From assembly GCF_020005365.1 (NCBI RefSeq), contig NZ_JACNML010000005.1, positions 186,001-250,000 of the forward strand: a stretch of DNA of 64,000 bases, in the 5' to 3' direction. The position numbers and the translations under genes are program-made. The stretch is from Kangiella shandongensis (GTDB lineage: Bacteria > Pseudomonadota > Gammaproteobacteria > Enterobacterales > Kangiellaceae). The notes under the pieces were generated by a model that did not search any database, was not told where the DNA came from, and saw only the letters and a program-made list of their open reading frames with translations. Of this stretch, positions 1 through 64,000 are shown piece after piece; position 1 is the first letter of the stretch; every line of letters begins with the position of its first letter.

Positions 1-2
1 TT

Positions 3-806
<804 letters not shown>

Positions 807-812
807 AACGAC

Positions 813-1874
813 GTGATGAGACTAGCTATTGTTGGTGCTGGTATTGCTGGTCGTTTGTTGGCCTGGCGTTTAATTAAGTCAGGCCACAGCGTCGAACTGT
901 ACGATAAAGCAGTCAGGGGAGAAGAGGCCGCCTGCTCCTTCGCCGCTGCTGGCATTCTATCGCCGTTAGCGGAGCTGGAGATGGCCGAGCCGGATATTTT
1001 CCATTTTGGTGTACGCTCGATGGAGCTGTACCAGCAATGGCTGACGCAATTATCGCAGCCAGTATTTTTCCGTCAGATTGGCTCGTTAGTCACAGCGCAT
1101 GGTAGTGATAAGGTCGAGCTGGAGCATTTTTACAGGTTGATACAACGTAAAGCCGATAACGATGCCTTAAACGATACTCCGGTCGAGAAAGTAAAGGTTG
1201 CGGACAAGGAACCAGATTTAAGCCATCTCGGTGATGGTTTGTTTTTACCGAGCGAAGGTCAGGTTGACACCATCGGTTTATTGGCGGCATTGGCAACCGA
1301 ATTAGAGCAAAGTGACAATTTAATCTGGCATGATGGAACAGAGGTCGATGCGGTCAATCATCAGTCGCTTACCATCGCGGGGAAAACTCAAACGTTCGAC
1401 TGGGTATTCGATTGTCGTGGCCTGGGCGCAAAAGACGAATTGCCACTTAGAGCGGTACGCGGTGAATTACTGTGGTTACAGGCGCCGGACGTGTCAATAC
1501 AACACCTGACCCGGCTGATCCATCCGCGTTATCGGATTTATGTGGTACCACGACCAAATGATACTTATATTATCGGCGCAACAGAGATTGAAAGTGACGA
1601 CTACAGTCCGGTGTCGGTGCGCTCGAGTCTGGAATTGTTATCGGCAGCTTATAGTGTGCACCGCGGCTTTGGTGAGGCTCGAATTATAAAGTCTGTGGTC
1701 AACTGTCGTCCCGCCTTACCGGATAACCTGCCAATAATCGATACAGAAGAGGGGTTAACTCGAATCAATGGCTTGTACCGTCATGGTATTTTGATGGCAC
1801 CGGCAATAGTCGAAGAGGCGATCAACAACTTTGAACAACTCAGTCAGAAGGTAACTCATGCAAGTAATAGTTAA
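813..1874 (+). CDS. thiO: Glycine oxidase ThiO
   Basis: FAD-dependent amine oxidase that oxidises glycine to the imine needed by ThiG for thiazole formation. The N-terminus has the dinucleotide-binding motif VGAGIAG with a following acidic residue (ELYDKA), and the C-terminal part has the DAO-family RLIHPRYRIYVVPRP and GATEIESDD segments. Length 353 aa is usual. The start is GTG at 813 or ATG at 816, directly after thiC; the end overlaps thiS by 17 bp, so the genes are probably translationally coupled. A ThiO rather than ThiH route fits an aerobic organism. Confidence 0.93.
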   Translation: MMRLAIVGAGIAGRLLAWRLIKSGHSVELYDKAVRGEEAACSFAAAGILSPLAELEMAEPDIFHFGVRSMELYQQWLTQLSQPVFFRQIGSLVTAHGSDKVELEHFYRLIQRKADNDALNDTPVEKVKVADKEPDLSHLGDGLFLPSEGQVDTIGLLAALATELEQSDNLIWHDGTEVDAVNHQSLTIAGKTQTFDWVFDCRGLGAKDELPLRAVRGELLWLQAPDVSIQHLTRLIHPRYRIYVVPRPNDTYIIGATEIESDDYSPVSVRSSLELLSAAYSVHRGFGEARIIKSVVNCRPALPDNLPIIDTEEGLTRINGLYRHGILMAPAIVEEAINNFEQLSQKVTHASNS

Positions 1875-2055
1875 TGATGAAGTGCTGGATATAGAGACCG
1901 GCATGACTCTGGCACGATTTATTGAATGGTTTCAGCAAACGGGTAATTTTGCTGTCGCCATTAATATGGAATTTGTTCCGCGTTCTCTGTATGCAGAAAC
2001 GGTGCTACAGGAGAATGATAAGTTGGAGATTGTGCAGCCGATGCAGGGCGGTTAA
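1858..2055 (+). CDS. thiS: Sulfur carrier protein ThiS
   Basis: Small 65-aa ubiquitin-fold protein that ends in Gly-Gly (QPMQGG), the C-terminus that is adenylated and then converted to a thiocarboxylate to give sulfur to ThiG. The start lies inside the end of thiO. No thiF adenylyltransferase is in the visible operon, so ThiS must be activated by a ThiF/MoeB-type enzyme encoded elsewhere. A 411-bp gap containing a structured repeat separates it from thiG. Confidence 0.95.
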   Translation: MQVIVNDEVLDIETGMTLARFIEWFQQTGNFAVAINMEFVPRSLYAETVLQENDKLEIVQPMQGG

Positions 2056-2204
2056 AAATCCTGGTCGTTGCAACTACTTTGTTAAAAATAATTTTCTGCA
2101 AAGTCATTTACTTTTTGTAAACTCCTTTTTGAAAATGATTTTTGCTTCGTATTTGCTTAGCCTGGAATTTTTAACTTCATTATTAAAAGCACTAAGCTTG
2201 AATC

Positions 2205-2410
2205 GTCACTTTTCTTGAGTGGCCAAGAAAAGTGACCAAAAGAAGGCCACTCCGATATTGAGGTCATGTAAACATGACTGCCTGCGTTTTGTCCAAAACA
2301 TGTAACGCACCAGAGTTTACAGCACTTCCTTGTGCTGAAAACTCTTAACAAAATCATCCAGATTTTGTTTGCTATGTTTTTGACAAATCTTAGCTCAATA
2401 TTAAGGGGAG
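2205..2410 (+). repeat. Structured extragenic repeat, copy 1
   Basis: First of three related intergenic elements. It opens with a perfect 13-bp hairpin (2205-2217 with 2224-2236, stem GTCACTTTTCTTG), followed by CAAAAGAAG and ATATTGAG, and closes with CTCAATAT and AAGGGGAG, so the body is bounded by an inverted repeat. Inside are more small hairpins (GTCATGT/ACATGAC, CAGCAC/GTGCTG, AAAATC/GATTTT). It lies between thiS and thiG in an operon, so it would be transcribed. The flanks 2056-2204 and 2411-2466 show no gene. Confidence 0.7.
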
Positions 2411-2466
2411 CCAATAGTTTGTTTAAAGCCTTGTGCGAAAACTATAGGTCATTAAGAGAATAGAGT

Positions 2467-3246
2467 ATGTTAAAAATCGCTGGTAAAGAAGTTAACAGTC
2501 GATTGTTTCTAGGTACGGCATTATATCCGTCGCCACAGATTATGCTGGATGCGATCCGTGCTTCGGCTGCTGATGTAGTGACGGTGTCGGTTCGGCGTGA
2601 AGGACAGGGCGGTGAGAATTTCTGGAAGCAGATCAATCAACTGGATTGTCACTGGCTACCCAATACTGCGGGATGCCACACCGTCAAAGAAGCTATTACC
2701 ACGGCTGAGATGGCGCGGGAAATTTTTCAGACGGACTGGATTAAGTTGGAAGTGATTGGTGATGAGTACAATTTGCAGCCGGATCCCTTTCAGTTGGTTG
2801 AGGCGAGTAAGGAGTTGGTAAAGCGCGGTTTTGAAGTATTTCCTTATTGCACCGACGATCTGGTGCTGTGTCAGCGTTTGCTCGATGCAGGCTGTAATAT
2901 CCTGATGCCATGGGGCGCACCCATAGGTACTGGCCGCGGTCTAAGCGATCCGTATGCGTTACAAACCTTACGCCAGAGATTGCCAGAGATCCCAATGGTG
3001 ATTGATGCTGGCATTGGGTTACCGTCTCACGCGGCACAGGCGATGGAAATGGGCTTTGATGCCGTGTTACTCAATACGGCAGTGGCGCAGGCGGAAGATC
3101 CGGTGATGATGGCTGAAGCTTTTAAAGACGGTGTTGAGGCTGGTCGCAGTGCTTATAAAGCTGGGGCCATGCCGGTGCGGGATATCGCCAAGCCGAGTAC
3201 GCCGGTCTTAGGCACGCCATTCTGGCAACAGGACAAGGGCGAATAG
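2467..3246 (+). CDS. thiG: Thiazole synthase ThiG
   Basis: Forms the thiazole phosphate of thiamine from deoxyxylulose phosphate, dehydroglycine and ThiS thiocarboxylate. The 259-aa TIM barrel shows the family segments [22 protein letters not shown], the lysine-containing [15 protein letters not shown] that carries the Schiff-base lysine, [11 protein letters not shown] and [10 protein letters not shown]. Length is normal. The ATG at 2467 has only a weak purine-rich ribosome binding site. It is followed after 4 bp by the thiD-thiE fusion. Confidence 0.96.
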
Positions 3247-3250
3247 ATTT

Positions 3251-4735
3251 ATGGCGGTGACTAACAAGCCGATAGTGTGGTCGGTTGCTGGCTCTGATTG
3301 CTCCGGTCTGGCAGGACAGGCCGCAGATATCCGCGCTATCGAAGCTCTGGGCGCTCATCCCGGCTCCATAACCACTGCGGTAACGGCACAGAATAATGAG
3401 ACGGTGGTAGCTGTTAACGAATTAACCTACGACCAGATAGCATCTCAGTTTCAAGCGTTAAAAGAATCATTTCCAGCGCGGGCGATCAAGGTAGGTTTGT
3501 TGCCCAGTACCCAATCGATAAAAGCTCTGATGGAATATCTTAAGGAGTATCAGGAAGCATTGGTACTGGATCCGGTAATGGTCAGCACCTCAGGTAAGTC
3601 ACTGGTTAGCGAAGATACTTTAGTCTCCTACCGTGAATTACTGAGCAAAGCCTCGCTGATCACGCCTAATTTACCTGAACTGGAATTGCTGACCGGCCTC
3701 ACTGTGAATGATGAAGAGTCCGTCAAGCGTGCCGCTAACCATCTATTGCAACAGGGGGTTAAGGCGGTATTGGTGAAAGGCGGGCATACCGAGCAACTTA
3801 GTGGAAGCGAAGATAAGTACCTGCACGATTATTTTATCAGCCAGCAACAGGAATTCTGGTTACATAGCCCGAAACAAAAGACTGACAATACTCGGGGCAC
3901 TGGCTGTGTCCTCGCTTCGGCAATTAGTGCAGCCTTAGCTCATAGTTACTCACTGGAAGACTCGGTAATTATCGGCAAGATGTTACTCAGCCAAGGTTTA
4001 CGACACGGTTACGCTCTGGGGCGTCAAAAGGGTCCGTTGAAGCCTTTGTCCTGGCCTGATGAAGCCAGGGATGTGCCTTTAATAACAGCGAATAGCCTTG
4101 ATCCAAATGGCGAAGCATTTCCGCCCTGTTCCGAAGATAAAGCGCTTGGATTATATCCTGTGGTCGATCGGGCTGAGTGGTTGCAGCGTTTGCTACCACT
4201 GGGCGTGTCGACCATTCAGTTAAGAGTTAAAGATTTAGAGGGCGAGGCGTTGGAGCAAGAGATTGTAGAGGCGATAAGCATTGCCCGACAATATGATGCT
4301 CGATTATTTATTAACGATTACTGGCAGTTGGCGATTAAACATGGCGCCTATGGGGTCCATCTGGGACAGGAAGATATTGTCGATGCGGACATTGCAGCCA
4401 TTCGTCAGGCGGGTTTGCGCTTAGGTTTGAGTACCCATTGTTATTATGAAGTGGCTCGTGCCCATGCCATCAGGCCAAGTTATCTTGCCTGTGGGCCGGT
4501 CTATCATACCGACAGTAAGGATATGCCCTGGATCCCGCATGGCATTGAGAATTTGAAGAAGTGGATGCGATTACTGCCGCATTATCCATGGGTAGCGATC
4601 GGTGGCATTAACCTTGAACGTTTTGATGAAGTGGCACAGACCGGCGTTTCCAGCATTGCTATGATTTCAGCTATTACTCGGGCCGATGATCCTGAAGCAG
4701 TGACTCGACAAATGCTGGAGCAGTTAGCACCATGA
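3251..4735 (+). CDS. thiDE: Bifunctional HMP(-P) kinase / thiamine-phosphate synthase (ThiD-ThiE fusion)
   Basis: A 494-aa fusion. Residues 1 to about 265 are a ribokinase-fold ThiD (SVAGSDCSGLAG at the N-terminus, KGGHTEQ, and the anion-hole segment DNTRGTGC), which phosphorylates hydroxymethylpyrimidine twice. Residues about 298-494 are ThiE (LGLYPVVD, TIQLRVKD, FINDYW, GVHLGQED, ACGPVYHTDSK, AIGGI), which joins pyrimidine and thiazole into thiamine phosphate. The two steps are consecutive, which explains the fusion. It overlaps the next gene by 4 bp (ATGA). Confidence 0.93.
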   Translation: MAVTNKPIVWSVAGSDCSGLAGQAADIRAIEALGAHPGSITTAVTAQNNETVVAVNELTYDQIASQFQALKESFPARAIKVGLLPSTQSIKALMEYLKEYQEALVLDPVMVSTSGKSLVSEDTLVSYRELLSKASLITPNLPELELLTGLTVNDEESVKRAANHLLQQGVKAVLVKGGHTEQLSGSEDKYLHDYFISQQQEFWLHSPKQKTDNTRGTGCVLASAISAALAHSYSLEDSVIIGKMLLSQGLRHGYALGRQKGPLKPLSWPDEARDVPLITANSLDPNGEAFPPCSEDKALGLYPVVDRAEWLQRLLPLGVSTIQLRVKDLEGEALEQEIVEAISIARQYDARLFINDYWQLAIKHGAYGVHLGQEDIVDADIAAIRQAGLRLGLSTHCYYEVARAHAIRPSYLACGPVYHTDSKDMPWIPHGIENLKKWMRLLPHYPWVAIGGINLERFDEVAQTGVSSIAMISAITRADDPEAVTRQMLEQLAP

Positions 4736-5076
4736 GCGAATTTATCCCACAGGAACAGGATAAGGTTCAATTTATCGAAGCTACCGATCTGGCGCAATGG
4801 CTAACGCAGCCTGATGCCCCTTTAGTCATCGATGTCAGTGGCGAGGAAGAAGCGTTTGAGCCCATCGCAATAAAAGCGAAGGAGAGTTTGTCGTTACCGA
4901 TAGCGGAGTTTGCCAGCTTTATAAACGAGTGGGATCCGGATGAAGCGGTAGTAGTGGTTTGCCAGCTGGGACAGAAGAGCTTTAATGCGGCACATCGCCT
5001 GATAGAGTCTGATTTCAGTTGCGTTTACAGTTTACACGGTGGTTTCGAGGCTTGGAGACGAGCGATCAACCATTGA
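4732..5076 (+). CDS. Rhodanese-domain protein of the thi operon
   Basis: A 114-aa single rhodanese domain with the catalytic cysteine in the loop CQLGQKS and the closing segment SLHGGFEAW. Rhodaneses carry persulfide sulfur. The 4-bp overlap with thiDE makes it part of the operon, so it may supply sulfur for ThiS thiocarboxylate formation, a job otherwise done by IscS and ThiI. That role is inferred from context. It resembles GlpE in size, but a second, better GlpE candidate lies at 11770. Confidence 0.8.
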   Translation: MSEFIPQEQDKVQFIEATDLAQWLTQPDAPLVIDVSGEEEAFEPIAIKAKESLSLPIAEFASFINEWDPDEAVVVVCQLGQKSFNAAHRLIESDFSCVYSLHGGFEAWRRAINH

Positions 5077-5105
5077 TATTGCTCATAAAATGTCACAATT
5101 TCCCA

Positions 5106-5134
5106 CTGGCAGCTACTGGGCGGCGCACTATAAT
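5106..5134 (+). promoter_or_regulatory. Candidate sigma-70 promoter for the PH-domain gene pair
   Basis: CTGGCA (5106-5111, 4 of 6 matches to TTGACA) and a perfect TATAAT (5129-5134), separated by 17 bp, 22 bp before the ATG at 5157. A strong AAAGGAG ribosome binding site follows. Prediction only. Confidence 0.45.
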
Positions 5135-5156
5135 AATTAGCAAAAAGGAGATACAG

Positions 5157-5651
5157 ATGTCACAACAACCATCACTTATCGAGCAGCGCCCAGAGAACGT
5201 AAAGCGGCTTCATCCTGATGCGATTAAAGCTTCGAGAATCGCTCACTTAATTTTTTGCATCATTTTATTGGCGGCAGCCAGTGTGGTGTCGTTTATTGCC
5301 GGTAGCTGGTTGCTGTGGGGAATTGCTCTTGCCGCAATATTACTCCTCTTTAGCCTGCTGTTTTTCTGGGCGAAAAAATCTTACGATTACACTTGGTATT
5401 GGTTAACCGACGAAGGATTGTATATTCAACGTGGCGTGTTATGGCGCAGAAAAGCATTGGTGCCAAGAAATCGTATCCAGCACACCGATGTGGCTCAGGG
5501 TCCGCTGCAGCGACGGTTTGAGCTGGCCAAGCTGATTGTCTATACCGCCGGCACGCGCGATGCTTCGGTTCCGATCGATGGCCTGTTAATGGAAACGGCC
5601 AATAGCCTGCGCCAGGAGTTGCGTCAGGAAGGGGACAGTGATGCAGTCTAG
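5157..5651 (+). CDS. Bacterial PH-domain membrane protein (YdbS-like)
   Basis: A 164-aa protein with two adjacent membrane segments (about residues 28-45 and 50-67, rich in Ile, Leu and Ala) followed by a bPH2 domain (LTDEGLYIQRGVLWRRKALVPRNRIQHTDVAQGPLQRRFELAKLIVYTAG). The ATG at 5157 is chosen over upstream starts in the same frame because it has AAAGGAG at the right distance and does not invade the rhodanese gene. It overlaps the next gene by 11 bp. YdbS/YdbT pairs are envelope proteins of uncertain role. Confidence 0.82.
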   Translation: MSQQPSLIEQRPENVKRLHPDAIKASRIAHLIFCIILLAAASVVSFIAGSWLLWGIALAAILLLFSLLFFWAKKSYDYTWYWLTDEGLYIQRGVLWRRKALVPRNRIQHTDVAQGPLQRRFELAKLIVYTAGTRDASVPIDGLLMETANSLRQELRQEGDSDAV

Positions 5652-7143
5652 TGAAGAGCGTAAGCTGCACAAATCGTCGCCGATTTTTATCCTGCTGGAT
5701 AATATTAAGAAGATCATCTTTCCTATACTCATTGCGCTACTCGGTTCGGGCGGTTCTTACTGGGAGTACATAGCCTTAGCCATTGCGCTTATAGTCAGTC
5801 TGCTCTCAATCGTACAGTACCGATTTTATCGTTACTGGCTGGAGCCCAACCAAATCCGGGTGAAAGAAGGGGTTATCTTTCGTAATGAGCGCCAGGTGCC
5901 ATACAAGCGTATCCAGAATCTAAACCTGTCGCAGAATCCTTTGCATCGAATACTCGGTGTGGTCACCGTCCAACTGGAGTCGGCCTCCGGTGGTAAACCC
6001 GAAGCGGTGATTAATGTGGTCGATATGGCGGCGGTGAAGGAGTTAAAGCAGATGATTCATGGCGACACCCCAGTTGATGAAAACACCGAAGCCAGCAGTG
6101 ATGAGGCATCAGGAAAAAAGCCAGCGCTTTTGACGCTGTCTTTTGCAGAAATTGTACGCTATGGCGTTATTACCAATAAAGGCCTGGTTATTTTAGCAGT
6201 GGTATTCGGCTTTTTATCGCAGCTTAGTGATGGCTACATCAAGAACTATGTTGAGAGCAGGATGGTGGCTTTCGCGGATTGGTTCTCTAACGGTTTTGAC
6301 AGCTTTGTGGGGGATTTAGGCGCCTTGACCATCGTGGTTTATGTCTTGTTATTAACCATCCTTGGCTTGCTGGGCTTATGGCTGCTGTCGGTTAGTTTTG
6401 CGCTATTTAAGTTACACGAGTTCGAGTTGCTCAAAAGTCATGGCAAGTTACAGGCGACCATGGGGTTGCTGACTCGAATGCAGGCCACCATCCCCATGTC
6501 GAGAATACAGACCCTGACCGTTAGAAACTCAATGTTACATCGTTGGTTTAAGCGTTTGACGGTCAGTGTTGAGACTGCTGGTGGCGTTAATAATGAAAAA
6601 CAGGGATTAACGCTGAAAGAGATTGCGCCATTGTTTCCAGCTGCGGAGCGGGCGAGACTGTTATACCAAATTCAGCCAGATATTTCATGGCAGGGGATCC
6701 AGTGGAAGCCAATTGAGCGTAAGGCGTTAAGACGAATTATTAAGCGGCTCACGCTAATGAGTTTGCTGCCTGTTATTCCGCTGTATTTTTCTCACTGGTT
6801 CTATGCTGCCGCAAGTTTTGTCGTTTTGGTGCTCTTAAGTTTCCTCTATGCCCGAGCCTACGTGAAACACACCGCTTATTGTCTCGATAATGACATGATC
6901 GGTTTTAAAAGTGGTGTCATTTTTAAGAAAGAAACTTATGTCAGGTTAAGTAAGATCCAGACAGTGCAGGTTAAGGAAAGTTTGTTCGACCGACGCTACG
7001 GCATGGCCAAGCTGGAAGTCGATACGGCCGGAGCCATGGTTGGCGCGCACCATGTCGAGATCCCTTATATTATGTTGCAGGATGCACTGCGTATTCAAAG
7101 CAAGTTAGTCGAACGGGTTAGCAGTAAACAATTTGTGTGGTAA
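5641..7143 (+). CDS. Bacterial PH-domain membrane protein with repeated bPH2 units (YdbT-like)
   Basis: A 500-aa polytopic protein with three bPH2-type units. Their shared signatures are RNERQVPYKRIQNLNLSQNP (about residue 83), TRMQATIPMSRIQTL (about 280) and FKKETYVRLSKIQTVQV (about 430), each after a hydrophobic pair. The start is ATG 5641 (GTG 5638 also possible), preceded by AGGAAGGGG. Its overlap with the preceding YdbS-like gene indicates the two make a complex in the inner membrane. The function of the family is not established. Confidence 0.82.
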   Translation: MQSSEERKLHKSSPIFILLDNIKKIIFPILIALLGSGGSYWEYIALAIALIVSLLSIVQYRFYRYWLEPNQIRVKEGVIFRNERQVPYKRIQNLNLSQNPLHRILGVVTVQLESASGGKPEAVINVVDMAAVKELKQMIHGDTPVDENTEASSDEASGKKPALLTLSFAEIVRYGVITNKGLVILAVVFGFLSQLSDGYIKNYVESRMVAFADWFSNGFDSFVGDLGALTIVVYVLLLTILGLLGLWLLSVSFALFKLHEFELLKSHGKLQATMGLLTRMQATIPMSRIQTLTVRNSMLHRWFKRLTVSVETAGGVNNEKQGLTLKEIAPLFPAAERARLLYQIQPDISWQGIQWKPIERKALRRIIKRLTLMSLLPVIPLYFSHWFYAAASFVVLVLLSFLYARAYVKHTAYCLDNDMIGFKSGVIFKKETYVRLSKIQTVQVKESLFDRRYGMAKLEVDTAGAMVGAHHVEIPYIMLQDALRIQSKLVERVSSKQFVW

Positions 7144-7153
7144 GTCAGGGTGC

Positions 7154-7179
7154 GGACACCGCACTGTTGTGCGGTGTCC
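7154..7179. terminator. Perfect hairpin between convergent genes
   Basis: An 11-bp perfect stem (GGACACCGCAC with GTGCGGTGTCC) and TGTT loop, between the 3' ends of two convergent genes. No T-run follows on either strand, so it may be a 3'-end stabiliser rather than a full intrinsic terminator. Confidence 0.5.
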
Positions 7180-7185
7180 ATTAGC

Positions 7186-8208
7186 CTAGTATCCGAGTTT
7201 AGGGTTATAGTAAAGCTTGGCACTGACAGGATCCTGTACCTGACCAATCAATTGTAACTGTAGTTTTTCAGGCAAATAGTTATTGAGTTCCGTCAGTAGA
7301 TCTGAACAGCTATTAGCTCGATCGATAATGTTAGCGTAAGTAGTGTTTGGACTTAGATCTTCTACATACCAGTGCAATATTTCCTGCAAATAGTCTAAAG
7401 ATGTTTTTTCATGAATGACTAATAAACTATTCTGATATTGATTCCAATCTTTGGCACTGATATCCGTAGTATCGAGGAAGTTAGAAACAACTAAATCGTC
7501 CAGCTCTTCACTATATAATTGGTTTTGTTGCTCCAATACTGCCAGAATATCCTCTTCTGAAACTTGCTGACCGTTTAATGAAGCCTGATTACGAACTTCT
7601 TGTTCTGAAATACCCCGGGTTAGGCGCCAGTCCATTTCTTTAGCATAGGCCTGTTCAAAGTAATCCTTAAATGGCGGCTCTAAGGACAGGCGTTCGCGAC
7701 CATCGTCGAGTAATGTCTGGTATGCCTCTTGGAGAGAAGTGTCAGATGAAAGAAAATGCTTTTCTTCGCCTGGCGGACAGTCCATGCCTTCTGCAAAAGG
7801 AGCTGTACTGAAAGTCAGATTTGTTCCATCTTTTAATGGAGCGACAATATCAAAAAAGCAGCCAACAATATGGTTATAGATGACTATGCACGCCTTGTGA
7901 TCAGGTGCGTAGGCAGCATATAAGTGAGTATTGTTGAGTTGAGGAATGATGAAATAGCCGGCCTCAATCGCTTGTAATGACTGGAGTTGCTCCACGAGTT
8001 GATGGAGTTCTGGTGAGTCGACTTGATCTTTTGTGACTGGTTCGAGGGTTATACGCGCTGGCTGCTCTAAAGGACCGTGCTCGATGACCTTTGACATCTG
8101 CTTCCCTAGCTTGAATCGGAGGTAATACTTAAATCCGAAGTACAATATCAATAGCAAGACAATAATACTGACAACGATAATTCCTATAATTTGAAAGAAG
8201 GTTCCCAT
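7186..8208 (-). CDS. Unknown membrane-anchored protein
   Basis: I do not recognise this 340-aa protein. It has one N-terminal membrane segment (about residues 6-27, IIGIIVVSIIVLLLILYFGF) followed by a positively charged stretch and a soluble domain of about 300 residues rich in Asp, Glu and Gln. The inner-membrane topology would leave that domain in the cytoplasm if the positive-inside rule holds. The ATG has AAGGAGAA upstream. It stands alone, convergent with the PH-domain pair and divergent from kbl. Confidence 0.75.
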   Translation of the reverse strand: MGTFFQIIGIIVVSIIVLLLILYFGFKYYLRFKLGKQMSKVIEHGPLEQPARITLEPVTKDQVDSPELHQLVEQLQSLQAIEAGYFIIPQLNNTHLYAAYAPDHKACIVIYNHIVGCFFDIVAPLKDGTNLTFSTAPFAEGMDCPPGEEKHFLSSDTSLQEAYQTLLDDGRERLSLEPPFKDYFEQAYAKEMDWRLTRGISEQEVRNQASLNGQQVSEEDILAVLEQQNQLYSEELDDLVVSNFLDTTDISAKDWNQYQNSLLVIHEKTSLDYLQEILHWYVEDLSPNTTYANIIDRANSCSDLLTELNNYLPEKLQLQLIGQVQDPVSAKLYYNPKLGY

Positions 8209-8363
8209 ACATTCTCCTTATTTGTTTTAATGGGAAGTTAAGGTAGATGTTTAAAACTGTCAATAAAAAGTAGTGCTGCTAAGGAATATGGGACATATCA
8301 ATGTTAGAATAGCGGCAATTGATAGCAGAACGCTGCTGGTAATGATGAAACAAGGGTTTTTCC

Positions 8364-9560
8364 ATGAATAAAAATTTCTTAAACCACCTTCAAGAGCAAG
8401 TTGAAGAGATCAAAGCCGAGGGCTTGTATAAGAGCGAACGAGTGATTGATTCACAGCAGGCCGCCGATATCCACGTCACCACAGGTGAGAGCGTCTTGAA
8501 CTTCTGCGCCAATAACTATTTAGGCCTGGCGAATAGTCCGGAATTGATCGAAGCGGGTAAGGCTGCGTTGGACAAACAAGGCTACGGTATGGCTTCCGTA
8601 CGCTTTATCTGTGGTACACAAGATGTACATAAAAAACTGGAAAGCCGTATCAGCGATTTCTTGGGCATGGAAGATACGATTCTTTACTCTTCCTGTTTCG
8701 ATGCCAATACCGGTTTATTTGAAACAATTTTATCGAAAGAAGACGCCATTATTTCTGATGCTTTGAACCACGCTTCAATTATTGACGGCGTTCGCTTATG
8801 CAAGGCCATGCGCTATCGTTACAACAATAACGATATGGCGGACCTCGAAGAGCAATTAAAGCAGGCTGATGCTGATGGTGCACGTTATAAGTTGATTGTA
8901 ACGGATGGCGTGTTCTCGATGGATGGCATTATTGCGAATTTGGAAGCGGTATGTGATTTGGCAGATAAATACAATGCGCTAGTCATGGTTGATGATTCCC
9001 ACGCAGTGGGCTTTATCGGAGATAAGGGGCGCGGCACGCATGAGCATTGTAACGTTATGGATCGTGTGGACATTATCACAGGTACTCTGGGTAAAGCATT
9101 AGGTGGTGCGTCCGGCGGCTATACAGCAGCGCGTAAAGAAATTGTTGAGATACTGCGTCAACGTTCGCGCCCGTATCTGTTCTCCAATACCCTGGCTCCG
9201 GTGATTGCTTCGGCCAGTTTGCGTGTACTGGATATGCTGGAAAATGGCGATGAGTTACGACAAAAACTGAAGCACAACAGTGAATATTTCCGTGAGAAAA
9301 TGACTGCATTAGGTTTCGAGCTGGTGCCCGGCGAGCATCCGATTATTCCTGTGATGCTGGGCGATGCTAGCTTGGCCAGCAAGTTTGCGGATAAGATGTT
9401 GCAGGAAGGCATTTACGTGATTGGCTTCTCCTTCCCGGTGGTGCCCAAAGGGCAGGCGCGTATTCGTACACAAATGTCAGCGGCTCATGACATTGAACAT
9501 ATCGATCGCGCGGTTGCTGCTTTTGAGAAAGTGGGTAAAGAACTGGGTGTGATTAAGTAA
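8364..9560 (+). CDS. kbl: Glycine C-acetyltransferase (2-amino-3-ketobutyrate CoA ligase)
   Basis: PLP enzyme that cleaves 2-amino-3-ketobutyrate with CoA into glycine and acetyl-CoA, the second step of threonine breakdown. The 398-aa sequence has the alpha-oxoamine synthase signatures: [16 protein letters not shown] near the N-terminus, [10 protein letters not shown], the PLP-contact [11 protein letters not shown], and [15 protein letters not shown] with the Schiff-base lysine. Length matches E. coli Kbl. It is followed by tdh 100 bp downstream, the usual partner that makes its substrate. Confidence 0.97.
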
Positions 9561-9620
9561 AGTACGCTAGACCCTGCGACAGTAACAGGTTAGTGGATAT
9601 GCCACTTTGATTTAGCAAAG

Positions 9621-9643
9621 GTTCCCGGTTTCGCGGGAATGAC
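9621..9643. repeat. Short TTCCCG/CGGGAA extragenic palindrome
   Basis: Stem TTCCCG / CGGGAA with loop GTTTCG followed by ATGAC, in the kbl-tdh gap. It resembles the widespread short extragenic palindrome built on GTCATTCCCGCG that occurs in many proteobacteria. Only one copy was noticed here. Confidence 0.4.
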
Positions 9644-9660
9644 AACGAACAGAGATAGTT

Positions 9661-10686
9661 ATGAAAACATTGAGTAAAGCTAAAGCGGAAAAAGGGATCT
9701 GGATGGTAGACCATCCTAAGCCGGAGCTTGGGCACAATGATGTGTTGATTAAGATTAAAAAGACCGCTATCTGCGGCACTGACATGCACATTTACCACTG
9801 GGATGAGTGGGCGCAGGAGACGATTCCGGTGCCGATGACCGTGGGTCATGAATATGTCGGCGTGATCGAAGAAGTGGGGCAGGAAGTCAAAGGTTTTAAG
9901 ATTGGTGATCGCGTTTCCGGTGAAGGCCATATCACCTGTGGCTTCTGTCGTAATTGTCGCGCAGGTCGTCGTCACCTCTGCCGTAATACCGTCGGCGTTG
10001 GCGTCAATCGCCCGGGTGCTTTCGGCGAGTATCTGGTGATCCCGGCGGAAAATGCCTACAAGATCCCGGATGATATTTCCGATGATATTGCCTCGATTCT
10101 GGATCCATTTGGTAATGCAGCGCATACCGCCTTGTCTTTCGACTTGGTCGGTGAAGATGTATTGATTACTGGAGCCGGCCCGATAGGTATTATGGCAGCG
10201 GCGATTGCCAGACACGTCGGCGCACGCCACGTAGTGATCACTGATATGAACGATTACCGTCTGGAGCTGGCGAAAAAGATGGGCGCCACGCGCACGGTTA
10301 ACGTGACCAAGGAAAAGCTGGAAGACGTGATGGATGAGCTGGGCATGACGGAAGGCTTTGACGTCGGTCTTGAGATGTCAGGTGCACCGCCAGCCTTTAA
10401 ATCCATGCTTGATACCATTATCCATGGCGGTAAGATTGCCATGCTCGGCATTCCGTCCAGCGATATGGCGATTGACTGGAACAAGGTCATTTTCAAGGGC
10501 TTAATTATTAAAGGTATTTACGGCCGTGAGATGTACGAAACCTGGTACAAGATGATTGCCATGGTGCAGTCCGGTTTGGATTTAACGCCGGTGATTACCC
10601 ACCGTTTCGATATTGATAAATTCGAAGAGGGCTTTGAAACCATGGCCAGTGGCCAATCGGGGAAAGTGGTTTTAAGCTGGGACTAG
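9661..10686 (+). CDS. tdh: L-threonine 3-dehydrogenase
   Basis: NAD- and zinc-dependent dehydrogenase that oxidises threonine to 2-amino-3-ketobutyrate. The 341-aa medium-chain dehydrogenase shows the catalytic zinc site ([19 protein letters not shown]), the structural zinc cysteines ([15 protein letters not shown]) and the nucleotide-binding GAGPIG. It follows kbl in the same direction, as in other proteobacteria, and the two genes form the threonine-to-glycine pathway. Confidence 0.97.
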
Positions 10687-10692
10687 GTTCAG

Positions 10693-11142
10693 GTGAATTA
10701 CTCTATTTTAAGCTGGGCGGAGTTGAGTAAAGAACAGCTCTACCAGCTTTTACGGCTTCGTTCGGAAGTGTTTGTGGTTGAGCAGGAATGTGCTTATCAG
10801 GATCTGGATGGGCTGGATGAACAGGCTCAGCATATCCTGGTAATTGGCACTGACAATCAACTTAACGGGTACACCAGAATCTATGAGGCGCTCTATCAAG
10901 GAAAGACGTATCAGGCGATTGGACGGGTCTGCGTTAAAGCTTCTCAACGGGGACAAGGCGTTGCTCGACAAATGATGCAGGTAACGCTTGATCATATTGA
11001 GAGTAAAAGCCAAGAAGCTGTAACGGTGAGTGCACAGGCGTATCTGGAGGCTTTTTACCAGCAGTTAGGTTTTAACACCGTATCGGAACCTTATCTGGAA
11101 GACGGTATCCCACACATTAGGATGATCAGAGAAAGACATTAA
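10693..11142 (+). CDS. GNAT family N-acetyltransferase (ElaA-like)
   Basis: A 149-aa GNAT protein. It has the ElaA-type N-terminus (LSKEQLYQLLRLRSEVFVVEQECAYQDLDGLD), the acetyl-CoA loop RGQGVARQMM and the closing AYLEAFYQQLGF. The substrate is unknown. The start is GTG at 10693, 6 bp after tdh, with AGG upstream. Probably co-transcribed with tdh and glpG. Confidence 0.85.
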   Translation: MNYSILSWAELSKEQLYQLLRLRSEVFVVEQECAYQDLDGLDEQAQHILVIGTDNQLNGYTRIYEALYQGKTYQAIGRVCVKASQRGQGVARQMMQVTLDHIESKSQEAVTVSAQAYLEAFYQQLGFNTVSEPYLEDGIPHIRMIRERH

Positions 11143-11144
11143 TT

Positions 11145-11759
11145 ATGCTAAAAGATTTTCTAACTCGTGCCGGCTGGATGACTAAACTATTGGTTGGGAT
11201 CAGTGTCGTGGTCTCGATTATTACGCTGTCAGGCAGCAATCAGTTAACAGGGTATTTTACCTTTGACTGGCAATTAATTCTGCAAGGTCAGATACACCGG
11301 CTGATCACGCCGATCTTTCTGCACTTTATGATTGGTTCTTTGCCGATCCACCTGTTATTTAACATGATGTGGTTATGGGATCTGGGTGGTTCTATTGAGA
11401 AAGAGCGGGGGCCCTGGTATCTGTTGGGACTGGTGCTGGTCATTGGTGCTGCTTCCAATTTTGCCCAATATTTTGCCGAGTTTATGTCTAGCGGCTACGT
11501 CAGCCCGCGTTATATCTTTGGTGGTATGTCGGGCGTCGTCTTTGGGCTGTTAGGTTTTATTTTTGTGCGCCGAAAATTTGATCCTTTCTTCCGCGTTGAT
11601 CTTCACCCGGGTATTATGCAGTTTATGATGATCTGGCTGGTGTTGGGCTTTGTATTGAACTCTACCGGCATGATTGGTATCGCCAATGCTGCGCACCTGA
11701 TTGGCTTGATAGCAGGTGGTACATTAGGCTTTATTACCTCAAAGGTTAAAGCGTTTTAG
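11145..11759 (+). CDS. glpG: Rhomboid family intramembrane serine protease
   Basis: A 204-aa polytopic membrane protein with the rhomboid catalytic motifs: HLLFNMMWLWDLG (oxyanion-side His/Asn), GGMSGVVFGLLGF with the nucleophile serine in GxSG, and NAAHLIGLIAGG with the catalytic histidine. It cleaves membrane proteins within the bilayer. It is shorter than E. coli GlpG and lacks its N-terminal cytoplasmic domain. It is followed after 10 bp by a GlpE-type rhodanese, the reverse of the E. coli glpE-glpG order. Confidence 0.87.
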   Translation: MLKDFLTRAGWMTKLLVGISVVVSIITLSGSNQLTGYFTFDWQLILQGQIHRLITPIFLHFMIGSLPIHLLFNMMWLWDLGGSIEKERGPWYLLGLVLVIGAASNFAQYFAEFMSSGYVSPRYIFGGMSGVVFGLLGFIFVRRKFDPFFRVDLHPGIMQFMMIWLVLGFVLNSTGMIGIANAAHLIGLIAGGTLGFITSKVKAF

Positions 11760-11769
11760 TTGAGTTATT

Positions 11770-12087
11770 ATGAATTTTAAGCGAATTAGCATTGAAGAAG
11801 TGAGTCAATTAGATCAGAAGCAGTCGATCAATGTGATTGATATTCGGGATCCGCAGTCGTTTGCTGCAGGACACATGCCGCAAGCGGTTAATATCAATAA
11901 TCAAAATGCCGCCGATTACATCGAGCACACTGATAAATCAAAACCGCTGGTGGTGGTCTGTTATCACGGCCACAGCAGCCAACCGGCAGCGCAGTATTTT
12001 GCTGCTCAGGGTTTTGAAGAAGTGTATAGCATGGATGGCGGCTTTGAAGTGTGGAAGCTGAATCATCCGGTGGATACCGAGCAGTGA
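11770..12087 (+). CDS. glpE: Thiosulfate sulfurtransferase GlpE
   Basis: A 105-aa rhodanese whose active-site loop CYHGHSSQ and flanking AAQYFAAQGFEEVYSMDGGFEVW match GlpE. It transfers sulfur from thiosulfate to acceptors such as cyanide or thioredoxin. It sits directly after the rhomboid gene. Confidence 0.9.
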   Translation: MNFKRISIEEVSQLDQKQSINVIDIRDPQSFAAGHMPQAVNINNQNAADYIEHTDKSKPLVVVCYHGHSSQPAAQYFAAQGFEEVYSMDGGFEVWKLNHPVDTEQ

Positions 12088-12099
12088 TGCTCCGGGAAG

Positions 12100-12333
12100 T
12101 CAGGCAGAAAATGTCTCCATCGAGTCATTGTCGAGCTCTTTCCCTAGAATTTCTTTAGCTCGAATCAAGTTCTCTTCGTCAACCATTAAGGGAATTTCAC
12201 CGACGGCCGCACCGTAGGTGTTATGAAAACCCTCATGCAAAATGGTGGCCTCTATACCATGTGTTTCCAATAGACCCTTGGCTATATGGGCTTGCATGGT
12301 ATCAGCATAAGTCTCAACAACTGCTAAAGCCAT
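12100..12333 (-). CDS. DUF2007 family protein
   Basis: A 77-aa protein of the DUF2007 (putative signal transducing) family: YADTMQAHIAKGLLETHGIEATI is the typical N-terminal helix-strand, and VGEIPLMVDEENLIRAKEIL the second half. It starts at an ATG with a strong AAGGAGG ribosome binding site. Function unknown. It is convergent with glpE with a 12-bp gap and divergent from ubiC. Confidence 0.8.
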   Translation of the reverse strand: MALAVVETYADTMQAHIAKGLLETHGIEATILHEGFHNTYGAAVGEIPLMVDEENLIRAKEILGKELDNDSMETFSA

Positions 12334-12435
12334 TATCGCCTCCTTGTTAACACTTCACTATTATTAAGACACGAGCGGCTAGGGTTTGTAAATAGAATCC
12401 AGTACAATAACTGAAAATTTACCGTCTGCCTTGCT

Positions 12436-12987
12436 ATGGACTTTTCGACTTGGCGTAGCGCTAATGATGCCGTCATACAACAGTTACCGTATTATATCGC
12501 TGAATGGGTTGCTGAGTTTGGCTCATTAACGCAAAAGCTGTCCTGTTACGCCGATCCGGTTCGACTCGAGCTACTTAAAGAGTCACTTGAGAATGCGACT
12601 GACAATGAGCAGCAGCTACTGGGTCTGGTCAATAACGCTCAGAGCCAAGTGCGTGAAGTGACGTTATACGGTCCGGGCAAGCCCTGGATTTATGCGCGAA
12701 CGGTCGTGCCAGCCGATAATAAAGCCCTGTTAACGGGGTTGGGCGACAAACCGCTCGGCAGTATATTGTTTACTTCCCGTGAATTGCGGAGGTATTCGCT
12801 GGAAGTGCGGCAACTGCAAGCTGGTGATGAGTTATTTAATGAGGCGTTACAGCAGGTTGACGGTAAGCATAAACCAGATTACTTGTGGGCCAGACGCTCT
12901 GTCTGGGGGAGTGGTGATACCGCGGCAGGAAAAAAACTGCTGTTAGTCGAGGTCTTCTTACCGGATTCACCGCTGTATAACGATTAA
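12436..12987 (+). CDS. ubiC: Chorismate pyruvate-lyase
   Basis: Removes pyruvate from chorismate to give 4-hydroxybenzoate, the first committed step of ubiquinone biosynthesis. The 183-aa sequence shows REVTLYGPGKPWIYARTVVP and PLGSILFTSRELRR, and the C-terminal WARRSVW...LLVEVFLPDSPLY, typical of UbiC. ubiA follows after 16 bp and uses its product. Confidence 0.93.
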   Translation: MDFSTWRSANDAVIQQLPYYIAEWVAEFGSLTQKLSCYADPVRLELLKESLENATDNEQQLLGLVNNAQSQVREVTLYGPGKPWIYARTVVPADNKALLTGLGDKPLGSILFTSRELRRYSLEVRQLQAGDELFNEALQQVDGKHKPDYLWARRSVWGSGDTAAGKKLLLVEVFLPDSPLYND

Positions 12988-13003
12988 AGCATAAAGCTAA
13001 ACC

Positions 13004-13879
13004 ATGAAATTAGAATTAAAGAAAGAACACTGGGGACACTATCTAAAACTGATGCGCTTTGATAAGCCAATAGGTACTTTCCTATTATTATGGCCGACGC
13101 TATGGGCTTTGTGGATTGCTGCCGAAGGTGTCCCCAACGGGTGGGTTTTTGTGGTCTTTGTGCTTGGCGTATTCCTAATGCGTTCGGCCGGTTGTATTAT
13201 CAACGACTATGCAGACCGGGACTTTGATGCGCATGTTTCGCGTACGCGAACGCGCCCGCTGGCTCAGAATCTGGTGACAACGGATGAAGCACTGACTCTG
13301 TTTGCAGTGTTAGTGTTTATGGCGCTTCTATTAGTGCTAACACTCAACTGGTTGACGATAGGTTTGAGTGTGGTGGCCTTACTGCTGGCATCAACCTATC
13401 CGTTCATGAAGCGCTATACCTATTACCCTCAGGTGGTGTTGGGTGCCGCTTTCTCCTGGGGTATTCCAATGGCTTTTGCCGCTATTCAAGATACGGTACC
13501 GATTATTACCTGGTTAATATATGTGGCGACTCTACTGTGGGTGCTGGCCTACGATACGTTGTATGGGATGGTCGACCGGGAAGATGATCTTAAGCTGGGT
13601 TTAAAGTCGACGGCGATTCTATTCGGTGATATGGATTTGATGCTAATCACTGCCATCCAAGCGATGTTTATTTTTGGCATGTTGCTGCTGGGCCAACAGC
13701 TTGAGCTGTCTTTTTATTATTATCTAGGCTGGCTGGCTGCTGTTGGTTTGATTACTCGACAGGTTTGGCGTTGTCGCACCCGCAATCCCAAGGAATGCTT
13801 CAACGCCTTTCTTAATAACAATTATGTTGGACTAGCTTTCTTCCTTGGACTGGTCTGTCATTACTGGTTCGGTGCCTAG
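13004..13879 (+). CDS. ubiA: 4-hydroxybenzoate polyprenyltransferase
   Basis: Integral membrane enzyme that prenylates 4-hydroxybenzoate. The 291-aa protein has the two Asp-rich motifs NDYADRDFD (about residue 66) and YDTLYGMVDREDD (about 185), which bind the magnesium-diphosphate, and about eight membrane segments. Its last 48 bp overlap the 3' end of plsB on the other strand. Confidence 0.96.
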   Translation: MKLELKKEHWGHYLKLMRFDKPIGTFLLLWPTLWALWIAAEGVPNGWVFVVFVLGVFLMRSAGCIINDYADRDFDAHVSRTRTRPLAQNLVTTDEALTLFAVLVFMALLLVLTLNWLTIGLSVVALLLASTYPFMKRYTYYPQVVLGAAFSWGIPMAFAAIQDTVPIITWLIYVATLLWVLAYDTLYGMVDREDDLKLGLKSTAILFGDMDLMLITAIQAMFIFGMLLLGQQLELSFYYYLGWLAAVGLITRQVWRCRTRNPKECFNAFLNNNYVGLAFFLGLVCHYWFGA

Positions 13880-16366
13880 CTCTTTATTCTGACGTAAGCT
13901 CCGTGACGCTTTTTTGAGTCCCTGCTGCAGGGGAACGCTCAGTAGATTCAATACGGTTGAATAGAGCGTTTCACATTGTTGCGTTGGGCGCATGCCAGTC
14001 CCTTCAGTATGATGGACCCAACCTTCCTCCTTGAGGACCTTAACCTGATTACGGAACAGGTTTTTATCGAAAAACTCAGGAGCATTGATACTGTGCAGCG
14101 CGGCAATACGCTGTGCAAGTTTCTGACTTTCCTGCTCCAGCTCGGCACGACGAAGGCTTTCATGATCCTGTAGGCTGTGCAACATCGTTAAGCTGATGGC
14201 GTAACGCTGTAAAGCTGGCTGCACGGCTTGTGCTAATGTCATCAGGCGTGACCAGTTTGGATCCTCATCGCTGGCGGAGGATATGTTGCCGCCTTTTTCC
14301 TGCAACAAGCCGAGTGTAATCAGACTATCCAGCACTAAATCGACCTGCTCGCTGAGAGCTTCGCGTTGCCAACGGATATAGAGCTCTTGATGGAGGAAAG
14401 GATAAATCAGTTTAATGTAGCCTTTGATCTCATCGCGAGATACGTGATCGTGACGTTGAAACACCGCGGCGATTAATGATGGCAGGGCGTAAATATGCAG
14501 TATGTTATTACTGTAGTAGGTCGATAAGATCGCTTCGTCGCCTTCAATGAAAACGACATCGCCTGCCGGATCGGAGAACTCCTGAACCATTCCCAGTTTG
14601 AGTGCCGTCTCGAGTAGCTGCAGGCCACTATGCTGCGGCAAATTAATATAATCGCTGTAAGGGGCGGACTTAGCTAAGGTGATCAGCATATCAAGATGTG
14701 ATATCAGCTCATTTTTGTCCATGGCCTGTCGCGGCGTAGCTAACAGGCTTAAACTGACCAGACAGACACTATTTACACTGGCGGCAGCATTAATACGGCG
14801 GTTAATTTCATCGCCGAGTTCAGTCACGGTGTTGGATAACCATTCGGGGCGCTCTTCCTGATCTTGTGAGGATTGACGCCAGTCGATATTTCGTTGTTGC
14901 AGGAAGTCCTGTAAATCAAGTGGCTGACCGAAGTTGAGGTAGACTTTGCCATAGAAGCGCTTCAGGGCTTTACGTACCCCTAACAGTTGACCGAAAGATT
15001 CCTTCTGTTTGCGTTTGCCACGCAGTTCGCCAACGTAACTTTTACCTTCAAACATGCGCTCATAGCCAATATAAACTGGCACAAACAGAATCGGTTTTTT
15101 GAGGCCGCGCAACAAGCTCTGTACAGTCATGGCGAGCATACCGGTTTTTGGCGTTAACAAACGGCCAGTCCGACTGCGCCCACCTTCCTGAAAATACTCG
15201 ACGGGTATGCCCTTGTTAAACAGGCGGTACAGGTATTCGTTAAAAACAGCAGCATACAGGCGGTTACCGCGGAAACTACGGCGTAAGAAGAAAGCACCAC
15301 CACGACGCAGAATGGAGCCCACGGGCCAGAAGTTTAAGTTAATACCGGCAGCGATATGCGGCGGTGCCAACCCTTCATGGTACAGCTGATAAGACAGTAA
15401 CAAATAATCGGCATGGCTGCGGTGGCAGGGCACGTAAATAATCTCATGATCTTTCGCCATTTGCCGTACTTGTTTGAGGTTATTCACTTCAATACCAGCG
15501 TAGATCTTATACCAGACACGCGTCAGCAGGCTGGAGAGGAAACGGATCATGCGCGGACTGAAGTTAGCGGCAATTTCTTTGACGTATTTACCTGCTTCCT
15601 GTTCCAGTTCGTCAGAGCTGCGCTTGTTTTTGCCCTTGGTCTGCTCGCGCGCTATTACTTGCTGAACTGAGTCCGAGGCAACGATACCGTCGATCAGATC
15701 TCGGCGATTTTCGGTACGAGGGCCGACGGTCGCTACCCAGGCACGATTGAAATGCACGCGTAAAATGCGGCTAAGTTTATGGGCATTCTTTTCAGGCGCG
15801 ATACTGAGATCGATATCCGGTGAACTCAGTTCTATCGGCTGTCCGTATTGAAGCAGACACTGCCGACCGGAGAACAACATGATCAGGAACTTACCAAAGC
15901 GCCCCGACTCTTCGATACTGGACACAAAATAGCGCAGAAAAGACTTCTCTTTGCCCGGATTGCGGCCCCAATACATCGACACTGGGACCAGTTTATACGG
16001 TTTGTTAGGGTTTGCCTGCTGCGCCTTGAGCAGCTTAACGATACTGGCCTTGTGGGCCTCGTTTTCTTTGTGGCGACGGAAAATACTGGGACGATTATTA
16101 AGGAACAGGCAGCTGCCCTGCGCCGGGATGTTCAATTTCTGATCGGTAGCTTTACCTGCCGGTAGCTCAAGCTGCTCGCCTTGTCGTCTCAGCAGTTCGA
16201 TCGAAGTCATGGACTGTGTGCGCAAGACATAGACGATATGGTCTTCAGCCGATAAATGAAACTCGGACTGAGGGTCAGACGGCGCACGTTTTTCACGTAC
16301 CAATAACTTTAATGGCAGGCGCAATAAAGCCAGAGAAAAGTTCTTTAAACTCGAAGACAAGGACAT
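13832..16366 (-). CDS. plsB: Glycerol-3-phosphate 1-O-acyltransferase PlsB
   Basis: Acylates glycerol-3-phosphate, the first step of phospholipid synthesis, at the inner membrane. The 844-aa protein has the acyltransferase blocks HRSHADYLLLSY (HX4D), RRSFRGNRLYAAVF, YFQEGGRSRTGRLL and PILFVPVYIGYE in order around residues 330-460. It is slightly longer than E. coli PlsB. It is third in a minus-strand run after the acyl-CoA ligase and PLP decarboxylase genes, 16 bp from the latter, an unusual setting for plsB. Confidence 0.96.
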   Translation of the reverse strand: MSLSSSLKNFSLALLRLPLKLLVREKRAPSDPQSEFHLSAEDHIVYVLRTQSMTSIELLRRQGEQLELPAGKATDQKLNIPAQGSCLFLNNRPSIFRRHKENEAHKASIVKLLKAQQANPNKPYKLVPVSMYWGRNPGKEKSFLRYFVSSIEESGRFGKFLIMLFSGRQCLLQYGQPIELSSPDIDLSIAPEKNAHKLSRILRVHFNRAWVATVGPRTENRRDLIDGIVASDSVQQVIAREQTKGKNKRSSDELEQEAGKYVKEIAANFSPRMIRFLSSLLTRVWYKIYAGIEVNNLKQVRQMAKDHEIIYVPCHRSHADYLLLSYQLYHEGLAPPHIAAGINLNFWPVGSILRRGGAFFLRRSFRGNRLYAAVFNEYLYRLFNKGIPVEYFQEGGRSRTGRLLTPKTGMLAMTVQSLLRGLKKPILFVPVYIGYERMFEGKSYVGELRGKRKQKESFGQLLGVRKALKRFYGKVYLNFGQPLDLQDFLQQRNIDWRQSSQDQEERPEWLSNTVTELGDEINRRINAAASVNSVCLVSLSLLATPRQAMDKNELISHLDMLITLAKSAPYSDYINLPQHSGLQLLETALKLGMVQEFSDPAGDVVFIEGDEAILSTYYSNNILHIYALPSLIAAVFQRHDHVSRDEIKGYIKLIYPFLHQELYIRWQREALSEQVDLVLDSLITLGLLQEKGGNISSASDEDPNWSRLMTLAQAVQPALQRYAISLTMLHSLQDHESLRRAELEQESQKLAQRIAALHSINAPEFFDKNLFRNQVKVLKEEGWVHHTEGTGMRPTQQCETLYSTVLNLLSVPLQQGLKKASRSLRQNKELGTEPVMTDQSKEES

Positions 16367-16382
16367 AAGTTGATGTAACCTA

Positions 16383-17621
16383 TTAAAGTAATAATTGAAC
16401 GGGTGCTGGGTGGCTCAAAAAGTCACGGGGACTGGCGCTGTAACCGTAGGCGCCGGACTGATAAACCGCAATAATATCACCAATCTCGGCTTTTGGCAGG
16501 GAGATATTGCTGCCGAGGATGTCGAGTGGCGTGCACAGAGGGCCAACCACATCGACCACTTCCTGTTGTTCTGATTTCATTTGCGTCGCTACCGCCAGTG
16601 GATAATTCTTACGAATCACCTGGCCGAAATTACCAGAGGCGGCCAGATGGTGGTGCAGACCACCGTTGGTGATGAGGTAGCGTTTGCCACGTGAGACTTT
16701 GGTATCGGTCACCTGGCACAGATATAAACCAGCATTGCCCACCAGATAGCGTCCCAGCTCCAGAATAATCTCACAATCCGCCAGCAGATGAGCATACTGC
16801 TTCTTAAGTTGCTGCAGATTGTCAGCAATCGGTTCCAGCTCAAGCGGCGTTTCGCCAGGGAAGTAAGGGATACCGAAGCCGCCACCAATATTCAGGTGGT
16901 GTAGCTGGAAGTGGTATTGTTCAACCAGTCGTTCGACTAAAGCAAAAATATTATTGTGGGCACTGATGATCGATTCAGGGCGCAAATTTTGTGAACCAGT
17001 AAAAATATGTAGGCCCTGAAAAACCAGTCGCGGATGACGCAGCGGTTCGATTAAATCAGACAGTTGTTCAACATCAATACCGAACTGCTGAGGTCCACCG
17101 CCCATTTTCATACCAGAGGACTTAAGTTCAAAATCAGGATTTAGCCGAAGTGCGATATTAGCCTTGCTATCGAGCTTTTCAGCCTGCTCAATGATCCGCT
17201 GCAGTTCGGTTTTAGATTCGACGTTTAAGGTAATATTGCTCGCCAGAGCCATGGCGATTTCCCGCTCCGACTTGCCGGGGCCAGCAAAGCTGATATTACG
17301 GTTATCCATCGATGTCGCCAAAGCCAGATGCAGCTCTTGGCCGGAAGCGACATCCAGACCATCGACTTGTTGAGCCATGTAGCTGAGCAGTGGCGAGAAC
17401 GGATTCGCTTTGATCGCATAATGCAGACTGATTTGTGGGAAATAGTGACGCAAACGCTCCACATTGGCTTTAATTACGCTCTTATCATAAACATAACAGG
17501 GTGTTTGACCAGCGATGGTCACCACTTCACTTACCGTTCTGCCGGCAATCAGTAACTGATTGTCTCGGTGCGAGAACTGATCCATCGTTGCGTGCTGTTT
17601 TTGGGTCACTGTGTTCACCAT
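16383..17621 (-). CDS. Pyridoxal-dependent decarboxylase, exosortase A system-associated
   Basis: A 412-aa fold-type III PLP decarboxylase related to LysA. Visible motifs: YAIKANPFSPLL with the PLP lysine, GGGFGIPYF, ELGRYLVGNAGLYL, LCTPLDILGS and YQSGAYGYSAS. The neighbouring acyl-CoA ligase and the length point to the subfamily found with exosortase A/PEP-CTERM exopolysaccharide loci rather than true diaminopimelate decarboxylase. The subfamily call is from family knowledge and context. Confidence 0.78.
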   Translation of the reverse strand: MVNTVTQKQHATMDQFSHRDNQLLIAGRTVSEVVTIAGQTPCYVYDKSVIKANVERLRHYFPQISLHYAIKANPFSPLLSYMAQQVDGLDVASGQELHLALATSMDNRNISFAGPGKSEREIAMALASNITLNVESKTELQRIIEQAEKLDSKANIALRLNPDFELKSSGMKMGGGPQQFGIDVEQLSDLIEPLRHPRLVFQGLHIFTGSQNLRPESIISAHNNIFALVERLVEQYHFQLHHLNIGGGFGIPYFPGETPLELEPIADNLQQLKKQYAHLLADCEIILELGRYLVGNAGLYLCQVTDTKVSRGKRYLITNGGLHHHLAASGNFGQVIRKNYPLAVATQMKSEQQEVVDVVGPLCTPLDILGSNISLPKAEIGDIIAVYQSGAYGYSASPRDFLSHPAPVQLLL

Positions 17622-17648
17622 ACGTTGTTATTTTTGCCGACAAGCTGA

Positions 17649-19262
17649 CTACTGTGCCAGATATTGGTACTGCTGCTGTAGAGCGGGTCGATCAATCTTG
17701 CCGTTAGCATTGCGTGGTAACTGCTCGACAAACTCGATATATCGGGGCTGCATATAATTAGGCAGTTGCTGCTGACAGTAGCGCTTGATAGTTTTAATCA
17801 GAGTTTCCTGATCATCGCTGTCGGCTTTGAGCACTAACAATATGGCTTGCCCGAGCTGAGAGTCGTTAACACCAATCGCTGCCACTTCCTGCAGCTGCTC
17901 TAAGCCATACAGGGTATCTTCGAGCTCGGCAGGACTGATACGATATCCTGAGCATTTTATCATATCGTCCTGACGACCGATAAAGTATAAAAAGCCATCT
18001 CTATCACGTTTTACCGTATCGCCGGACCAGACCGCAATTTCGGCTCGATGGTTATTCTGTTTTAAGGGTTTAAAGCGTTTAGCGGTTTTTTCCGGAGCAT
18101 TCCAGTAGCCCAGACTGACGTGTACGCCTCGATGAACCAGCTCGCCCGGTTCATCGATCTCACATTCACTGCCGTCTGCACGCAGTACCAGAATCTCGGC
18201 GTTGGGTATGGCCTTGCCGATGGAGTTAGGACGCTTGTCGAGTTCGTGTGGCTCAAGGTAGGTTGAGCGGAAAGCTTCGGTCAGCCCATACATTAAATAA
18301 GGCGCCGTATCAGGTAATGCTGTCTGTAGCTGGCGTAACGTCTTCTCCGGCATGGCACCACCAGTATTGGTAATATAGCGTAGCGACTCCTTGGCTTCCT
18401 GCGGCCACTCCAGAGTGGACAGTTGTACCCACAAGGGGGGAACTGCCGCCAGCCCTGTTACCGAATGTTTCACTACCTGGCGGATGACATCTTTTGGTAG
18501 CAGGTATTCCATCAATACGACTTTGGCACCCACCAGTAAGGCTGTCGTCACCTGACTGAGTCCGTAGTCAAAACTGAGGGGCAAAACGGCAAGCAGGGTA
18601 TCATTATGCGTATTATGCAGGTATTGACTGACGCTTTGTGCACCGGCTATCAGGTTCTGGTGCGAAAGGCAGACGCCTTTGGGTTGACCCGTTGAACCGG
18701 AAGTATACAGAATGGCAGCGAGGTCGGTTAGAATACGCCTACGGCGTTGTGGCGATGTGTCTGGCTGAGCGATGAGTGCATCCCATAAGTGCATCTGCTG
18801 ATGCGAGGAAACTTCGAAATCTGTCGAGTCATCGACCAGCAAAAGGTGAAGCAAATCATCGCATTCCGGGTAGATGCTTTGTAGGATCTTGGCTCGCTGG
18901 CTGCTGGTAACCATCAGTTGGATATTACAGTCCTGAGCGATATAGCTGACCTGAGGCGCTTTGAGTAATGGGTTGATTGGTACAAATACCAAGCCGGCGC
19001 GACTGGCAGCAAAGAAAGCAATAACGGACTCGAGCTGCTTTGGTAGATATACCCCGATGCGGCTATTGGGCTCTAGCCCCAGCGCTATAAAGCGAGCGGC
19101 TAAGGCGTCGATATTCTCGTTAAGCTGTTGATAGGTTTGCTGTTGTTTGTTGTCATCAACGGCAACCTTATCGGCAAAGTTTTGACTGCTTAGGGTGACT
19201 ATGTCGTCAAACTGGCAAAGCATCAGCGATCCGTTATTATTGAATAAATAAGTTGCTGACAT
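17649..19262 (-). CDS. Acyl-CoA ligase (AMP-forming), exosortase A-associated type
   Basis: A 537-aa ANL-superfamily adenylating enzyme with the P-loop-like ILYTSGSTGQPKGV, MYGLTEAFRSTYL, the hinge GFLYFIGRQDDMIKCSGYRISPAELE and the C-terminal catalytic lysine in NANGKIDR. The ATG at 19262 has AAGGAA upstream; a Met 13 residues later (19223) is an alternative. It is 27 bp upstream of the PLP decarboxylase, the usual pairing in exosortase-linked loci. The natural acyl substrate is unknown. Confidence 0.78.
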   Translation of the reverse strand: MSATYLFNNNGSLMLCQFDDIVTLSSQNFADKVAVDDNKQQQTYQQLNENIDALAARFIALGLEPNSRIGVYLPKQLESVIAFFAASRAGLVFVPINPLLKAPQVSYIAQDCNIQLMVTSSQRAKILQSIYPECDDLLHLLLVDDSTDFEVSSHQQMHLWDALIAQPDTSPQRRRRILTDLAAILYTSGSTGQPKGVCLSHQNLIAGAQSVSQYLHNTHNDTLLAVLPLSFDYGLSQVTTALLVGAKVVLMEYLLPKDVIRQVVKHSVTGLAAVPPLWVQLSTLEWPQEAKESLRYITNTGGAMPEKTLRQLQTALPDTAPYLMYGLTEAFRSTYLEPHELDKRPNSIGKAIPNAEILVLRADGSECEIDEPGELVHRGVHVSLGYWNAPEKTAKRFKPLKQNNHRAEIAVWSGDTVKRDRDGFLYFIGRQDDMIKCSGYRISPAELEDTLYGLEQLQEVAAIGVNDSQLGQAILLVLKADSDDQETLIKTIKRYCQQQLPNYMQPRYIEFVEQLPRNANGKIDRPALQQQYQYLAQ

Positions 19263-19347
19263 TTTAGCGGTTTCCTTCTATAACGTCAGCTAAACAAAGT
19301 AAAATTGTCGCCCGGGCAACAGGGTGTAGATCGCAAAGGGCTCATAG

Positions 19348-20481
19348 ATGAGGTTAATCTGGTACATCGTTATACTGTTTATTGCTTACGGCTCGCTGTA
19401 TCCGTTTAACTTTGATCTGTCGCGCCCGTTACCCGCCGATCTCGGCGCCTGGCTACTGAATTGGCAACAGAGAACCATCCGCTCGGACGTGATTGCCAAT
19501 ATTTTATTATTCATCCCCTATGGCTTTTTTGGTGCATTAACCATTCAGCAGCAGCGTAAGCGACATTTATTGCTGTCGATATTGATGATGTTGCTGCTCG
19601 GTATTGTGTTTGCATTTTGCTTACAGTTTATCCAGTTTTACCTGCCGTCGCGGGTATCGCATGCGGCTGATGCCTTGCTCAATGCGGTCGGGATTTTGAT
19701 TGGTATTGCACTGGCAGCATACTCCAACAGTCAGCGCATACAGCGTATCATTCCGGCACGGTTACGACTGGCGATTTCACCAGCCTTTCTGGTGCTGTTT
19801 TTATGGATTGGCTGGCAGTTCTTCCCTTATATTCCCGTATTCGAAAGTAAGCAGTTCGGACAAAGTCTGGATACTATCGTCAATAGCACCTGGTCGTTAG
19901 TTTCGTGGTTACAGTATGTGTTGTTCTGGTTGGTCTTTTATCATTTACTGCAGAGATTGCTGGGTACAGATTATCGTATCAGTTTTATCATTTCGTTATC
20001 CGTATTCCTGCTCATTGTTAAACTTGCGATGTATCGTTCACAGATGGGCTGGAGTGAAGTGACGGCGTTGCCCTTGGCTATCATCATGCATCACATGATC
20101 TCTCAGCGCTGGATGGTACCTCTGCTGGCGATAAGCAGCGTTATCCTATTGTTGTGGGAAACGGTTTATCCACTGACGTTCCAAGGTCACATCAATGCAT
20201 TCCAATGGCTACCTTTTGATGACTTTCTAACAGGCTCGACCTGGTACAACTTGGGTGCGTTGATAGAAGAGTCGTTAATACTGTCCTCGGTGGGGTATTT
20301 TATTGCTAAGTGGTGGCATAATTATCGTGCTGCTGCGGGCTTTCTTTTCGCGTTATCGGTAGTTATTACGGGGTTACAGCTGTTTTTGGTGGGAAGGTAT
20401 CCGGATATTACGTTGGTGGTGATGGCGCTGGTGATTAGTATATTGCTGGTGAGATTGAGAGCAATGCAAACTGCTCACTGA
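19348..20481 (+). CDS. VanZ-like membrane protein
   Basis: A 377-aa polytopic membrane protein. The N-terminal part has VanZ-family features (FIAYGSLYPFNFDLSRP; DVIANILLFIPYGFFG; FIQFYLPSRVSHAADALLNAVGILIG), and the C-terminal half adds several more membrane segments. It is divergent from the exosortase-associated ligase gene, and VanZ-like proteins often occur in those loci. Function unknown. Confidence 0.75.
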   Translation: MRLIWYIVILFIAYGSLYPFNFDLSRPLPADLGAWLLNWQQRTIRSDVIANILLFIPYGFFGALTIQQQRKRHLLLSILMMLLLGIVFAFCLQFIQFYLPSRVSHAADALLNAVGILIGIALAAYSNSQRIQRIIPARLRLAISPAFLVLFLWIGWQFFPYIPVFESKQFGQSLDTIVNSTWSLVSWLQYVLFWLVFYHLLQRLLGTDYRISFIISLSVFLLIVKLAMYRSQMGWSEVTALPLAIIMHHMISQRWMVPLLAISSVILLLWETVYPLTFQGHINAFQWLPFDDFLTGSTWYNLGALIEESLILSSVGYFIAKWWHNYRAAAGFLFALSVVITGLQLFLVGRYPDITLVVMALVISILLVRLRAMQTAH

Positions 20482-20514
20482 AATCCCTTTCAGCGAATAC
20501 AGCCCAGTCAAAAA

Positions 20515-21042
20515 CTAGGGTTGGTACAAGGTGTAGAGCTCGTTTTCCTCTAGCGATACGCGGTGGGTCAGAACTTCGCCCACTTGCTGGTAGTCATCGG
20601 GAAAGTGAACGTTGAGTTGCGCCATCGGTAGCGGCTTAGAGTACTTTTTACAGAACTTAACCACTGCCTGTGCAATGTCATTCATTTCGGTCCGGAAATC
20701 GCGTACCAATTCCATCGAAGTACTGTCGTTAGATAAGTTTTGTTCAAGGTAAACATAAAACTTAACGTTTTCTTTTAACAGGTGTGCCTGAAAATCACGC
20801 TTAAATTGTAAAATTAAAGCGGACAGTTTTTTGGGGTTATTCGCCTGAAAACCCTGCTCCCAAATTTGACCATATAACTTTACCAGGTGGCTGTGATCGT
20901 TCTTAAGATTATCAACGAGTCCCGGGTCGTACTGAATCCCCTTTTTATTTTTTGGGGCAACACTTGGCCTTGGTCTCGGCGGCGTTACCGGTTGCTCTTC
21001 AACCTTGGGTCTCTTTGTAAAAAAATCTTTAATAAACCCCAT
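20515..21042 (-). CDS. Hemerythrin-like domain protein
   Basis: A 175-aa protein with a Pro- and Lys-rich N-terminal tail (about 1-40) and a four-helix hemerythrin-type domain. Candidate di-iron ligands are visible in NDHSHLVKLY (helix 1), FQAHLLKENVKFYVYL (helix 2) and the Glu-rich C-terminal VSLEENELYTLY. I chose Met at 21042 over the in-frame ATG at 21051 because GAGG lies directly against the latter but 9 bases before the former. It may sense or store oxygen or iron; function not proven. Confidence 0.7.
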   Translation of the reverse strand: MGFIKDFFTKRPKVEEQPVTPPRPRPSVAPKNKKGIQYDPGLVDNLKNDHSHLVKLYGQIWEQGFQANNPKKLSALILQFKRDFQAHLLKENVKFYVYLEQNLSNDSTSMELVRDFRTEMNDIAQAVVKFCKKYSKPLPMAQLNVHFPDDYQQVGEVLTHRVSLEENELYTLYQP

Positions 21043-21051
21043 TGTAATCAT

Positions 21052-21396
21052 CCTCAGCAGATTATTGTTTAGTCTTAGCCTACTCTAAGTAGACACTAAA
21101 TTATTGCGATTTTCAATCATTATAACTTATTCAAAAATAAGAAAATAATGCGTTTATGCATTATGCAGTATTGCATTGGCATCAATTCATATTTGAATAA
21201 TTCTTTTAATAATAATTATGAATGATAACTGGGTCATAAAAAAAATAAAAAACGCTCGATAAATTGTGGATTTTTTTGGGGTGCTGTGATTAGTAGAAGG
21301 AGGACACAATAATAATTGTTCAAGGAATAATATTAAGTCAAATATGCATCAACAGTTTTATTGGGGATGCTTAAAATAATTATGTGAGGAGTCATC
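21052..21396. other. AT-rich intergenic stretch
   Basis: A divergent, strongly AT-rich region with oligo-A and oligo-T tracts and no plausible gene. It must hold the promoters of the hemerythrin-like gene and of the DUF3050 gene. An isolated AAGGAGG at about 21297 is not followed by a usable reading frame. Confidence 0.6.
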
Positions 21397-22137
21397 ATGT
21401 TGAAAGAAAAATTAACCGACTTAAACCATAAACTATCCCACCACGAGACCTATCAAGCGTTAAATAGTGTGAAGAGCGTAAAAACTTTTATGGAGTATCA
21501 TATCTATGCGGTATGGGATTTCATGAGTTTGCTAAAATCACTACAACAGCGTTTAACCTGCGTCGAGGTGCCATGGATTGAGTCGAAGCAGGATGCGGAA
21601 GTTGTTCGCTTCATTAATGAAATTGTGATCGGTGAAGAAAGCGATCTGGATCCGGAAGGAAATGCCATCAGTCACTATTCCTTATACTTAAAGGCTATGG
21701 AAGAAGTGGGCGCTGATAGCAGTCGGGTAGAGAAATTTATTGAGACACAAGATCTGAGTTTGATTCCTGAGGGTGCTCGTGAGTTTGTTGAATATAACTT
21801 AAAGATTGCACGTGAGGGTACGGATGAAGAAGTGGCTTCGGCCTTCTTGTATGGGCGTGAGAAATTGATTCCCGACATGTTTACTGCAATTAAAGATGTC
21901 ATGGCGGCGGAGCAGGTCGATTGCCCGACGTTAATCTATTACTTAGAGCGTCATATCGAGCTGGATGGCGATGAGCATGGTCCACTGGCGGAAAAATGCC
22001 TACAAGCTTTATGTGGCGATGATCAGCAAAAATGGCAAAAAGCTCAGGCAGTAGCAGAACAAAGCTTAATGCTGCGTTCAAACCTGTGGGATGCTGTGTT
22101 GGTCGCGATTAACCAGAAGCAAGAGCAAGCGGCTTAA
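21397..22137 (+). CDS. DUF3050 family protein
   Basis: A 246-aa protein that looks like DUF3050: the N-terminus LNHKLSHHETYQALNSVKSVKTFMEYHIYAVWDFMSLLKSLQ is characteristic, and the family has a heme oxygenase-like helical fold. Conserved His and Glu residues suggest a metal or heme site, but function is unknown. The ATG has TGAGGAG upstream. It lies divergent from the hemerythrin-like gene, another possible di-iron protein. Confidence 0.75.
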   Translation: MLKEKLTDLNHKLSHHETYQALNSVKSVKTFMEYHIYAVWDFMSLLKSLQQRLTCVEVPWIESKQDAEVVRFINEIVIGEESDLDPEGNAISHYSLYLKAMEEVGADSSRVEKFIETQDLSLIPEGAREFVEYNLKIAREGTDEEVASAFLYGREKLIPDMFTAIKDVMAAEQVDCPTLIYYLERHIELDGDEHGPLAEKCLQALCGDDQQKWQKAQAVAEQSLMLRSNLWDAVLVAINQKQEQAA

Positions 22138-22265
22138 GGTTCTCCAATAGTTTTAGTCTATAGATAAGTGGCAAGTCAGCCATGGAAGGTTATGGCTTTG
22201 CTGCTTACATAGAAGTCACCGCCAAGTTTCTGTAAAATGATCGAAAAAACCACTTTCGATGATTT

Positions 22266-22943
22266 ATGCAGAATACAGTTATTGCGCCATCCATCCTTTC
22301 CGCCGACTTTGCACGCCTGGGTGAAGAAGTTGAAAATGTTCTAAAAGCTGGAGCCGACTGGGTCCACTTTGACGTTATGGACAATCATTATGTCCCTAAT
22401 TTAACCATTGGTCCCATGGTTTGTCAGGCACTGCGCGATTACGGCATTAAGGCACCCATTGACGTTCATCTAATGGTAGAGCCGGTTGACCGAATCATCC
22501 CCGACTTTGCCAAAGCGGGTGCCAGTTACATCAGCTTTCATCCTGAAGCCTCGAAACACGTTGACCGCACCATTAGTTTAATTCAGGAGCATGGTTGTAA
22601 AGCGGGTGTGGTGCTGAACCCAGCCACTCCGGTCAGTATTCTCGAATACATTATCGATAAAGTGGATTTGGTATTGTTGATGTCAGTCAATCCTGGCTTT
22701 GGTGGTCAAAGTTTTATTCCTTCGACGTTACGCAAGTGCCAGCAGGTGCGCGAACTGATTGAGCAGACGGGGCGCGATATTCGCCTGGAGATTGATGGTG
22801 GGGTCAAAGTGGATAATATTGAAGAGATAGCAGCCTGCGGTGTCGACACCTTTGTTGCGGGCTCTGCCATATTTAACGCAGACGACTATCAGGCGACGGT
22901 ATCGCAGATGAAAGCGAATGCAGCGAAAGGCATGGCTCGATAA
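22266..22943 (+). CDS. rpe: Ribulose-phosphate 3-epimerase
   Basis: Interconverts ribulose-5-P and xylulose-5-P in the pentose phosphate pathway. The 225-aa TIM barrel shows [56 protein letters not shown] and EIDGGVK with the catalytic aspartates and metal histidines. gph follows directly, as in E. coli and Pseudomonas. Confidence 0.97.
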
Positions 22944-22944
22944 T

Positions 22945-23632
22945 ATGACCATGATCCCGAAGCCGAAGTTGGTTATTTTTGACCTCGACGGCACTTTAGT
23001 GGACAGCGCGGCAGATATTGCCGAAGCAGCGAACCAGACCTTTTCGGTGCTACAGCTACCCGTACAACCTTTGCCTCAGGTAAAAAAATGGATTGGGGGT
23101 GGTGCTCAGGTATTTATAGAAAAAGCATTGCATTTTTTTCAGCAATCGGAGCGCTTCGATCAGGCTTATGAATTATTTATGGCGCATTACCGAGCCGTAC
23201 CAGCAGATCGAAGCCAAATATTTGCAGGGGTTCGTGAATTGCTGGCCGAGCTGGCGAAGCAACAAGTGGCTATGGCCGTGGTCAGTAATAAACCACAGGA
23301 ATTAATCCCGCCAATTCTCAGTCACATGGGAATTGCTGATTATTTTTCACATGCTTTAGGTGGTGATAGCTTGCCGCAGAAAAAGCCAAATCCAGAACCT
23401 TTATTCCACGTCTGCCGTCAGCATCAGGTGGCGCCACAGGAGTGTTGGATGGTTGGGGATTCGAGTAAGGACGCCGATGCTGCTGAACGCGCAGATGCCG
23501 TTTATTGGAGTCACGTATGGTTATGCCATGGCGGATACCGATATCCGGCCTCAGAGAGTCCCACATCGCGTGGTGGACAATCTAGAGCAGCTCATCCCAT
23601 TGATTAATATGGAGCAAAAAGTCTATGCGTAA
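22945..23632 (+). CDS. gph: Phosphoglycolate phosphatase Gph, frameshifted near its 3' end
   Basis: HAD phosphatase that removes 2-phosphoglycolate. The first frame has motif [12 protein letters not shown], motif II VVSNKP, motif III KKPNPEP and motif [17 protein letters not shown]. After about 23490 that frame turns to nonsense and stops at 23607. The next forward frame carries the expected C-terminus ([17 protein letters not shown]...[14 protein letters not shown]) to a stop at 23632. One extra base near 23480-23500 relative to the ancestral gene explains this. It could be a sequencing error, a true mutation or, less likely, programmed +1 frameshifting. ATG 22945 is chosen because it directly follows the rpe stop. 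Confidence 0.85.
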
Positions 23633-24476
23633 AGTCTGGTGGATTTTTGCCGCCCTGATGATCCTGACGACCATCGTTCATTACGCCAACGATCAAAGCG
23701 CGATTGAGCGGTGTCTTGAAGCTGGCGGCAGTTATCATTTTGATGCTGACTATTGTTCGCAAAAAGAAATTTACGAAGGCGACACAGGTTTTGTCGCTAA
23801 CCATACGCCGCTTATCATCATGCTACTCATCAGCGTGGTGTTCGGCATCGGCAGTGTCTGGATTAAGCCGCCACAGCAGCGCAAGAAGTTATTGATGGTG
23901 GATAACTACGATTCCTTTACCTATAACTTGGTGCAATACTTCGGTCAGCTGGGCCTCAATGTGCTGGTTAAACGCAACGATGAACTCAGTATTGAAGAGG
24001 TGAAGGAATTAAAACCGGACTATATCGTCATTTCACCGGGTCCATGCACGCCAAACGAATCGGGCATTTCGCTCAAGATCATCGAAGAGCTGGCCAGCGA
24101 CTATCCGATTCTCGGTGTCTGCCTCGGTCATCAGGCGATGGCGCAGGTGTTTGGCGGTAAAGTGATCCAGGCCAAACAGGTGATGCACGGCAAAACCTCA
24201 CCGATTTATCATAAAGATATTGGAGTGTTTAAAGATTTACCTAACCCGCTGGAAGCGACGCGTTACCATTCGCTGGTGGTGGATACGCCAAGTCTGCCGC
24301 AGGAGTTTGAGATCACCGCCTGGACCGAAGATGAGGAAGGTGAATTGGAATACATTATGGGCATAAGGCATAAGACCTTGCAGCTCGAAGGGGTGCAATT
24401 CCATCCAGAATCGATCTTAAGCGAAAAGGGCCACCAATTATTAAAGAACTTCATTGAAGGTAATAAGTCAGCATAA
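23625..24476 (+). CDS. trpG: Anthranilate/aminodeoxychorismate synthase glutaminase TrpG/PabA fused to an N-terminal small membrane protein
   Basis: Residues about 90-283 are a full class I glutamine amidotransferase: [19 protein letters not shown], catalytic Cys in [15 protein letters not shown], and the His/Glu pair in QFHPES. Residues 1-88 are an extra membrane domain with two segments (about 5-21 and 63-80) and a small Cys-containing loop (RCLEAGGSY...YCSQ). The lysine before LLMVD sits where TrpG normally starts with Met, so an ATG-to-AAG change could have created the fusion; translation from the internal ATG/GTG remains possible. No trpE, trpD or trpC is nearby, so a PabA role in folate synthesis is likely. 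Confidence 0.85.
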
Positions 24477-24480
24477 AAAA

Positions 24481-24507
24481 AGCCCTGCAATCGCAGGGCT
24501 TAAATTT
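24481..24507. terminator. Bidirectional intrinsic terminator between trpG and crp
   Basis: Perfect 8-bp GC-rich stem AGCCCTGC (24481-24488) / GCAGGGCT (24493-24500) with AATC loop. An A-run before it gives a T-run for the minus-strand crp transcript, and TTAAATTT follows for the plus-strand transcript. Confidence 0.85.
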
Positions 24508-24536
24508 AGTTGCAGACGATTTATTTCAAGCGAGAG

Positions 24537-25172
24537 CTATCTCGCGCCGTAGATCACCATGGTTTTACCTTTAACATGAATATGGTCCTGCTCTTCAAGC
24601 GCTTTCAATACGCGCCCAACCATTTCACGCGAACAACCGACGATACGGCTTAATTCCTGACGTGTTACTTTGATTTGCATGCCATCTGGGTGGGTCATGG
24701 CATCCGGCTCTTTCGCTAATTCGAGTAGAGCGTGTGCCACACGACCTGTTACATCAAGGAAAGCCAAATCACCAACCTTGCGACTCGTCTTCTGAAGACG
24801 GGTTGCCAGCTGGGTGGCTAATTTAAATAGAATTTCAGGATCGTCTTTGGTCAATTGGCGGAACTTGTCATAGCTAATTTCCGCAACTTCACACTCGGTT
24901 TTGGTGCGAACCCAGGCGGTACGGTCATGCTCGTCAGTGAAAAGCCCCATCTCGCCAAAGAAGTCACCAGGATTAAGGTAGGCCAATACCAGTTCACGTC
25001 CCTCGTCATCCTCGATGAGGACTGTGACTGAGCCTTCGAGTAAGAAATACAAAGTATTCGAAGAGTCACCCGCGTAAATCAGGGTGCTCTTGGTTGGAAA
25101 ACGGCGCCTCTGACAATGGTTTAGGAACCATTGAATGGTCTCGTCTTGTGCCAAGTGATAAGGTAACGCCAT
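24537..25172 (-). CDS. crp: CRP/Vfr family cAMP-responsive transcription factor
   Basis: A 211-aa regulator. The N-terminal cyclic-nucleotide domain has [32 protein letters not shown], very like the cAMP-binding loop of CRP/Vfr but with Thr in place of the Ser after the binding Arg. The C-terminal helix-turn-helix is [24 protein letters not shown]. Length is that of CRP (210 aa). Position between trpG and an osmC gene matches vfr in Pseudomonas. Confidence 0.94.
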
Positions 25173-25299
25173 ACGTATTTCCTATTTTGTTGTAATCATT
25201 CAAAATATAGCATGAAATCTTAGTGCCGTACCTCTTTAAAATCAAATTTGTTATGGCACTATATAGCCTCTAAAAGTTCTAACTGGGTCACAAATCATT

Positions 25300-25698
25300 A
25301 TGAAAGTAACCGTCGACTGGGTCAATGACCTTAATTTTATTGGGAAAAACAGCAAAAGACAAAACGTGATGTTTGGTGGTGAGGGTGATTACGTCTCACC
25401 AATGGAAAATTTATTGATGTCCGTGGGGGCCTGCTCTTCGGTCGATGTGGTCATGATTCTGCAGAAGGCGCGTCAGGAGATCACAGGCTGCCACTGTGAA
25501 GTGGAATCAGAGCGCGCAGATGAGCCGCCACGCCGTTTTACCGCACTAAAGCTGCACTTTGTCGTCCGCGGCAAAAATCTCTCAACCAAGCAGGTTAAGA
25601 AGGCCGTAGATCTCTCGGTACAGAAATATTGTTCGGTTATGCACTCGCTGGACCCGAATCTGCCAGTCGAAACCAGCTTTGACATAGTCCCTGTGTAA
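25300..25698 (+). CDS. OsmC family protein
   Basis: A 132-aa OsmC/Ohr-fold protein (FGGEGDYVSPMENLLMSVGACSSVDVVMIL and VKKAVDLSVQKYCSVMHSL) with the two conserved cysteines of the family, one in each segment. Such proteins reduce organic hydroperoxides or are of unknown role (YhfA type). It is divergent from crp, as in Pseudomonas, where yhfA-like genes accompany crp/vfr. Confidence 0.87.
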   Translation: MKVTVDWVNDLNFIGKNSKRQNVMFGGEGDYVSPMENLLMSVGACSSVDVVMILQKARQEITGCHCEVESERADEPPRRFTALKLHFVVRGKNLSTKQVKKAVDLSVQKYCSVMHSLDPNLPVETSFDIVPV

Positions 25699-25709
25699 GG
25701 AGTTTGGCA

Positions 25710-26123
25710 ATGAAAAGGCCTGCACTACACTTAGGAATGCGACATTTGGCACTTTTTGTCGATGATTTAGCGGCAGTTGAGCACTTTTACGTGGATTTAC
25801 TGGGAATGGACGTCGAATGGCGTCCCGACGAGGACAACGTCTATCTAACCTCAAAAGGCCACGACAATCTGGCTCTGCACCGCAAACAGCCGGACTTGGA
25901 TACCTCCGGCGGGCAGAAACTCGATCACCTCGGCTTTATCATGAATACAGCGGAAGAAGTCGACGAGTGGTACGCATTTTTAAAGCACCATGGCGTACAG
26001 ATGTTAACAGAACCACGCAGACACCGTGACGGCGCCACCAGCTTCTATTGTCTCGATCCGGATGGGAATCGGGTGCAGATGATTCATCATCCGCCGATTG
26101 TTTCCAGCCTTTCTAGCTCCTGA
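25710..26123 (+). CDS. VOC (glyoxalase/dioxygenase) family protein
   Basis: A 137-aa single VOC domain: MRHLALFVDDLAAVEHFYVDLLGMDVEW opens the first beta-alpha-beta unit, DHLGFIMN the second, and FYCLDPDGNRVQMIHHP the end. Metal ligands His and Glu/Gln are plausible. ATG 25710 is preferred to TTG 25704 because TAAGGAG lies 7 bases before the ATG. It follows osmC by 11 bp and is probably co-transcribed. Confidence 0.8.
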   Translation: MKRPALHLGMRHLALFVDDLAAVEHFYVDLLGMDVEWRPDEDNVYLTSKGHDNLALHRKQPDLDTSGGQKLDHLGFIMNTAEEVDEWYAFLKHHGVQMLTEPRRHRDGATSFYCLDPDGNRVQMIHHPPIVSSLSSS

Positions 26124-26128
26124 TCGTT

Positions 26129-26215
26129 GGCAATGCTTTGTTAAAATGTCTTAAAAACGTGCTCATGTACTCACAGTACACTCCGCTTTTTTAAGGCATT
26201 TTGCCGCGCCTTGCC
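26129..26215. repeat. Long imperfect extragenic hairpin
   Basis: An almost full-length inverted repeat about 87 bases long. The centre is TGTACT-CAC-AGTACA; the outer arms pair TGTCTTAAAAA with TTTTTTAAGGCA, and GGCAATGC...AAAATG with CATTTT...GCCTTGCC. It starts right after the stop of the VOC gene and could be a 3' mRNA structure or an extragenic palindromic repeat. No gene is seen from here to 26285. Confidence 0.55.
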
Positions 26216-26285
26216 TTAGCTCAGAAGCTAGAGAGAATCATAGCTTCAGAGTAGCGGCTCTTCTGTTGTGATTAATGTGATTTTA

Positions 26286-26506
26286 CCCTTTTCTTTGCTT
26301 GTCCAAAGAAAAGGGCGAAAAGAAAAGACACCCCCGACGTTAGGCCCTTCGGGCTTCCCTCGTTCAAGCAAGTTACTCACGCGCCGTCAAACTCGACGTC
26401 CCCTAAAGGGATTCCTTTCAGTCACCTACTCGTTTTGACTAAATTGGGCTATCCTGCCCAATTTACGCTATAACTTGCTTTTACTTGGCTAACTTTAAGG
26501 GGAGTG
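26286..26506 (+). repeat. Structured extragenic repeat, copy 2
   Basis: Same architecture as the element at 2205: a 12-bp hairpin (26286-26297 with 26304-26315, stem CCCTTTTCTTTG), then GAAAAGAAAAG, CACCCCC and GTTAG, an inner AGCAAGTTA ... TAACTTGCT inverted repeat, inner hairpins (AAATTGGGC/GCCCAATTT, GCCC/GGGC), and a closing CTAAC followed by AAGGGGAG. Stem bases differ from copy 1 in a paired way. Confidence 0.7.
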
Positions 26507-26530
26507 TTGCTTTGCCTGAAATTCAGAGTA

Positions 26531-27274
26531 CTATTTTGATGAATCTTTTATTTGATAAAAGTAATCACTCAAGATCACTTTGTTCTTTTCAAGAGTTTTT
26601 AAAGCCGTGTGTGCAAACTTCGTAAACCCATGTACTTTGATATCTATGGTGGTTTCAGTTCTTTCCCCGTTTACGGTCTGATGCCACTTAACAGGTGAAA
26701 AAATATAATCCTCAGTGGTAGGTATTTCATTACTCTTAAAGGATATGGAAGGTGACCATGACATAGCACTGCGTATGTTCATAAGGTTTTGTTCTTTGTC
26801 TGAGTCTTGGTGAATGAAGGATATATGTCTAATTGTTTTAACTTTGTTATGGAAAGTTGAATCCCAGCGAAGGTTTGGTTTTTTTACGTTATATTGATTT
26901 ATCTGGCATATCTTACCTAATTGGCTATGTAGTTTCTCTATAGCTGCGTGCGTAGTTATATAATAAGTGGCAATAGAGAATATCGAGCTGAGATAAATGC
27001 GCTCATTAATTCTTTTATTTAGAGTTGTATCACGATATATCTTTTCATCAGAAATTTTGCCTTTAAAAGTAAACCAAGAGCTATCACATAAAGCTTTTTT
27101 CTTGATTTCACGGTTAATCGCTATGGAGTGTTTATCCCAGTTATTAATGGTTATTTCAATAAAAGCTATGAAATGGTCAATATTCCATATCAAGTTTGGG
27201 TCAGGAAGTAATTTACCTTCGGAAGTGAAAAATCTAATTTGATTATTTCCTAATAACTCGCTTTCTAATTCCAT
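26531..27274 (-). CDS. Orphan protein of unknown function between inverted repeat copies
   Basis: I do not recognise this 247-aa protein (a TTG start at 27304 would give 257 aa). It is AT-rich compared with its neighbours, Lys/Ile/Asn-rich and mostly helical. A motif RHISFIH near the middle fits the loose R-x(4-6)-H pattern of HEPN-type RNases, but this is weak. It lies exactly between copies 2 and 3 of the structured repeat, which are inverted. Low GC and no recognisable relatives suggest acquisition by transfer. Confidence 0.55.
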   Translation of the reverse strand: MELESELLGNNQIRFFTSEGKLLPDPNLIWNIDHFIAFIEITINNWDKHSIAINREIKKKALCDSSWFTFKGKISDEKIYRDTTLNKRINERIYLSSIFSIATYYITTHAAIEKLHSQLGKICQINQYNVKKPNLRWDSTFHNKVKTIRHISFIHQDSDKEQNLMNIRSAMSWSPSISFKSNEIPTTEDYIFSPVKWHQTVNGERTETTIDIKVHGFTKFAHTALKTLEKNKVILSDYFYQIKDSSK

Positions 27275-27331
27275 AAGAAGATTAATGAAAAATTTATAGA
27301 GCAATATATCAGTAGAGGAAGGTATAGCCTA

Positions 27332-27538
27332 GCCCCATTATGTTGAGCTGTGGATAAAGCAAGTTATAGCAATCAAAATCGTGGATGATTTTGATAGTGA
27401 CATTCAGGCCATGGAGGGACTGTATTTCACGGTGCGTTAAATAACTTGCTTTATTCGAAGGGAATCATTCGTAGAATGATCTCAATATAGGGGTGGACTT
27501 CTTTTGGTTACTTTTCTTGTCCATCCAAGAAAAGTAAC
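27332..27538 (-). repeat. Structured extragenic repeat, copy 3 (inverted)
   Basis: Reverse-strand copy. A 13-bp hairpin GTTACTTTTCTTG (27507-27519 with 27526-27538) is at its right end on the + strand. On the minus strand it is followed by CCAAAAGAAG, CCCCTATATTGAG, AAAGCAAGTTAT ... ATAACTTGCTTT, hairpin TCAAAATC/GATTTTGA, and the closing CTCAACATAATGGGG. The rest of 27305-27604 shows no gene. Confidence 0.7.
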
Positions 27539-27604
27539 TCGCTGAAGGCCGAAAGAGGTCTTGGAAATATGCTCTGTATAAAGATAAATAAGAATAGACA
27601 GCAC

Positions 27605-27778
27605 CTATCCTTTCTTCATAATCGCTGCGGCAATAGCAAAGCCTGCCGAACAAATACCAACTGGAAGCGCAAATTCAATGACTCTGGGCCCAAGATCGGT
27701 TGGGCTGGATAGCGGTATCAATAACAATAACAGCACTGCAAAAATAACCGATAGCGCAATAAAGATTTTCCTGACCAT
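27605..27778 (-). CDS. Small two-segment membrane protein
   Basis: A 57-aa frame starting with ATG at 27778 and a GAGAAG sequence upstream. It encodes MVRKIFIALSVIFAVLLLLL (segment 1), a short Pro-containing loop with PTDLGPR, then FALPVGICSAGFAIAAAI (segment 2) and a KKG tail. The clean two-helix hairpin makes a real small membrane protein likely; no function can be named. Confidence 0.5.
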   Translation of the reverse strand: MVRKIFIALSVIFAVLLLLLIPLSSPTDLGPRVIEFALPVGICSAGFAIAAAIMKKG

Positions 27779-27935
27779 ATTTAGCTTCTCTAACGTTGTT
27801 TAATCAATAATTCTTAATATCTTGTTTTTTCCAACTTGTTGTTTTATCAACAAAAGTAAGGTGTGTCTAGACGCACTGTTAAATATGGTGTTAACGAGCG
27901 ATGTGTTGTAACACAGGGCTGTTGTATGAAAGGAC

Positions 27936-28394
27936 TTACTCTGGTCCCGAGTAGCTAACAAAATCAATGCCGATACCATTAGGATCAACAATCACAAAGT
28001 GGCGATCGCCCCACGGTTCATGACGCAGCGGGACTTTAATGTCGATGCCTTCTGCCTTTATCGTGTCGTAGAGTGAGTCGACGTCGTCTACTTCTATGGT
28101 GAGATAAACACCTTGTCCACCGAACTCTGAATGAAATACTGGCTGTTGGGAAGGGTGGTTAGGCAATAAAAAGCTGATCTCGTCTTTTTGATTTGGGGTA
28201 TGCATTAACAGATAAAACTCATTCTCAAAGGTGATTCCAAAACCTAATTTTTCAGTATAAAACTGCTTGGTCTCTTTAAGCTTAGCAGTAACGATGCCTG
28301 CGTTAAGTTTCATAGGGGGTAGCTCCTCAGCGTTAAGTTGAGTCGGATTACAGCAAAGGGTGGCGAGTAGAAGAGTGCTTATTAAAAGTTTCAT
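27936..28394 (-). CDS. Periplasmic VOC-family (glyoxalase-like) protein
   Basis: A 152-aa protein with a signal peptide (MKLLISTLLLATLCC...LNA, cleavage near residue 22) followed by one VOC domain: LNAGIVTAKLKETKQFYTEKLGFG, GVYLTIEVDDVDSLYD, and EPWGDRHFVIVDPNGIGIDFVSY. VOC proteins are normally cytoplasmic, so export is unusual. The substrate is unknown. An AraC-type regulator gene lies upstream on the same strand. Confidence 0.78.
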   Translation of the reverse strand: MKLLISTLLLATLCCNPTQLNAEELPPMKLNAGIVTAKLKETKQFYTEKLGFGITFENEFYLLMHTPNQKDEISFLLPNHPSQQPVFHSEFGGQGVYLTIEVDDVDSLYDTIKAEGIDIKVPLRHEPWGDRHFVIVDPNGIGIDFVSYSGPE

Positions 28395-28468
28395 TGAGTA
28401 ACCTCTTTATCATGGTATGGATAAGAGGTTAGCACTGGAGCGTTAGAAAGAATTGTATAAAACGGACA

Positions 28469-29278
28469 TTAAATCGAAATTTTGCTGGGAGTCGAGCCCG
28501 ACAGTTGTTTGAAGTCTTTAATTAAGTGGGACTGATCATAAAAGCCTTGAGCATGAGACAACAAACCATGCCCTGGTGTCATATCCAGTTGAGTAAGTTT
28601 TAGTATGTGCTGAAAACGCACAATTTTACTGAAGCTTTTGGGGCTGGCGCCTATGTAGTGCTTAAATAGTCGGCGCAACTGTCTTTGACTAATGCCGGCA
28701 TCTAAATCTTGTGATGTGATGACGGCGCCGCGGTGTTTAAATATCACTTCCAGAGCACGACACAGCCGTGGATCAGATTTCGGTTCAAGTTGTGCAAAAC
28801 GTTGCTTAAAGTAAAGGTTAAACAGTTTGGTAATTTTGCCAAAGCTTGAGCCTGCGGGAGTGGAAAGACGGATAAAGGAAGAAAGCTTTTTATCAATAAG
28901 CTCAAGCGCTAAAGTACGGTTGGTTAACTCATCAGCTCGTAGCTGAAATACCTGCGGGAAGGCCGATGGTTGGAAGCGAATCCCAATGTAACGGAAGGAT
29001 AGAGCAAGGGGAAACTGAGCGAACTGCTGACTGAAACCCATAACAAAGCTTTGTTCAGGGGCGAGTGCGTCAAAGAATATATCAATGCAGCCATCGGCAG
29101 CCACCTTGTAGTCGAATGGCTTTGTCAGTGGCGTCTTTGTGTCTAGTTGCCAGTAGCAATGTATGAACGGCTTTAAGGAAGCATCAGGTGTTAACTCGCG
29201 GTAAGCGATACCGTTATCTGCCTGCTTAATAGCGGGCTGTATCGGTTTGTAGAGTGTGCTGATAACTTCCGAGTTCAT
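28469..29278 (-). CDS. AraC family transcriptional regulator
   Basis: A 269-aa regulator with an N-terminal sensing domain (DUF6597-type, AYRELTPDASLKPFIHCYWQLD) and a C-terminal AraC helix-turn-helix pair (ISQRQLRRLFKHYIGASPKSFSKIVRFQ, AQGFYDQSHLIKDFKQLSG). ATG 29278 is taken as start; a TTG six codons upstream also reads in frame. It may control the VOC gene downstream or the DUF998 gene upstream. Confidence 0.83.
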   Translation of the reverse strand: MNSEVISTLYKPIQPAIKQADNGIAYRELTPDASLKPFIHCYWQLDTKTPLTKPFDYKVAADGCIDIFFDALAPEQSFVMGFSQQFAQFPLALSFRYIGIRFQPSAFPQVFQLRADELTNRTLALELIDKKLSSFIRLSTPAGSSFGKITKLFNLYFKQRFAQLEPKSDPRLCRALEVIFKHRGAVITSQDLDAGISQRQLRRLFKHYIGASPKSFSKIVRFQHILKLTQLDMTPGHGLLSHAQGFYDQSHLIKDFKQLSGSTPSKISI

Positions 29279-29339
29279 AATGGTTGAATATAGCAAATTG
29301 GCTACTGGCTGACGAATGCATGAAAACTATCAACGGCAG

Positions 29340-29960
29340 TTAATGCTTATTATCCAGAGTCCTACTTAAACTCGCTCCGAAATAAATCAGCCAACCGTAA
29401 ATTAGGCTTTCTAAAATACGTTGATAGAGACCAGCTTGAGATAACTCAGGATTTAGGTTCACTAAGGCTAGAGTAGCAAAGATACCAATAGTCATACCGG
29501 TGGCTTTAAAGCTGGTTGTCTTAGTTAGTGGAGTTGCACCAGAGGCTATAACAAACATGGCAAGAATGGCGCAGAAATAACCCGGTAAGGAAACAATGAT
29601 ATGTATATTGTGGGACAGTGTGGGTTCGTCGGCTTCACACTGAAAATCACAGGGGAAAAGCGCAGTCAGACCAAGACTAAGCGCGTAGATGGTGATGAGT
29701 ATTAACCCTGTCAGATTACTTTTGGTTTTTGGCATGACTTTAAAGCAGCAGTAAACAAAGCCGAGGATAAATAGTTCCGTTGGGATGAAGCCAAGGTAAT
29801 TGACGTAGGGACCGTGAGGAGAGCCGGTAGCGCCTAGCTCGCTGATAAATTGTGAGATATGACTATAGTCTGGATAAAAGTAACCGGCGATGATAGTAGT
29901 CGCTGCCAGCCACACGAAACTTAGAATCGGTAACGTGACTAAAAGTCGTTTATAAATCAT
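29340..29960 (-). CDS. DUF998 family membrane protein
   Basis: A 206-aa protein with about six membrane segments. DYSHISQFISELGATGSPHG is the DUF998 hallmark near the N-terminus, and TALFPCDFQCE...LSHNIHIIVSLPGYF the central conserved part. ATG 29960 is chosen because AAGGA lies 8 bases before it, whereas it abuts the ATG at 29969. Function unknown. Confidence 0.78.
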   Translation of the reverse strand: MIYKRLLVTLPILSFVWLAATTIIAGYFYPDYSHISQFISELGATGSPHGPYVNYLGFIPTELFILGFVYCCFKVMPKTKSNLTGLILITIYALSLGLTALFPCDFQCEADEPTLSHNIHIIVSLPGYFCAILAMFVIASGATPLTKTTSFKATGMTIGIFATLALVNLNPELSQAGLYQRILESLIYGWLIYFGASLSRTLDNKH

Positions 29961-29991
29961 TACTGTCATCCTTGAGAGTTTAAACCTATTG

Positions 29992-30399
29992 TTAATCCCA
30001 GCCCGAACAATCCCAAACTTTTTTAACTCTGGCCCAGGTTTCGTCTGTCATACCATTCTGCCATACCCCACCTAATAAAAAAGCAAATTTAGGGTCTTTC
30101 CTGGCTTGCTTTTCAACCTTAGAAATAAATGCCTCATTATTAGTGGCTAAATAATCCTCAAGCGGGCCGGCTGCCAATACTGCAAGTACGGGCATTGGGG
30201 GATCTTTATAAAGAATAGCTAAAATGATGTCCCAAAGTTGTTCGGGTGCACGAATGGTAAGCGATAAAATTAAGTCATCAGCCCAGGCATAGGGTGATTG
30301 TTCTATAACATGAGAAAGGTCATCAATATGCTCATCAAATGGTTTTTCGTTGCCCTTAATAAAGTCATGAGCGATGGTTTCTAATTCAATCTTTGTCAT
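29992..30399 (-). CDS. DUF6869 family protein
   Basis: A 135-aa acidic protein. VLAAGPLEDYLATNNEAFISKVEKQARKDPKFAFLLGGVWQNGMTDETWARVKKVW matches the DUF6869 family as I know it. No catalytic motif is visible. It sits 15 bp before aroE on the same strand. Confidence 0.68.
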   Translation of the reverse strand: MTKIELETIAHDFIKGNEKPFDEHIDDLSHVIEQSPYAWADDLILSLTIRAPEQLWDIILAILYKDPPMPVLAVLAAGPLEDYLATNNEAFISKVEKQARKDPKFAFLLGGVWQNGMTDETWARVKKVWDCSGWD

Positions 30400-30414
30400 A
30401 AAATGAAGCTATTC

Positions 30415-31203
30415 TTATAGCTTGATAGTTGATGTATCAGGATATTGTCCCGTCCATAAACCAAAGGATTCGGCGCCTTGTTCGATCAGCATGCCGAGGC
30501 CGTCAAACTGATGAGAGGTGTATTCCTTGGCGGCTTGTAAGAACTGGCCAGCTTTGTCGCCGTAGTTGAGGTCGTAGGCGATGGCGTCTGCTGCGAAGGT
30601 AACTTGCTGTAGGAACTTGTCGGCGTTAAAACTGACCGAATTGACAATCAGATCAACGGCAATGGCATTGTCATACAGTGTTATCTTGCCTAAGTGTGAT
30701 AAGTCTTTCGCCAGCTGTTCAGCCTTACTTTGAGTTCGGTTAATCAGATAGACCTCAAAGCCGTCAAGCAATAAGGCTTGCGCGATACAACGAGCGACGC
30801 CACCCGCACCAAGCAGTACGGCTCGTTTATGCGCAAAGTCGATGTGGTGGTTTTTTTGTTTATGATAGAGATCGCGTAGAAACCCCATACCGTCAGTGCT
30901 GTCACCGAGAATGCCTTCAGGCGTGTAAACCAGGGTATTAACGCTGTTGGAGTCTTTGGCGCGATCGGTGATTAAATCGGCGTAGTCTAATGCATCCAGC
31001 TTGAAAGGTGCCGTAACGTTAAGGCCTTTTCCACTACTTTGGAAAAAATCGTTAAGCACTCGAGTAAAGCCTTTTTTACTGGGACAGTATTTTGAATACA
31101 CAATATCAATACCGAGCTGCTTGGCAAATTGCCGGTGCAACTGTGGCGACATACTGTGTGAAATAGGGTTGCCAACGACCCCGTAGCGAAGTGGTTTACT
31201 CAT
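30415..31203 (-). CDS. aroE: Shikimate dehydrogenase
   Basis: NADPH-dependent reduction of dehydroshikimate to shikimate. The 262-aa protein has GNPISHSMSP, the catalytic lysine region LNVTAPFKLDA, DSTDGMGFLRDL, the nucleotide-binding LLGAGGVARCIAQAL and NRTQSKAEQLA. The phosphate-selecting NRTxxK motif fits NADP. Confidence 0.95.
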   Translation of the reverse strand: MSKPLRYGVVGNPISHSMSPQLHRQFAKQLGIDIVYSKYCPSKKGFTRVLNDFFQSSGKGLNVTAPFKLDALDYADLITDRAKDSNSVNTLVYTPEGILGDSTDGMGFLRDLYHKQKNHHIDFAHKRAVLLGAGGVARCIAQALLLDGFEVYLINRTQSKAEQLAKDLSHLGKITLYDNAIAVDLIVNSVSFNADKFLQQVTFAADAIAYDLNYGDKAGQFLQAAKEYTSHQFDGLGMLIEQGAESFGLWTGQYPDTSTIKL

Positions 31204-31229
31204 AATCTGATGATGTCTATTAATTCTAT

Positions 31230-32585
31230 TTACTGCATTAGCCCAAAAATAATATACAGCACGATGCTAATACCACCAGCTGTCAAAGCATATGGTAACT
31301 GTGTCTTCACATGATCCAGTAAATCACAACCTGCGGCCAATGATGAAATTACCGTGGTGTCTGAAATCGGTGAAGCATGGTCACCAAAGACAGCGCCGCC
31401 GAGTACAGCCCCCAATACCAGGCTGGGTGAAATCCCTAAGGCCAGGGCTAAAGGGACGGCGATAGGAATTAAAATTCCGAAGGTGCCCCAGGAGGTTCCG
31501 GTGGTAAAGGAGATAAAGCCAGCCAGCACAAAAATAAGAGCCGGTATTAACCATAACGGAATAAAGTCACCCACCGCCTGCGCGACAAATGGTCCTGTCT
31601 CCAGATCGCCCATGGCCGACGATAGCGCAAAAGCGAGTAGAACCAAAGTAACCAAGGGTAATAAGTTGCCAAGGCCTTTAAAGGATTCGGCCATGAGTTC
31701 CTTGGTCGGCTTCTTGGCGTCATAGCGCAGTAACAATAAAGCCAGCAGTGTGGATAAGATGACTGACCATAGTACTGACTCGGAGCCTGAGCCCTGACGT
31801 AAGTCACCTTCACCGGTAATGTACATAAAGGCGAGAATACTGACGACCATAAAAATTAGCGGCAGCAGCATGTAACGTTTCTTGGTGGCTGGTGGTAGTG
31901 AGCGTTCGTTTTCCTGCGGCTCTATCTCACGCTCCATGCTTTTCATGGGGCCATGAACGTTAGTGCTGAGGACGGTGTAGAACACAATCAGGAGGGTGAC
32001 GATGGCGTAGAAATTCAGGCCGATACTGCCCAGCATGACTGATGTCGGATCCTGGACACCGGTCTTTTCGACGTGACCCAGGATGGCGGCCCCCCAGCCA
32101 TTGAGCAAGATTAATACGCTGATTGGGGCACAGGTCGAATCGATGATATAAGCCAGTCGCAGCCGACTCATTTTAAATTTGTCGAATAAGGCTTGCGACG
32201 ACAGGCCGGCGGTTAAGACACTCATATTGGTGTCGATAAAGATAGAACTGCCGAGAATAGTAGGCAACAGACCAGCTTTGCGCTGGTTATTGACCAGACT
32301 GCGGTGGGTCAGCCAATTAACAAAAGCACTAACACCGCCGGAAATCTTGATCAGCTGGATCAAGGCGCCAATCAAGAGGCTGAACATCAGTATTCGGGTG
32401 TTATAGGCGCTGGAAAAGACGCCGATAATACGTTCGACCGTATCGGTAAAAGCATAAACCGGTTTGCCACCAACCAGAATCAGCGAAGCGGTGAAAATAG
32501 CTAACAATAACGCGATGGTCACGTCACGTTTCCAGACGGCAAAAATAATCGCCACCACTGGGGGGAGTATGCTTAACCAGCTCAT
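31230..32585 (-). CDS. Na+/H+ antiporter, NhaC family
   Basis: A 451-aa protein with about 11-12 membrane segments. Conserved segments include GLLPTILGSSIFIDTNMSVLTAG, IDSTCAPISVLILLNGWGA, FISFTTGTSWGTFGILIPIAVPLA and GGAVFGDHASPISDTTVISSLAAGCD, which are diagnostic of NhaC-type antiporters. The ions exchanged cannot be told from sequence. Confidence 0.87.
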   Translation of the reverse strand: MSWLSILPPVVAIIFAVWKRDVTIALLLAIFTASLILVGGKPVYAFTDTVERIIGVFSSAYNTRILMFSLLIGALIQLIKISGGVSAFVNWLTHRSLVNNQRKAGLLPTILGSSIFIDTNMSVLTAGLSSQALFDKFKMSRLRLAYIIDSTCAPISVLILLNGWGAAILGHVEKTGVQDPTSVMLGSIGLNFYAIVTLLIVFYTVLSTNVHGPMKSMEREIEPQENERSLPPATKKRYMLLPLIFMVVSILAFMYITGEGDLRQGSGSESVLWSVILSTLLALLLLRYDAKKPTKELMAESFKGLGNLLPLVTLVLLAFALSSAMGDLETGPFVAQAVGDFIPLWLIPALIFVLAGFISFTTGTSWGTFGILIPIAVPLALALGISPSLVLGAVLGGAVFGDHASPISDTTVISSLAAGCDLLDHVKTQLPYALTAGGISIVLYIIFGLMQ

Positions 32586-32690
32586 AGAGTTATTTTATTT
32601 ATGTTAGACTAACGCTTAGAGCGATCGTCAGAGTTATTGTCAAAAAGTATGGTCGAAAAAGCACCTTATAGTAATCGGTCAACAAATTCA

Positions 32691-32909
32691 ATGAAGCAAA
32701 AATCGACACCAAAACGTTTTGTCGCGGGCGCTAAGTGCCCCAACTGTCAGCAGATGGACACGATCGTCTGTTATTACGAAGACGAAGTCTTTGTGCGCGA
32801 GTGTGTGGAGTGTGACTTTGTAGAAAGGATTACCGATGAGTTGGCAGCAGAAGAAAAGCCGAAGGATGCTGTCACTCCGGCTCAGATTATCAAAATAAAA
32901 GAGCTTTAA
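32691..32909 (+). CDS. yheV: YheV family putative metal-binding protein
   Basis: A 72-aa protein with two Cys-x2-Cys pairs, AKCPNCQQMD and ECVECDF, as in YheV (DUF2387), a zinc-ribbon-like protein of unknown role. ATG 32691 gives the family's usual length; in-frame starts at 32649 (ATG) and 32637 (TTG) would add up to 18 residues without homology. No start has a good ribosome binding site. Confidence 0.77.
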   Translation: MKQKSTPKRFVAGAKCPNCQQMDTIVCYYEDEVFVRECVECDFVERITDELAAEEKPKDAVTPAQIIKIKEL

Positions 32910-34138
32910 TCCTGCTCCGTTTCCGGCTCTAATTCGGGGAGTAACGCCTTATCCTGAGGTTGGATTAAGCTCACCAGTCCGCGCTCATACTCTTGTTGCT
33001 CCTGAATTGGATGCCCCAATGCAGCATAGGCCTGGCCGAGATAATAATGGGCTTCGGCAGTGGCTTTTTGCTGAATACTCTGTTCGAGGTAACTTTTGGC
33101 CTTACCCCACAATTGTGCCTGTAACGACAACTTGCCCAGAGTGGTGAGTAAAGTGGTATTGTGCGGTTTTCGTTTTAGCCAATTTTCTGCCGTGGCCAGA
33201 GTTCGTGCCGGTTCCTGACTTTTGATTGAACCGTATAGCTGTGCCAGCGGCTCCTGCCATTCATGTTTCATGGCATCTTTGATGTGCAGTTCGAGCTGAT
33301 CAAACTGCTGTTGCTCGGCCAGAACTTCTGCATAAACGAGTTGTAATTGAGGCTGGTTACGAAGCGATTTCGACAGTTTTAACCAGGTATCGTTAACTGC
33401 CTGCAGTCCTTCACGTTGAGCCTGTAACTGTATAAATTCGGACCAGGCATTGATTTCAATCTGGTCGATAGCCTGTGGCTGAAAAACGCGGTACTTACGT
33501 AACTTGGGTAATAGTTCAATGACCTGCTCCCAGTCACCCAATCGCGTGTATAGCTGATTCAGTAGTTTTAAAACGTAGGGATGATGCGGTGACATATTGC
33601 GCAAGTGGCTCAAGGTAGCGAGCGCCTGTTCGTACTGGCGATGCTGAATCTGTAGCTGTGCTTGAGTTAACCCGATGGCGATATGCGCATCCGGTTCGGC
33701 TTTGGCCGCGGCCTGCAAGTAACTATCACGATTTTTATCATCGTCCTGCTCCTGCGCTGCGCGAGCCGCCGCCAGATAGTTTATCAGTTTGGTATCACGA
33801 AACTTGGCGCCTTTAATCAGCAGACCTTCGGCCGTTTTCCAGTGACCTTCAGCCAAAGCAATCATGCCGTCGATGGTCTGCTGTCTTGCTTTACGTAAGT
33901 TGCGATCACCGAACCAGCCTACGGTCAGGTTGCTGGTTTGGAAGATATAGCGGAGCAACAGCCATAACATCCACAGCGCCAGTAAAGCTAACAGCAGAAG
34001 GCCTATGGCGGCGTTATTTTTAAATTCTATGGCCGTCTGATCGAAGACAATATAGGTAGAGCCAGGAACATTACTGATTAGCGGACCAAGGATCAGTCCA
34101 CCAAACAGAGCGAGCAGGATGACCCATTTCAGTTTCAT
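32906..34138 (-). CDS. hemY: HemY family protein
   Basis: A 410-aa inner-membrane protein with two N-terminal membrane segments (about 2-20 and 43-65), the HemY_N pattern LRKARQQTIDGMIALAEGHWKTAEGLLIKGA, and tetratricopeptide-like helices to the C-terminus. It is found with heme genes in gammaproteobacteria but is not the Gram-positive HemY oxidase. It overlaps hemX by 4 bp. Confidence 0.9.
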   Translation of the reverse strand: MKLKWVILLALFGGLILGPLISNVPGSTYIVFDQTAIEFKNNAAIGLLLLALLALWMLWLLLRYIFQTSNLTVGWFGDRNLRKARQQTIDGMIALAEGHWKTAEGLLIKGAKFRDTKLINYLAAARAAQEQDDDKNRDSYLQAAAKAEPDAHIAIGLTQAQLQIQHRQYEQALATLSHLRNMSPHHPYVLKLLNQLYTRLGDWEQVIELLPKLRKYRVFQPQAIDQIEINAWSEFIQLQAQREGLQAVNDTWLKLSKSLRNQPQLQLVYAEVLAEQQQFDQLELHIKDAMKHEWQEPLAQLYGSIKSQEPARTLATAENWLKRKPHNTTLLTTLGKLSLQAQLWGKAKSYLEQSIQQKATAEAHYYLGQAYAALGHPIQEQQEYERGLVSLIQPQDKALLPELEPETEQD

Positions 34139-35406
34139 GTTGATGGCTCCTCTGCTGCTTGGGCTGGCTCTTCAGCAGACGCCTTATCTTCTGGCGTTTC
34201 CTGCTGCAACCAGCTATTAACCTTTTGCTGCGATAGTTCGCTGATTAGCTGGAACGAATCCAGAGATGCTGGCAAGTCCAGTTCGACCGATTCATTAAGC
34301 AGTTCGTCCAGCTGTTGCTGGAAAGCCGAAGTACTGGCAGGCTTTTGCTTAAAATAGTCGCTGACCCAACCTTTGACCTGTTCAAGGTTTGCTTGATATA
34401 GCGCCTGATTATTTTGCAGGGCGGCCAGTTGTGCCGTTTGTAGATTTAAAGCGATATTCTCACGTAACAGATGAGCTTTCTGCGGGCTGATAAAAGGCCG
34501 TACCGACTCTTCAAAGTGGTGTACGGTGTAGTACTTGCTGGCGGCTTCCGTTACCGAGTTTTTGAAGTGCTGCCAGCTGGAGATATCAGTAGTGGCATCT
34601 GACTCGGAAGTTTGTTCTGGCTTTGAATCGAGTTGGACACTGGCGAGTTCAAGCTGGTTAATGTCATCTTTTAATGTCTCTAGCGCTATGGCAATACCTT
34701 CAATATCGAGATTACCGCTGCCACGAATGGCATTGATATCGCTGCTGATGGCCTGACGCAGCGTGGTGTAGGAGCCGTTGTTAAGCTCGGCAATCAGATC
34801 ATCGGCTGCTTTCAGCAACGCAATGATAGATGCGGCATCATTGGTGAAGTTGAGTTTATGCGAGGCTTCACGTAGCAGGTATTCGGCTTCGTTAAATAGC
34901 CAGTCCTGTTGTTTATCGGAAGTTTGTGCCTGAATTTTGCGTTGTGTAGTGTGCAGCTGCTGCTGTAACTGTTCAATGCGGACCTGGCTTTGCGACAGGG
35001 CATTGTTCATCTTTTCCAGCTCTTGTGACTGTTGCTGCAATGAGCGATCCAGATGTTGTTGTTGCTTCTCTAACTGCGATTGCAGTTGGTCGACCTGATC
35101 GGCTTTTTGGCTGTTAGTCTGGTACTGCTGCCACTTTTGCCAGCCGAAATAAATAGCGTAGGCTATGGCTGCCAGTACGATAAGAAGGACGAACCACTTT
35201 ATTGCCTTAACACCACCGTTGGAGTTATCGGACTGACTTGCCTGTGGCTGAGATGACTCACCCTCTGGTTCTTCGCTTTCAAATGCCGAGTCGGCGGCCG
35301 CTTCGTCAAAATCGACCTGTGTCTCCGGTTTGCTGGAGTCTGACTGACCGTTATCCTCTTTTGAGGCGTCAGTGGATGTGATCTCTTTATCCTTTTCGCT
35401 CATCAA
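34135..35406 (-). CDS. hemX: HemX family protein (uroporphyrinogen-III C-methyltransferase-like annotation)
   Basis: A 423-aa single-pass membrane protein. An acidic Ser/Glu/Gln-rich N-terminus (1-65) precedes a membrane segment (about 68-89), a long coiled coil (about 95-165, Gln-rich), and a periplasmic HemX domain (QDWLFNEAEYLLREASHKLNF). It is not a methyltransferase despite the database name. It is between hemD and hemY in the heme operon. Confidence 0.9.
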   Translation of the reverse strand: MMSEKDKEITSTDASKEDNGQSDSSKPETQVDFDEAAADSAFESEEPEGESSQPQASQSDNSNGGVKAIKWFVLLIVLAAIAYAIYFGWQKWQQYQTNSQKADQVDQLQSQLEKQQQHLDRSLQQQSQELEKMNNALSQSQVRIEQLQQQLHTTQRKIQAQTSDKQQDWLFNEAEYLLREASHKLNFTNDAASIIALLKAADDLIAELNNGSYTTLRQAISSDINAIRGSGNLDIEGIAIALETLKDDINQLELASVQLDSKPEQTSESDATTDISSWQHFKNSVTEAASKYYTVHHFEESVRPFISPQKAHLLRENIALNLQTAQLAALQNNQALYQANLEQVKGWVSDYFKQKPASTSAFQQQLDELLNESVELDLPASLDSFQLISELSQQKVNSWLQQETPEDKASAEEPAQAAEEPST

Positions 35407-35446
35407 TGATGTCTCTCATCTGTTAACTATAGCCTTCATTATGGCG

Positions 35447-36190
35447 CTAAGTTACGTCATTTCGCCACAAAATGCAGGTTTTTATTAGTTCGGAATTTGC
35501 TGCACTGTTCGCAGTATAACAATTTGTGTAGCCCAGTTGTCGAGCTTTATTGCAGATCCGCTCGCTGCCGGCAATGATTGTGGGCAGTATAGAGCTTGGT
35601 TGTGCTTTCAATTGCTTATCGGCAAGCTCCAATAATTGGCCACTGGTTACAACGACGGCACTCTGCTCAGTCAATGATGGTAGGCGTAAATCGGTTTCCA
35701 CGCGCCGATAAACCGGTAAAATGTGTAACGTCTCGTCGGTAAAGAATTGCTGTAGCAGCTGACGCCCCTGATTGCCACGAATCAGGCAGGTGGGTTGTTG
35801 CTCCAGTCGCTGCTGCTGGATGAGCTGAATCATACCTTCACTATCGGGCGTGGCCGGTATCATCGCTTTAAAGCCAAACGATTGAAGCGCCTGCGCTGTG
35901 GCAGGCCCCACTGCGATGAGGCGCTTGCTCTGGCTTGCGGTTTGTAGTGTCTCCAGCTGCTCTGGTTTTAGGCTATTGAAGCAAAAGTTAACCGCCTGAC
36001 GACTGACAAAGATCCAGGTATCGCAACCAGTCAGCAATTCAATACGTTGTTGGTCGCTATAGGAGTCATCAGCTTTAAAGTCAATTAAAGGGCTGTGTAC
36101 AGCAGTAAAGTCGTTACTTTCAAGCTGTAGACACAGCTCATCGCCATAGGGCGATGGCCGTGTGACGATAACCTGTAATGGAGCCTTCAC
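35447..36190 (-). CDS. hemD: Uroporphyrinogen-III synthase
   Basis: A 247-aa HemD that cyclises hydroxymethylbilane with D-ring inversion. Despite weak family conservation it shows VTRPSPYGDELCLQLE, DTWIFVSRQAVNF, AVGPATAQALQSFG and LIRGNQGRQLL. It follows hemC by 3 bp, the standard order. Confidence 0.9.
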   Translation of the reverse strand: MKAPLQVIVTRPSPYGDELCLQLESNDFTAVHSPLIDFKADDSYSDQQRIELLTGCDTWIFVSRQAVNFCFNSLKPEQLETLQTASQSKRLIAVGPATAQALQSFGFKAMIPATPDSEGMIQLIQQQRLEQQPTCLIRGNQGRQLLQQFFTDETLHILPVYRRVETDLRLPSLTEQSAVVVTSGQLLELADKQLKAQPSSILPTIIAGSERICNKARQLGYTNCYTANSAANSELIKTCILWRNDVT

Positions 36191-36193
36191 GGA

Positions 36194-37126
36194 CTAGGCT
36201 CCAGCCTCACCGAGTGCTGCAATCATTTCCTTGGCACCTTGCTCAAGTAAAGACTGTGCTACTGTCTGACCGATGTTTTCTGCAGTTTCAACAGGACCGT
36301 CTGCCGAGGCTTCGATCATCTGGTTATCAATACCGCCGACTAAGGCGCGGAGCGACAGGATGCCATCGGTCACCGTGGAGAAAGCAGCGATAGGGACGGA
36401 GCAGCTGGCTTGCAGGGTTTCGGTAATGACGCGTTCGGCTTTGACCCGCTGCGCGGTTTCGTCGTCCTGCAATGGGGCGAGCAGGGCATCCAGTTCCGCA
36501 TCATCGCTACGAGCTTCGATTCCGACCGCGCCCTGACCGGGAGCGGGCAGCAACTGCTCTGGCGCAAAGTGACTGGCGATACGCTCTGCCAGGCCGAGAC
36601 GGATCAGACCGGCCGAGGCCAGAATAATAGCGTCGTACTGACCCATATCCAGTTTTGATAAACGGGTTCCAACGTTGCCTCGCAGATCGGTAATCTTCAG
36701 ATCCGGGCGTAATGCCATGATCTGTACCTTACGGCGCAGGCTTGAGGTACCGACCGTTGCGCCCTGTGGTAAGTCTTCCAGAGAGCGATAATCGTTAGAC
36801 ACGAAGGCATCACTCGGATCTTCACGCTCACAAATAACTTTCAGTTCCAGACCATCTGGGAACCGGTAGGGCACATCCTTCATCGAGTGCACGGCGATAT
36901 CGGCACGATCTTCCAGCATGGCCTGTTCCAGTTCTTTGACGAACAACCCCTTACCACCAATTTTGCTCAGAGGCGTACCGAGAATTTTATCGCCTTTGGT
37001 GGTCATGGGAACCAGTTCAACACTTAAATCAGGGTGGAGCTGGTGCAGGCGCTGTTGAATGAATTCGGCTTGCCATAACGCCAGGGGACTTTGGCGGGTG
37101 GCGATACGTAGGGTCGTTTTACTCAT
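36194..37126 (-). CDS. hemC: Porphobilinogen deaminase (hydroxymethylbilane synthase)
   Basis: Polymerises four porphobilinogens. The 310-aa protein has [61 protein letters not shown] with the substrate-binding arginines, and the dipyrromethane-attachment cysteine in [11 protein letters not shown]. It is downstream of algR as in Pseudomonas. Confidence 0.97.
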
Positions 37127-37218
37127 AAGGTACAGGTCGCTCTGGACAAGGGATTACTGTTAAATTTGGAGGCAAGTTTAGCATAAATGGTACGCCATTA
37201 GCTTCGGTTTTGCTGCTT

Positions 37219-37914
37219 TTAGTCGGTGCTGGATTGTAAAAACTGTCGTGCCTCCGCCTGATGTCGTCGGCTGATAACCGGCCTGAAGTTGCTGTGACGG
37301 AGCAGGGCGACACACTGTCCATTATCCTGCTCGACACCATAAAAATACTGGCGGTTAACCAGCGTTGAGCGGTGGATGCGTAGAAAGATATTCGGATAAC
37401 GTTGTTCCAGTTCTTTCAGGCTTTCGCTGCTGAGCAGGGTGTGATCCTGTAGGTGAATCTCGACGTACTTTTGGTCCGAATGCAGGCAGACGATGTTCTT
37501 CAATAACACCTGACGCACTGTTTCGCGCTCACGTACTGTAATAAAGGACTCATCCTGCTGAAAGTTCATGATCTTGCCCAAGGCTTTGTTTAAACGTTCT
37601 TTACGGATGGGTTTCAGTAGATAGTCGGTGGCATTGACGTCGAAGGCTTCCAGGGCATACTGATCATAGGCGGTAGTGAAAATGATGTGCAGTTGCGGGT
37701 AATCCTGACTCAGCACGCGCGCCAGTTCGACACCGCCCATGACGGGCATGGAAATGTCGAGGAACGCGAGCTGTGGCTGTTGCTGCTGAATTTTACTCAA
37801 GGCTTCTTCGCCATTACTTGCTTCAGCGACAATGTCCACATTTGGGTAGTCTGCCAGCAGACGGCGTATACGTTCTCGGGCAGGCTGTTCATCATCAACT
37901 ATTATGGTTTTCAT
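37219..37914 (-). CDS. algR: LytTR-type response regulator (AlgR-like)
   Basis: A 231-aa regulator. The receiver domain has the phospho-acceptor Asp in LAFLDISMPVMGG and Lys in LLKPIRKERL; the C-terminal LytTR DNA-binding domain has ERYPNIFLRIHRSTLVNRQYF. It is 23 bp downstream of its presumed sensor kinase and upstream of hemC, the Pseudomonas algZ-algR-hemC order. Targets are unknown here. Confidence 0.9.
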   Translation of the reverse strand: MKTIIVDDEQPARERIRRLLADYPNVDIVAEASNGEEALSKIQQQQPQLAFLDISMPVMGGVELARVLSQDYPQLHIIFTTAYDQYALEAFDVNATDYLLKPIRKERLNKALGKIMNFQQDESFITVRERETVRQVLLKNIVCLHSDQKYVEIHLQDHTLLSSESLKELEQRYPNIFLRIHRSTLVNRQYFYGVEQDNGQCVALLRHSNFRPVISRRHQAEARQFLQSSTD

Positions 37915-37937
37915 AGCTCTATTTCTTATCGTCAGTC

Positions 37938-38975
37938 TTATAGTTGCTTCGGTATATTGACGATACAGTAAAACAAATCGTCGGCCTGATGATAGGTTAA
38001 TTGACCTTTATTACCATAAAGTACGTCAAGTCTCTGGCGAATATTGTTCAAGGCCATCGAGTTGCCTTTATGCTCTTCGCTGTCTGTCGGTGCTATCGGG
38101 TTAGTAACCTCCAATTGAATATGGTGCCGATAGCTGACGCCTTTGATACGAATGGTGCCGCCTTGAGGATGCTTTTGCACACCATGGTACACCGCGTTTT
38201 CCAGGAGCGGCTGTAAGATCAGCGGTGGAACCAGTAAATTGTCCGCAATGTTATTGACCTGCCACTCAACCTTGAGCCGGGTGCCAAGGCGTTGCGACTC
38301 AAGCCCTAAATACTGCGAGCACAGCTGCTTTTCTTCGGTAAACGGAATCAACACATCCGAGCGTTTCATGCTGGCTCTGAAAATATCCGCCATATCGAGG
38401 ATCATCTGCTCCGTTTTCTCTGGATCGACCGCGGCCAAGTTGGCCAGAGTGTTGAGGCTGTTAAATAAAAAATGAGGCCGGATGCGTGACTGTAACGCCT
38501 GTACTCGAGCTTCGGCTTCCGAGCGAATGCGTCGCAGGCTTTCTTCCCGCAGGTAGTAGTAGCGGAAAAAAACGCCGCTGACAATAAAGGCAATAAACAG
38601 GTTACGCAGTAAAAACCAGATGGACGGTGCTTCGCTGAGGTAAAAGCTGATAACGAGGCTATAGCAGAGCGTGACCAACAAAATAATACCGATGGCCAGC
38701 GCAGAAAAACGTTGCAACGGAATGTTTTGTAACTGCTTTTTGTTGACGTAGCGGCGCAGCAAACATAAGAGGCCAAGACTGGTGAGTGAAGTCCACAAGG
38801 TAAACAGAGCATGCAAACTCAAGTGATACCAAAAATTATGTTGCCACTGGGGAAGCAAAAAACTGAGCATCAACGCTAACAATATGCTGGCGATAATGGT
38901 CAGATGCAGGGTGGCCGGCTGACAAAAGTCAGGTAACTGATTGGTGCCTGAGATGGTGGAATCCCCGTTTTTCAT
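37938..38975 (-). CDS. algZ: LytS/AlgZ-type sensor histidine kinase
   Basis: A 345-aa membrane kinase. Four hydrophobic segments are in the first about 150 residues, then the His_kinase domain RIRPHFLFNSLNTLANLAAVDPEKTEQM with the phospho-acceptor His, and a GHKL ATPase part (VPPLILQPLLENAVYHGVQ, ALNNIRQRLDVLYG). It pairs with the AlgR-like regulator downstream. Confidence 0.9.
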   Translation of the reverse strand: MKNGDSTISGTNQLPDFCQPATLHLTIIASILLALMLSFLLPQWQHNFWYHLSLHALFTLWTSLTSLGLLCLLRRYVNKKQLQNIPLQRFSALAIGIILLVTLCYSLVISFYLSEAPSIWFLLRNLFIAFIVSGVFFRYYYLREESLRRIRSEAEARVQALQSRIRPHFLFNSLNTLANLAAVDPEKTEQMILDMADIFRASMKRSDVLIPFTEEKQLCSQYLGLESQRLGTRLKVEWQVNNIADNLLVPPLILQPLLENAVYHGVQKHPQGGTIRIKGVSYRHHIQLEVTNPIAPTDSEEHKGNSMALNNIRQRLDVLYGNKGQLTYHQADDLFYCIVNIPKQL

Positions 38976-39181
38976 GGGTTAATAGTCGCTTAAAACGCTG
39001 GAAAAATCCACAGCTAAACAAAATTAATATTAAATAAGCCGTTGATAAATAGTCAATTTTAAGGGTAATAAAGATGTATTTTGTATGCCTCTTGCGGAAA
39101 AAAGTCATTATCTCTAGTATGTTAAGGGGAGCAGTGAGCATTTTGCTGAAGGTAACTGCTTATAAATAAAAGGAGTTTTTC

Positions 39182-40846
39182 ATGGAAGCCCCTAAACTCT
39201 TTGACTGGATCGAGCGCCGTAAAGTTAGGTTGCAGCGCTTAATGATTCCTACCGTGCTGCTGCTTGTTGGCATGGTCTATCTGCTGGTCTACAGTACCGG
39301 CGGAATTAAGTATGTCTATTCCCATTCAATGTACATCCCCATCCTCATATCCGGTTTTATTTTTGGTATTAAAGGTGGCATCTTAATCGGACTGGTGGCC
39401 GGCATTGTGCTTGGACCCTTTATGCCGATCGATGTTGTTAGCGGAGAAATGCAAGAAACGGCAAACTGGTTGTACCGCACTGGATTCTTTGTGGCTATCG
39501 GAGCTACCAGCGGTGTGATGAGTGATATTGTTGCTCGATATTTGCGTTACTTGAAGTGGATATCCCGACATAAGCGTTCGACGCGTTTACCTAATCGCAA
39601 TGCTTTATTTGATACCTTATTGCAAATGAAAAAGCAGGGACAGCCAGAGGGAACGGCTATGTTAGCGGTGATCGCCATAGATAATACCTTAGAGCTGAAG
39701 TCGGCATTTGGTTTTGGTGTGATTGACGAGGCGACCAAACAGGTAGCGCGACGATTAGCGCTGAACGGGGGGGATGATATTTATCATACGGATTCCGCTC
39801 AGGTCGCCATCATCTTAAATAATGGCCAGGAAAAGAATGAACGCTTTTTAAGGAATTTGAGTGTGTTACTACAAGAAGGCGTGTCCTATAACGATATTTC
39901 GGTTCATATTGAAATGCGAACGGGATACGTTAGCTTTAATGAAGTCAAACAGGATCCGGAAGTGTATCTGCATCGAGCAGAAGCGGCGTTAGCCTTGGTA
40001 CAGGAACGATCTCAGGAAATGACAGCTTACAGCCCAGAGATAGTCACAAAGACGGAAGAGAATTTGTCTATCTTGGGAGAATTGCAGGCAGCGATTGAAA
40101 CCAAGCAGGTTTGTTTACACTACCAACCGAAGGTGGATTTACAAAGCGGTGAAATTTGTAGCGCTGAAGCTTTACTGCGCTGGAACCACCCACAGCGAGG
40201 GATGGTGGCTCCAGATCTGTTTATTCCTCGCGCTGAGCAAAGTACTCTAATTCAGGTCGTTACCCAGTTTGCTTTACGGCAAGCCATTGTGCAGCATCTG
40301 GAGTGGAAAAAGCAGGGCATTAACATTCCTATTGCGGTGAACATCTCCACCCGCAATCTGTTACATCCCAATTTTACTGACAGTGTTTTTCGGTTATTAG
40401 ATGAGTTTCAGATCGATGGTGAATGTATTGAACTGGAGGTAACGGAAGGTGCCTTAGTGGTCGATATGGAACATACCATTGATGAGTTAATTCGATTGGC
40501 TGGAGCCAAGTTTTCGATTTCGATTGATGATTTTGGAACAGGATATTCGTCGCTGCAATATCTGCATCGGCTGCCGGCTTCGCTGATTAAGATCGATCAG
40601 TCTTTTGTTAAGCGTCTGCCGCGGGACAAAGGTGCGGTTTATATTGTTGATGCGGCCGTCACCTTAGCTAAAAAGATGGGCATTAAAACCATAGCCGAAG
40701 GTGTCGAAACGAAAGTTGTGTATGACTACTTAAGGCAGATCGACTGTGATATGGCTCAAGGTCACTATATTTCTCCGGCGATACCAAGCGAATATTTTAG
40801 CCGTTGGTACTTAAAGCAGAATGGGGTTTATGCGTCCTCGGCATAA
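39182..40846 (+). CDS. Membrane-bound EAL phosphodiesterase with degenerate GGDEF domain
   Basis: A 554-aa protein. Residues about 15-120 are membrane segments (a small-molecule or 5TM-like sensor). Residues about 135-270 are a GGDEF-fold whose active-site loop is HTDSAQ rather than GGDEF, so no cyclase activity is expected. Residues about 290-545 are an EAL domain with EAL at 329-331 (AEALLRW), ELEVTE, IDDFGTGYSSL, LIKIDQSFV and TIAEGVET, all present, so it should hydrolyse c-di-GMP. The ATG has AAAGGAG upstream. Confidence 0.9.
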   Translation: MEAPKLFDWIERRKVRLQRLMIPTVLLLVGMVYLLVYSTGGIKYVYSHSMYIPILISGFIFGIKGGILIGLVAGIVLGPFMPIDVVSGEMQETANWLYRTGFFVAIGATSGVMSDIVARYLRYLKWISRHKRSTRLPNRNALFDTLLQMKKQGQPEGTAMLAVIAIDNTLELKSAFGFGVIDEATKQVARRLALNGGDDIYHTDSAQVAIILNNGQEKNERFLRNLSVLLQEGVSYNDISVHIEMRTGYVSFNEVKQDPEVYLHRAEAALALVQERSQEMTAYSPEIVTKTEENLSILGELQAAIETKQVCLHYQPKVDLQSGEICSAEALLRWNHPQRGMVAPDLFIPRAEQSTLIQVVTQFALRQAIVQHLEWKKQGINIPIAVNISTRNLLHPNFTDSVFRLLDEFQIDGECIELEVTEGALVVDMEHTIDELIRLAGAKFSISIDDFGTGYSSLQYLHRLPASLIKIDQSFVKRLPRDKGAVYIVDAAVTLAKKMGIKTIAEGVETKVVYDYLRQIDCDMAQGHYISPAIPSEYFSRWYLKQNGVYASSA

Positions 40847-40931
40847 TTACTGCTAACAGACAAGGCTTTGTCAGGCGAAAACACATTCAGACCGTGGCTC
40901 CCGAGTGCCATTGGTTCAGCTCAATAACCAA

Positions 40932-40964
40932 ACGGCTTTGACTCCGCTAAAGAGGCAAAGCCGT
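40932..40964. terminator. Hairpin after the EAL gene
   Basis: Stem ACGGCTTTG ... CAAAGCCGT with inner CTC/GAG pairs, loop CGCTAAA, between convergent genes. No T-run, so it may protect 3' ends rather than terminate by itself. Confidence 0.45.
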
Positions 40965-41001
40965 CATGCCACTAATGTACTTATTGCATCTATTCTGAAG
41001 T

Positions 41002-41679
41002 TTACAGCCTAGATTTTAAGAACTGTCCCAGAGCCTGGATTTCTTCAAGGCAAACCGCATGCGCCATCGGGTAGTCCTGCCAGGAAACTTTAAAGCCATT
41101 ATCTTTAAGTACCTTAGCGCTGTATTGGCCTCGCTGCATAGGCACCACCGGATCTTGAGAGCCGTGAGCCATAAAAACAGGCGTATCCAGGTTGCTGTTG
41201 GACTTCTCCGCCTCGAGTTGCTCTGGCATGGTGAGGTAGGTTGATAATGCAACGATACCACCCAGTTTATGCGGCAGGCGGGTTGCCAGATGCAATGCAA
41301 TGGCGCCGCCCTGGGAAAAGCCAGCCAGAATAATTTTGTCGCTCGGGACCCCCGACTCGATTTCGGCGTCGATGAGTTTTTTAACCTCAGCCGCGGATCG
41401 GCGGACACCTTCCTTGTCTTCACGGTTGGCCAGATCGGCATCGCGAATATCGTACCAGGCACGCATTTGATAGCCACCGTTAATGGTGACCGGCATGACA
41501 GGGGCATGAGGGAAAACAAATTTAACCCCCAATTCGGCGGGTAATTTTAATTCTGGCACGATAGGCTCGAAATCATGGCCATCGGCACCGAGGCCATGTA
41601 GCCAGATGACAGTCGCTTTATGTTCTGTAGTTGGGTTCACAGTGACGCAAGGTAACAGCTCTGAAATGGTTTCAGTCAT
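41002..41679 (-). CDS. Carboxylesterase/phospholipase family alpha/beta hydrolase
   Basis: A 225-aa serine hydrolase. Oxyanion segment VIWLHGLGADGHDFEPIVPEL, nucleophile Ser in ILAGFSQGGAIAL, acid Asp in HGSQDPVVP and His in YPMAHAVCLEEI form the triad. It belongs to the family of Pseudomonas carboxylesterase II and acyl-protein thioesterases. The physiological substrate is unknown. Confidence 0.9.
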   Translation of the reverse strand: MTETISELLPCVTVNPTTEHKATVIWLHGLGADGHDFEPIVPELKLPAELGVKFVFPHAPVMPVTINGGYQMRAWYDIRDADLANREDKEGVRRSAAEVKKLIDAEIESGVPSDKIILAGFSQGGAIALHLATRLPHKLGGIVALSTYLTMPEQLEAEKSNSNLDTPVFMAHGSQDPVVPMQRGQYSAKVLKDNGFKVSWQDYPMAHAVCLEEIQALGQFLKSRL

Positions 41680-41700
41680 AAAATATCCGGTAATAAAAAA

Positions 41701-42036
41701 TTATAGTTCGAGATTGAGTCTGATAGTTTCGTTTGCTTGTTGGCTTAAAACACGATTGAGCAGTGCCTCAAGCGGCTCCTGCTCTTTATCGGTCTGCCAG
41801 GCTTCGCCCGTCCAGTCTAGATGATAGCCGCCATCTTTTGCAGCCAGCCACAGTTGTTTTAACGGGGTTTGGCGGTTGATGATGACTTTGGTGCCATTTT
41901 CCAGGGTAACGGTTAAAATGCCGCCACTGGTTTCGTAGTCCAGATCCAGCTCGTCGAGTTCATCCAGCGCTTCTTCGATAGCGATGATGGTATCGTCCAT
42001 CAGCTCGTTAAATTCAGATTCCGTTAGCGTTGCCAT
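41701..42036 (-). CDS. cyaY: Frataxin-like iron donor CyaY
   Basis: A 111-aa protein with the acidic first helix (FNELMDDTIIAIEEALDELDELD) and the strand segment GGILTVTLENGTKVIINRQTPLKQLWLAAKDGGYHLDW of frataxins. It binds iron and modulates Fe-S cluster assembly on IscS. It is divergent from lptM-dapF, as in enterics. Confidence 0.95.
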   Translation of the reverse strand: MATLTESEFNELMDDTIIAIEEALDELDELDLDYETSGGILTVTLENGTKVIINRQTPLKQLWLAAKDGGYHLDWTGEAWQTDKEQEPLEALLNRVLSQQANETIRLNLEL

Positions 42037-42164
42037 AGTGTGATACGCGGTTTACTAAATATTGGTTGAATATTGTGCCAGAAGTGCGGTTGATTGCAAT
42101 CTTGCTTGCAGTCAAAACCCAGCTATTGCAAGATAAGACTTATTTTCAGGAAAAACGATCAAAG

Positions 42165-42329
42165 ATGACAATGAAACGCTTACGACTGCTGGGATTAGCA
42201 GGCTTGGCCGTGTTGTTTCTAGGGGCTTGCGGACAAAAAGGGCCATTGCGCATGCCGGACGATGAACCACAAAAACAAACATTAGTGCGTTCTCCAGCGG
42301 ACACGACGCTGAAAGAGGCTGGGTCATGA
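42165..42329 (+). CDS. lptM: LPS translocon maturation lipoprotein LptM (YifL)
   Basis: A 54-aa lipoprotein: a hydrophobic signal peptide ending in the lipobox LGAC with lipidated Cys22, followed at once by the LptM signature GQKGPL. LptM helps LptD-LptE assembly in the outer membrane. The start at 42165 (or ATG 42171) is taken because the signal peptide begins there; the frame is open further upstream but without homology. It overlaps dapF by 4 bp. Confidence 0.88.
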   Translation: MTMKRLRLLGLAGLAVLFLGACGQKGPLRMPDDEPQKQTLVRSPADTTLKEAGS

Positions 42330-43156
42330 TAGTGCCATTTACAAAGATGCAGGGTATTGGTAATGACTTTATGGTAGTGGACGCGATTTCTCAGCCAGTT
42401 CATTTAAACCAGGGACAAATTAACCAATTGGCACACCGTAATTTTGGTATAGGCTTCGATCAGTTGTTGATAATTGAGGCTCCTCAACATCCTGAAGCCG
42501 ATTTTCACTTCAGGATTTTTAATGCCGATGGCAGTGAAGCCGGTCATTGTGGTAATGGCGCACGGGCAGTTGCTAAATATGTCCGACAAAGGGGCTTAAC
42601 CTGGAAGCGTGAGCTGAGGCTTTCGACCAATACCGCGACGATGAATACGGTGTTGGAAGATAACGGTTTGATTACCATTAATATGGGCAAACCGCGACTG
42701 GAACCTGAGAAGATCCCGTTGCGTTTTGCAGATACTGCCGAGACGTACTCGATTGATGTGGATGGCATCAGTTATAAGGTGGGGGCTGTCTCCATGGGTA
42801 ATCCGCATTGCGTATTAACCATTGACGATATTGACACTGCTCCAGTGAATACCTTGGGTCCAAAGTTGAGTCAACACAGTTATTTTCCGGCACAGGCCAA
42901 TGTGGGGTTTATGCAGATAGTGGATCCGAAGGAAGTCAAACTGCGAGTGTTTGAACGTGGCGTGGGCGAAACTCTGGCCTGCGGTACTGGTGCCTGTGCA
43001 GCGGTAGTGGCCGGGCGGCTGCAGGGTTTACTGGATGAAAAGGTGAAGGTGACATTGCCGGGCGGCAGTTTATGGATTCGCTGGGCAGGCAAAGGCCATC
43101 ATGTCTATATGACAGGTCCAGCCAAGGTTGTGTTCGAGGGACAAATTGATATTTAA
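42326..43156 (+). CDS. dapF: Diaminopimelate epimerase
   Basis: Converts LL- to meso-diaminopimelate for lysine and peptidoglycan. The 276-aa protein has both catalytic cysteines, in EAGHCGNGARAVAKY and TLACGTGACAAVVAG, and the N-terminal KMQGIGNDFMVVDA. Length is normal. Confidence 0.97.
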   Translation: MIVPFTKMQGIGNDFMVVDAISQPVHLNQGQINQLAHRNFGIGFDQLLIIEAPQHPEADFHFRIFNADGSEAGHCGNGARAVAKYVRQRGLTWKRELRLSTNTATMNTVLEDNGLITINMGKPRLEPEKIPLRFADTAETYSIDVDGISYKVGAVSMGNPHCVLTIDDIDTAPVNTLGPKLSQHSYFPAQANVGFMQIVDPKEVKLRVFERGVGETLACGTGACAAVVAGRLQGLLDEKVKVTLPGGSLWIRWAGKGHHVYMTGPAKVVFEGQIDI

Positions 43157-43194
43157 AGTATACTGTTGGTAATGCAACATCATGAGACTGAGTA

Positions 43195-43860
43195 ATGAGT
43201 AAAACAGCGGAAGATTTAGAACGAGTTGAAGGTAAAATAGCGGCTTATCTGGCTAAGAATCCAGAGTTTTTCGAGCGTCATCCGGAGTTGCTCGAAAATT
43301 TGAAAATTGATCATAAGATTTATGGTTCCGTATCGCTCGTCGAGCGGCAGATCTTGAGTTTACGCAATCGTTCTCACGATTTGCAGGAGCGGTTGACCGA
43401 GATGCTGGACAACGCACAGGTTAATAGCGACCTGCTATCAAAGTGCTCTGAATTGGCAGTCACTTTGATCCGGGCAAAAACACATCAGCAGGTGGTTGAT
43501 CGCTTATTGCAGCAACTTGATCATCACTTCGATATTGACGACTGCCAGCTTTGGCTTTGTGACAATAATGAAGAGTTAGATAGTGTGAATTACTCGGATA
43601 GCGATACCTTATATAAACTAACCGATCTGCAGTTTATGCATAAGGATCCGGTATGTGGTCGTATGACCGAAAGTATCGCTCAGCTATTTAAATCCGACAA
43701 GGAATTGCATTCTTATGCCATTATTCCATTAGGCGGTGGTGCTGCAGACGGTGTGATTGCTTTAGGTAGCACTAACGTGGAGTTGTTTACGGCCGATATG
43801 GGAACCTTATTTTTACGTTTCATCGGCGATGTTTGCGAAGCTTGCTTGGTGACATCCTAG
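43195..43860 (+). CDS. DUF484 family protein
   Basis: A 221-aa protein typical of the DUF484 gene between dapF and xerC: FFERHPELLENLKIDH, GSVSLVERQILSLRNRSHDLQERL, then a GAF-like C-terminal domain. Function unknown. The synteny is conserved across gammaproteobacteria. Confidence 0.9.
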   Translation: MSKTAEDLERVEGKIAAYLAKNPEFFERHPELLENLKIDHKIYGSVSLVERQILSLRNRSHDLQERLTEMLDNAQVNSDLLSKCSELAVTLIRAKTHQQVVDRLLQQLDHHFDIDDCQLWLCDNNEELDSVNYSDSDTLYKLTDLQFMHKDPVCGRMTESIAQLFKSDKELHSYAIIPLGGGAADGVIALGSTNVELFTADMGTLFLRFIGDVCEACLVTS

Positions 43861-43874
43861 TTATCGGCAACGTC

Positions 43875-44786
43875 ATGAAAAAAGTCGTTAAACAATATTG
43901 TGATCGTTTGCTGCATGAAAAGCAGTACTCTGAGCACACCGTTAATAATTATCGTCGACAAATCGAAGACTTTTTAACGTTTAACGATGGTCACTACAGC
44001 CAGTGGAGTGAGATCACCGGCCAGGATATTCGATTATGGATGGCGCGTCATCACCGTCAGGGTGCTTCAGCCGCAACCATAGGGTTAAAGCTCTCCTCCT
44101 TGCGCGGCTTTCTGGACTATCTAGTCGCTAAAAAAGTGATTAAAACCAACCCCGCCACTGGATTGCGTGGCCCCAAAAAACCGAAGCGTTTACCCAAGAA
44201 TATTGACGTCGATACCCTCAATCATTTTATCGACAACCTGCCCGAAGATGAGCCGATCGAAGTTCGTGACAAGGCTATGATTGAACTGTTGTACTCGGCG
44301 GGTATTCGCTTGTCAGAGTTATCCTCGATGGACTTGGACTCGATCAGTTTTAGCAATCAAACTTTACGCGTGCTCGGTAAAGGCAATAAAGTTCGGGAAG
44401 TGCCGTTTGGAGAAGCGGCGCATAAACTGCTAAAGAAATGGCTTAAAAACCGAACGGTCTTTGTTAAAGACCTATCAGAGCAGGCATTGTTTTTAAGCAG
44501 CCGTGGTCAGCGCCTGGGCAACCGGGCGATACAGCAGCGCTTAAATTACTGGGGCCGGAAGCAGGGGTTGACCGATGTGCTGCACCCACATAAATTGCGT
44601 CATTCCTGCGCAACCCATGTTCTGGAGTCCTCCAGCGATTTACGTGCGGTACAGGAATTGCTGGGACATGCCAGTATTGCCACCACCCAAATTTATACGC
44701 ATCTCGATTTCCAGCATTTAGCCAAAACGTATGATGCGGCCCATCCCCGTGCCAGAAAAAGTAAATCGAAAAAGAAAGAAGACTGA
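43875..44786 (+). CDS. xerC: Tyrosine recombinase XerC
   Basis: A 303-aa site-specific recombinase that with XerD resolves chromosome dimers at dif. The N-terminal SAM-like domain (YSEHTVNNYRRQI) is followed by the catalytic residues: Arg in GIRLSELSSMDL, Lys in GKGNKVREVP, His-x2-Arg in HKLRHSCATHVL, His in LGHASIATTQIY and the Tyr nucleophile there. ATG 43875 is chosen since earlier in-frame starts lie inside the DUF484 gene. Confidence 0.94.
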   Translation: MKKVVKQYCDRLLHEKQYSEHTVNNYRRQIEDFLTFNDGHYSQWSEITGQDIRLWMARHHRQGASAATIGLKLSSLRGFLDYLVAKKVIKTNPATGLRGPKKPKRLPKNIDVDTLNHFIDNLPEDEPIEVRDKAMIELLYSAGIRLSELSSMDLDSISFSNQTLRVLGKGNKVREVPFGEAAHKLLKKWLKNRTVFVKDLSEQALFLSSRGQRLGNRAIQQRLNYWGRKQGLTDVLHPHKLRHSCATHVLESSSDLRAVQELLGHASIATTQIYTHLDFQHLAKTYDAAHPRARKSKSKKKED

Positions 44787-44787
44787 T

Positions 44788-45456
44788 ATGACGTTATCGA
44801 TTGAAGAGAAAATGAAGGCGGTCAACTGGGACTCGGTCAAGGTGATCAGCTTCGATCTGGATGATACTTTGTGGGATAATGCTGGTGTAATAGAAAAGTG
44901 TGAACAGGAGGTTTACGACTTTTTGTGCCGCAAACACCCTCCGTTTGCTGAGCGTTATTCCAGAGACGATATGCTCCGAGTGGCTGAGCAATTTCGTGCA
45001 CAGGAGGAGCCACATTTTGAGAATATGACCACACTGCGTAAGGCCATTATTGAACATATGCTTCTGGAGACGGCAGGTGACTTAAAACTCATTAATCAGG
45101 CCTTCGGCGTGTTCTACTATTGGCGCAATCAGGTTTCCATTCCCGAAGTGTCTTATCAGGTGTTGGAATATTTGCAACAGCACTATTCTTTGTTTGCCGT
45201 CAGTAATGGTAATTCGAATTTGCACTGGCTGGGATTGATGAAGTATTTTGAAAAACACTTTATCGCCGGGGTTCATGGTCGTGCTAAACCATCGGCTGAT
45301 ATGCTGCATAAAGTTTGCGCGTTGAAAAAGATCGAGCCGCAGCAGTTGTTGCACGTTGGCGATAGCCACGAGACCGATATTAAAAGCAGCCTCGCTGCCG
45401 ACTGTCAGCACCTGCATATTGATGTTACAGAAATCGAGCTCATGCTGTCGATATAG
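44788..45456 (+). CDS. yigB: HAD family hydrolase, YigB-like (FMN phosphatase)
   Basis: A 222-aa HAD phosphatase starting 2 bp after xerC with AAAGAAG upstream. Motif I FDLDDTLWDN, motif II VSNGN, motif III lysine in GRAKPSADM and motif IV HVGDSHETDIKSS are all present. E. coli YigB dephosphorylates FMN, and the xerC-yigB position is the same as there. Confidence 0.9.
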   Translation: MTLSIEEKMKAVNWDSVKVISFDLDDTLWDNAGVIEKCEQEVYDFLCRKHPPFAERYSRDDMLRVAEQFRAQEEPHFENMTTLRKAIIEHMLLETAGDLKLINQAFGVFYYWRNQVSIPEVSYQVLEYLQQHYSLFAVSNGNSNLHWLGLMKYFEKHFIAGVHGRAKPSADMLHKVCALKKIEPQQLLHVGDSHETDIKSSLAADCQHLHIDVTEIELMLSI

Positions 45457-45459
45457 TGT

Positions 45460-45993
45460 TTAATGTTCGGTCGTCTGCTTGTTTTGTAAACATTGCCCCG
45501 ATAGTTTCGAATCGTAAAGTGTCTCGATGCTGTCTTCATCAATATGGTAATACAGCGACACGATCTGCCATTGGTCGTCGTTTTTATATAGTTGGATACT
45601 GTTAATCCCGATAAAGTCGGGTTTGTTAGAATCCTTTTCGCCACGTGACTCAACCATACTATACACCTGTGCAAAACGGTCATGCTTTTGAACCTGGCGC
45701 CTGACTTCACATTCGTAAAAGCCAGTTTCGAACGTTTTATTCAAACTCTGAATAAAGGCATCGGTGGTGATAATGTGCAGTTGTGGTTCCTCTTCATTAT
45801 AGAAGCTGCCAAAAATTTTAGCTTCGGGATGAAGTATCTGTTTTAGAGTTTTGACGTCAGGCTTTGATTCAGGCTCTCGAGATAATGATTGCCAAAGTGA
45901 AGAGACCGTTTGTTCCGGGCTCGACTCTTCTGCTGCAACAGCGCTAGTGCTAAGCAGGCTTATAAATAAAATGGCAATGTATGACTTTTTCAT
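45460..45993 (-). CDS. Secreted protein, probably NTF2/SnoaL-like
   Basis: A 177-aa protein with a signal peptide (MKKSYIAILFISLLSTSAVAA). The mature part (QTVSSLWQSLSREPESKPDVKTLKQILHPEAKIFGSF ... NSIQLYKNDDQWQIVSLYY) has the helix-then-strand layout of NTF2-like proteins. No catalytic residues can be assigned. Convergent with yigB with a 3-bp gap. Confidence 0.72.
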   Translation of the reverse strand: MKKSYIAILFISLLSTSAVAAEESSPEQTVSSLWQSLSREPESKPDVKTLKQILHPEAKIFGSFYNEEEPQLHIITTDAFIQSLNKTFETGFYECEVRRQVQKHDRFAQVYSMVESRGEKDSNKPDFIGINSIQLYKNDDQWQIVSLYYHIDEDSIETLYDSKLSGQCLQNKQTTEH

Positions 45994-46102
45994 AAAATCC
46001 CTGCTTTCTTACAATAAATTCTCATTCTGTGGACTAGCGGAATTAAACCGTAAATATCCTGATTATTCCAGTCACTTGTGGTGATACTTTCAGTACCATA
46101 AT

Positions 46103-48115
46103 TTACAACAGGTGGCGTTTTATTTTTCTATTCCAGTTATTAGAAAAAATTCGTTTGTTGCCTTCGTAGGCATCCAGCTCGGCATCAAGATAAAAGTAAC
46201 TTTCATCACATTGTAGAACGGTACGAGTGATCGTTTTGATATGCCAGTCACCGCGTTGCAGGCTTCTGGTCCAAACCGTTACGCCTTTAGGAGAGTTAAA
46301 GTCATCATCTTGATACGAATACCATTCTTCGACCTTGCGCTCTACCATCATATTGATATCTTCCAGATGAATAATACCGTTGTCATTTATAACCTCCAAG
46401 GTCGAAATATCCTTATCCAGCGAACGGATGACGCGCCAGTCGTGATGACCTTCTGTGAGCTGGCGGTATTCACTACTGGCAGACATTTCCGGTTCTTCAA
46501 AGCGAAGCGCTTCATCTCGTGGGGTTCGCGTTGGTAAGATTAACTTACTGTTACCGGTATGGACGGTGAGTTGAGTGGACTTTGGGGGTGGCCAGGCTAA
46601 AGGGAAGTAAGAGGACGATATGGCAAGACGAATACGATGGCCCTTCGGGAAGCTTTGTGCTATCTGATTAAGTTGCACACGAAATCGGTAAACTTTATCG
46701 ACCTGTAAGGGCGTGGGGTCTGAGTGACTGTCGCGATGGGTCAAATTTAGCAAGCCATAGCTGACTCGGGTGGTCTTGTTATCCGGCTGCATATCAGACA
46801 GGCGCACTGCAATCATCGCCACTGGCTGACTCGCAGAGACCTGTATTTCAATAATGGGAGCACCGAGTATTTCCAGAGTTTCAGGTAGCGGATCACTCGT
46901 AAAGACCAAAGCGCCGCCATCCTCTTCGCGTTGATCATGGGGCAGATCCGGTGTGGCACTGTAAGAACACCACTTACCAGCAAACAGTCCGTTACTGAGT
47001 GGTGATTGAAGCACCAGGGCTTTCGCTGGAATTTCGGTGTCATCATCGACTAAACGGTATTCGGCCAGCTTAAAGGTTTTGGGTTTGATATTTGGGGACG
47101 GCCAGGAGTGCTCGCCAATCCAGCGACCAAAGCGCTGATGATAAAAAGTAGAGGGTGGTACACTTTCCAGCATCCAGGCTCGTAGCATGGGCTCATGCAT
47201 AATGTCGGTTTCAATACCCTTTAACCATTTATCCCACCATCGCAGGCACTCCTGTAGGAAGCCAATAGCTGGTCCGGGCACACCGAGGTGAGGATACTTA
47301 TGGCTCCATGGTCCAATGAGGCCCAGACGAGGCCCGGACAAATTTTCCAGCAGGCGAAAGACCGTGTTGGAATAGCCATCGGCCCAGCCGCTGACGGCCA
47401 TAACAGGAACCTGTACGCGTGAAAAATCTTCGCATATTGAGCCGTGTTGCCAATAACTGTCGCGGTGCTGGTGCTTAAGCCAGTTTTCAAGCCATAAATT
47501 ATTGGCTTCCAGTCGCTGAAGCCACATTTCTCGCCACTTCTTCCCCACGATCTCTGGATCGGGGGGAAGTGAATTATAAGAGAACATGGTTGAGGCCCAG
47601 GACAGGTTATCACCGAGCAGGCAGCCCCCCATGTAATGAACATCATCGGCGTATCGGTCATCGGTGGAGCAGACGGTAATAACGGCTTTGAGCGGGGGCG
47701 GTTGCATCGCTGCGATCTGCAGGCCGTTAAAGCCTCCCCATGAGATACCAATCATTCCCACCTTGCCATCACACCAGGACTGTTGAGTTAGCCACTCAAG
47801 GATGGCATAACCATCATCCAGTTCCTGCTGTAGATACTCGTCCGTTAATAACCCTTCTGAGTCGCCGCTACCCCGTAAATCGACGCGTAGACAGGCATAA
47901 CCGTGGCCAGCAAAATAAGGATGCATACTCTCATCACGCAAGCGAACACCATCACGCTTACGGTACGGGATAAATTCTAATATGGCCGGTACGGGGTTGT
48001 CTTCGGCATCAACAGGCATCCAGATACGTGCAGCCAAGCGAGTCCCGTCGGGCATCGGTATCCAGTAATGCTCGATGTGTAGAATCTGATTCGGATAGTT
48101 TTCAACAATCCTCAT
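46103..48115 (-). CDS. CocE/NonD family hydrolase (X-Pro dipeptidyl-peptidase S15 type)
   Basis: A 670-aa serine hydrolase. The N-terminal alpha/beta domain starts with IPMPDGTRLAARIWMP and has the nucleophile Ser in MIGISWGGFNG; FSRVQVPVMAVSGWADGY carries the acid, and GPWSHKYPHLG the His. The C-terminal jelly-roll domain is as in cocaine esterase and S15 peptidases. There is no signal peptide, so it is cytoplasmic. The ATP-grasp gene 28 bp upstream suggests a peptide or amide substrate (inference). Confidence 0.87.
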   Translation of the reverse strand: MRIVENYPNQILHIEHYWIPMPDGTRLAARIWMPVDAEDNPVPAILEFIPYRKRDGVRLRDESMHPYFAGHGYACLRVDLRGSGDSEGLLTDEYLQQELDDGYAILEWLTQQSWCDGKVGMIGISWGGFNGLQIAAMQPPPLKAVITVCSTDDRYADDVHYMGGCLLGDNLSWASTMFSYNSLPPDPEIVGKKWREMWLQRLEANNLWLENWLKHQHRDSYWQHGSICEDFSRVQVPVMAVSGWADGYSNTVFRLLENLSGPRLGLIGPWSHKYPHLGVPGPAIGFLQECLRWWDKWLKGIETDIMHEPMLRAWMLESVPPSTFYHQRFGRWIGEHSWPSPNIKPKTFKLAEYRLVDDDTEIPAKALVLQSPLSNGLFAGKWCSYSATPDLPHDQREEDGGALVFTSDPLPETLEILGAPIIEIQVSASQPVAMIAVRLSDMQPDNKTTRVSYGLLNLTHRDSHSDPTPLQVDKVYRFRVQLNQIAQSFPKGHRIRLAISSSYFPLAWPPPKSTQLTVHTGNSKLILPTRTPRDEALRFEEPEMSASSEYRQLTEGHHDWRVIRSLDKDISTLEVINDNGIIHLEDINMMVERKVEEWYSYQDDDFNSPKGVTVWTRSLQRGDWHIKTITRTVLQCDESYFYLDAELDAYEGNKRIFSNNWNRKIKRHLL

Positions 48116-48143
48116 GGTATACCCCTGTCTTTACCTTAACTCA

Positions 48144-49442
48144 TTAACCAACCGGTTCAAATTCTATGGCTATGGCATTCTGTAAGTCGTGATACTTTTG
48201 CAGTAGTTCTGCCTGGCTATTACCTCCAACAAATATAACTGCAATCTCATAGCTATAGCTATCTTGATCGGGTAGTGAAGAAAGCTGTATGCCAGCCTCA
48301 GCCGCTAGTTGTATTGTGACATCGGGAAACTGTCTGCAAATATCATCTAGTTCGTCTGCGGTTGGTACTCGTGTAACGATGGCGTCTTCATAGATACGCC
48401 ACATAAATTTTGCTGCAATCCTGTATTTTCCTCGACGTTGAGGAAAGTCCGGTTGTTGACCGAGGGCCACTTCCAACATGACTTTGTGATTGGAGGCCCC
48501 ATCGACAGCCTGGAATAAAGGGCAGTGTGACTTGGATATGCGGCTATTGATCTCTAATAGCGAAATGGAGTTGTTGCTGCGCTGCCAATAAAACTCAATA
48601 TTAAAAGGAGCATTGTCATATTGAATGTGTTTGAGAAAACGCGTTGCGACTGCAATCATTCTTTGCTGCACGCTTTGCGGGATTGAGGAAGGGTACTGGT
48701 AGCGTAAAAACGTTGAGCGATGTTGGGCATCGCGAATAGAGTCTACCACACCATAAACCGTGACTTGGCCGTTGTAGACATAACCTTCTAAGGTACATTG
48801 CCGACCAATTGAAATAAGCTCTTCAACAATACAGTGGTTACCGTCTATAGCGGCAATATCATTGGGCAGCTCGGCGAACTGGAGGAGGTAATTAAATGGC
48901 TTGGCAAAACGAAAAATACCTTCGCGGATTTGTTGGATAGCATGTTTCAACTGTTTATGGTTGCTAACTTTGAATCCGAGGTAGGAAGATACGGATTTAA
49001 CGGGTTTGATCCAAAAAGGAAAGTCGACAGTGATCTGTTGGCTATAGTTATCATCGAAAGGGTTAACGCCACAATAATTGGGTAGGTAATCGGGGATAAC
49101 TTTACTTTGCTCTAGACGACTCCAGTATTTGTGTTCGCATTTAAGAACCGCTTCAAAGCTGGCTGACGGCAGATGAAATGGTTTCCGCAGGAGGGGGAGC
49201 ATGGTACTGACGGGAAAATCCCAGTAGCCGACGATAGCATTGATCGAGTGGGGAAAATGTTTGAGCCGCTCTGTTGCGCCGTTCAGCAGTTGCTGAACGG
49301 GGAACTCAGGAGCGGCTTTGACCTCTTGATGACTGAACAGCTCATGAAATCGGTATAGATGCTCGGTATCCAGAGCCTGCATTTGCTGTAAGTTAAATGC
49401 ATCCGCCCCAAAAACAAAAATGTTTTTGTGCAACGGCTCCAT
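48144..49442 (-). CDS. ATP-grasp domain protein
   Basis: A 432-aa ATP-grasp ligase-like protein. HKYWSRLEQSKVIPDYLPNY, DFPFWIKPVKSVSSYLGFKV (nucleotide-binding Lys), CIVEELISIGRQCTLEGYV, and FNIEFYWQRSNNSISLLEINSRIS (metal-binding Glu and Asn) are the family's landmarks. Such enzymes join a carboxylate to an amine through acyl phosphate. The product is unknown. It is the first gene of a two-gene unit with the CocE-type hydrolase. Confidence 0.83.
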   Translation of the reverse strand: MEPLHKNIFVFGADAFNLQQMQALDTEHLYRFHELFSHQEVKAAPEFPVQQLLNGATERLKHFPHSINAIVGYWDFPVSTMLPLLRKPFHLPSASFEAVLKCEHKYWSRLEQSKVIPDYLPNYCGVNPFDDNYSQQITVDFPFWIKPVKSVSSYLGFKVSNHKQLKHAIQQIREGIFRFAKPFNYLLQFAELPNDIAAIDGNHCIVEELISIGRQCTLEGYVYNGQVTVYGVVDSIRDAQHRSTFLRYQYPSSIPQSVQQRMIAVATRFLKHIQYDNAPFNIEFYWQRSNNSISLLEINSRISKSHCPLFQAVDGASNHKVMLEVALGQQPDFPQRRGKYRIAAKFMWRIYEDAIVTRVPTADELDDICRQFPDVTIQLAAEAGIQLSSLPDQDSYSYEIAVIFVGGNSQAELLQKYHDLQNAIAIEFEPVG

Positions 49443-49608
49443 GGTTGAATTCTTGTCGAAACCTCGTCAAGTTTGATTGCAAACTAACCAACCCTAGCAT
49501 AACACTTTTAAGGCTAACTTTCTGACTGCTGGCAATAGGTCATAGCCGTAAATAGTGCTTGGTGTGGCTCATTCACTGACCAGTACCGATTAAAATCAGC
49601 CAGCAAAA

Positions 49609-50571
49609 CTACGGGTTTGCCTGATTCAAAAGGCTCTGTATATTATCCGCCATACCCTGGATCAGACGTTGCTTGGCTTCATGGCTGGCCCAGGCGATAT
49701 GTGGCGTAATGGCTAGATTAGGTACATCGTCTGCCAATAAGGGGTTATCTGGGCTCGGAGGTTCCACCGATAAAACATCTAAACCGGCACCTGCAATAAC
49801 TTTGTTTTTAAGTCCGTTGGCCAAATCACTTTCATCAATGATCGGTCCGCGAGCCGTGTTAATAATATAGGCCGAGGATTTCATCTGTTGTAAAAAACTT
49901 TCATCAACCAGTCCCTGCGTCACTTCCGTTAGCGGGCAGTGTAGCGATACAAAATCTGCTTTGGGTAGTGCCTGGTCGAGAGTGATCTGGTTATCTCGCA
50001 TGGGACGTCCCGGGATGTTGGCGATCAGTACCGTCATGCCAAAGGCTTTAGCCAGTTCCTCGACTTTCTGCCCTATATTGCCGTAGCCGATCAGTACCAG
50101 CGTTTTGCCTTTCAGCTCCATAATTGGAAAATCGGTCAGGGTAAACATACGGCTTTTTTGCCAGGCGCCCTGTGCGGTTAATTGGTAATGCTCACAGGCA
50201 CGAGTAGCAAAGTTGAGCATAAACTGCACAGTCAGCTGAGCGACGGCGAAGGTTGAGTAGTCAGCAACATTAAAGCACCGAACGTTTAATTCCTTGGCGG
50301 CCTCTAAATCAATGTTGTTCATGCCGGTTGCCGCCAGCTGAATGGCTTTCAAATTTGGCAGCTGCCGTAAAGTCGCACGATCAAGAACCACTTTGTTGGT
50401 AATGATGACATCAGCATCTTTGCTGCGAGCGATGACTTCGTCAGGTTTGGTTAAACGGTAGGCGTCAAACTCGGTAAAGCAGTTTGCCAGTGGTGACAGG
50501 TCGACAGCAGGCTGGCTTGATTTACCCTGCCAGTTACCGAGTGTATCAGCATCTAAGAATACGGCGCGCAC
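49609..50571 (-). CDS. D-2-hydroxyacid dehydrogenase (glycerate dehydrogenase-like)
   Basis: A 320-aa NAD-dependent enzyme. The Rossmann motif GYGNIGQKVEELAKAFGM, catalytic Arg in NTARGPIID, Glu in GLDVLSVEPP and His in ITPHIAWAS are present. HprA-like hydroxypyruvate reductases are the closest type by eye. It stands just downstream of a hydratase-like lipoprotein gene on the same strand. Confidence 0.87.
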   Translation of the reverse strand: MRAVFLDADTLGNWQGKSSQPAVDLSPLANCFTEFDAYRLTKPDEVIARSKDADVIITNKVVLDRATLRQLPNLKAIQLAATGMNNIDLEAAKELNVRCFNVADYSTFAVAQLTVQFMLNFATRACEHYQLTAQGAWQKSRMFTLTDFPIMELKGKTLVLIGYGNIGQKVEELAKAFGMTVLIANIPGRPMRDNQITLDQALPKADFVSLHCPLTEVTQGLVDESFLQQMKSSAYIINTARGPIIDESDLANGLKNKVIAGAGLDVLSVEPPSPDNPLLADDVPNLAITPHIAWASHEAKQRLIQGMADNIQSLLNQANP

Positions 50572-50595
50572 GATAGCTCCTTAAAGAATCGATCA

Positions 50596-51390
50596 TTAGC
50601 GAATAGAAAAAGCAATAACAGCGTCAGCAGCCTTATCGGATTCAGCATTTAAGTTAAAGCGTGCTTCATACTGTCCTCGCTGTGCAGGCAGCATTGTGCC
50701 AAGTGCCCCGGTGATCAGCAAGTGGTTTGCTTCAAGGCGATAGCCGACGGCTATAAGGCGGTTTATCATCCACACCAGGGCTTCTTTTTGATCGCCCATG
50801 GCGTCGGTGGCCTGGCCGCGGGTGAGTTCTTTGCCGTTCTTTACCAGGGTCGCTTCTGCTTGATTGATACGACTGGGATCGAAGGGAAAAGCTCGTCCAA
50901 TAATAAACTGGTTAGAACCGACGTTACTGGTGACCAGTGTTAAGGCGGTCATTTCTTCTTTACGAGCAAAGCGCAGGTTCGGTAGTTCGACCACGGGAAT
51001 CATTGCTTTAATGTAGTGTGGTAATTGATCTTCAGTGATGGGACGGGTAATGGGTTTGCTGAGGACGAAACCAAGTTCTACTTCCAGTCGCAGATCATGA
51101 TAGTTGTTCAGAGCGTAAGCCGCGCGATCGCGACTGAGACCGCTGTAAAACAGGGCGCCGACCAGCGGTTGATCGGTGTTAAAGGCTTCCTGACCCTTTT
51201 CGCTGGTTAGGCCTGCTTTAAATCCGACGATAGGATCCTTCATGGAGTGCTGTAACACACTGATTTTTTGCAGGGAATAAGCCTGAGAAAAGTTTTTCTC
51301 TTCGCTCGTTGGCTCGCCCGAGTAAAGGCCGCAACCAGATAATGTGATTAATAACGATAAAAAGGGTAATAAAAGCTTCGTATTTTTCAT
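50596..51390 (-). CDS. Lipoprotein with 2-keto-4-pentenoate hydratase (fumarylacetoacetase-like) fold
   Basis: A 264-aa protein. Residues 1-20 form a lipoprotein signal peptide with lipobox LSGC (Cys20). The rest resembles MhpD/DmpE-type hydratases: DPIVGFKAGLTSEKGQ, DLRLEVELGFVLSKPI with the Glu-x-Glu metal pair, IPVVELPNLRF with a third Glu, and the C-terminal GALGTMLPAQRGQYEARF. Met at 51390 is preferred to 51405 because the signal peptide begins there. An exported member of this cytoplasmic family is odd; it may bind rather than convert a keto acid. Confidence 0.75.
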   Translation of the reverse strand: MKNTKLLLPFLSLLITLSGCGLYSGEPTSEEKNFSQAYSLQKISVLQHSMKDPIVGFKAGLTSEKGQEAFNTDQPLVGALFYSGLSRDRAAYALNNYHDLRLEVELGFVLSKPITRPITEDQLPHYIKAMIPVVELPNLRFARKEEMTALTLVTSNVGSNQFIIGRAFPFDPSRINQAEATLVKNGKELTRGQATDAMGDQKEALVWMINRLIAVGYRLEANHLLITGALGTMLPAQRGQYEARFNLNAESDKAADAVIAFSIR

Positions 51391-51432
51391 ACAATAGCCC
51401 ATCAATTATATTTACGACTAAGCATAGCCTAT

Positions 51433-53607
51433 ATGGATGCCACAAGCATAATCGAATCATTAAACGATGCACAAAAAGAAGCCGTCACGGCGCCGAACAA
51501 GGCGTTACTGGTATTAGCCGGCGCGGGCTCGGGTAAGACTCGGGTGCTGGTGCACCGTATTGCCTGGCTGGTCAAGGTGGAGCAAGTGTCAGCACACTCC
51601 ATTTTAGCGGTAACCTTTACCAATAAAGCGGCGAAGGAAATGCTGGGGCGAGTCGAGGATATGCTGGCGATGCCGGCGCGGGGCATGTGGGTCGGCACCT
51701 TCCACAGCATTGCGCACCGCTTGCTGCGCGCGCACTATAAAGATGCGGGTTTACCGGAAGGTTTCCAGATTCTGGATTCGCAGGATCAGCTACGTGTGGT
51801 CAAGCGGGTGATGAAAGAGCTTAACCTGGATGATAACGAGTGGCCGCCAAAGCAGGCGCAATGGTTTATTAACGCCAAGAAAGACGATGGTTTGCGCCCG
51901 GGGGATATTCACCATCACGGTGACTTCTTTATCAGCACCATGCTCAAGGTGTACTACGCCTACGAAGAAGCCTGTAAAACGGCTGGCCTGGTCGATTTCA
52001 ACGAATTACTGCTACGCGCCTATGAGCTGTGGGCTAAGAATCCACGAATATTGCAGCACTATCAGGAGCGTTTCCAGCATATTCTGGTGGACGAGTTTCA
52101 GGATACCAATGCTATTCAGTACGCCTGGATTCGATTGCTGTGTAATGACAACAACCGCATTACCATCGTAGGCGATGACGATCAGTCGATTTACGGCTGG
52201 CGTGGTGCCAAGATCGAAAATATCCAGCAGTTTGAGAATGATTTCCCTGATTGCAAAATCTCGCGCCTTGAACAGAATTACCGCTCGACGGCGACTATCC
52301 TTAAAGCAGCCAATGCGGTGATTGCCTATAACAGTGAGCGTATGGGCAAGAGTCTGTGGACGGATGGTAATGAAGGCGAACCGATCATTACTTACGCTGC
52401 CTTTAATGAGCAGGAAGAGGCGCGTTTTATTGCGGCGCGGATCGAAGACTGGGTGCAGCAGGGCAATGAGCACAGTGACATAGCCGTGCTTTATCGCAGC
52501 AATGCGCAGTCACGGATCCTGGAAGATGCCATGCTGAATCGAAATATCCCTTATCGGATTTATGGTGGGCTAAGATTCTTCGAGCGCGCGGAAATTAAAG
52601 ATACTCTGGCTTACTTACGCTTGATGACCAACCGTGATGACGATGCTTCCTTTGAGCGAGTAGTGAATACACCGGCGCGTGGACTCGGAGAAAAGTCGGT
52701 CGATCTGGTCAGGGCGCAGGCGCGTAACGATGAAACTTCATTATGGCAGGCGGCTAATAAGATGGTGGTAGAGCAACTGCTGCCACCAAGGGCGCGGACG
52801 GCGATGGCAACCTTCTTGCACCTGATCAATGAACTCGATTCCAGCACTACGGAACTGGATCTGTGGGAGCAGACAGAGGTGGTGATCGAGCATTCTGGTT
52901 TGATGGATAAAGTCAGCAAAGAAAAAGGCGAAAAAGCGCAGGCGCGAAAGGAAAACTTACAGGAATTGGTCAATGCGACCCGTGAGTTTGATCCGGACGA
53001 AGTCATTCCGGAAGAAACACCGGACATGACACCGCTGACAGCATTTATTGCCCATGCTTCGTTGGAAGCGGGCGATACGCAGGCTGAAGAATATCAGGAT
53101 GCGGTGCAGATGATGACCTTGCACTCGGCGAAGGGACTGGAATTCCCGTTGGTGTTTATCGCCGGGATGGAAGAAAAATTGTTCCCGCATCAGATGTCGC
53201 TCGATGAGCCGGGGGGGCTGGAAGAAGAAAGGCGCCTGGCCTATGTGGGGATTACCCGTGCCATGCAGCAGTTGTATCTGACCTATGCCGAAAAACGTCG
53301 CATGTGGGGGCGCGAAACTTATCCGACCGTATCGCGTTTTATCAATGAAATTCCAGCCGAGCTGTTGACCGAAGTACGTCTGAACACCCAGGTGCAGCGC
53401 CCGGTCTTTAAAAAAGAATCGCCGCTCCGAGCCAAAGGCCCGGAAGGGTTTCATCTCGGACAGCTGGTCAGTCACCCCAAGTTTGGTAAGGGCATTATTA
53501 TTAATTATGAAGGCGACGGCCCACAGGCTTCGGTGCAGGTTAATTTTGAAAAAGAAGGCCTGAAAAAACTAATGTTAGCATATGCTAAATTAGAACCTGC
53601 TACATAA
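51433..53607 (+). CDS. uvrD: DNA helicase II UvrD
   Basis: A 724-aa superfamily 1 helicase for nucleotide-excision and mismatch repair. Walker A AGAGSGKTRVLVHRI, motif Ia AVTFTNKAAKEM, motif II VDEFQDTN, motif III GDDDQSIYGWRGA, motif IV NYRS, motif V MTLHSAKGLEFPLVFI and motif VI YVGITRAMQQL are all present, plus the C-terminal Tudor-like end (VSHPKFGKGIIINYEG). No LexA box is visible in the short upstream region. Confidence 0.97.
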   Translation: MDATSIIESLNDAQKEAVTAPNKALLVLAGAGSGKTRVLVHRIAWLVKVEQVSAHSILAVTFTNKAAKEMLGRVEDMLAMPARGMWVGTFHSIAHRLLRAHYKDAGLPEGFQILDSQDQLRVVKRVMKELNLDDNEWPPKQAQWFINAKKDDGLRPGDIHHHGDFFISTMLKVYYAYEEACKTAGLVDFNELLLRAYELWAKNPRILQHYQERFQHILVDEFQDTNAIQYAWIRLLCNDNNRITIVGDDDQSIYGWRGAKIENIQQFENDFPDCKISRLEQNYRSTATILKAANAVIAYNSERMGKSLWTDGNEGEPIITYAAFNEQEEARFIAARIEDWVQQGNEHSDIAVLYRSNAQSRILEDAMLNRNIPYRIYGGLRFFERAEIKDTLAYLRLMTNRDDDASFERVVNTPARGLGEKSVDLVRAQARNDETSLWQAANKMVVEQLLPPRARTAMATFLHLINELDSSTTELDLWEQTEVVIEHSGLMDKVSKEKGEKAQARKENLQELVNATREFDPDEVIPEETPDMTPLTAFIAHASLEAGDTQAEEYQDAVQMMTLHSAKGLEFPLVFIAGMEEKLFPHQMSLDEPGGLEEERRLAYVGITRAMQQLYLTYAEKRRMWGRETYPTVSRFINEIPAELLTEVRLNTQVQRPVFKKESPLRAKGPEGFHLGQLVSHPKFGKGIIINYEGDGPQASVQVNFEKEGLKKLMLAYAKLEPAT

Positions 53608-53679
53608 CTTCTTGATTTACAAGCCAAAATAATCTCAAATTTATTTATCTTGTATCGTTTCGTAACAATGTGTGGTGAA

Positions 53680-53733
53680 TTTGTAAAATAACAAAATTAA
53701 TCCTTGATCCACTAATCTATTAACTGGTTTAAT
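53680..53733 (+). promoter_or_regulatory. Promoter of subtilase 1 with upstream element
   Basis: TTGATC (53704-53709), 18-bp spacer, TTTAAT (53728-53733). A conserved TTTGTAAAATAA begins at 53680, 24 bases before the -35, at the same spacing as for subtilase 2. Part of a promoter type shared by three genes of the array. Confidence 0.6.
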
Positions 53734-53742
53734 CAGTGCCTG

Positions 53743-53796
53743 CCCTAATTTCTGAAGATGGATCTTTAGTTTTGTCTTCAGGCATTGGGGTTTTTT
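53743..53796 (+). promoter_or_regulatory. 5' leader hairpin with T6 run, subtilase 1
   Basis: CCCTAA (53743-53748) pairs with TTGGGG (53785-53790) and TGAAGA (53753-53758) with TCTTCA (53775-53780), followed by TTTTTT (53791-53796). It starts about 3 bases after the predicted transcription start and ends 31 bases before the ATG. It looks like an intrinsic terminator placed inside the leader, or a 5' stabilising stem. Confidence 0.55.
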
Positions 53797-53827
53797 GTTA
53801 GCTAAATTAAACCTAGGGGGTAGGTTA

Positions 53828-56113
53828 ATGTCATTTAAATTGAAGATGGCTTGTACCGCTACATTATTAGCCATGGGCGTTTCAGCTCATGCAGCGGGCG
53901 AGCTTGGAAAAACAACAATCACGGCTCCAGCAGCTGAAGACGGTAAACAGCGCGTTATCGTTAAATTCAAACCGGGTCACGGTAAATCAGCTAAATCCAT
54001 GGCGATGAAAGCTGGTGCTTCATTAAAAGTAGACCTGAAGCAACATAACGCTTTCGCGATCGAAGTATCACCAAAAGCGCTACAGGGTTTGCGCAACAAC
54101 CCTAACGTTCTATATGTCGAGCCAGACGTAAAACGTAAACTTCTTTCGACTAACTTAAATACTACTGAAGTTGAGCCTTGGGGTATTTCGAGTGTTGAAG
54201 CGGATATCGTTTCAGATAGTAACGCGGGTAACCGTACGGTTTGTATTATTGACTCGGGTTATGATCTTAATCACTCAGACCTATCAACCAATAGTGTTGA
54301 TGGTACCAATGACTCAGGTACGGGTAACTGGTATGAAGCGGGCGGTTCGCACGGTAGTCACGTAGCCGGTACGATTGCTGCCGTAACTAATGGTTCAGGT
54401 GTCGTTGGTGTTAACCCTAACGGTAATATCAACCTGCACATCATTAAAGTATTCAATGAGTCCGGTTGGGGTTACTCTTCAGACTTAGTCAACGCAGTTG
54501 ATGATTGTGTGGCAAACGGTGCTAACGTTGTGAGCATGAGTTTGGGTGGCGGAGCCTCGTCAACTACTGAAGCAAATGCATTTACTAACCACTATAACAA
54601 TGGTGTGTTGAGCATTGCAGCAGCTGGTAACGATGGTGATTCGACTCACTCTTATCCTGCATCTTATGACAACGTTGTCTCTGTAGCAGCTACAGATGAA
54701 AATAACCAGCACGGTTATTTTTCACAGTACACGGATCAGGTTGAATTATCTGGTCCAGGTGTAGCCATTTTATCATCAGTAGATGGTGACGGTTCGCTTG
54801 GTCAATTAGATGTTGGTGGCGTGGATTATTTTGCAGACGGCGTTGTTGTACCAAACTTCTATAACAGTAGCCTTAGTCCTGATCCTGCAGGTATTGCTGG
54901 CTCAGCGTCAGGTACGATAGAAGCATGTTCTTCTACAAGCTGCCCTGACATGACGGGTAATATTTGTGTGATTGAACGTCGCGATCTTGAAGATGGCTCG
55001 GGTAGCTCAACAGAAGCGAAATATCCTGAGTTCAACTCTGTAGAAGCGTGTGCTGATGCAGGTGCTGAGGGTGTTGTCGTTTATAGTCGCTCAGAGCGTC
55101 CATCGCTAGAAGTTCCATTCTTGATCGACTTCAATAGCAAAATTGAAGGTATGCCAGTGGTCACGGTTAATCGTGCTACAGGTCTAGATTTGGTCAGTAA
55201 GGCTGGTCAAAATGCAACGCTTTCTGTTGCAACCGGTCAAGACTGGGCTTATTACAATGGTACTTCGATGGCAACGCCTCACGTTAGTGGTGTAGCGGCG
55301 CTTGTATGGAGCCATCATCCATCATGTACTGCGGCTGAGATTCGCCAGGTACTGAAAGATACAGCGCTAGACATAGACGTTGCGGGTCGTGATAACCGTA
55401 CGGGTTATGGTCTGGTAAAAGCACAAGCGGCAGTTGACTATTTAGACGCTAACGGCTGTGCGGGTGGCACAGAACCACCATCAAGTGGTAATGAGCTGAG
55501 CAAAGGCGTTGCGGAAACTAACCTAAGCGGTGCTCAAGGTTCAGAAGTTTTCTATACCTTTGAAGTACCAGCGGGTGCAACAGATCTAAACTTCGATATG
55601 TCTGGCGGTTCTGGTGATGCTGACCTTTACGTTAAGTTCGGTTCACAGCCAACTACTTCTGACTATGACTGTCGTCCTTGGAAAAGTGGTAACACAGAAA
55701 ACTGTAACTTTGCTTCGCCACAGGAAGGCACTTATCACGTGATGATCCGTGGCTACTCAAGCTACTCAGGCGTAAGCTTGGTTGCTGACTATACAGACGG
55801 TGGTTCAGATCCTGTGAACGATACGTTGAGCGAATCTAACTTGTCGGGTGCTAAGAGTAGCGAGCAGTTCTTTACGCTAGACGTGCCCGCAGGCCGTTCA
55901 ACAGTTGATATTGTCATGTCAGGTGGTTCTGGTGATGCTGACCTTTACGTTAAGTTCGGTTCACAGCCAACGACATCAAGCTATGATTGCCGTCCTTATA
56001 AGTATGGCAATGAAGAAACTTGTACCTTGAACGCACAGGAAGGCACGTATCATATCATGATTCGTGGTTACTCGAGCTACTCAGGTGTCAGTCTTCAAGG
56101 CAGCTCTAACTAA
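53828..56113 (+). CDS. Secreted S8 subtilase 1 with PA insert and two PPC domains
   Basis: A 761-aa exported serine protease. Signal peptide to about residue 24 (MACTATLLAMGVSAHAA), I9-type propeptide about 30-105 (RVIVKFKPGHGKSAK), catalytic Asp142 (IIDSGYD), His175 (GGSHGSHVAGT; Ser replaces the usual Thr of HGTH), oxyanion Asn in AAAGNDG, a PA-like insert (about 385-455), Ser480 (GTSMATPH), and two C-terminal PPC domains (about 555-645 and 665-758). ATG 53828 is chosen for its GGGGG ribosome binding site and the signal peptide. A tandem paralogue follows. Confidence 0.92.
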   Translation: MSFKLKMACTATLLAMGVSAHAAGELGKTTITAPAAEDGKQRVIVKFKPGHGKSAKSMAMKAGASLKVDLKQHNAFAIEVSPKALQGLRNNPNVLYVEPDVKRKLLSTNLNTTEVEPWGISSVEADIVSDSNAGNRTVCIIDSGYDLNHSDLSTNSVDGTNDSGTGNWYEAGGSHGSHVAGTIAAVTNGSGVVGVNPNGNINLHIIKVFNESGWGYSSDLVNAVDDCVANGANVVSMSLGGGASSTTEANAFTNHYNNGVLSIAAAGNDGDSTHSYPASYDNVVSVAATDENNQHGYFSQYTDQVELSGPGVAILSSVDGDGSLGQLDVGGVDYFADGVVVPNFYNSSLSPDPAGIAGSASGTIEACSSTSCPDMTGNICVIERRDLEDGSGSSTEAKYPEFNSVEACADAGAEGVVVYSRSERPSLEVPFLIDFNSKIEGMPVVTVNRATGLDLVSKAGQNATLSVATGQDWAYYNGTSMATPHVSGVAALVWSHHPSCTAAEIRQVLKDTALDIDVAGRDNRTGYGLVKAQAAVDYLDANGCAGGTEPPSSGNELSKGVAETNLSGAQGSEVFYTFEVPAGATDLNFDMSGGSGDADLYVKFGSQPTTSDYDCRPWKSGNTENCNFASPQEGTYHVMIRGYSSYSGVSLVADYTDGGSDPVNDTLSESNLSGAKSSEQFFTLDVPAGRSTVDIVMSGGSGDADLYVKFGSQPTTSSYDCRPYKYGNEETCTLNAQEGTYHIMIRGYSSYSGVSLQGSSN
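55607..55653 (+). repeat. 47-bp direct repeat, first copy (PPC domain 1)
   Basis: 47 bases identical to 55925-55971, 318 bp (106 codons) apart and in frame. It encodes GSGDADLYVKFGSQPT, the core of both PPC domains. Full nucleotide identity points to recent duplication or gene conversion. Confidence 0.9.
55925..55971 (+). repeat. 47-bp direct repeat, second copy (PPC domain 2)
   Basis: Second identical copy of the 47-base unit in subtilase 1; see 55607. Confidence 0.9.
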
Positions 56114-56134
56114 TTATTCTGTTAGATTGCTGAT

Positions 56135-56166
56135 AAAAAAGGTCGCTTTTAGCGGCCTTTTTTTAT
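56135..56166 (+). terminator. Intrinsic terminator after subtilase 1
   Basis: Stem GGTCGC / GCGGCC (one G-T pair) with loop TTTTA, A-run before and T7 after. Confidence 0.9.
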
Positions 56167-56222
56167 ATCAGTTCATTTTGTTGAATCTAAAATAAATCTA
56201 TTCTGTAACGGTTAGTAGCAAC

Positions 56223-56276
56223 TTTGTAAAATAATTAAGTTTATGCTTGATGCGTATACGCATTAGCTGCTTTAAT
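56223..56276 (+). promoter_or_regulatory. Promoter of subtilase 2 with upstream element
   Basis: TTGATG (56247-56252), 18-bp spacer with the palindrome CGTATACG, TTTAAT (56271-56276). TTTGTAAAATAA at 56223-56234 again starts 24 bases before the -35. Confidence 0.6.
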
Positions 56277-56285
56277 CTTCTCTCG

Positions 56286-56338
56286 CGGCTTTCACATAGG
56301 TCTTGGGACTATAAGGATAATAGAAGGTGTGAGAGTCG
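56286..56338 (+). promoter_or_regulatory. 5' leader hairpin, subtilase 2
   Basis: CGGCTTTCACA (56286-56296) pairs with TGTGAGAGTCG (56328-56338), 11 bp with two G-T pairs, beginning a few bases after the predicted start site. No T-run follows, unlike the leaders of subtilases 1 and 3. Confidence 0.5.
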
Positions 56339-56383
56339 TTAGCATATTCAAATGAAGACTCTGAAAAGAGAGGGGTAGGTATA

Positions 56384-58507
56384 ATGTCTTTTAAATTAAA
56401 GATGGCTTGCGCAGCCACTCTAGTCGCGTTGGGCGTTTCGGCTCAAGCTGCTGAGAAAGAGCGAGTAATCGTTAAATTCACACCAGGCAATGGCCAGGCG
56501 GTTAAAGCCATGGCAAAGAAAGCTGGTGGTGAGCTCAAAGTTGACCTGGCAAAGCACGATGCGTTTGCGATGGAAGTTCCAGCTCAAGCATTGAAAGGTC
56601 TGCGTAATAATCCTAACGTTGTATACGTCGAAAGCGACGTACAGCGTGAGCTACTATCAACAGATTTAAATACCACTGAGGTTGAGCCTTGGGGTATTTC
56701 TCGCGTTGAGGCCGATGTGGCTTCAGATGCGAATGCAGGTAACCGTACGGTGTGTATCATCGACTCAGGTTACGATATTCGTCATTCAGACCTGGACACC
56801 AATAACGTCTCTGGTACCAACGATTCGGGTACCGGTAACTGGTATGAGCCAGGCGGTTCGCACGGTACGCACGTAGCAGGTACGGTTGCGGGTGTTGCAA
56901 ATGGTTCTGGCGTGGTTGGTGTGATGCCGAACGGTAACGTTAATTTGCACATCATCAAAGTGTTCAATGAATCAGGCTGGGGTTACTCATCTGATCTGGT
57001 TGCAGCGGCTGACGAATGTGTTAACGCTGGTGCTAACGTGATCAGTATGAGCCTTGGTGGTTCACGCAGTAGCCGCACAGAAGACAATGCGTTCAGCAAC
57101 CATTACAGCAACGGTGTATTGAGTATCGCTGCAGCGGGTAACGATGGTAATACGGCTCATTCATATCCTGCATCGTATGACGCGGTCGTATCGATCGCTG
57201 CGGTTGACTCAGGCAACATGCATGCCAATTTCTCACAGCAAACCAATCAGGTTGAGCTGTCGGGACCGGGTGAAGCGATCCTATCAAGCGTTGGACTTGG
57301 TGATGGCTACCTTGGTCAGTTGACAGTCGGTGGTACAGACTACTTTGCTAATGGCGTGGTACCTCATACCTTCTATAACAGCAGCTTGAGCTATGACAAT
57401 GCGGGTAACGCAGGATCGGCTTCTGGCGAGCTTGGGGTTTGTACGACTTCGGGTACTTCTTATAGCTGTCCTGATATGACGGGTAAAATCTGTCTCGTTG
57501 AGCGTGGTGAGAACCAAGGTGATGATACAAGCAGTACAGAAAATAATTATCCAGAATATCGTGGTGCAGATGCCTGTGCTGACGCTGGCGCTGCGGGTAT
57601 CGTCGTATACAGTAACGCGGACCGTCCAGGTCTACAAGCACCATTTATGGTTGACTTCAATGGCAAGATCCAGGGTACTCCAACCGTATCGGTCGATCGT
57701 GCAACGGGTCTTGAGTTAGCTGGCTTGGCTGGTCAAACAGCAAGCATGTCTAAAGATGGTGGTCAGGACTGGGAATACTATAACGGTACCTCAATGGCGA
57801 CGCCTCACGTTAGTGGTGTAGCAGCACTAGTATGGAGTCACCACTCAGGTTGTAGCGCATCTGAAGTACGTTCAGCGCTACAAGCAACGGCTGAAGATCT
57901 TGATGCAGCGGGTCGTGACAATAAAACCGGTTATGGTCTAGTTAAAGCTCAAGCAGCAGTCGACTATCTGGCGACACAAAGCTGTGGCGGTGGTTCTACG
58001 ACTAATCAACCTCCTGTCGCTGACTATAGTTATAGCTGTACTGACCTAGGCTGTAGCTTCGACGGTTCAAGCAGTTCTGACAGTGACGGCAGCATTGCGT
58101 CTTATAGCTGGGACTTTGGTGATGGTAATACGGCAACGGGCTCTAACCCATCGCACACCTTTGCAGCGGCAGGTACCTATACTGTGAGCTTGACTGTAAC
58201 GGACGATGCTGGCGCAACAGATACAACGACTCAAGATGTGACCGTGTCTGATGGCTCTACGGGTGCTGATCTGAGCCTGAGCGCGAATGGTTACAAGGTG
58301 AAAGGTCGTCACCATGTGGACCTAAGCTGGAGCGGCGCGACTTCGACTAACGTTGACGTCTATCGTAACGGTAGCTTGATCGCAACAACAGCGAATGACG
58401 GTGCTTATACCGACGCGATGAATAGTCGTGGTGGTGCAGCTTACACATACAAGGTATGTGAAGCGGGTACGTCAACTTGCTCTGCAGAAGTGAATGTCGT
58501 CTTCTAA
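56384..58507 (+). CDS. Secreted S8 subtilase 2 with PA insert and PKD domain
   Basis: A 707-aa exported protease closely similar to subtilase 1 over the first about 530 residues (same signal peptide start MSFKLKMACAATL). Catalytic Asp127, His160 (HGTH) and Ser470 (GTSMATPH) are visible; a PA-like insert lies between His and Ser. The C-terminus differs: a PKD domain (about 545-625, PPVADYSYSC...YSWDFGDGNTAT) and a terminal beta-sandwich (about 630-707) resembling FN3. GAGGGG is the ribosome binding site. Tandem duplication followed by C-terminal domain exchange is the simplest history. Confidence 0.93.
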   Translation: MSFKLKMACAATLVALGVSAQAAEKERVIVKFTPGNGQAVKAMAKKAGGELKVDLAKHDAFAMEVPAQALKGLRNNPNVVYVESDVQRELLSTDLNTTEVEPWGISRVEADVASDANAGNRTVCIIDSGYDIRHSDLDTNNVSGTNDSGTGNWYEPGGSHGTHVAGTVAGVANGSGVVGVMPNGNVNLHIIKVFNESGWGYSSDLVAAADECVNAGANVISMSLGGSRSSRTEDNAFSNHYSNGVLSIAAAGNDGNTAHSYPASYDAVVSIAAVDSGNMHANFSQQTNQVELSGPGEAILSSVGLGDGYLGQLTVGGTDYFANGVVPHTFYNSSLSYDNAGNAGSASGELGVCTTSGTSYSCPDMTGKICLVERGENQGDDTSSTENNYPEYRGADACADAGAAGIVVYSNADRPGLQAPFMVDFNGKIQGTPTVSVDRATGLELAGLAGQTASMSKDGGQDWEYYNGTSMATPHVSGVAALVWSHHSGCSASEVRSALQATAEDLDAAGRDNKTGYGLVKAQAAVDYLATQSCGGGSTTNQPPVADYSYSCTDLGCSFDGSSSSDSDGSIASYSWDFGDGNTATGSNPSHTFAAAGTYTVSLTVTDDAGATDTTTQDVTVSDGSTGADLSLSANGYKVKGRHHVDLSWSGATSTNVDVYRNGSLIATTANDGAYTDAMNSRGGAAYTYKVCEAGTSTCSAEVNVVF

Positions 58508-58530
58508 TGATATTCTGCTTTGAAAGAACG

Positions 58531-58561
58531 AAAGCGAGCCCTTTGTGGCTCGCTTTTTTTT
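58531..58561 (+). terminator. Intrinsic terminator after subtilase 2
   Basis: Perfect stem AAAGCGAGCC / GGCTCGCTTT, loop CTTTGT, followed by a T-run. Confidence 0.95.
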
Positions 58562-58937
58562 GTGATGGAAGTCTGTGATGGCGTGATTTCGGGGGGAGCA
58601 GGCATGCTGCTAATCAAAGCTGGACGATTTTATCGGTTTTGAAGACATGACCAATGTAGTAGAAGCAATTAAGCAGTCATAAAACAATATGCCCCGGGAG
58701 ATTATCCTGGCTAAATACCAGCCAGTCATTAAAGCTGACTGAAGGGCGACCCATCCAAAGGAGTGTATTAGCAAATCTTAGTATACGAACCTGTTTGATC
58801 GATGGTCGTTGTCACACGGAAGATTATGAATACAGTAGTGAAAGGAATAGTGTATGGCTTATGGCGATGATGACGAATTGACGAATCAATAGAATGTAAA
58901 ATTTGTGACAAACAAGTCGGATTAGTAAATTTGCCAG
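58562..58937. other. Gene-free stretch before subtilase 3
   Basis: About 375 bases without a plausible gene. I see no signal peptide, no known domain and only short broken frames. A perfect 11-base palindrome TTTGTGACAAA lies at 58902-58912, 25 bases before the -35 of the next promoter, and could be a regulator half-site. Confidence 0.5.
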
Positions 58938-58967
58938 TTGACATATCTTTACATAAATTGGTTTAAT
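58938..58967 (+). promoter_or_regulatory. Promoter of subtilase 3
   Basis: Consensus TTGACA (58938-58943), 18-bp spacer, TTTAAT (58962-58967). An inverted repeat GCATCT (58968-58973) / AGATGC (58981-58986) straddles the predicted start site and could be an operator. Confidence 0.65.
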
Positions 58968-58975
58968 GCATCTCA

Positions 58976-59032
58976 GCCTCAGATGCTATGGATAGTTCTT
59001 GAGAAATTACCATAAGCAGATGGGGCTTTTTT
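58976..59032 (+). promoter_or_regulatory. 5' leader terminator-like hairpin, subtilase 3
   Basis: GCCTCA/TGGGGC, tandem G-A, TGC/GCA, TATGG/CCATA and TTC/GAA form one long stem (58976-59026) followed by TTTTTT (59027-59032). It begins at the predicted 5' end of the mRNA and ends 38 bases before the ATG. Read as an attenuator or a 5' stabilising element. Confidence 0.65.
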
Positions 59033-59070
59033 ATTGCTTATAAAAAAGTAAATACCAAATGAGGGGTAAT

Positions 59071-60663
59071 ATGAAATTTAAAATGAAAATGGCATGTGCT
59101 GCTACTGTACTAGCTTTAGGCGCAGCTGCCCACGCTGAGCGTGTAATCGTATCGTATGACAATAACGGCCAAGGCCTGAAGAAAGGGCATGACGTATTAG
59201 TTGAAGGTAATGGCTGGTTTGCAGCAGATTTAAATGAGAAGGGGAAAAGTGCCGTTCGTGGTATGAAAGGCTTCAAGAAGATGGAAAAAGACGTGAAGCG
59301 TTTCCCAATGGCAATTTGGAATGATGATCAGGGTGATCCAACTGCTGAGCAGTTAACACCTTACGCAGTATACCAGTCACAAGCGGATCAACTAGTGCTT
59401 GGTTCTGGTCAAAAAGTTTGTGTTATCGATTCTGGTATCGCTGGTGCTGACGGTGAAACTGGTGGCAAGAACAATGATTTCGATTGGACTGTAATCACCG
59501 GTGATAACGATTCGGGTACAGGCGACTGGTTCCGAGACGGCGGTCCACACGGTACTCACGTGGCGGGAACCGTAGGTGCGGCAGATAATGGTATTGGTGT
59601 TGTAGGTATGGCACCGGGCGTTCCGATGCATATCATCAAAGTATTCAATGCGTCTGGCTGGGGTTACTCTTCAGACTTGGCATACGCGGCTGATAAATGT
59701 ACTCAAGCTGGTGCAAACATTATCACCATGAGTCTCGGTGGTGGTCGTGCTAACAGTATAGAAGAGAGTGCATTCGACACTTTCACTGCAAACGGTGGTT
59801 TAGTGTTGGCTGCAGCTGGTAACGACGGTAATAACGTACGTTCATACCCTGCGGGTTATAAGTCAGTAATGATGGTTGGCGCTAACGACGCTGATAACAA
59901 CATCGCTGATTTCTCACAATACCCAGGCTGTAAAGATAAAGGCCAAACAGATGACGGTCTTTGCGTTGAAGTAACAGCAGGTGGTGTTGATACGCTATCA
60001 ACTTATCCAGCGGGCGGCGCAACGCTTTCATCGGCGACAATTGACGGTGCTGGTATTGCTTCATCAGGTATGGAAAACAACGGTGACGCCAGTGGCGACA
60101 CTTACTACATGGGGCTGGGTGATGCCACAGACGCTGGCGCTAATGGTAAAATCTGTGTGATTGACCGTGGTAGCATCAGTTTCCATGATAAAACTGCTAA
60201 CTGTGAGAACTCTGGTGGTATTGGCGCAATCATTATTAACAATGAATCAGGTATGTTGTACGGCACGCTAGGCGATACCAATACAACTACGATTCCTGTG
60301 GTGGGAACTGCACTTGAAGATCGTGACGCTATCTTAGCAGCGACAACGGCCTCTGTGTCTGTTGGTCCTAGCGATTATGGCTACATGAGCGGTACTTCAA
60401 TGGCAACACCTGCGGTAGCTGGTATCTCTGCTCTTGTTTGGTCAAATCACCCAAGTTGTTCTGGTACTGAAATCCGTAACGCTTTAAAAGCGACGGCTGA
60501 AGACCAAGGTGCTGTGGGTCGTGATGACTACTTCGGTTACGGTATCGTAAAAGCAAAAGCTGCGAGCGACTACCTGACGGCTAACGGTTGTACTGGCTCT
60601 GTCGATGATGGCAGCGGTGACGACGGTGGTTCCTGTAAAGGTGGCCCTAAAAAATGTGGCTAA
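59071..60663 (+). CDS. Secreted S8 subtilase 3 with C-terminal CKGGPKKCG motif
   Basis: A 530-aa exported protease. Signal peptide MKFKMKMACAATVLALGAAAHA is nearly that of subtilases 1 and 2. Catalytic Asp120 (VIDSGIAG), His160 (GGPHGTHVAGT) and Ser443 (GTSMATPAV) are present; a PA-like domain is around residues 340-420. No PPC or PKD domain follows. After a short Asp/Gly linker the protein ends with CKGGPKKCG and stop, a motif repeated in the protein at 62216. ATG 59071 follows GAGGGG; the ATG at 59059 precedes that site and is rejected. Confidence 0.92.
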   Translation: MKFKMKMACAATVLALGAAAHAERVIVSYDNNGQGLKKGHDVLVEGNGWFAADLNEKGKSAVRGMKGFKKMEKDVKRFPMAIWNDDQGDPTAEQLTPYAVYQSQADQLVLGSGQKVCVIDSGIAGADGETGGKNNDFDWTVITGDNDSGTGDWFRDGGPHGTHVAGTVGAADNGIGVVGMAPGVPMHIIKVFNASGWGYSSDLAYAADKCTQAGANIITMSLGGGRANSIEESAFDTFTANGGLVLAAAGNDGNNVRSYPAGYKSVMMVGANDADNNIADFSQYPGCKDKGQTDDGLCVEVTAGGVDTLSTYPAGGATLSSATIDGAGIASSGMENNGDASGDTYYMGLGDATDAGANGKICVIDRGSISFHDKTANCENSGGIGAIIINNESGMLYGTLGDTNTTTIPVVGTALEDRDAILAATTASVSVGPSDYGYMSGTSMATPAVAGISALVWSNHPSCSGTEIRNALKATAEDQGAVGRDDYFGYGIVKAKAASDYLTANGCTGSVDDGSGDDGGSCKGGPKKCG

Positions 60664-60682
60664 TCACTGATTAGCGATGTTA

Positions 60683-60710
60683 AAAAGGCAGGTTCTTACC
60701 TGCCTTTTTT
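60683..60710 (+). terminator. Intrinsic terminator after subtilase 3
   Basis: Stem AAAAGGCAGG / CCTGCCTTTT with loop TTCTTA and T-run. Confidence 0.95.
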
Positions 60711-60846
60711 ATTGTCCAGAGGTTTAATTTCTATGCGTTTTTGCATTAGATTATCTAATTGGTAAGACCAATTCACAAATAGTGCTGAATGGCTTGTTTG
60801 ATCTATTATTTGTTGTTATAAAAGGCTTGCTTTCGGATTATATAAT

Positions 60847-60877
60847 TTGATTTGAAAGTTCAGTCTATGATTTTAAT
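60847..60877 (+). promoter_or_regulatory. Candidate promoter of subtilase 4
   Basis: TTGATT (60847-60852), 19-bp spacer, TTTAAT (60872-60877), giving a short leader of about 20 bases. Resembles the shared promoter but with different spacing and no leader hairpin. Confidence 0.35.
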
Positions 60878-60904
60878 AAACAAATACTAGAGGGGTAATC
60901 TCTA

Positions 60905-62035
60905 ATGAAAAGAACTTTAATCGCCAGTGCCGTAGGAATGGCTTTTGTCTCTGCACAATCGATGGCTGTGGAACCAACCTATTCATCCAATGACGAACTC
61001 AACGTACAGAATCGTTGTATTGTGACTTTACAAGATCACTTAAATGCTTCTGAGGTGAAAGGGTTAGCTAAAGGTATGGCTAAGCGTGCAGAATCTTCGG
61101 TACGTCACGTTTATACAAACTCGATTAAAGGATTTACGGTAAACGCACCTTGCCACGCTGCAGCAAAAGCATTTGGCGGCGACATGAACATTAAACGCAT
61201 GTCTCCAGACGGTGTTGTAAGCGTCAGCTTTAAAGGTAAGCCAGGCGGCGGTGGTAACACTGGGCAAACAACACCATGGAGCGTAACACGTGTTGGTGGT
61301 GCTCAGGACGGTAGCGGTTATACTGCTTGGGTACTGGATACTGGTATTGATACCGATCACGGTGATTTGAATGTTGATGCGAGCCGTGGCTTCACTGCAT
61401 TTACTAAAGGTAAAGATGCAGATACCGATGATGGTAATGGCCACGGTACTCACGTAGCGGGTACGATTGCGGCGCTCGACAACTCACAGGACGTTGTGGG
61501 TATCGCTGCAGGCGCAACGGTTGTTCCAGTAAAAGTTCTAGATTCGCGTGGTTCTGGTTCATATTCTGGTGTTATCGCGGGTGTGGATCACGTTGCGGCT
61601 AACGCCTCGGCCGGCGACTGTGCCAACATGAGTCTGGGTGGCCCAGTGAGCCAGGAGCTTGATGATGCGGTTGAAGCGGCAGCGCAAAGCTCTGGTGCTT
61701 ACTTTGTACTAGCGGCAGGTAATGATGGTGATGACGCGAACAACTACTCGCCTGCACGCGCAAATGGCAATAACGTGTATACCATTTCTGCGACTGACTC
61801 AAGCGACAACATGCCATACTGGTCTAACTACGGTAACCCACCAGTAGATTACGCTGCACCAGGTGTTAGCATCCTGTCTCTGAAGAAAGGTGGTGGCACG
61901 ACTACCATGTCAGGAACCTCAATGGCATCACCAGCAGCCTGTGCTGTGATTATGTTGAAAAACGGTAATCCAGGCACAGACGGTACGGCTGGAAACGACC
62001 CAGATGGAAACCCGGATCCAATCGTACACCTATAA
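60905..62035 (+). CDS. Secreted S8 subtilase 4 (compact, proteinase K-like)
   Basis: A 376-aa exported protease with signal peptide (MKRTLIASAVGMAFVSAQSMA), a propeptide-like segment (about 35-115) and a compact catalytic domain: Asp145 (VLDTGIDTDH), His180 (GNGHGTHVAGT), oxyanion Asn in LAAGNDG and Ser339 (GTSMASPA). It lacks the PA insert of its neighbours and is from a different S8 subgroup. It ends soon after the catalytic Ser with a Gly/Asp-rich tail, so it is short for the family but appears whole. AGAGGGG is the ribosome binding site. Confidence 0.92.
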   Translation: MKRTLIASAVGMAFVSAQSMAVEPTYSSNDELNVQNRCIVTLQDHLNASEVKGLAKGMAKRAESSVRHVYTNSIKGFTVNAPCHAAAKAFGGDMNIKRMSPDGVVSVSFKGKPGGGGNTGQTTPWSVTRVGGAQDGSGYTAWVLDTGIDTDHGDLNVDASRGFTAFTKGKDADTDDGNGHGTHVAGTIAALDNSQDVVGIAAGATVVPVKVLDSRGSGSYSGVIAGVDHVAANASAGDCANMSLGGPVSQELDDAVEAAAQSSGAYFVLAAGNDGDDANNYSPARANGNNVYTISATDSSDNMPYWSNYGNPPVDYAAPGVSILSLKKGGGTTTMSGTSMASPAACAVIMLKNGNPGTDGTAGNDPDGNPDPIVHL

Positions 62036-62059
62036 TTATCAGCTTAAATGATGGTTAGG

Positions 62060-62085
62060 AAAGCGCTCTTCGGAGCGCTTTTTTT
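62060..62085 (+). terminator. Intrinsic terminator after subtilase 4
   Basis: Stem AAAGCGCTC / GAGCGCTTT with the stable TTCG tetraloop and T-run. Repeated at 63035. Confidence 0.95.
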
Positions 62086-62215
62086 ATGCGTCAGGATAGC
62101 GCTACATCGTAAAAACATCTGATAATGTGAACGGGTTGATTATTTTTTATACAGCGATAGGGTAAACATAGATAGGCATAAATTAGCACCATAACAACAT
62201 ATCCAGGGGGAAATC

Positions 62216-63010
62216 ATGAAGAAAATACTTCTAACTGCTATGGGAGCGGCATTGTTATCAGTTACTACGCCTGCTTCAGCCGATCACCAATGGGCTGACT
62301 ATCATTGGGCTACATTAGGTAATGGACTGAATTTACCAGTCATTGATAGTGTCACTCCAGATTGGCAGGATTCTTATACCGAGTCATTATCTCAGTGGGA
62401 GCAAGGCACTCCAATTGTTCATACTGAAATCAGCGCAGACGATAGTAAGAAAGCTCGAAAAAGATGTAAAGCGTCAAGCGGAAAGATGAGAGTTTGTAAT
62501 GATAGCTACGGCTACAATGGCTGGGCTGGCTTGGCATCGATTAACCTCGATTCGAATGGTCATATTGTCCAGGGTACTGCTAAGATGAACGATAGTTATC
62601 TGGCGACTTCATCGACGGCTTATCGTAACCACGTGATGTGTCAGGAAATCGGTCATGTCTATGGCTTAGGACATACCTCGGAAGATGGTTCCAGTCAGCA
62701 AACCTGTATGGACTATTCTAATGATGTAAACAGTCAATGGCCAAATTCGCATGACAGACAGTTACTGTCAGACATCTACAGCCATAACGATGGTTATGAA
62801 ACAGCAGATGCCAGTGGCAGTGATAAACCTTGTCGTGGCGGCCCTAAAAAATGTGGTAGCAATTCAAATGGTGGTTTAGGCATTAAAGTCTGGCAAAAAG
62901 GGCGTGTTCAAATCCGAGTATCGCAGGGTACAGATGGCACTTTATGGGTACATCATATTACCTTAGCCGAAGGCTACGATGATATTGTTGACGATCACGA
63001 TGAACATTAA
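62216..63010 (+). CDS. Secreted metzincin-like protein with QExxHxxGxxH site and CRGGPKKCG motif
   Basis: A 264-aa exported protein, signal peptide to about residue 22 (SVTTPASA). The active-site segment is CQEIGHVYGLGH: Gln143 replaces the first His of the metzincin HExxHxxGxxH, while Glu144, His147 and His153 remain, and a Met-turn (CMDYS, Met165) follows. Related proteins with QExGH are known to me in other bacteria. The C-terminal part carries CRGGPKKCG (62831-62857) and a basic beta-like tail. Whether it still cleaves peptides is open. Upstream site AGGGGGAAATC. Confidence 0.75.
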   Translation: MKKILLTAMGAALLSVTTPASADHQWADYHWATLGNGLNLPVIDSVTPDWQDSYTESLSQWEQGTPIVHTEISADDSKKARKRCKASSGKMRVCNDSYGYNGWAGLASINLDSNGHIVQGTAKMNDSYLATSSTAYRNHVMCQEIGHVYGLGHTSEDGSSQQTCMDYSNDVNSQWPNSHDRQLLSDIYSHNDGYETADASGSDKPCRGGPKKCGSNSNGGLGIKVWQKGRVQIRVSQGTDGTLWVHHITLAEGYDDIVDDHDEH

Positions 63011-63034
63011 TTGAGGTAAGGCTTAAAAGCATAG

Positions 63035-63061
63035 AAAGCGCTCTTCGGAGCGCTTTTTTTA
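63035..63061 (+). terminator. Intrinsic terminator after the metzincin-like gene
   Basis: Same stem AAAGCGCTC / GAGCGCTTT, TTCG loop and T-run as at 62060. Confidence 0.95.
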
Positions 63062-63195
63062 CACCTCAATGGAAAAGCGTGAACTGATAAATTGAGCAAA
63101 TATTAACCAGTTGCTATAACTGGTCGTTCTATGAGGAGAGCTTCTTCCATAGAACACAACAAACTGAAGGAAAAAGGATCAAAGGGGAAAGTCAT

Positions 63196-64000
63196 ATGAA
63201 AAAATCAATCATTGCGTTAGCCGTGGGTATGAGTATTGCCGCTGGAGTCAAAGCGCAACCCACCAGTGATCAAATTATCATTAAGTATAAAGAGGGTGTC
63301 GATATAGAGGCGAAGGCGTCATCTCGGGCTATGCTTAACATGAGTGCGCGAGCAGCCGAGCAATTGCAGCACCGGAAATTTACCTTTAACAAGGGGCAGG
63401 TGATCAGGCTAAGTAAGAAACAAAGCCACCAGCAATTAAATCAATTAATCAAAAGGTTGAATTCGGATCCGGATATCGAATTTGCCGAGATTGATGTCAT
63501 GGTGAAACCATCGGCAACTGCAAACGACGAGCATTATCCTCTGCAATGGCATTATCATGATGCAGTGGCCGGCATAAATCTGGAAGCGGCCTGGGATAGT
63601 TCGACAGGAGCAGGAACGACAGTAGCCGTATTAGATACTGGGTATCGACCTCATGTGGACTTGGCGGCCAATATCACCGGTGGCTATGACATGATAGAAG
63701 ATACTTTTGTTGCTAACGATGGCGATGGGCGGGATAGCGACGCCAGCGATCCGGGTGACTGGTACGAAGCGTTCGAGTGCGGATTTAACTTTACGGGACG
63801 TGACTCCAGCTGGCACGGTACCCACGTTGCGGGAACGGTAGCGGCGCTAACCAACAATAGTATTGGTGTGGCCGGTATTGCCCATGATGCACAGGTGGTT
63901 CCGGTTCGTGTGTTAGGCAAGTGTGGCGGCTATACCTCGGATATAGCCGATGGCATTGTCTGGGCTTCGGGTGGATCCGTATCCGGCACGCCAGCTAATG
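63196..64000 (+). CDS. Secreted S8 subtilase 5 (5' part)
   Basis: Open from ATG 63196 to the window end (268 residues visible). Signal peptide MKKSIIALAVGMSIAAGVKA, I9-like propeptide (DQIIIKYKEGVDIEAKA), linker HYPLQWHY, catalytic Asp147 (VLDTGYRPH) and His207 (WHGTHVAGTVAAL), and VRVLGKCGGYTSDIADGIVWA. The Ser and any C-terminal domains lie beyond the window. The AAAGGGGAAAG site is 6 bases before the start. By motif it belongs to the extracellular AprV/AprB-like group. Confidence 0.9.
   Translation, partial: MKKSIIALAVGMSIAAGVKAQPTSDQIIIKYKEGVDIEAKASSRAMLNMSARAAEQLQHRKFTFNKGQVIRLSKKQSHQQLNQLIKRLNSDPDIEFAEIDVMVKPSATANDEHYPLQWHYHDAVAGINLEAAWDSSTGAGTTVAVLDTGYRPHVDLAANITGGYDMIEDTFVANDGDGRDSDASDPGDWYEAFECGFNFTGRDSSWHGTHVAGTVAALTNNSIGVAGIAHDAQVVPVRVLGKCGGYTSDIADGIVWASGGSVSGTPAN

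Follow-up and report, generated by a model that had tools for sequence, protein, structure and literature searches.

Terminator-like hairpins close to the predicted 5′ ends of tandem subtilase mRNAs in Kangiella

The 64,000-nt stretch of DNA analysed here (the window) is Kangiella DNA in which a tandem of subtilase genes begins at position 53828, right after a helicase gene (51433–53607; forward strand, like all features of the tandem given below). This neighbour was taken from the ORF list, has a match in 18 of 20 stretches from the genus, and encodes what we take, from its protein sequence, to be a UvrD/Rep-type helicase. The locus raises the question of why the mRNAs of three subtilase genes should begin with a long stem-loop, and why two of these stem-loops should run into a stretch of T residues ahead of the start codon. 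A sequence-only reading had placed the stem-loops just past the predicted transcription starts and had proposed either attenuation or an ompA-like stabiliser. S8A peptidases in tandem are known for Kangiella, to which a proteolytic lifestyle has been ascribed (PMC6000758); the passages on these peptidases make no mention of leaders, and the main text of that paper never uses the word ‘promoter’. In a literature search by title and beginning of the abstract, with subscription papers mostly outside it, no paper on a Kangiella subtilase leader was among the matches listed. Protease transcription and metal ions were reportedly the subject of Xu et al. in 2018.

All three leaders carry a predicted promoter with a TG ahead of a TTTAAT −10 and a TTGA-type −35 at 18 nt: TTGATC, 18 nt and TG-G-TTTAAT for subtilase 1 (53704–53733, score 10.5), TTGATG, 18 nt and TG-C-TTTAAT for subtilase 2 (56247–56276, score 10.5), and TTGACA, 18 nt and TG-G-TTTAAT for subtilase 3 (58938–58967, score 12.5). 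The stem follows the −10 after 7–8 nt, so that the first paired base lies 1–2 nt past the predicted start if 6 nt are assumed between −10 and start. These promoter calls rest on the scores and on a fixed distance to the hairpin that is kept in relatives. A generic promoter scan gave no excess of sites (17 found against 16.2 expected) and left the three leader promoters unlisted because it requires an A at the second position of the −10. The hairpins are located at 53742–53791, 56285–56339 and 58975–59027; the first and the third run into six T residues (53791–53796 and 59027–59032), as had been noted before, and the second has no T run. By eye, runs of at least five T are present solely on the subtilase side of the hairpin, and only 31 nt (leader 1) and 38 nt (leader 3) separate the T run from the ATG. 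The ribosome binding sites, inferred by position, are AGGGGGTAGG (53815–53824), GAGGGGTAGG (56370–56379) and GAGGGGTAA (59061–59069), and the genes extend over 53828–56113 (with ATG 53828 as start instead of the TTG of the ORF list), 56384–58507 and 59071–60663, the last ORF having been compared with its relatives.

Fold and shuffle tests agree with the stem-loops proposed for the three leaders. Leader 1 (53735–53800) folds at −24.4 kcal/mol (z −4.56, none of 200 shuffles as good; z −5.03 over the first 60 nt of the predicted transcript), leader 3 (58970–59035) at −22.7 kcal/mol (z −3.21, one of 200 shuffles as good), and leader 2 (56276–56340) at −19.5 kcal/mol (z −2.02, 9 of 200). For leader 2 the z improves to −3.85, and none of 200 shuffles matches it, if the test is run on the first 60 nt of the predicted transcript. 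The leader of the fourth gene (60840–60907) folds no better than chance (z −0.29). At the gathering score of Rfam, the only match in the window is TwoAYGGAY at 27341–27468, and none falls on the leader hairpins.

Leaders were collected from 20 stretches of 19 genomes of the genus, including the genome of the window (G016 is represented twice and G007 was left out). Sixty subtilase ORFs were recognized by motif, of which 55 had their leaders read; the five others, of the MKKSLVASAVGL type, lay outside the start pattern and were scanned later, with a terminator-like hairpin in none of the five leaders. This gave 25 leader hairpins of class 1 or class 3, from 16 of the 20 stretches (16 genomes), 24 of them collected by pattern and one by a second pattern after reading. 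A run of at least five T lies directly 3′ of the stem in 23 of the 25, including hairpins 1 and 3 of the window, a count partly owed to selection, since the collecting patterns themselves cover the hairpin's 3′ end; by class, at least six T are present in nine of nine class 1 hairpins and at least five in 14 of 16 class 3 hairpins. A stem-loop with a GC-rich base and an adjoining U run is likewise found in 23 of 25, window hairpins 1 and 3 among them, and hairpin 2 of the window fails in this respect. The terminator score, computed with a formula after d'Aubenton-Carafa, is above 0 in 23 and drops to −29.2 for the first gene of G010 and to −55.0 for G013, the two hairpins without a T run.

In 19 of the 25 leaders a good −10 (TTTAAT or TATAAC) sits 5–8 nt 5′ of the stem, which places a predicted terminator between the gene's own predicted promoter and its start codon. 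In G016, G014, G008, G015 and G013 the hairpin does not adjoin a good −10, the best promoter being further upstream. Among hairpin leaders with a promoter score of at least 10, the first 60 nt fold at z ≤ −2 in 20 of 21 (median −4.66), and among other subtilase leaders with such a score in 5 of 13 (median −1.56), subtilase 2 of the window being one of the five; in G013 the fold of these 60 nt is not beyond chance (z 0.88). With a scan independent of the collecting patterns, 22 of the 25 leaders and one of 30 others proved to have a T-run hairpin no more than 130 nt from the start; the class 3 hairpin of G006 and the two hairpins without a T run were missed. The sole match of this kind among the 30, in G018, is long but its T tail is poor, and 17 more matches among them all lie at least 140 nt from the start. 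The helicase–subtilase junction is present in G011 and G018, where a class 1 or class 3 hairpin is absent from the leader of the first gene; given these two cases and the two hairpins without a T run, the leader hairpin is not indispensable. Other repeats were seen in some leaders: by eye, a GTGA-N6-TCAC-like repeat, which we take to be CRP-like, stands directly 5′ of the hairpin in five of them (L040, L041, L042, L044 and L047), and two MNKK-type subtilases (L037 and L048) have a different long leader inverted repeat, GTCACA...AAGTGGC, with a poor T tail at most. Reading by eye also showed GGTNNNACC palindromes, which resemble FadR/PdhR-type operators, near several cluster promoters, in the window at about 60757–60774 and in leaders of relatives.

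How unusual the arrangement is can be judged from 400 kb of the same genome, with 319 script-called ORFs, of which 155 have an upstream gap of at least 100. In 19 of these 155 regions a terminator-like hairpin stands no more than 130 nt from the start. Thirteen of the 19 lie no more than 60 nt past the previous stop and are gene-end terminators of the ordinary sort; at 3–12 nt 5′ of these stems, no promoter scores above 8.5, the best value found. In the window, three of 29 upstream regions have such a hairpin, at 42326 (score 8), subtilase 1 (10.5) and subtilase 3 (12.5). Elsewhere in the genome, strong terminator-like hairpins stand far past the previous stop at two other genes (L180, 6036–6884, and L181, 17478–17990, both on the reverse strand), possibly as attenuators or unannotated RNAs.

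Pairing in orthologous leaders, on which the sequence-only reading had let its proposal stand or fall, proved to be conserved. Class 1 (nine rows, eight distinct) has eight pairs with 96.9% of cells paired and a covariation score of 0.487 against 0.013–0.103 in slid controls; both-sided changes affect nine cells where shuffles give 4.3, and none of 500 shuffles got as far. These changes fall on three of the eight pairs, and this number of pairs alone is not above that of the shuffles (191 of 500 reached it). For class 3, a plain MAFFT alignment gave ten pairs, three of them changed on both sides. Fitting the alignment to model R1, with 15 of 16 rows, biases it toward the structure; on this alignment pairing holds in 242 of 259 cells, and 8 of 18 pairs show changes in both arms. 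There are fewer events than cells because several changes mark clade splits, and much of the covariation stems from few such splits.

A long inverted repeat adjoining a promoter could also be a DNA site for the binding of a regulator, with the RNA fold merely incidental. The stems, however, keep U·G pairs (13 of 15 at one pair), which fit selection at the RNA level better than a DNA palindrome; the T run stands on one side only, and the arm sequences of class 1 are unlike those of class 3, so that the chance of this reading is next to negligible. Nor does it seem that the hairpins are simply terminators of the upstream gene that by chance lie between promoter and start codon, although the first genes of the clusters would allow it. 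Sixteen of the 25 hairpins stand in the leader of the first gene after the helicase, and the terminator scan found no other terminator between the helicase stop and the hairpin in any of the 16; in the window, hairpin 1 is the only terminator found past the helicase gene, a point absent from the earlier note. The other nine, all of class 3, lie inside a cluster with a subtilase as the previous gene, and in eight of the nine this gene has its own T-run terminator 22–28 nt past its stop, the ninth (G006) having an inverted repeat without a T run. Termination of the upstream gene thus does not explain the in-cluster hairpins, it would leave the spacing of 5–8 nt between −10 and stem in 19 of 25 without a reason, and the 31 or 38 nt from T run to ATG in leaders 1 and 3 are too short for another promoter; we regard it as distinctly improbable. 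In the window, the terminator of subtilase 2 found by the scan (58530–58557) is distinct from hairpin 3, and a terminator-like repeat 3′ of subtilase 1 (56135–56164), absent from the scan, was recognized by reading the sequence.

A switch could also be at work in which the ribosome binding site is masked by pairing with the 5′ arm, as the minimum-energy folds of the full leaders 1 and 2 have 5′-end letters paired with the AGGGG site. Against this, pairing of the 5′ end with the Shine–Dalgarno site reaches p ≤ 0.05 in just 2 of the 25 leaders (leader 2 of the window standing outside the set), and the base of the hairpin is retained in all 25 full-leader folds, which makes a switch of this kind highly improbable. 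A further alternative is a 5′-terminal stabiliser of the ompA or aprE type, which would give a long-lived exoprotease mRNA and in which the T run would do little. The stem is flush with the predicted 5′ end even in some leaders without a T run (the 5 of 13 with z ≤ −2), and in aprE, likewise a secreted subtilisin, removal of the 5′ stem-loop lowered mRNA stability from more than 25 to about 5 min (PMC11805744). The five or more T kept in 23 of 25 hairpins would serve no protection, however, and would cost expression, and the leaders outside the hairpin set are weak as a group (median z −1.56); an element that does nothing but stabilise is in our opinion unlikely.

The leader element is thus a real and conserved one at the level of RNA, and most likely a promoter-proximal terminator that doubles as a 5′ shield. 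From their sequence, hairpins 1 and 3 are probably intrinsic terminators at the extreme 5′ end of the subtilase mRNAs that would also shield the read-through mRNA. Since the T run would be superfluous in a pure stabiliser, termination is better supported than stabilisation, and both may occur at once. Of the two functions proposed earlier, attenuation thus stands as regards the form of a terminator, the stem flush with the 5′ end also fits the ompA-like stabiliser, and attenuation of the textbook type has no room upstream. On this reading, the polymerase would start at the conserved promoter and transcribe the stem-loop and the six U, many rounds would stop approximately 55–60 nt past the start, and the remainder would read on to the AGGGGTA ribosome site and the gene. 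With the first stem pair no more than a few nucleotides from the 5′ end, that end of the read-through mRNA would be paired and decay from there would be hindered; where the subtilase is the first of its cluster, the hairpin would also end transcription of the helicase gene. Termination, a share of read-through and 5′ protection are what we infer from this arrangement. Because the stem begins near +1, there is no space for an upstream antiterminator or a leader peptide, and regulation would have to target the hairpin itself or the polymerase in trans; read-through might be a fixed share of transcripts or be set by a trans factor. No conserved leader peptide was seen by eye in the hairpins, the short ATG frames present in some not being conserved. 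Pairing of the U run with a downstream A run was tried as an antiterminator and rejected, with a mean z of −0.51 in class 1 (n = 9) and −0.94 in class 3 (n = 16) and z ≤ −2 in just 4 of 25.

The terminated product would be a U-tailed hairpin RNA about 55 nt long, which by analogy with E. coli 5′UTR-derived fragments that serve as sponges (PMC7815308) possibly acts in trans. If termination is true, exoprotease output in Kangiella would be limited just past initiation and for several paralogues together, by an element simple enough for a test with one reporter. The leaders would also offer a clean case of a terminator without an upstream antiterminator, any control of which would lie outside the usual logic of RNA switches.

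Could a protein read the first-made arm? CsrA/RsmA, acting on a conserved AYGGA in the nascent 5′ arm, might set terminator formation, or might shield the 5′ end as in flhDC, a proposal that we consider quite unlikely. Letter shuffling would give 4.8 hairpins with ANGGA, whereas 22 of the 25 have it; in the background it occurs in 19 of 244 pieces. AYGGA is present in 20 of 25 hairpins against 8 of 244 such pieces. These 22 hairpins are not 22 independent cases, as groups of them may share ancestry, and three of the 25 have no ANGGA. A mini-hairpin with GGA in its loop scores at least 7 in 9 of 25, whereas 300 shuffles gave a mean of 1.9 such cases and at most 7, and the background 4 in 244 pieces; leader 1 could adopt the alternative fold CUGAAG[AUGGAU]CUUUAG; this excess is mostly borne by the motif itself, because shuffles of the flanks with the motif fixed were beaten at p < 0.05 in 3 of 22 cases only. 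In the predicted fold, moreover, 18 of 22 have both G of the motif paired. The genome has two CsrA-family loci, and E. coli CsrA shields the 5′ end of flhDC and acts on termination in pgaA, but the word antitermination has no use in the text of the review at hand (PMC7652899). CsrA or another reader of AYGGA on the first-made arm would amount to protein-controlled antitermination without an upstream antiterminator RNA, one 55-nt stretch being at once message start, stop signal, sensor and 5′ shield of the protease set, with the terminated hairpins as small U-tailed RNAs; to this extension we give little credence. A separate observation is the TwoAYGGAY RNA (RF01731) at 27341–27468 on the forward strand of the window, proposed to bind CsrA (PMC4333381), which has 15 matches in the same genome, is present in 17 of 20 genomes of the genus and in none of 14 control genomes, and by its copy number looks like a repeat family.

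The leader element joins known kinds, the leader terminator and the 5′ stem-loop, and is unusual in that it unites the two, flush with the start, and recurs in several paralogues. The 5′ stem-loop of E. coli ompA is not known to be a terminator. The Kangiella leaders are like ompA in a 5′-terminal pairing of the sort that slows 5′-end-dependent decay (see references in PMC3997798), and like B. subtilis aprE in having a 5′-end hairpin on the mRNA of a secreted subtilisin; unlike the predicted Kangiella terminator, the aprE stem-loop is a stability element, and the passages that describe it do not speak of termination (PMC11805744). In E. coli ampC the attenuator doubles as the terminator of frd (PMC6045580), and the first-gene hairpin of Kangiella stands likewise after the helicase gene. 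The Kangiella stem, unlike that of ampC, begins near +1, and copies of it lie within the tandem cluster, downstream of genes that have no need of them. No conserved start–stop codon was seen in the Kangiella hairpin, in contrast to the ampC leader. Intrinsic terminators in 5′UTRs, formed by a stem-loop and a U run, have been described in E. coli by Term-seq, e.g. for ispU (PMC7815308); these are different genes in a species other than Kangiella. CsrA-bound leaders such as flhDC share a GGA near the 5′ end, which in Kangiella, in contrast, is mostly paired, and the passages on these leaders name no intrinsic terminator within them (PMC7652899).

On this evidence the leader hairpin is a feature of the genus Kangiella. 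When 150 candidates per genome were scored with model R1, the stronger matches in the genus were subtilase leaders, on one strand or the other; at least five weak matches lay elsewhere in the genus (E 0.016–0.084, one in G000), and 20 genomes of other genera of the family gave three weak matches (E 0.001–0.0055). Among the best 80 of 193 subtilase loci in named records, with starts guessed by script, the scan found a terminator-like hairpin at 17. Two of these (L052 and L073) are the leader hairpin, which was also recognized by eye at L051 of K. taiwanensis, where the scan gave an upstream one; the leader hairpin was thus seen at 3 of the best 80 loci, all labelled Kangiella or Kangiellaceae. 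Of the remaining 14 scan matches, 13 lie at least 152 nt from the ATG. At L055, from a MAG outside Kangiella, a hairpin stands 87 nt from the ATG and about 12 nt past a TTTAAT; its T tail is weak, and the case could be either independent or ancestral. Counting it as ambiguous, no clear leader hairpin was found at the 77 other loci among the best 80 of 193.

Two sequence motifs of the cluster may be added. The ribosome-site motif AGGGGTAR is common to the cluster subtilases (53815–53824, 56370–56379, 59061–59069 and about 60890) and many relatives. As a genome-wide signal it was rejected: it has 12 exact matches ahead of an ATG and the reversed pattern has 11, and at two mismatches it has 96, fewer than the 144 of the control; three of the 12 exact matches are the cluster subtilase sites, and among the other nine L162 precedes a prepilin-like protein, no leader hairpin being visible there by eye. 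GGPKKCG, near the C-terminal end, is common to subtilase 3 (60640–60660) and a small exported protein encoded at 62216–63010 (about 62836–62860).
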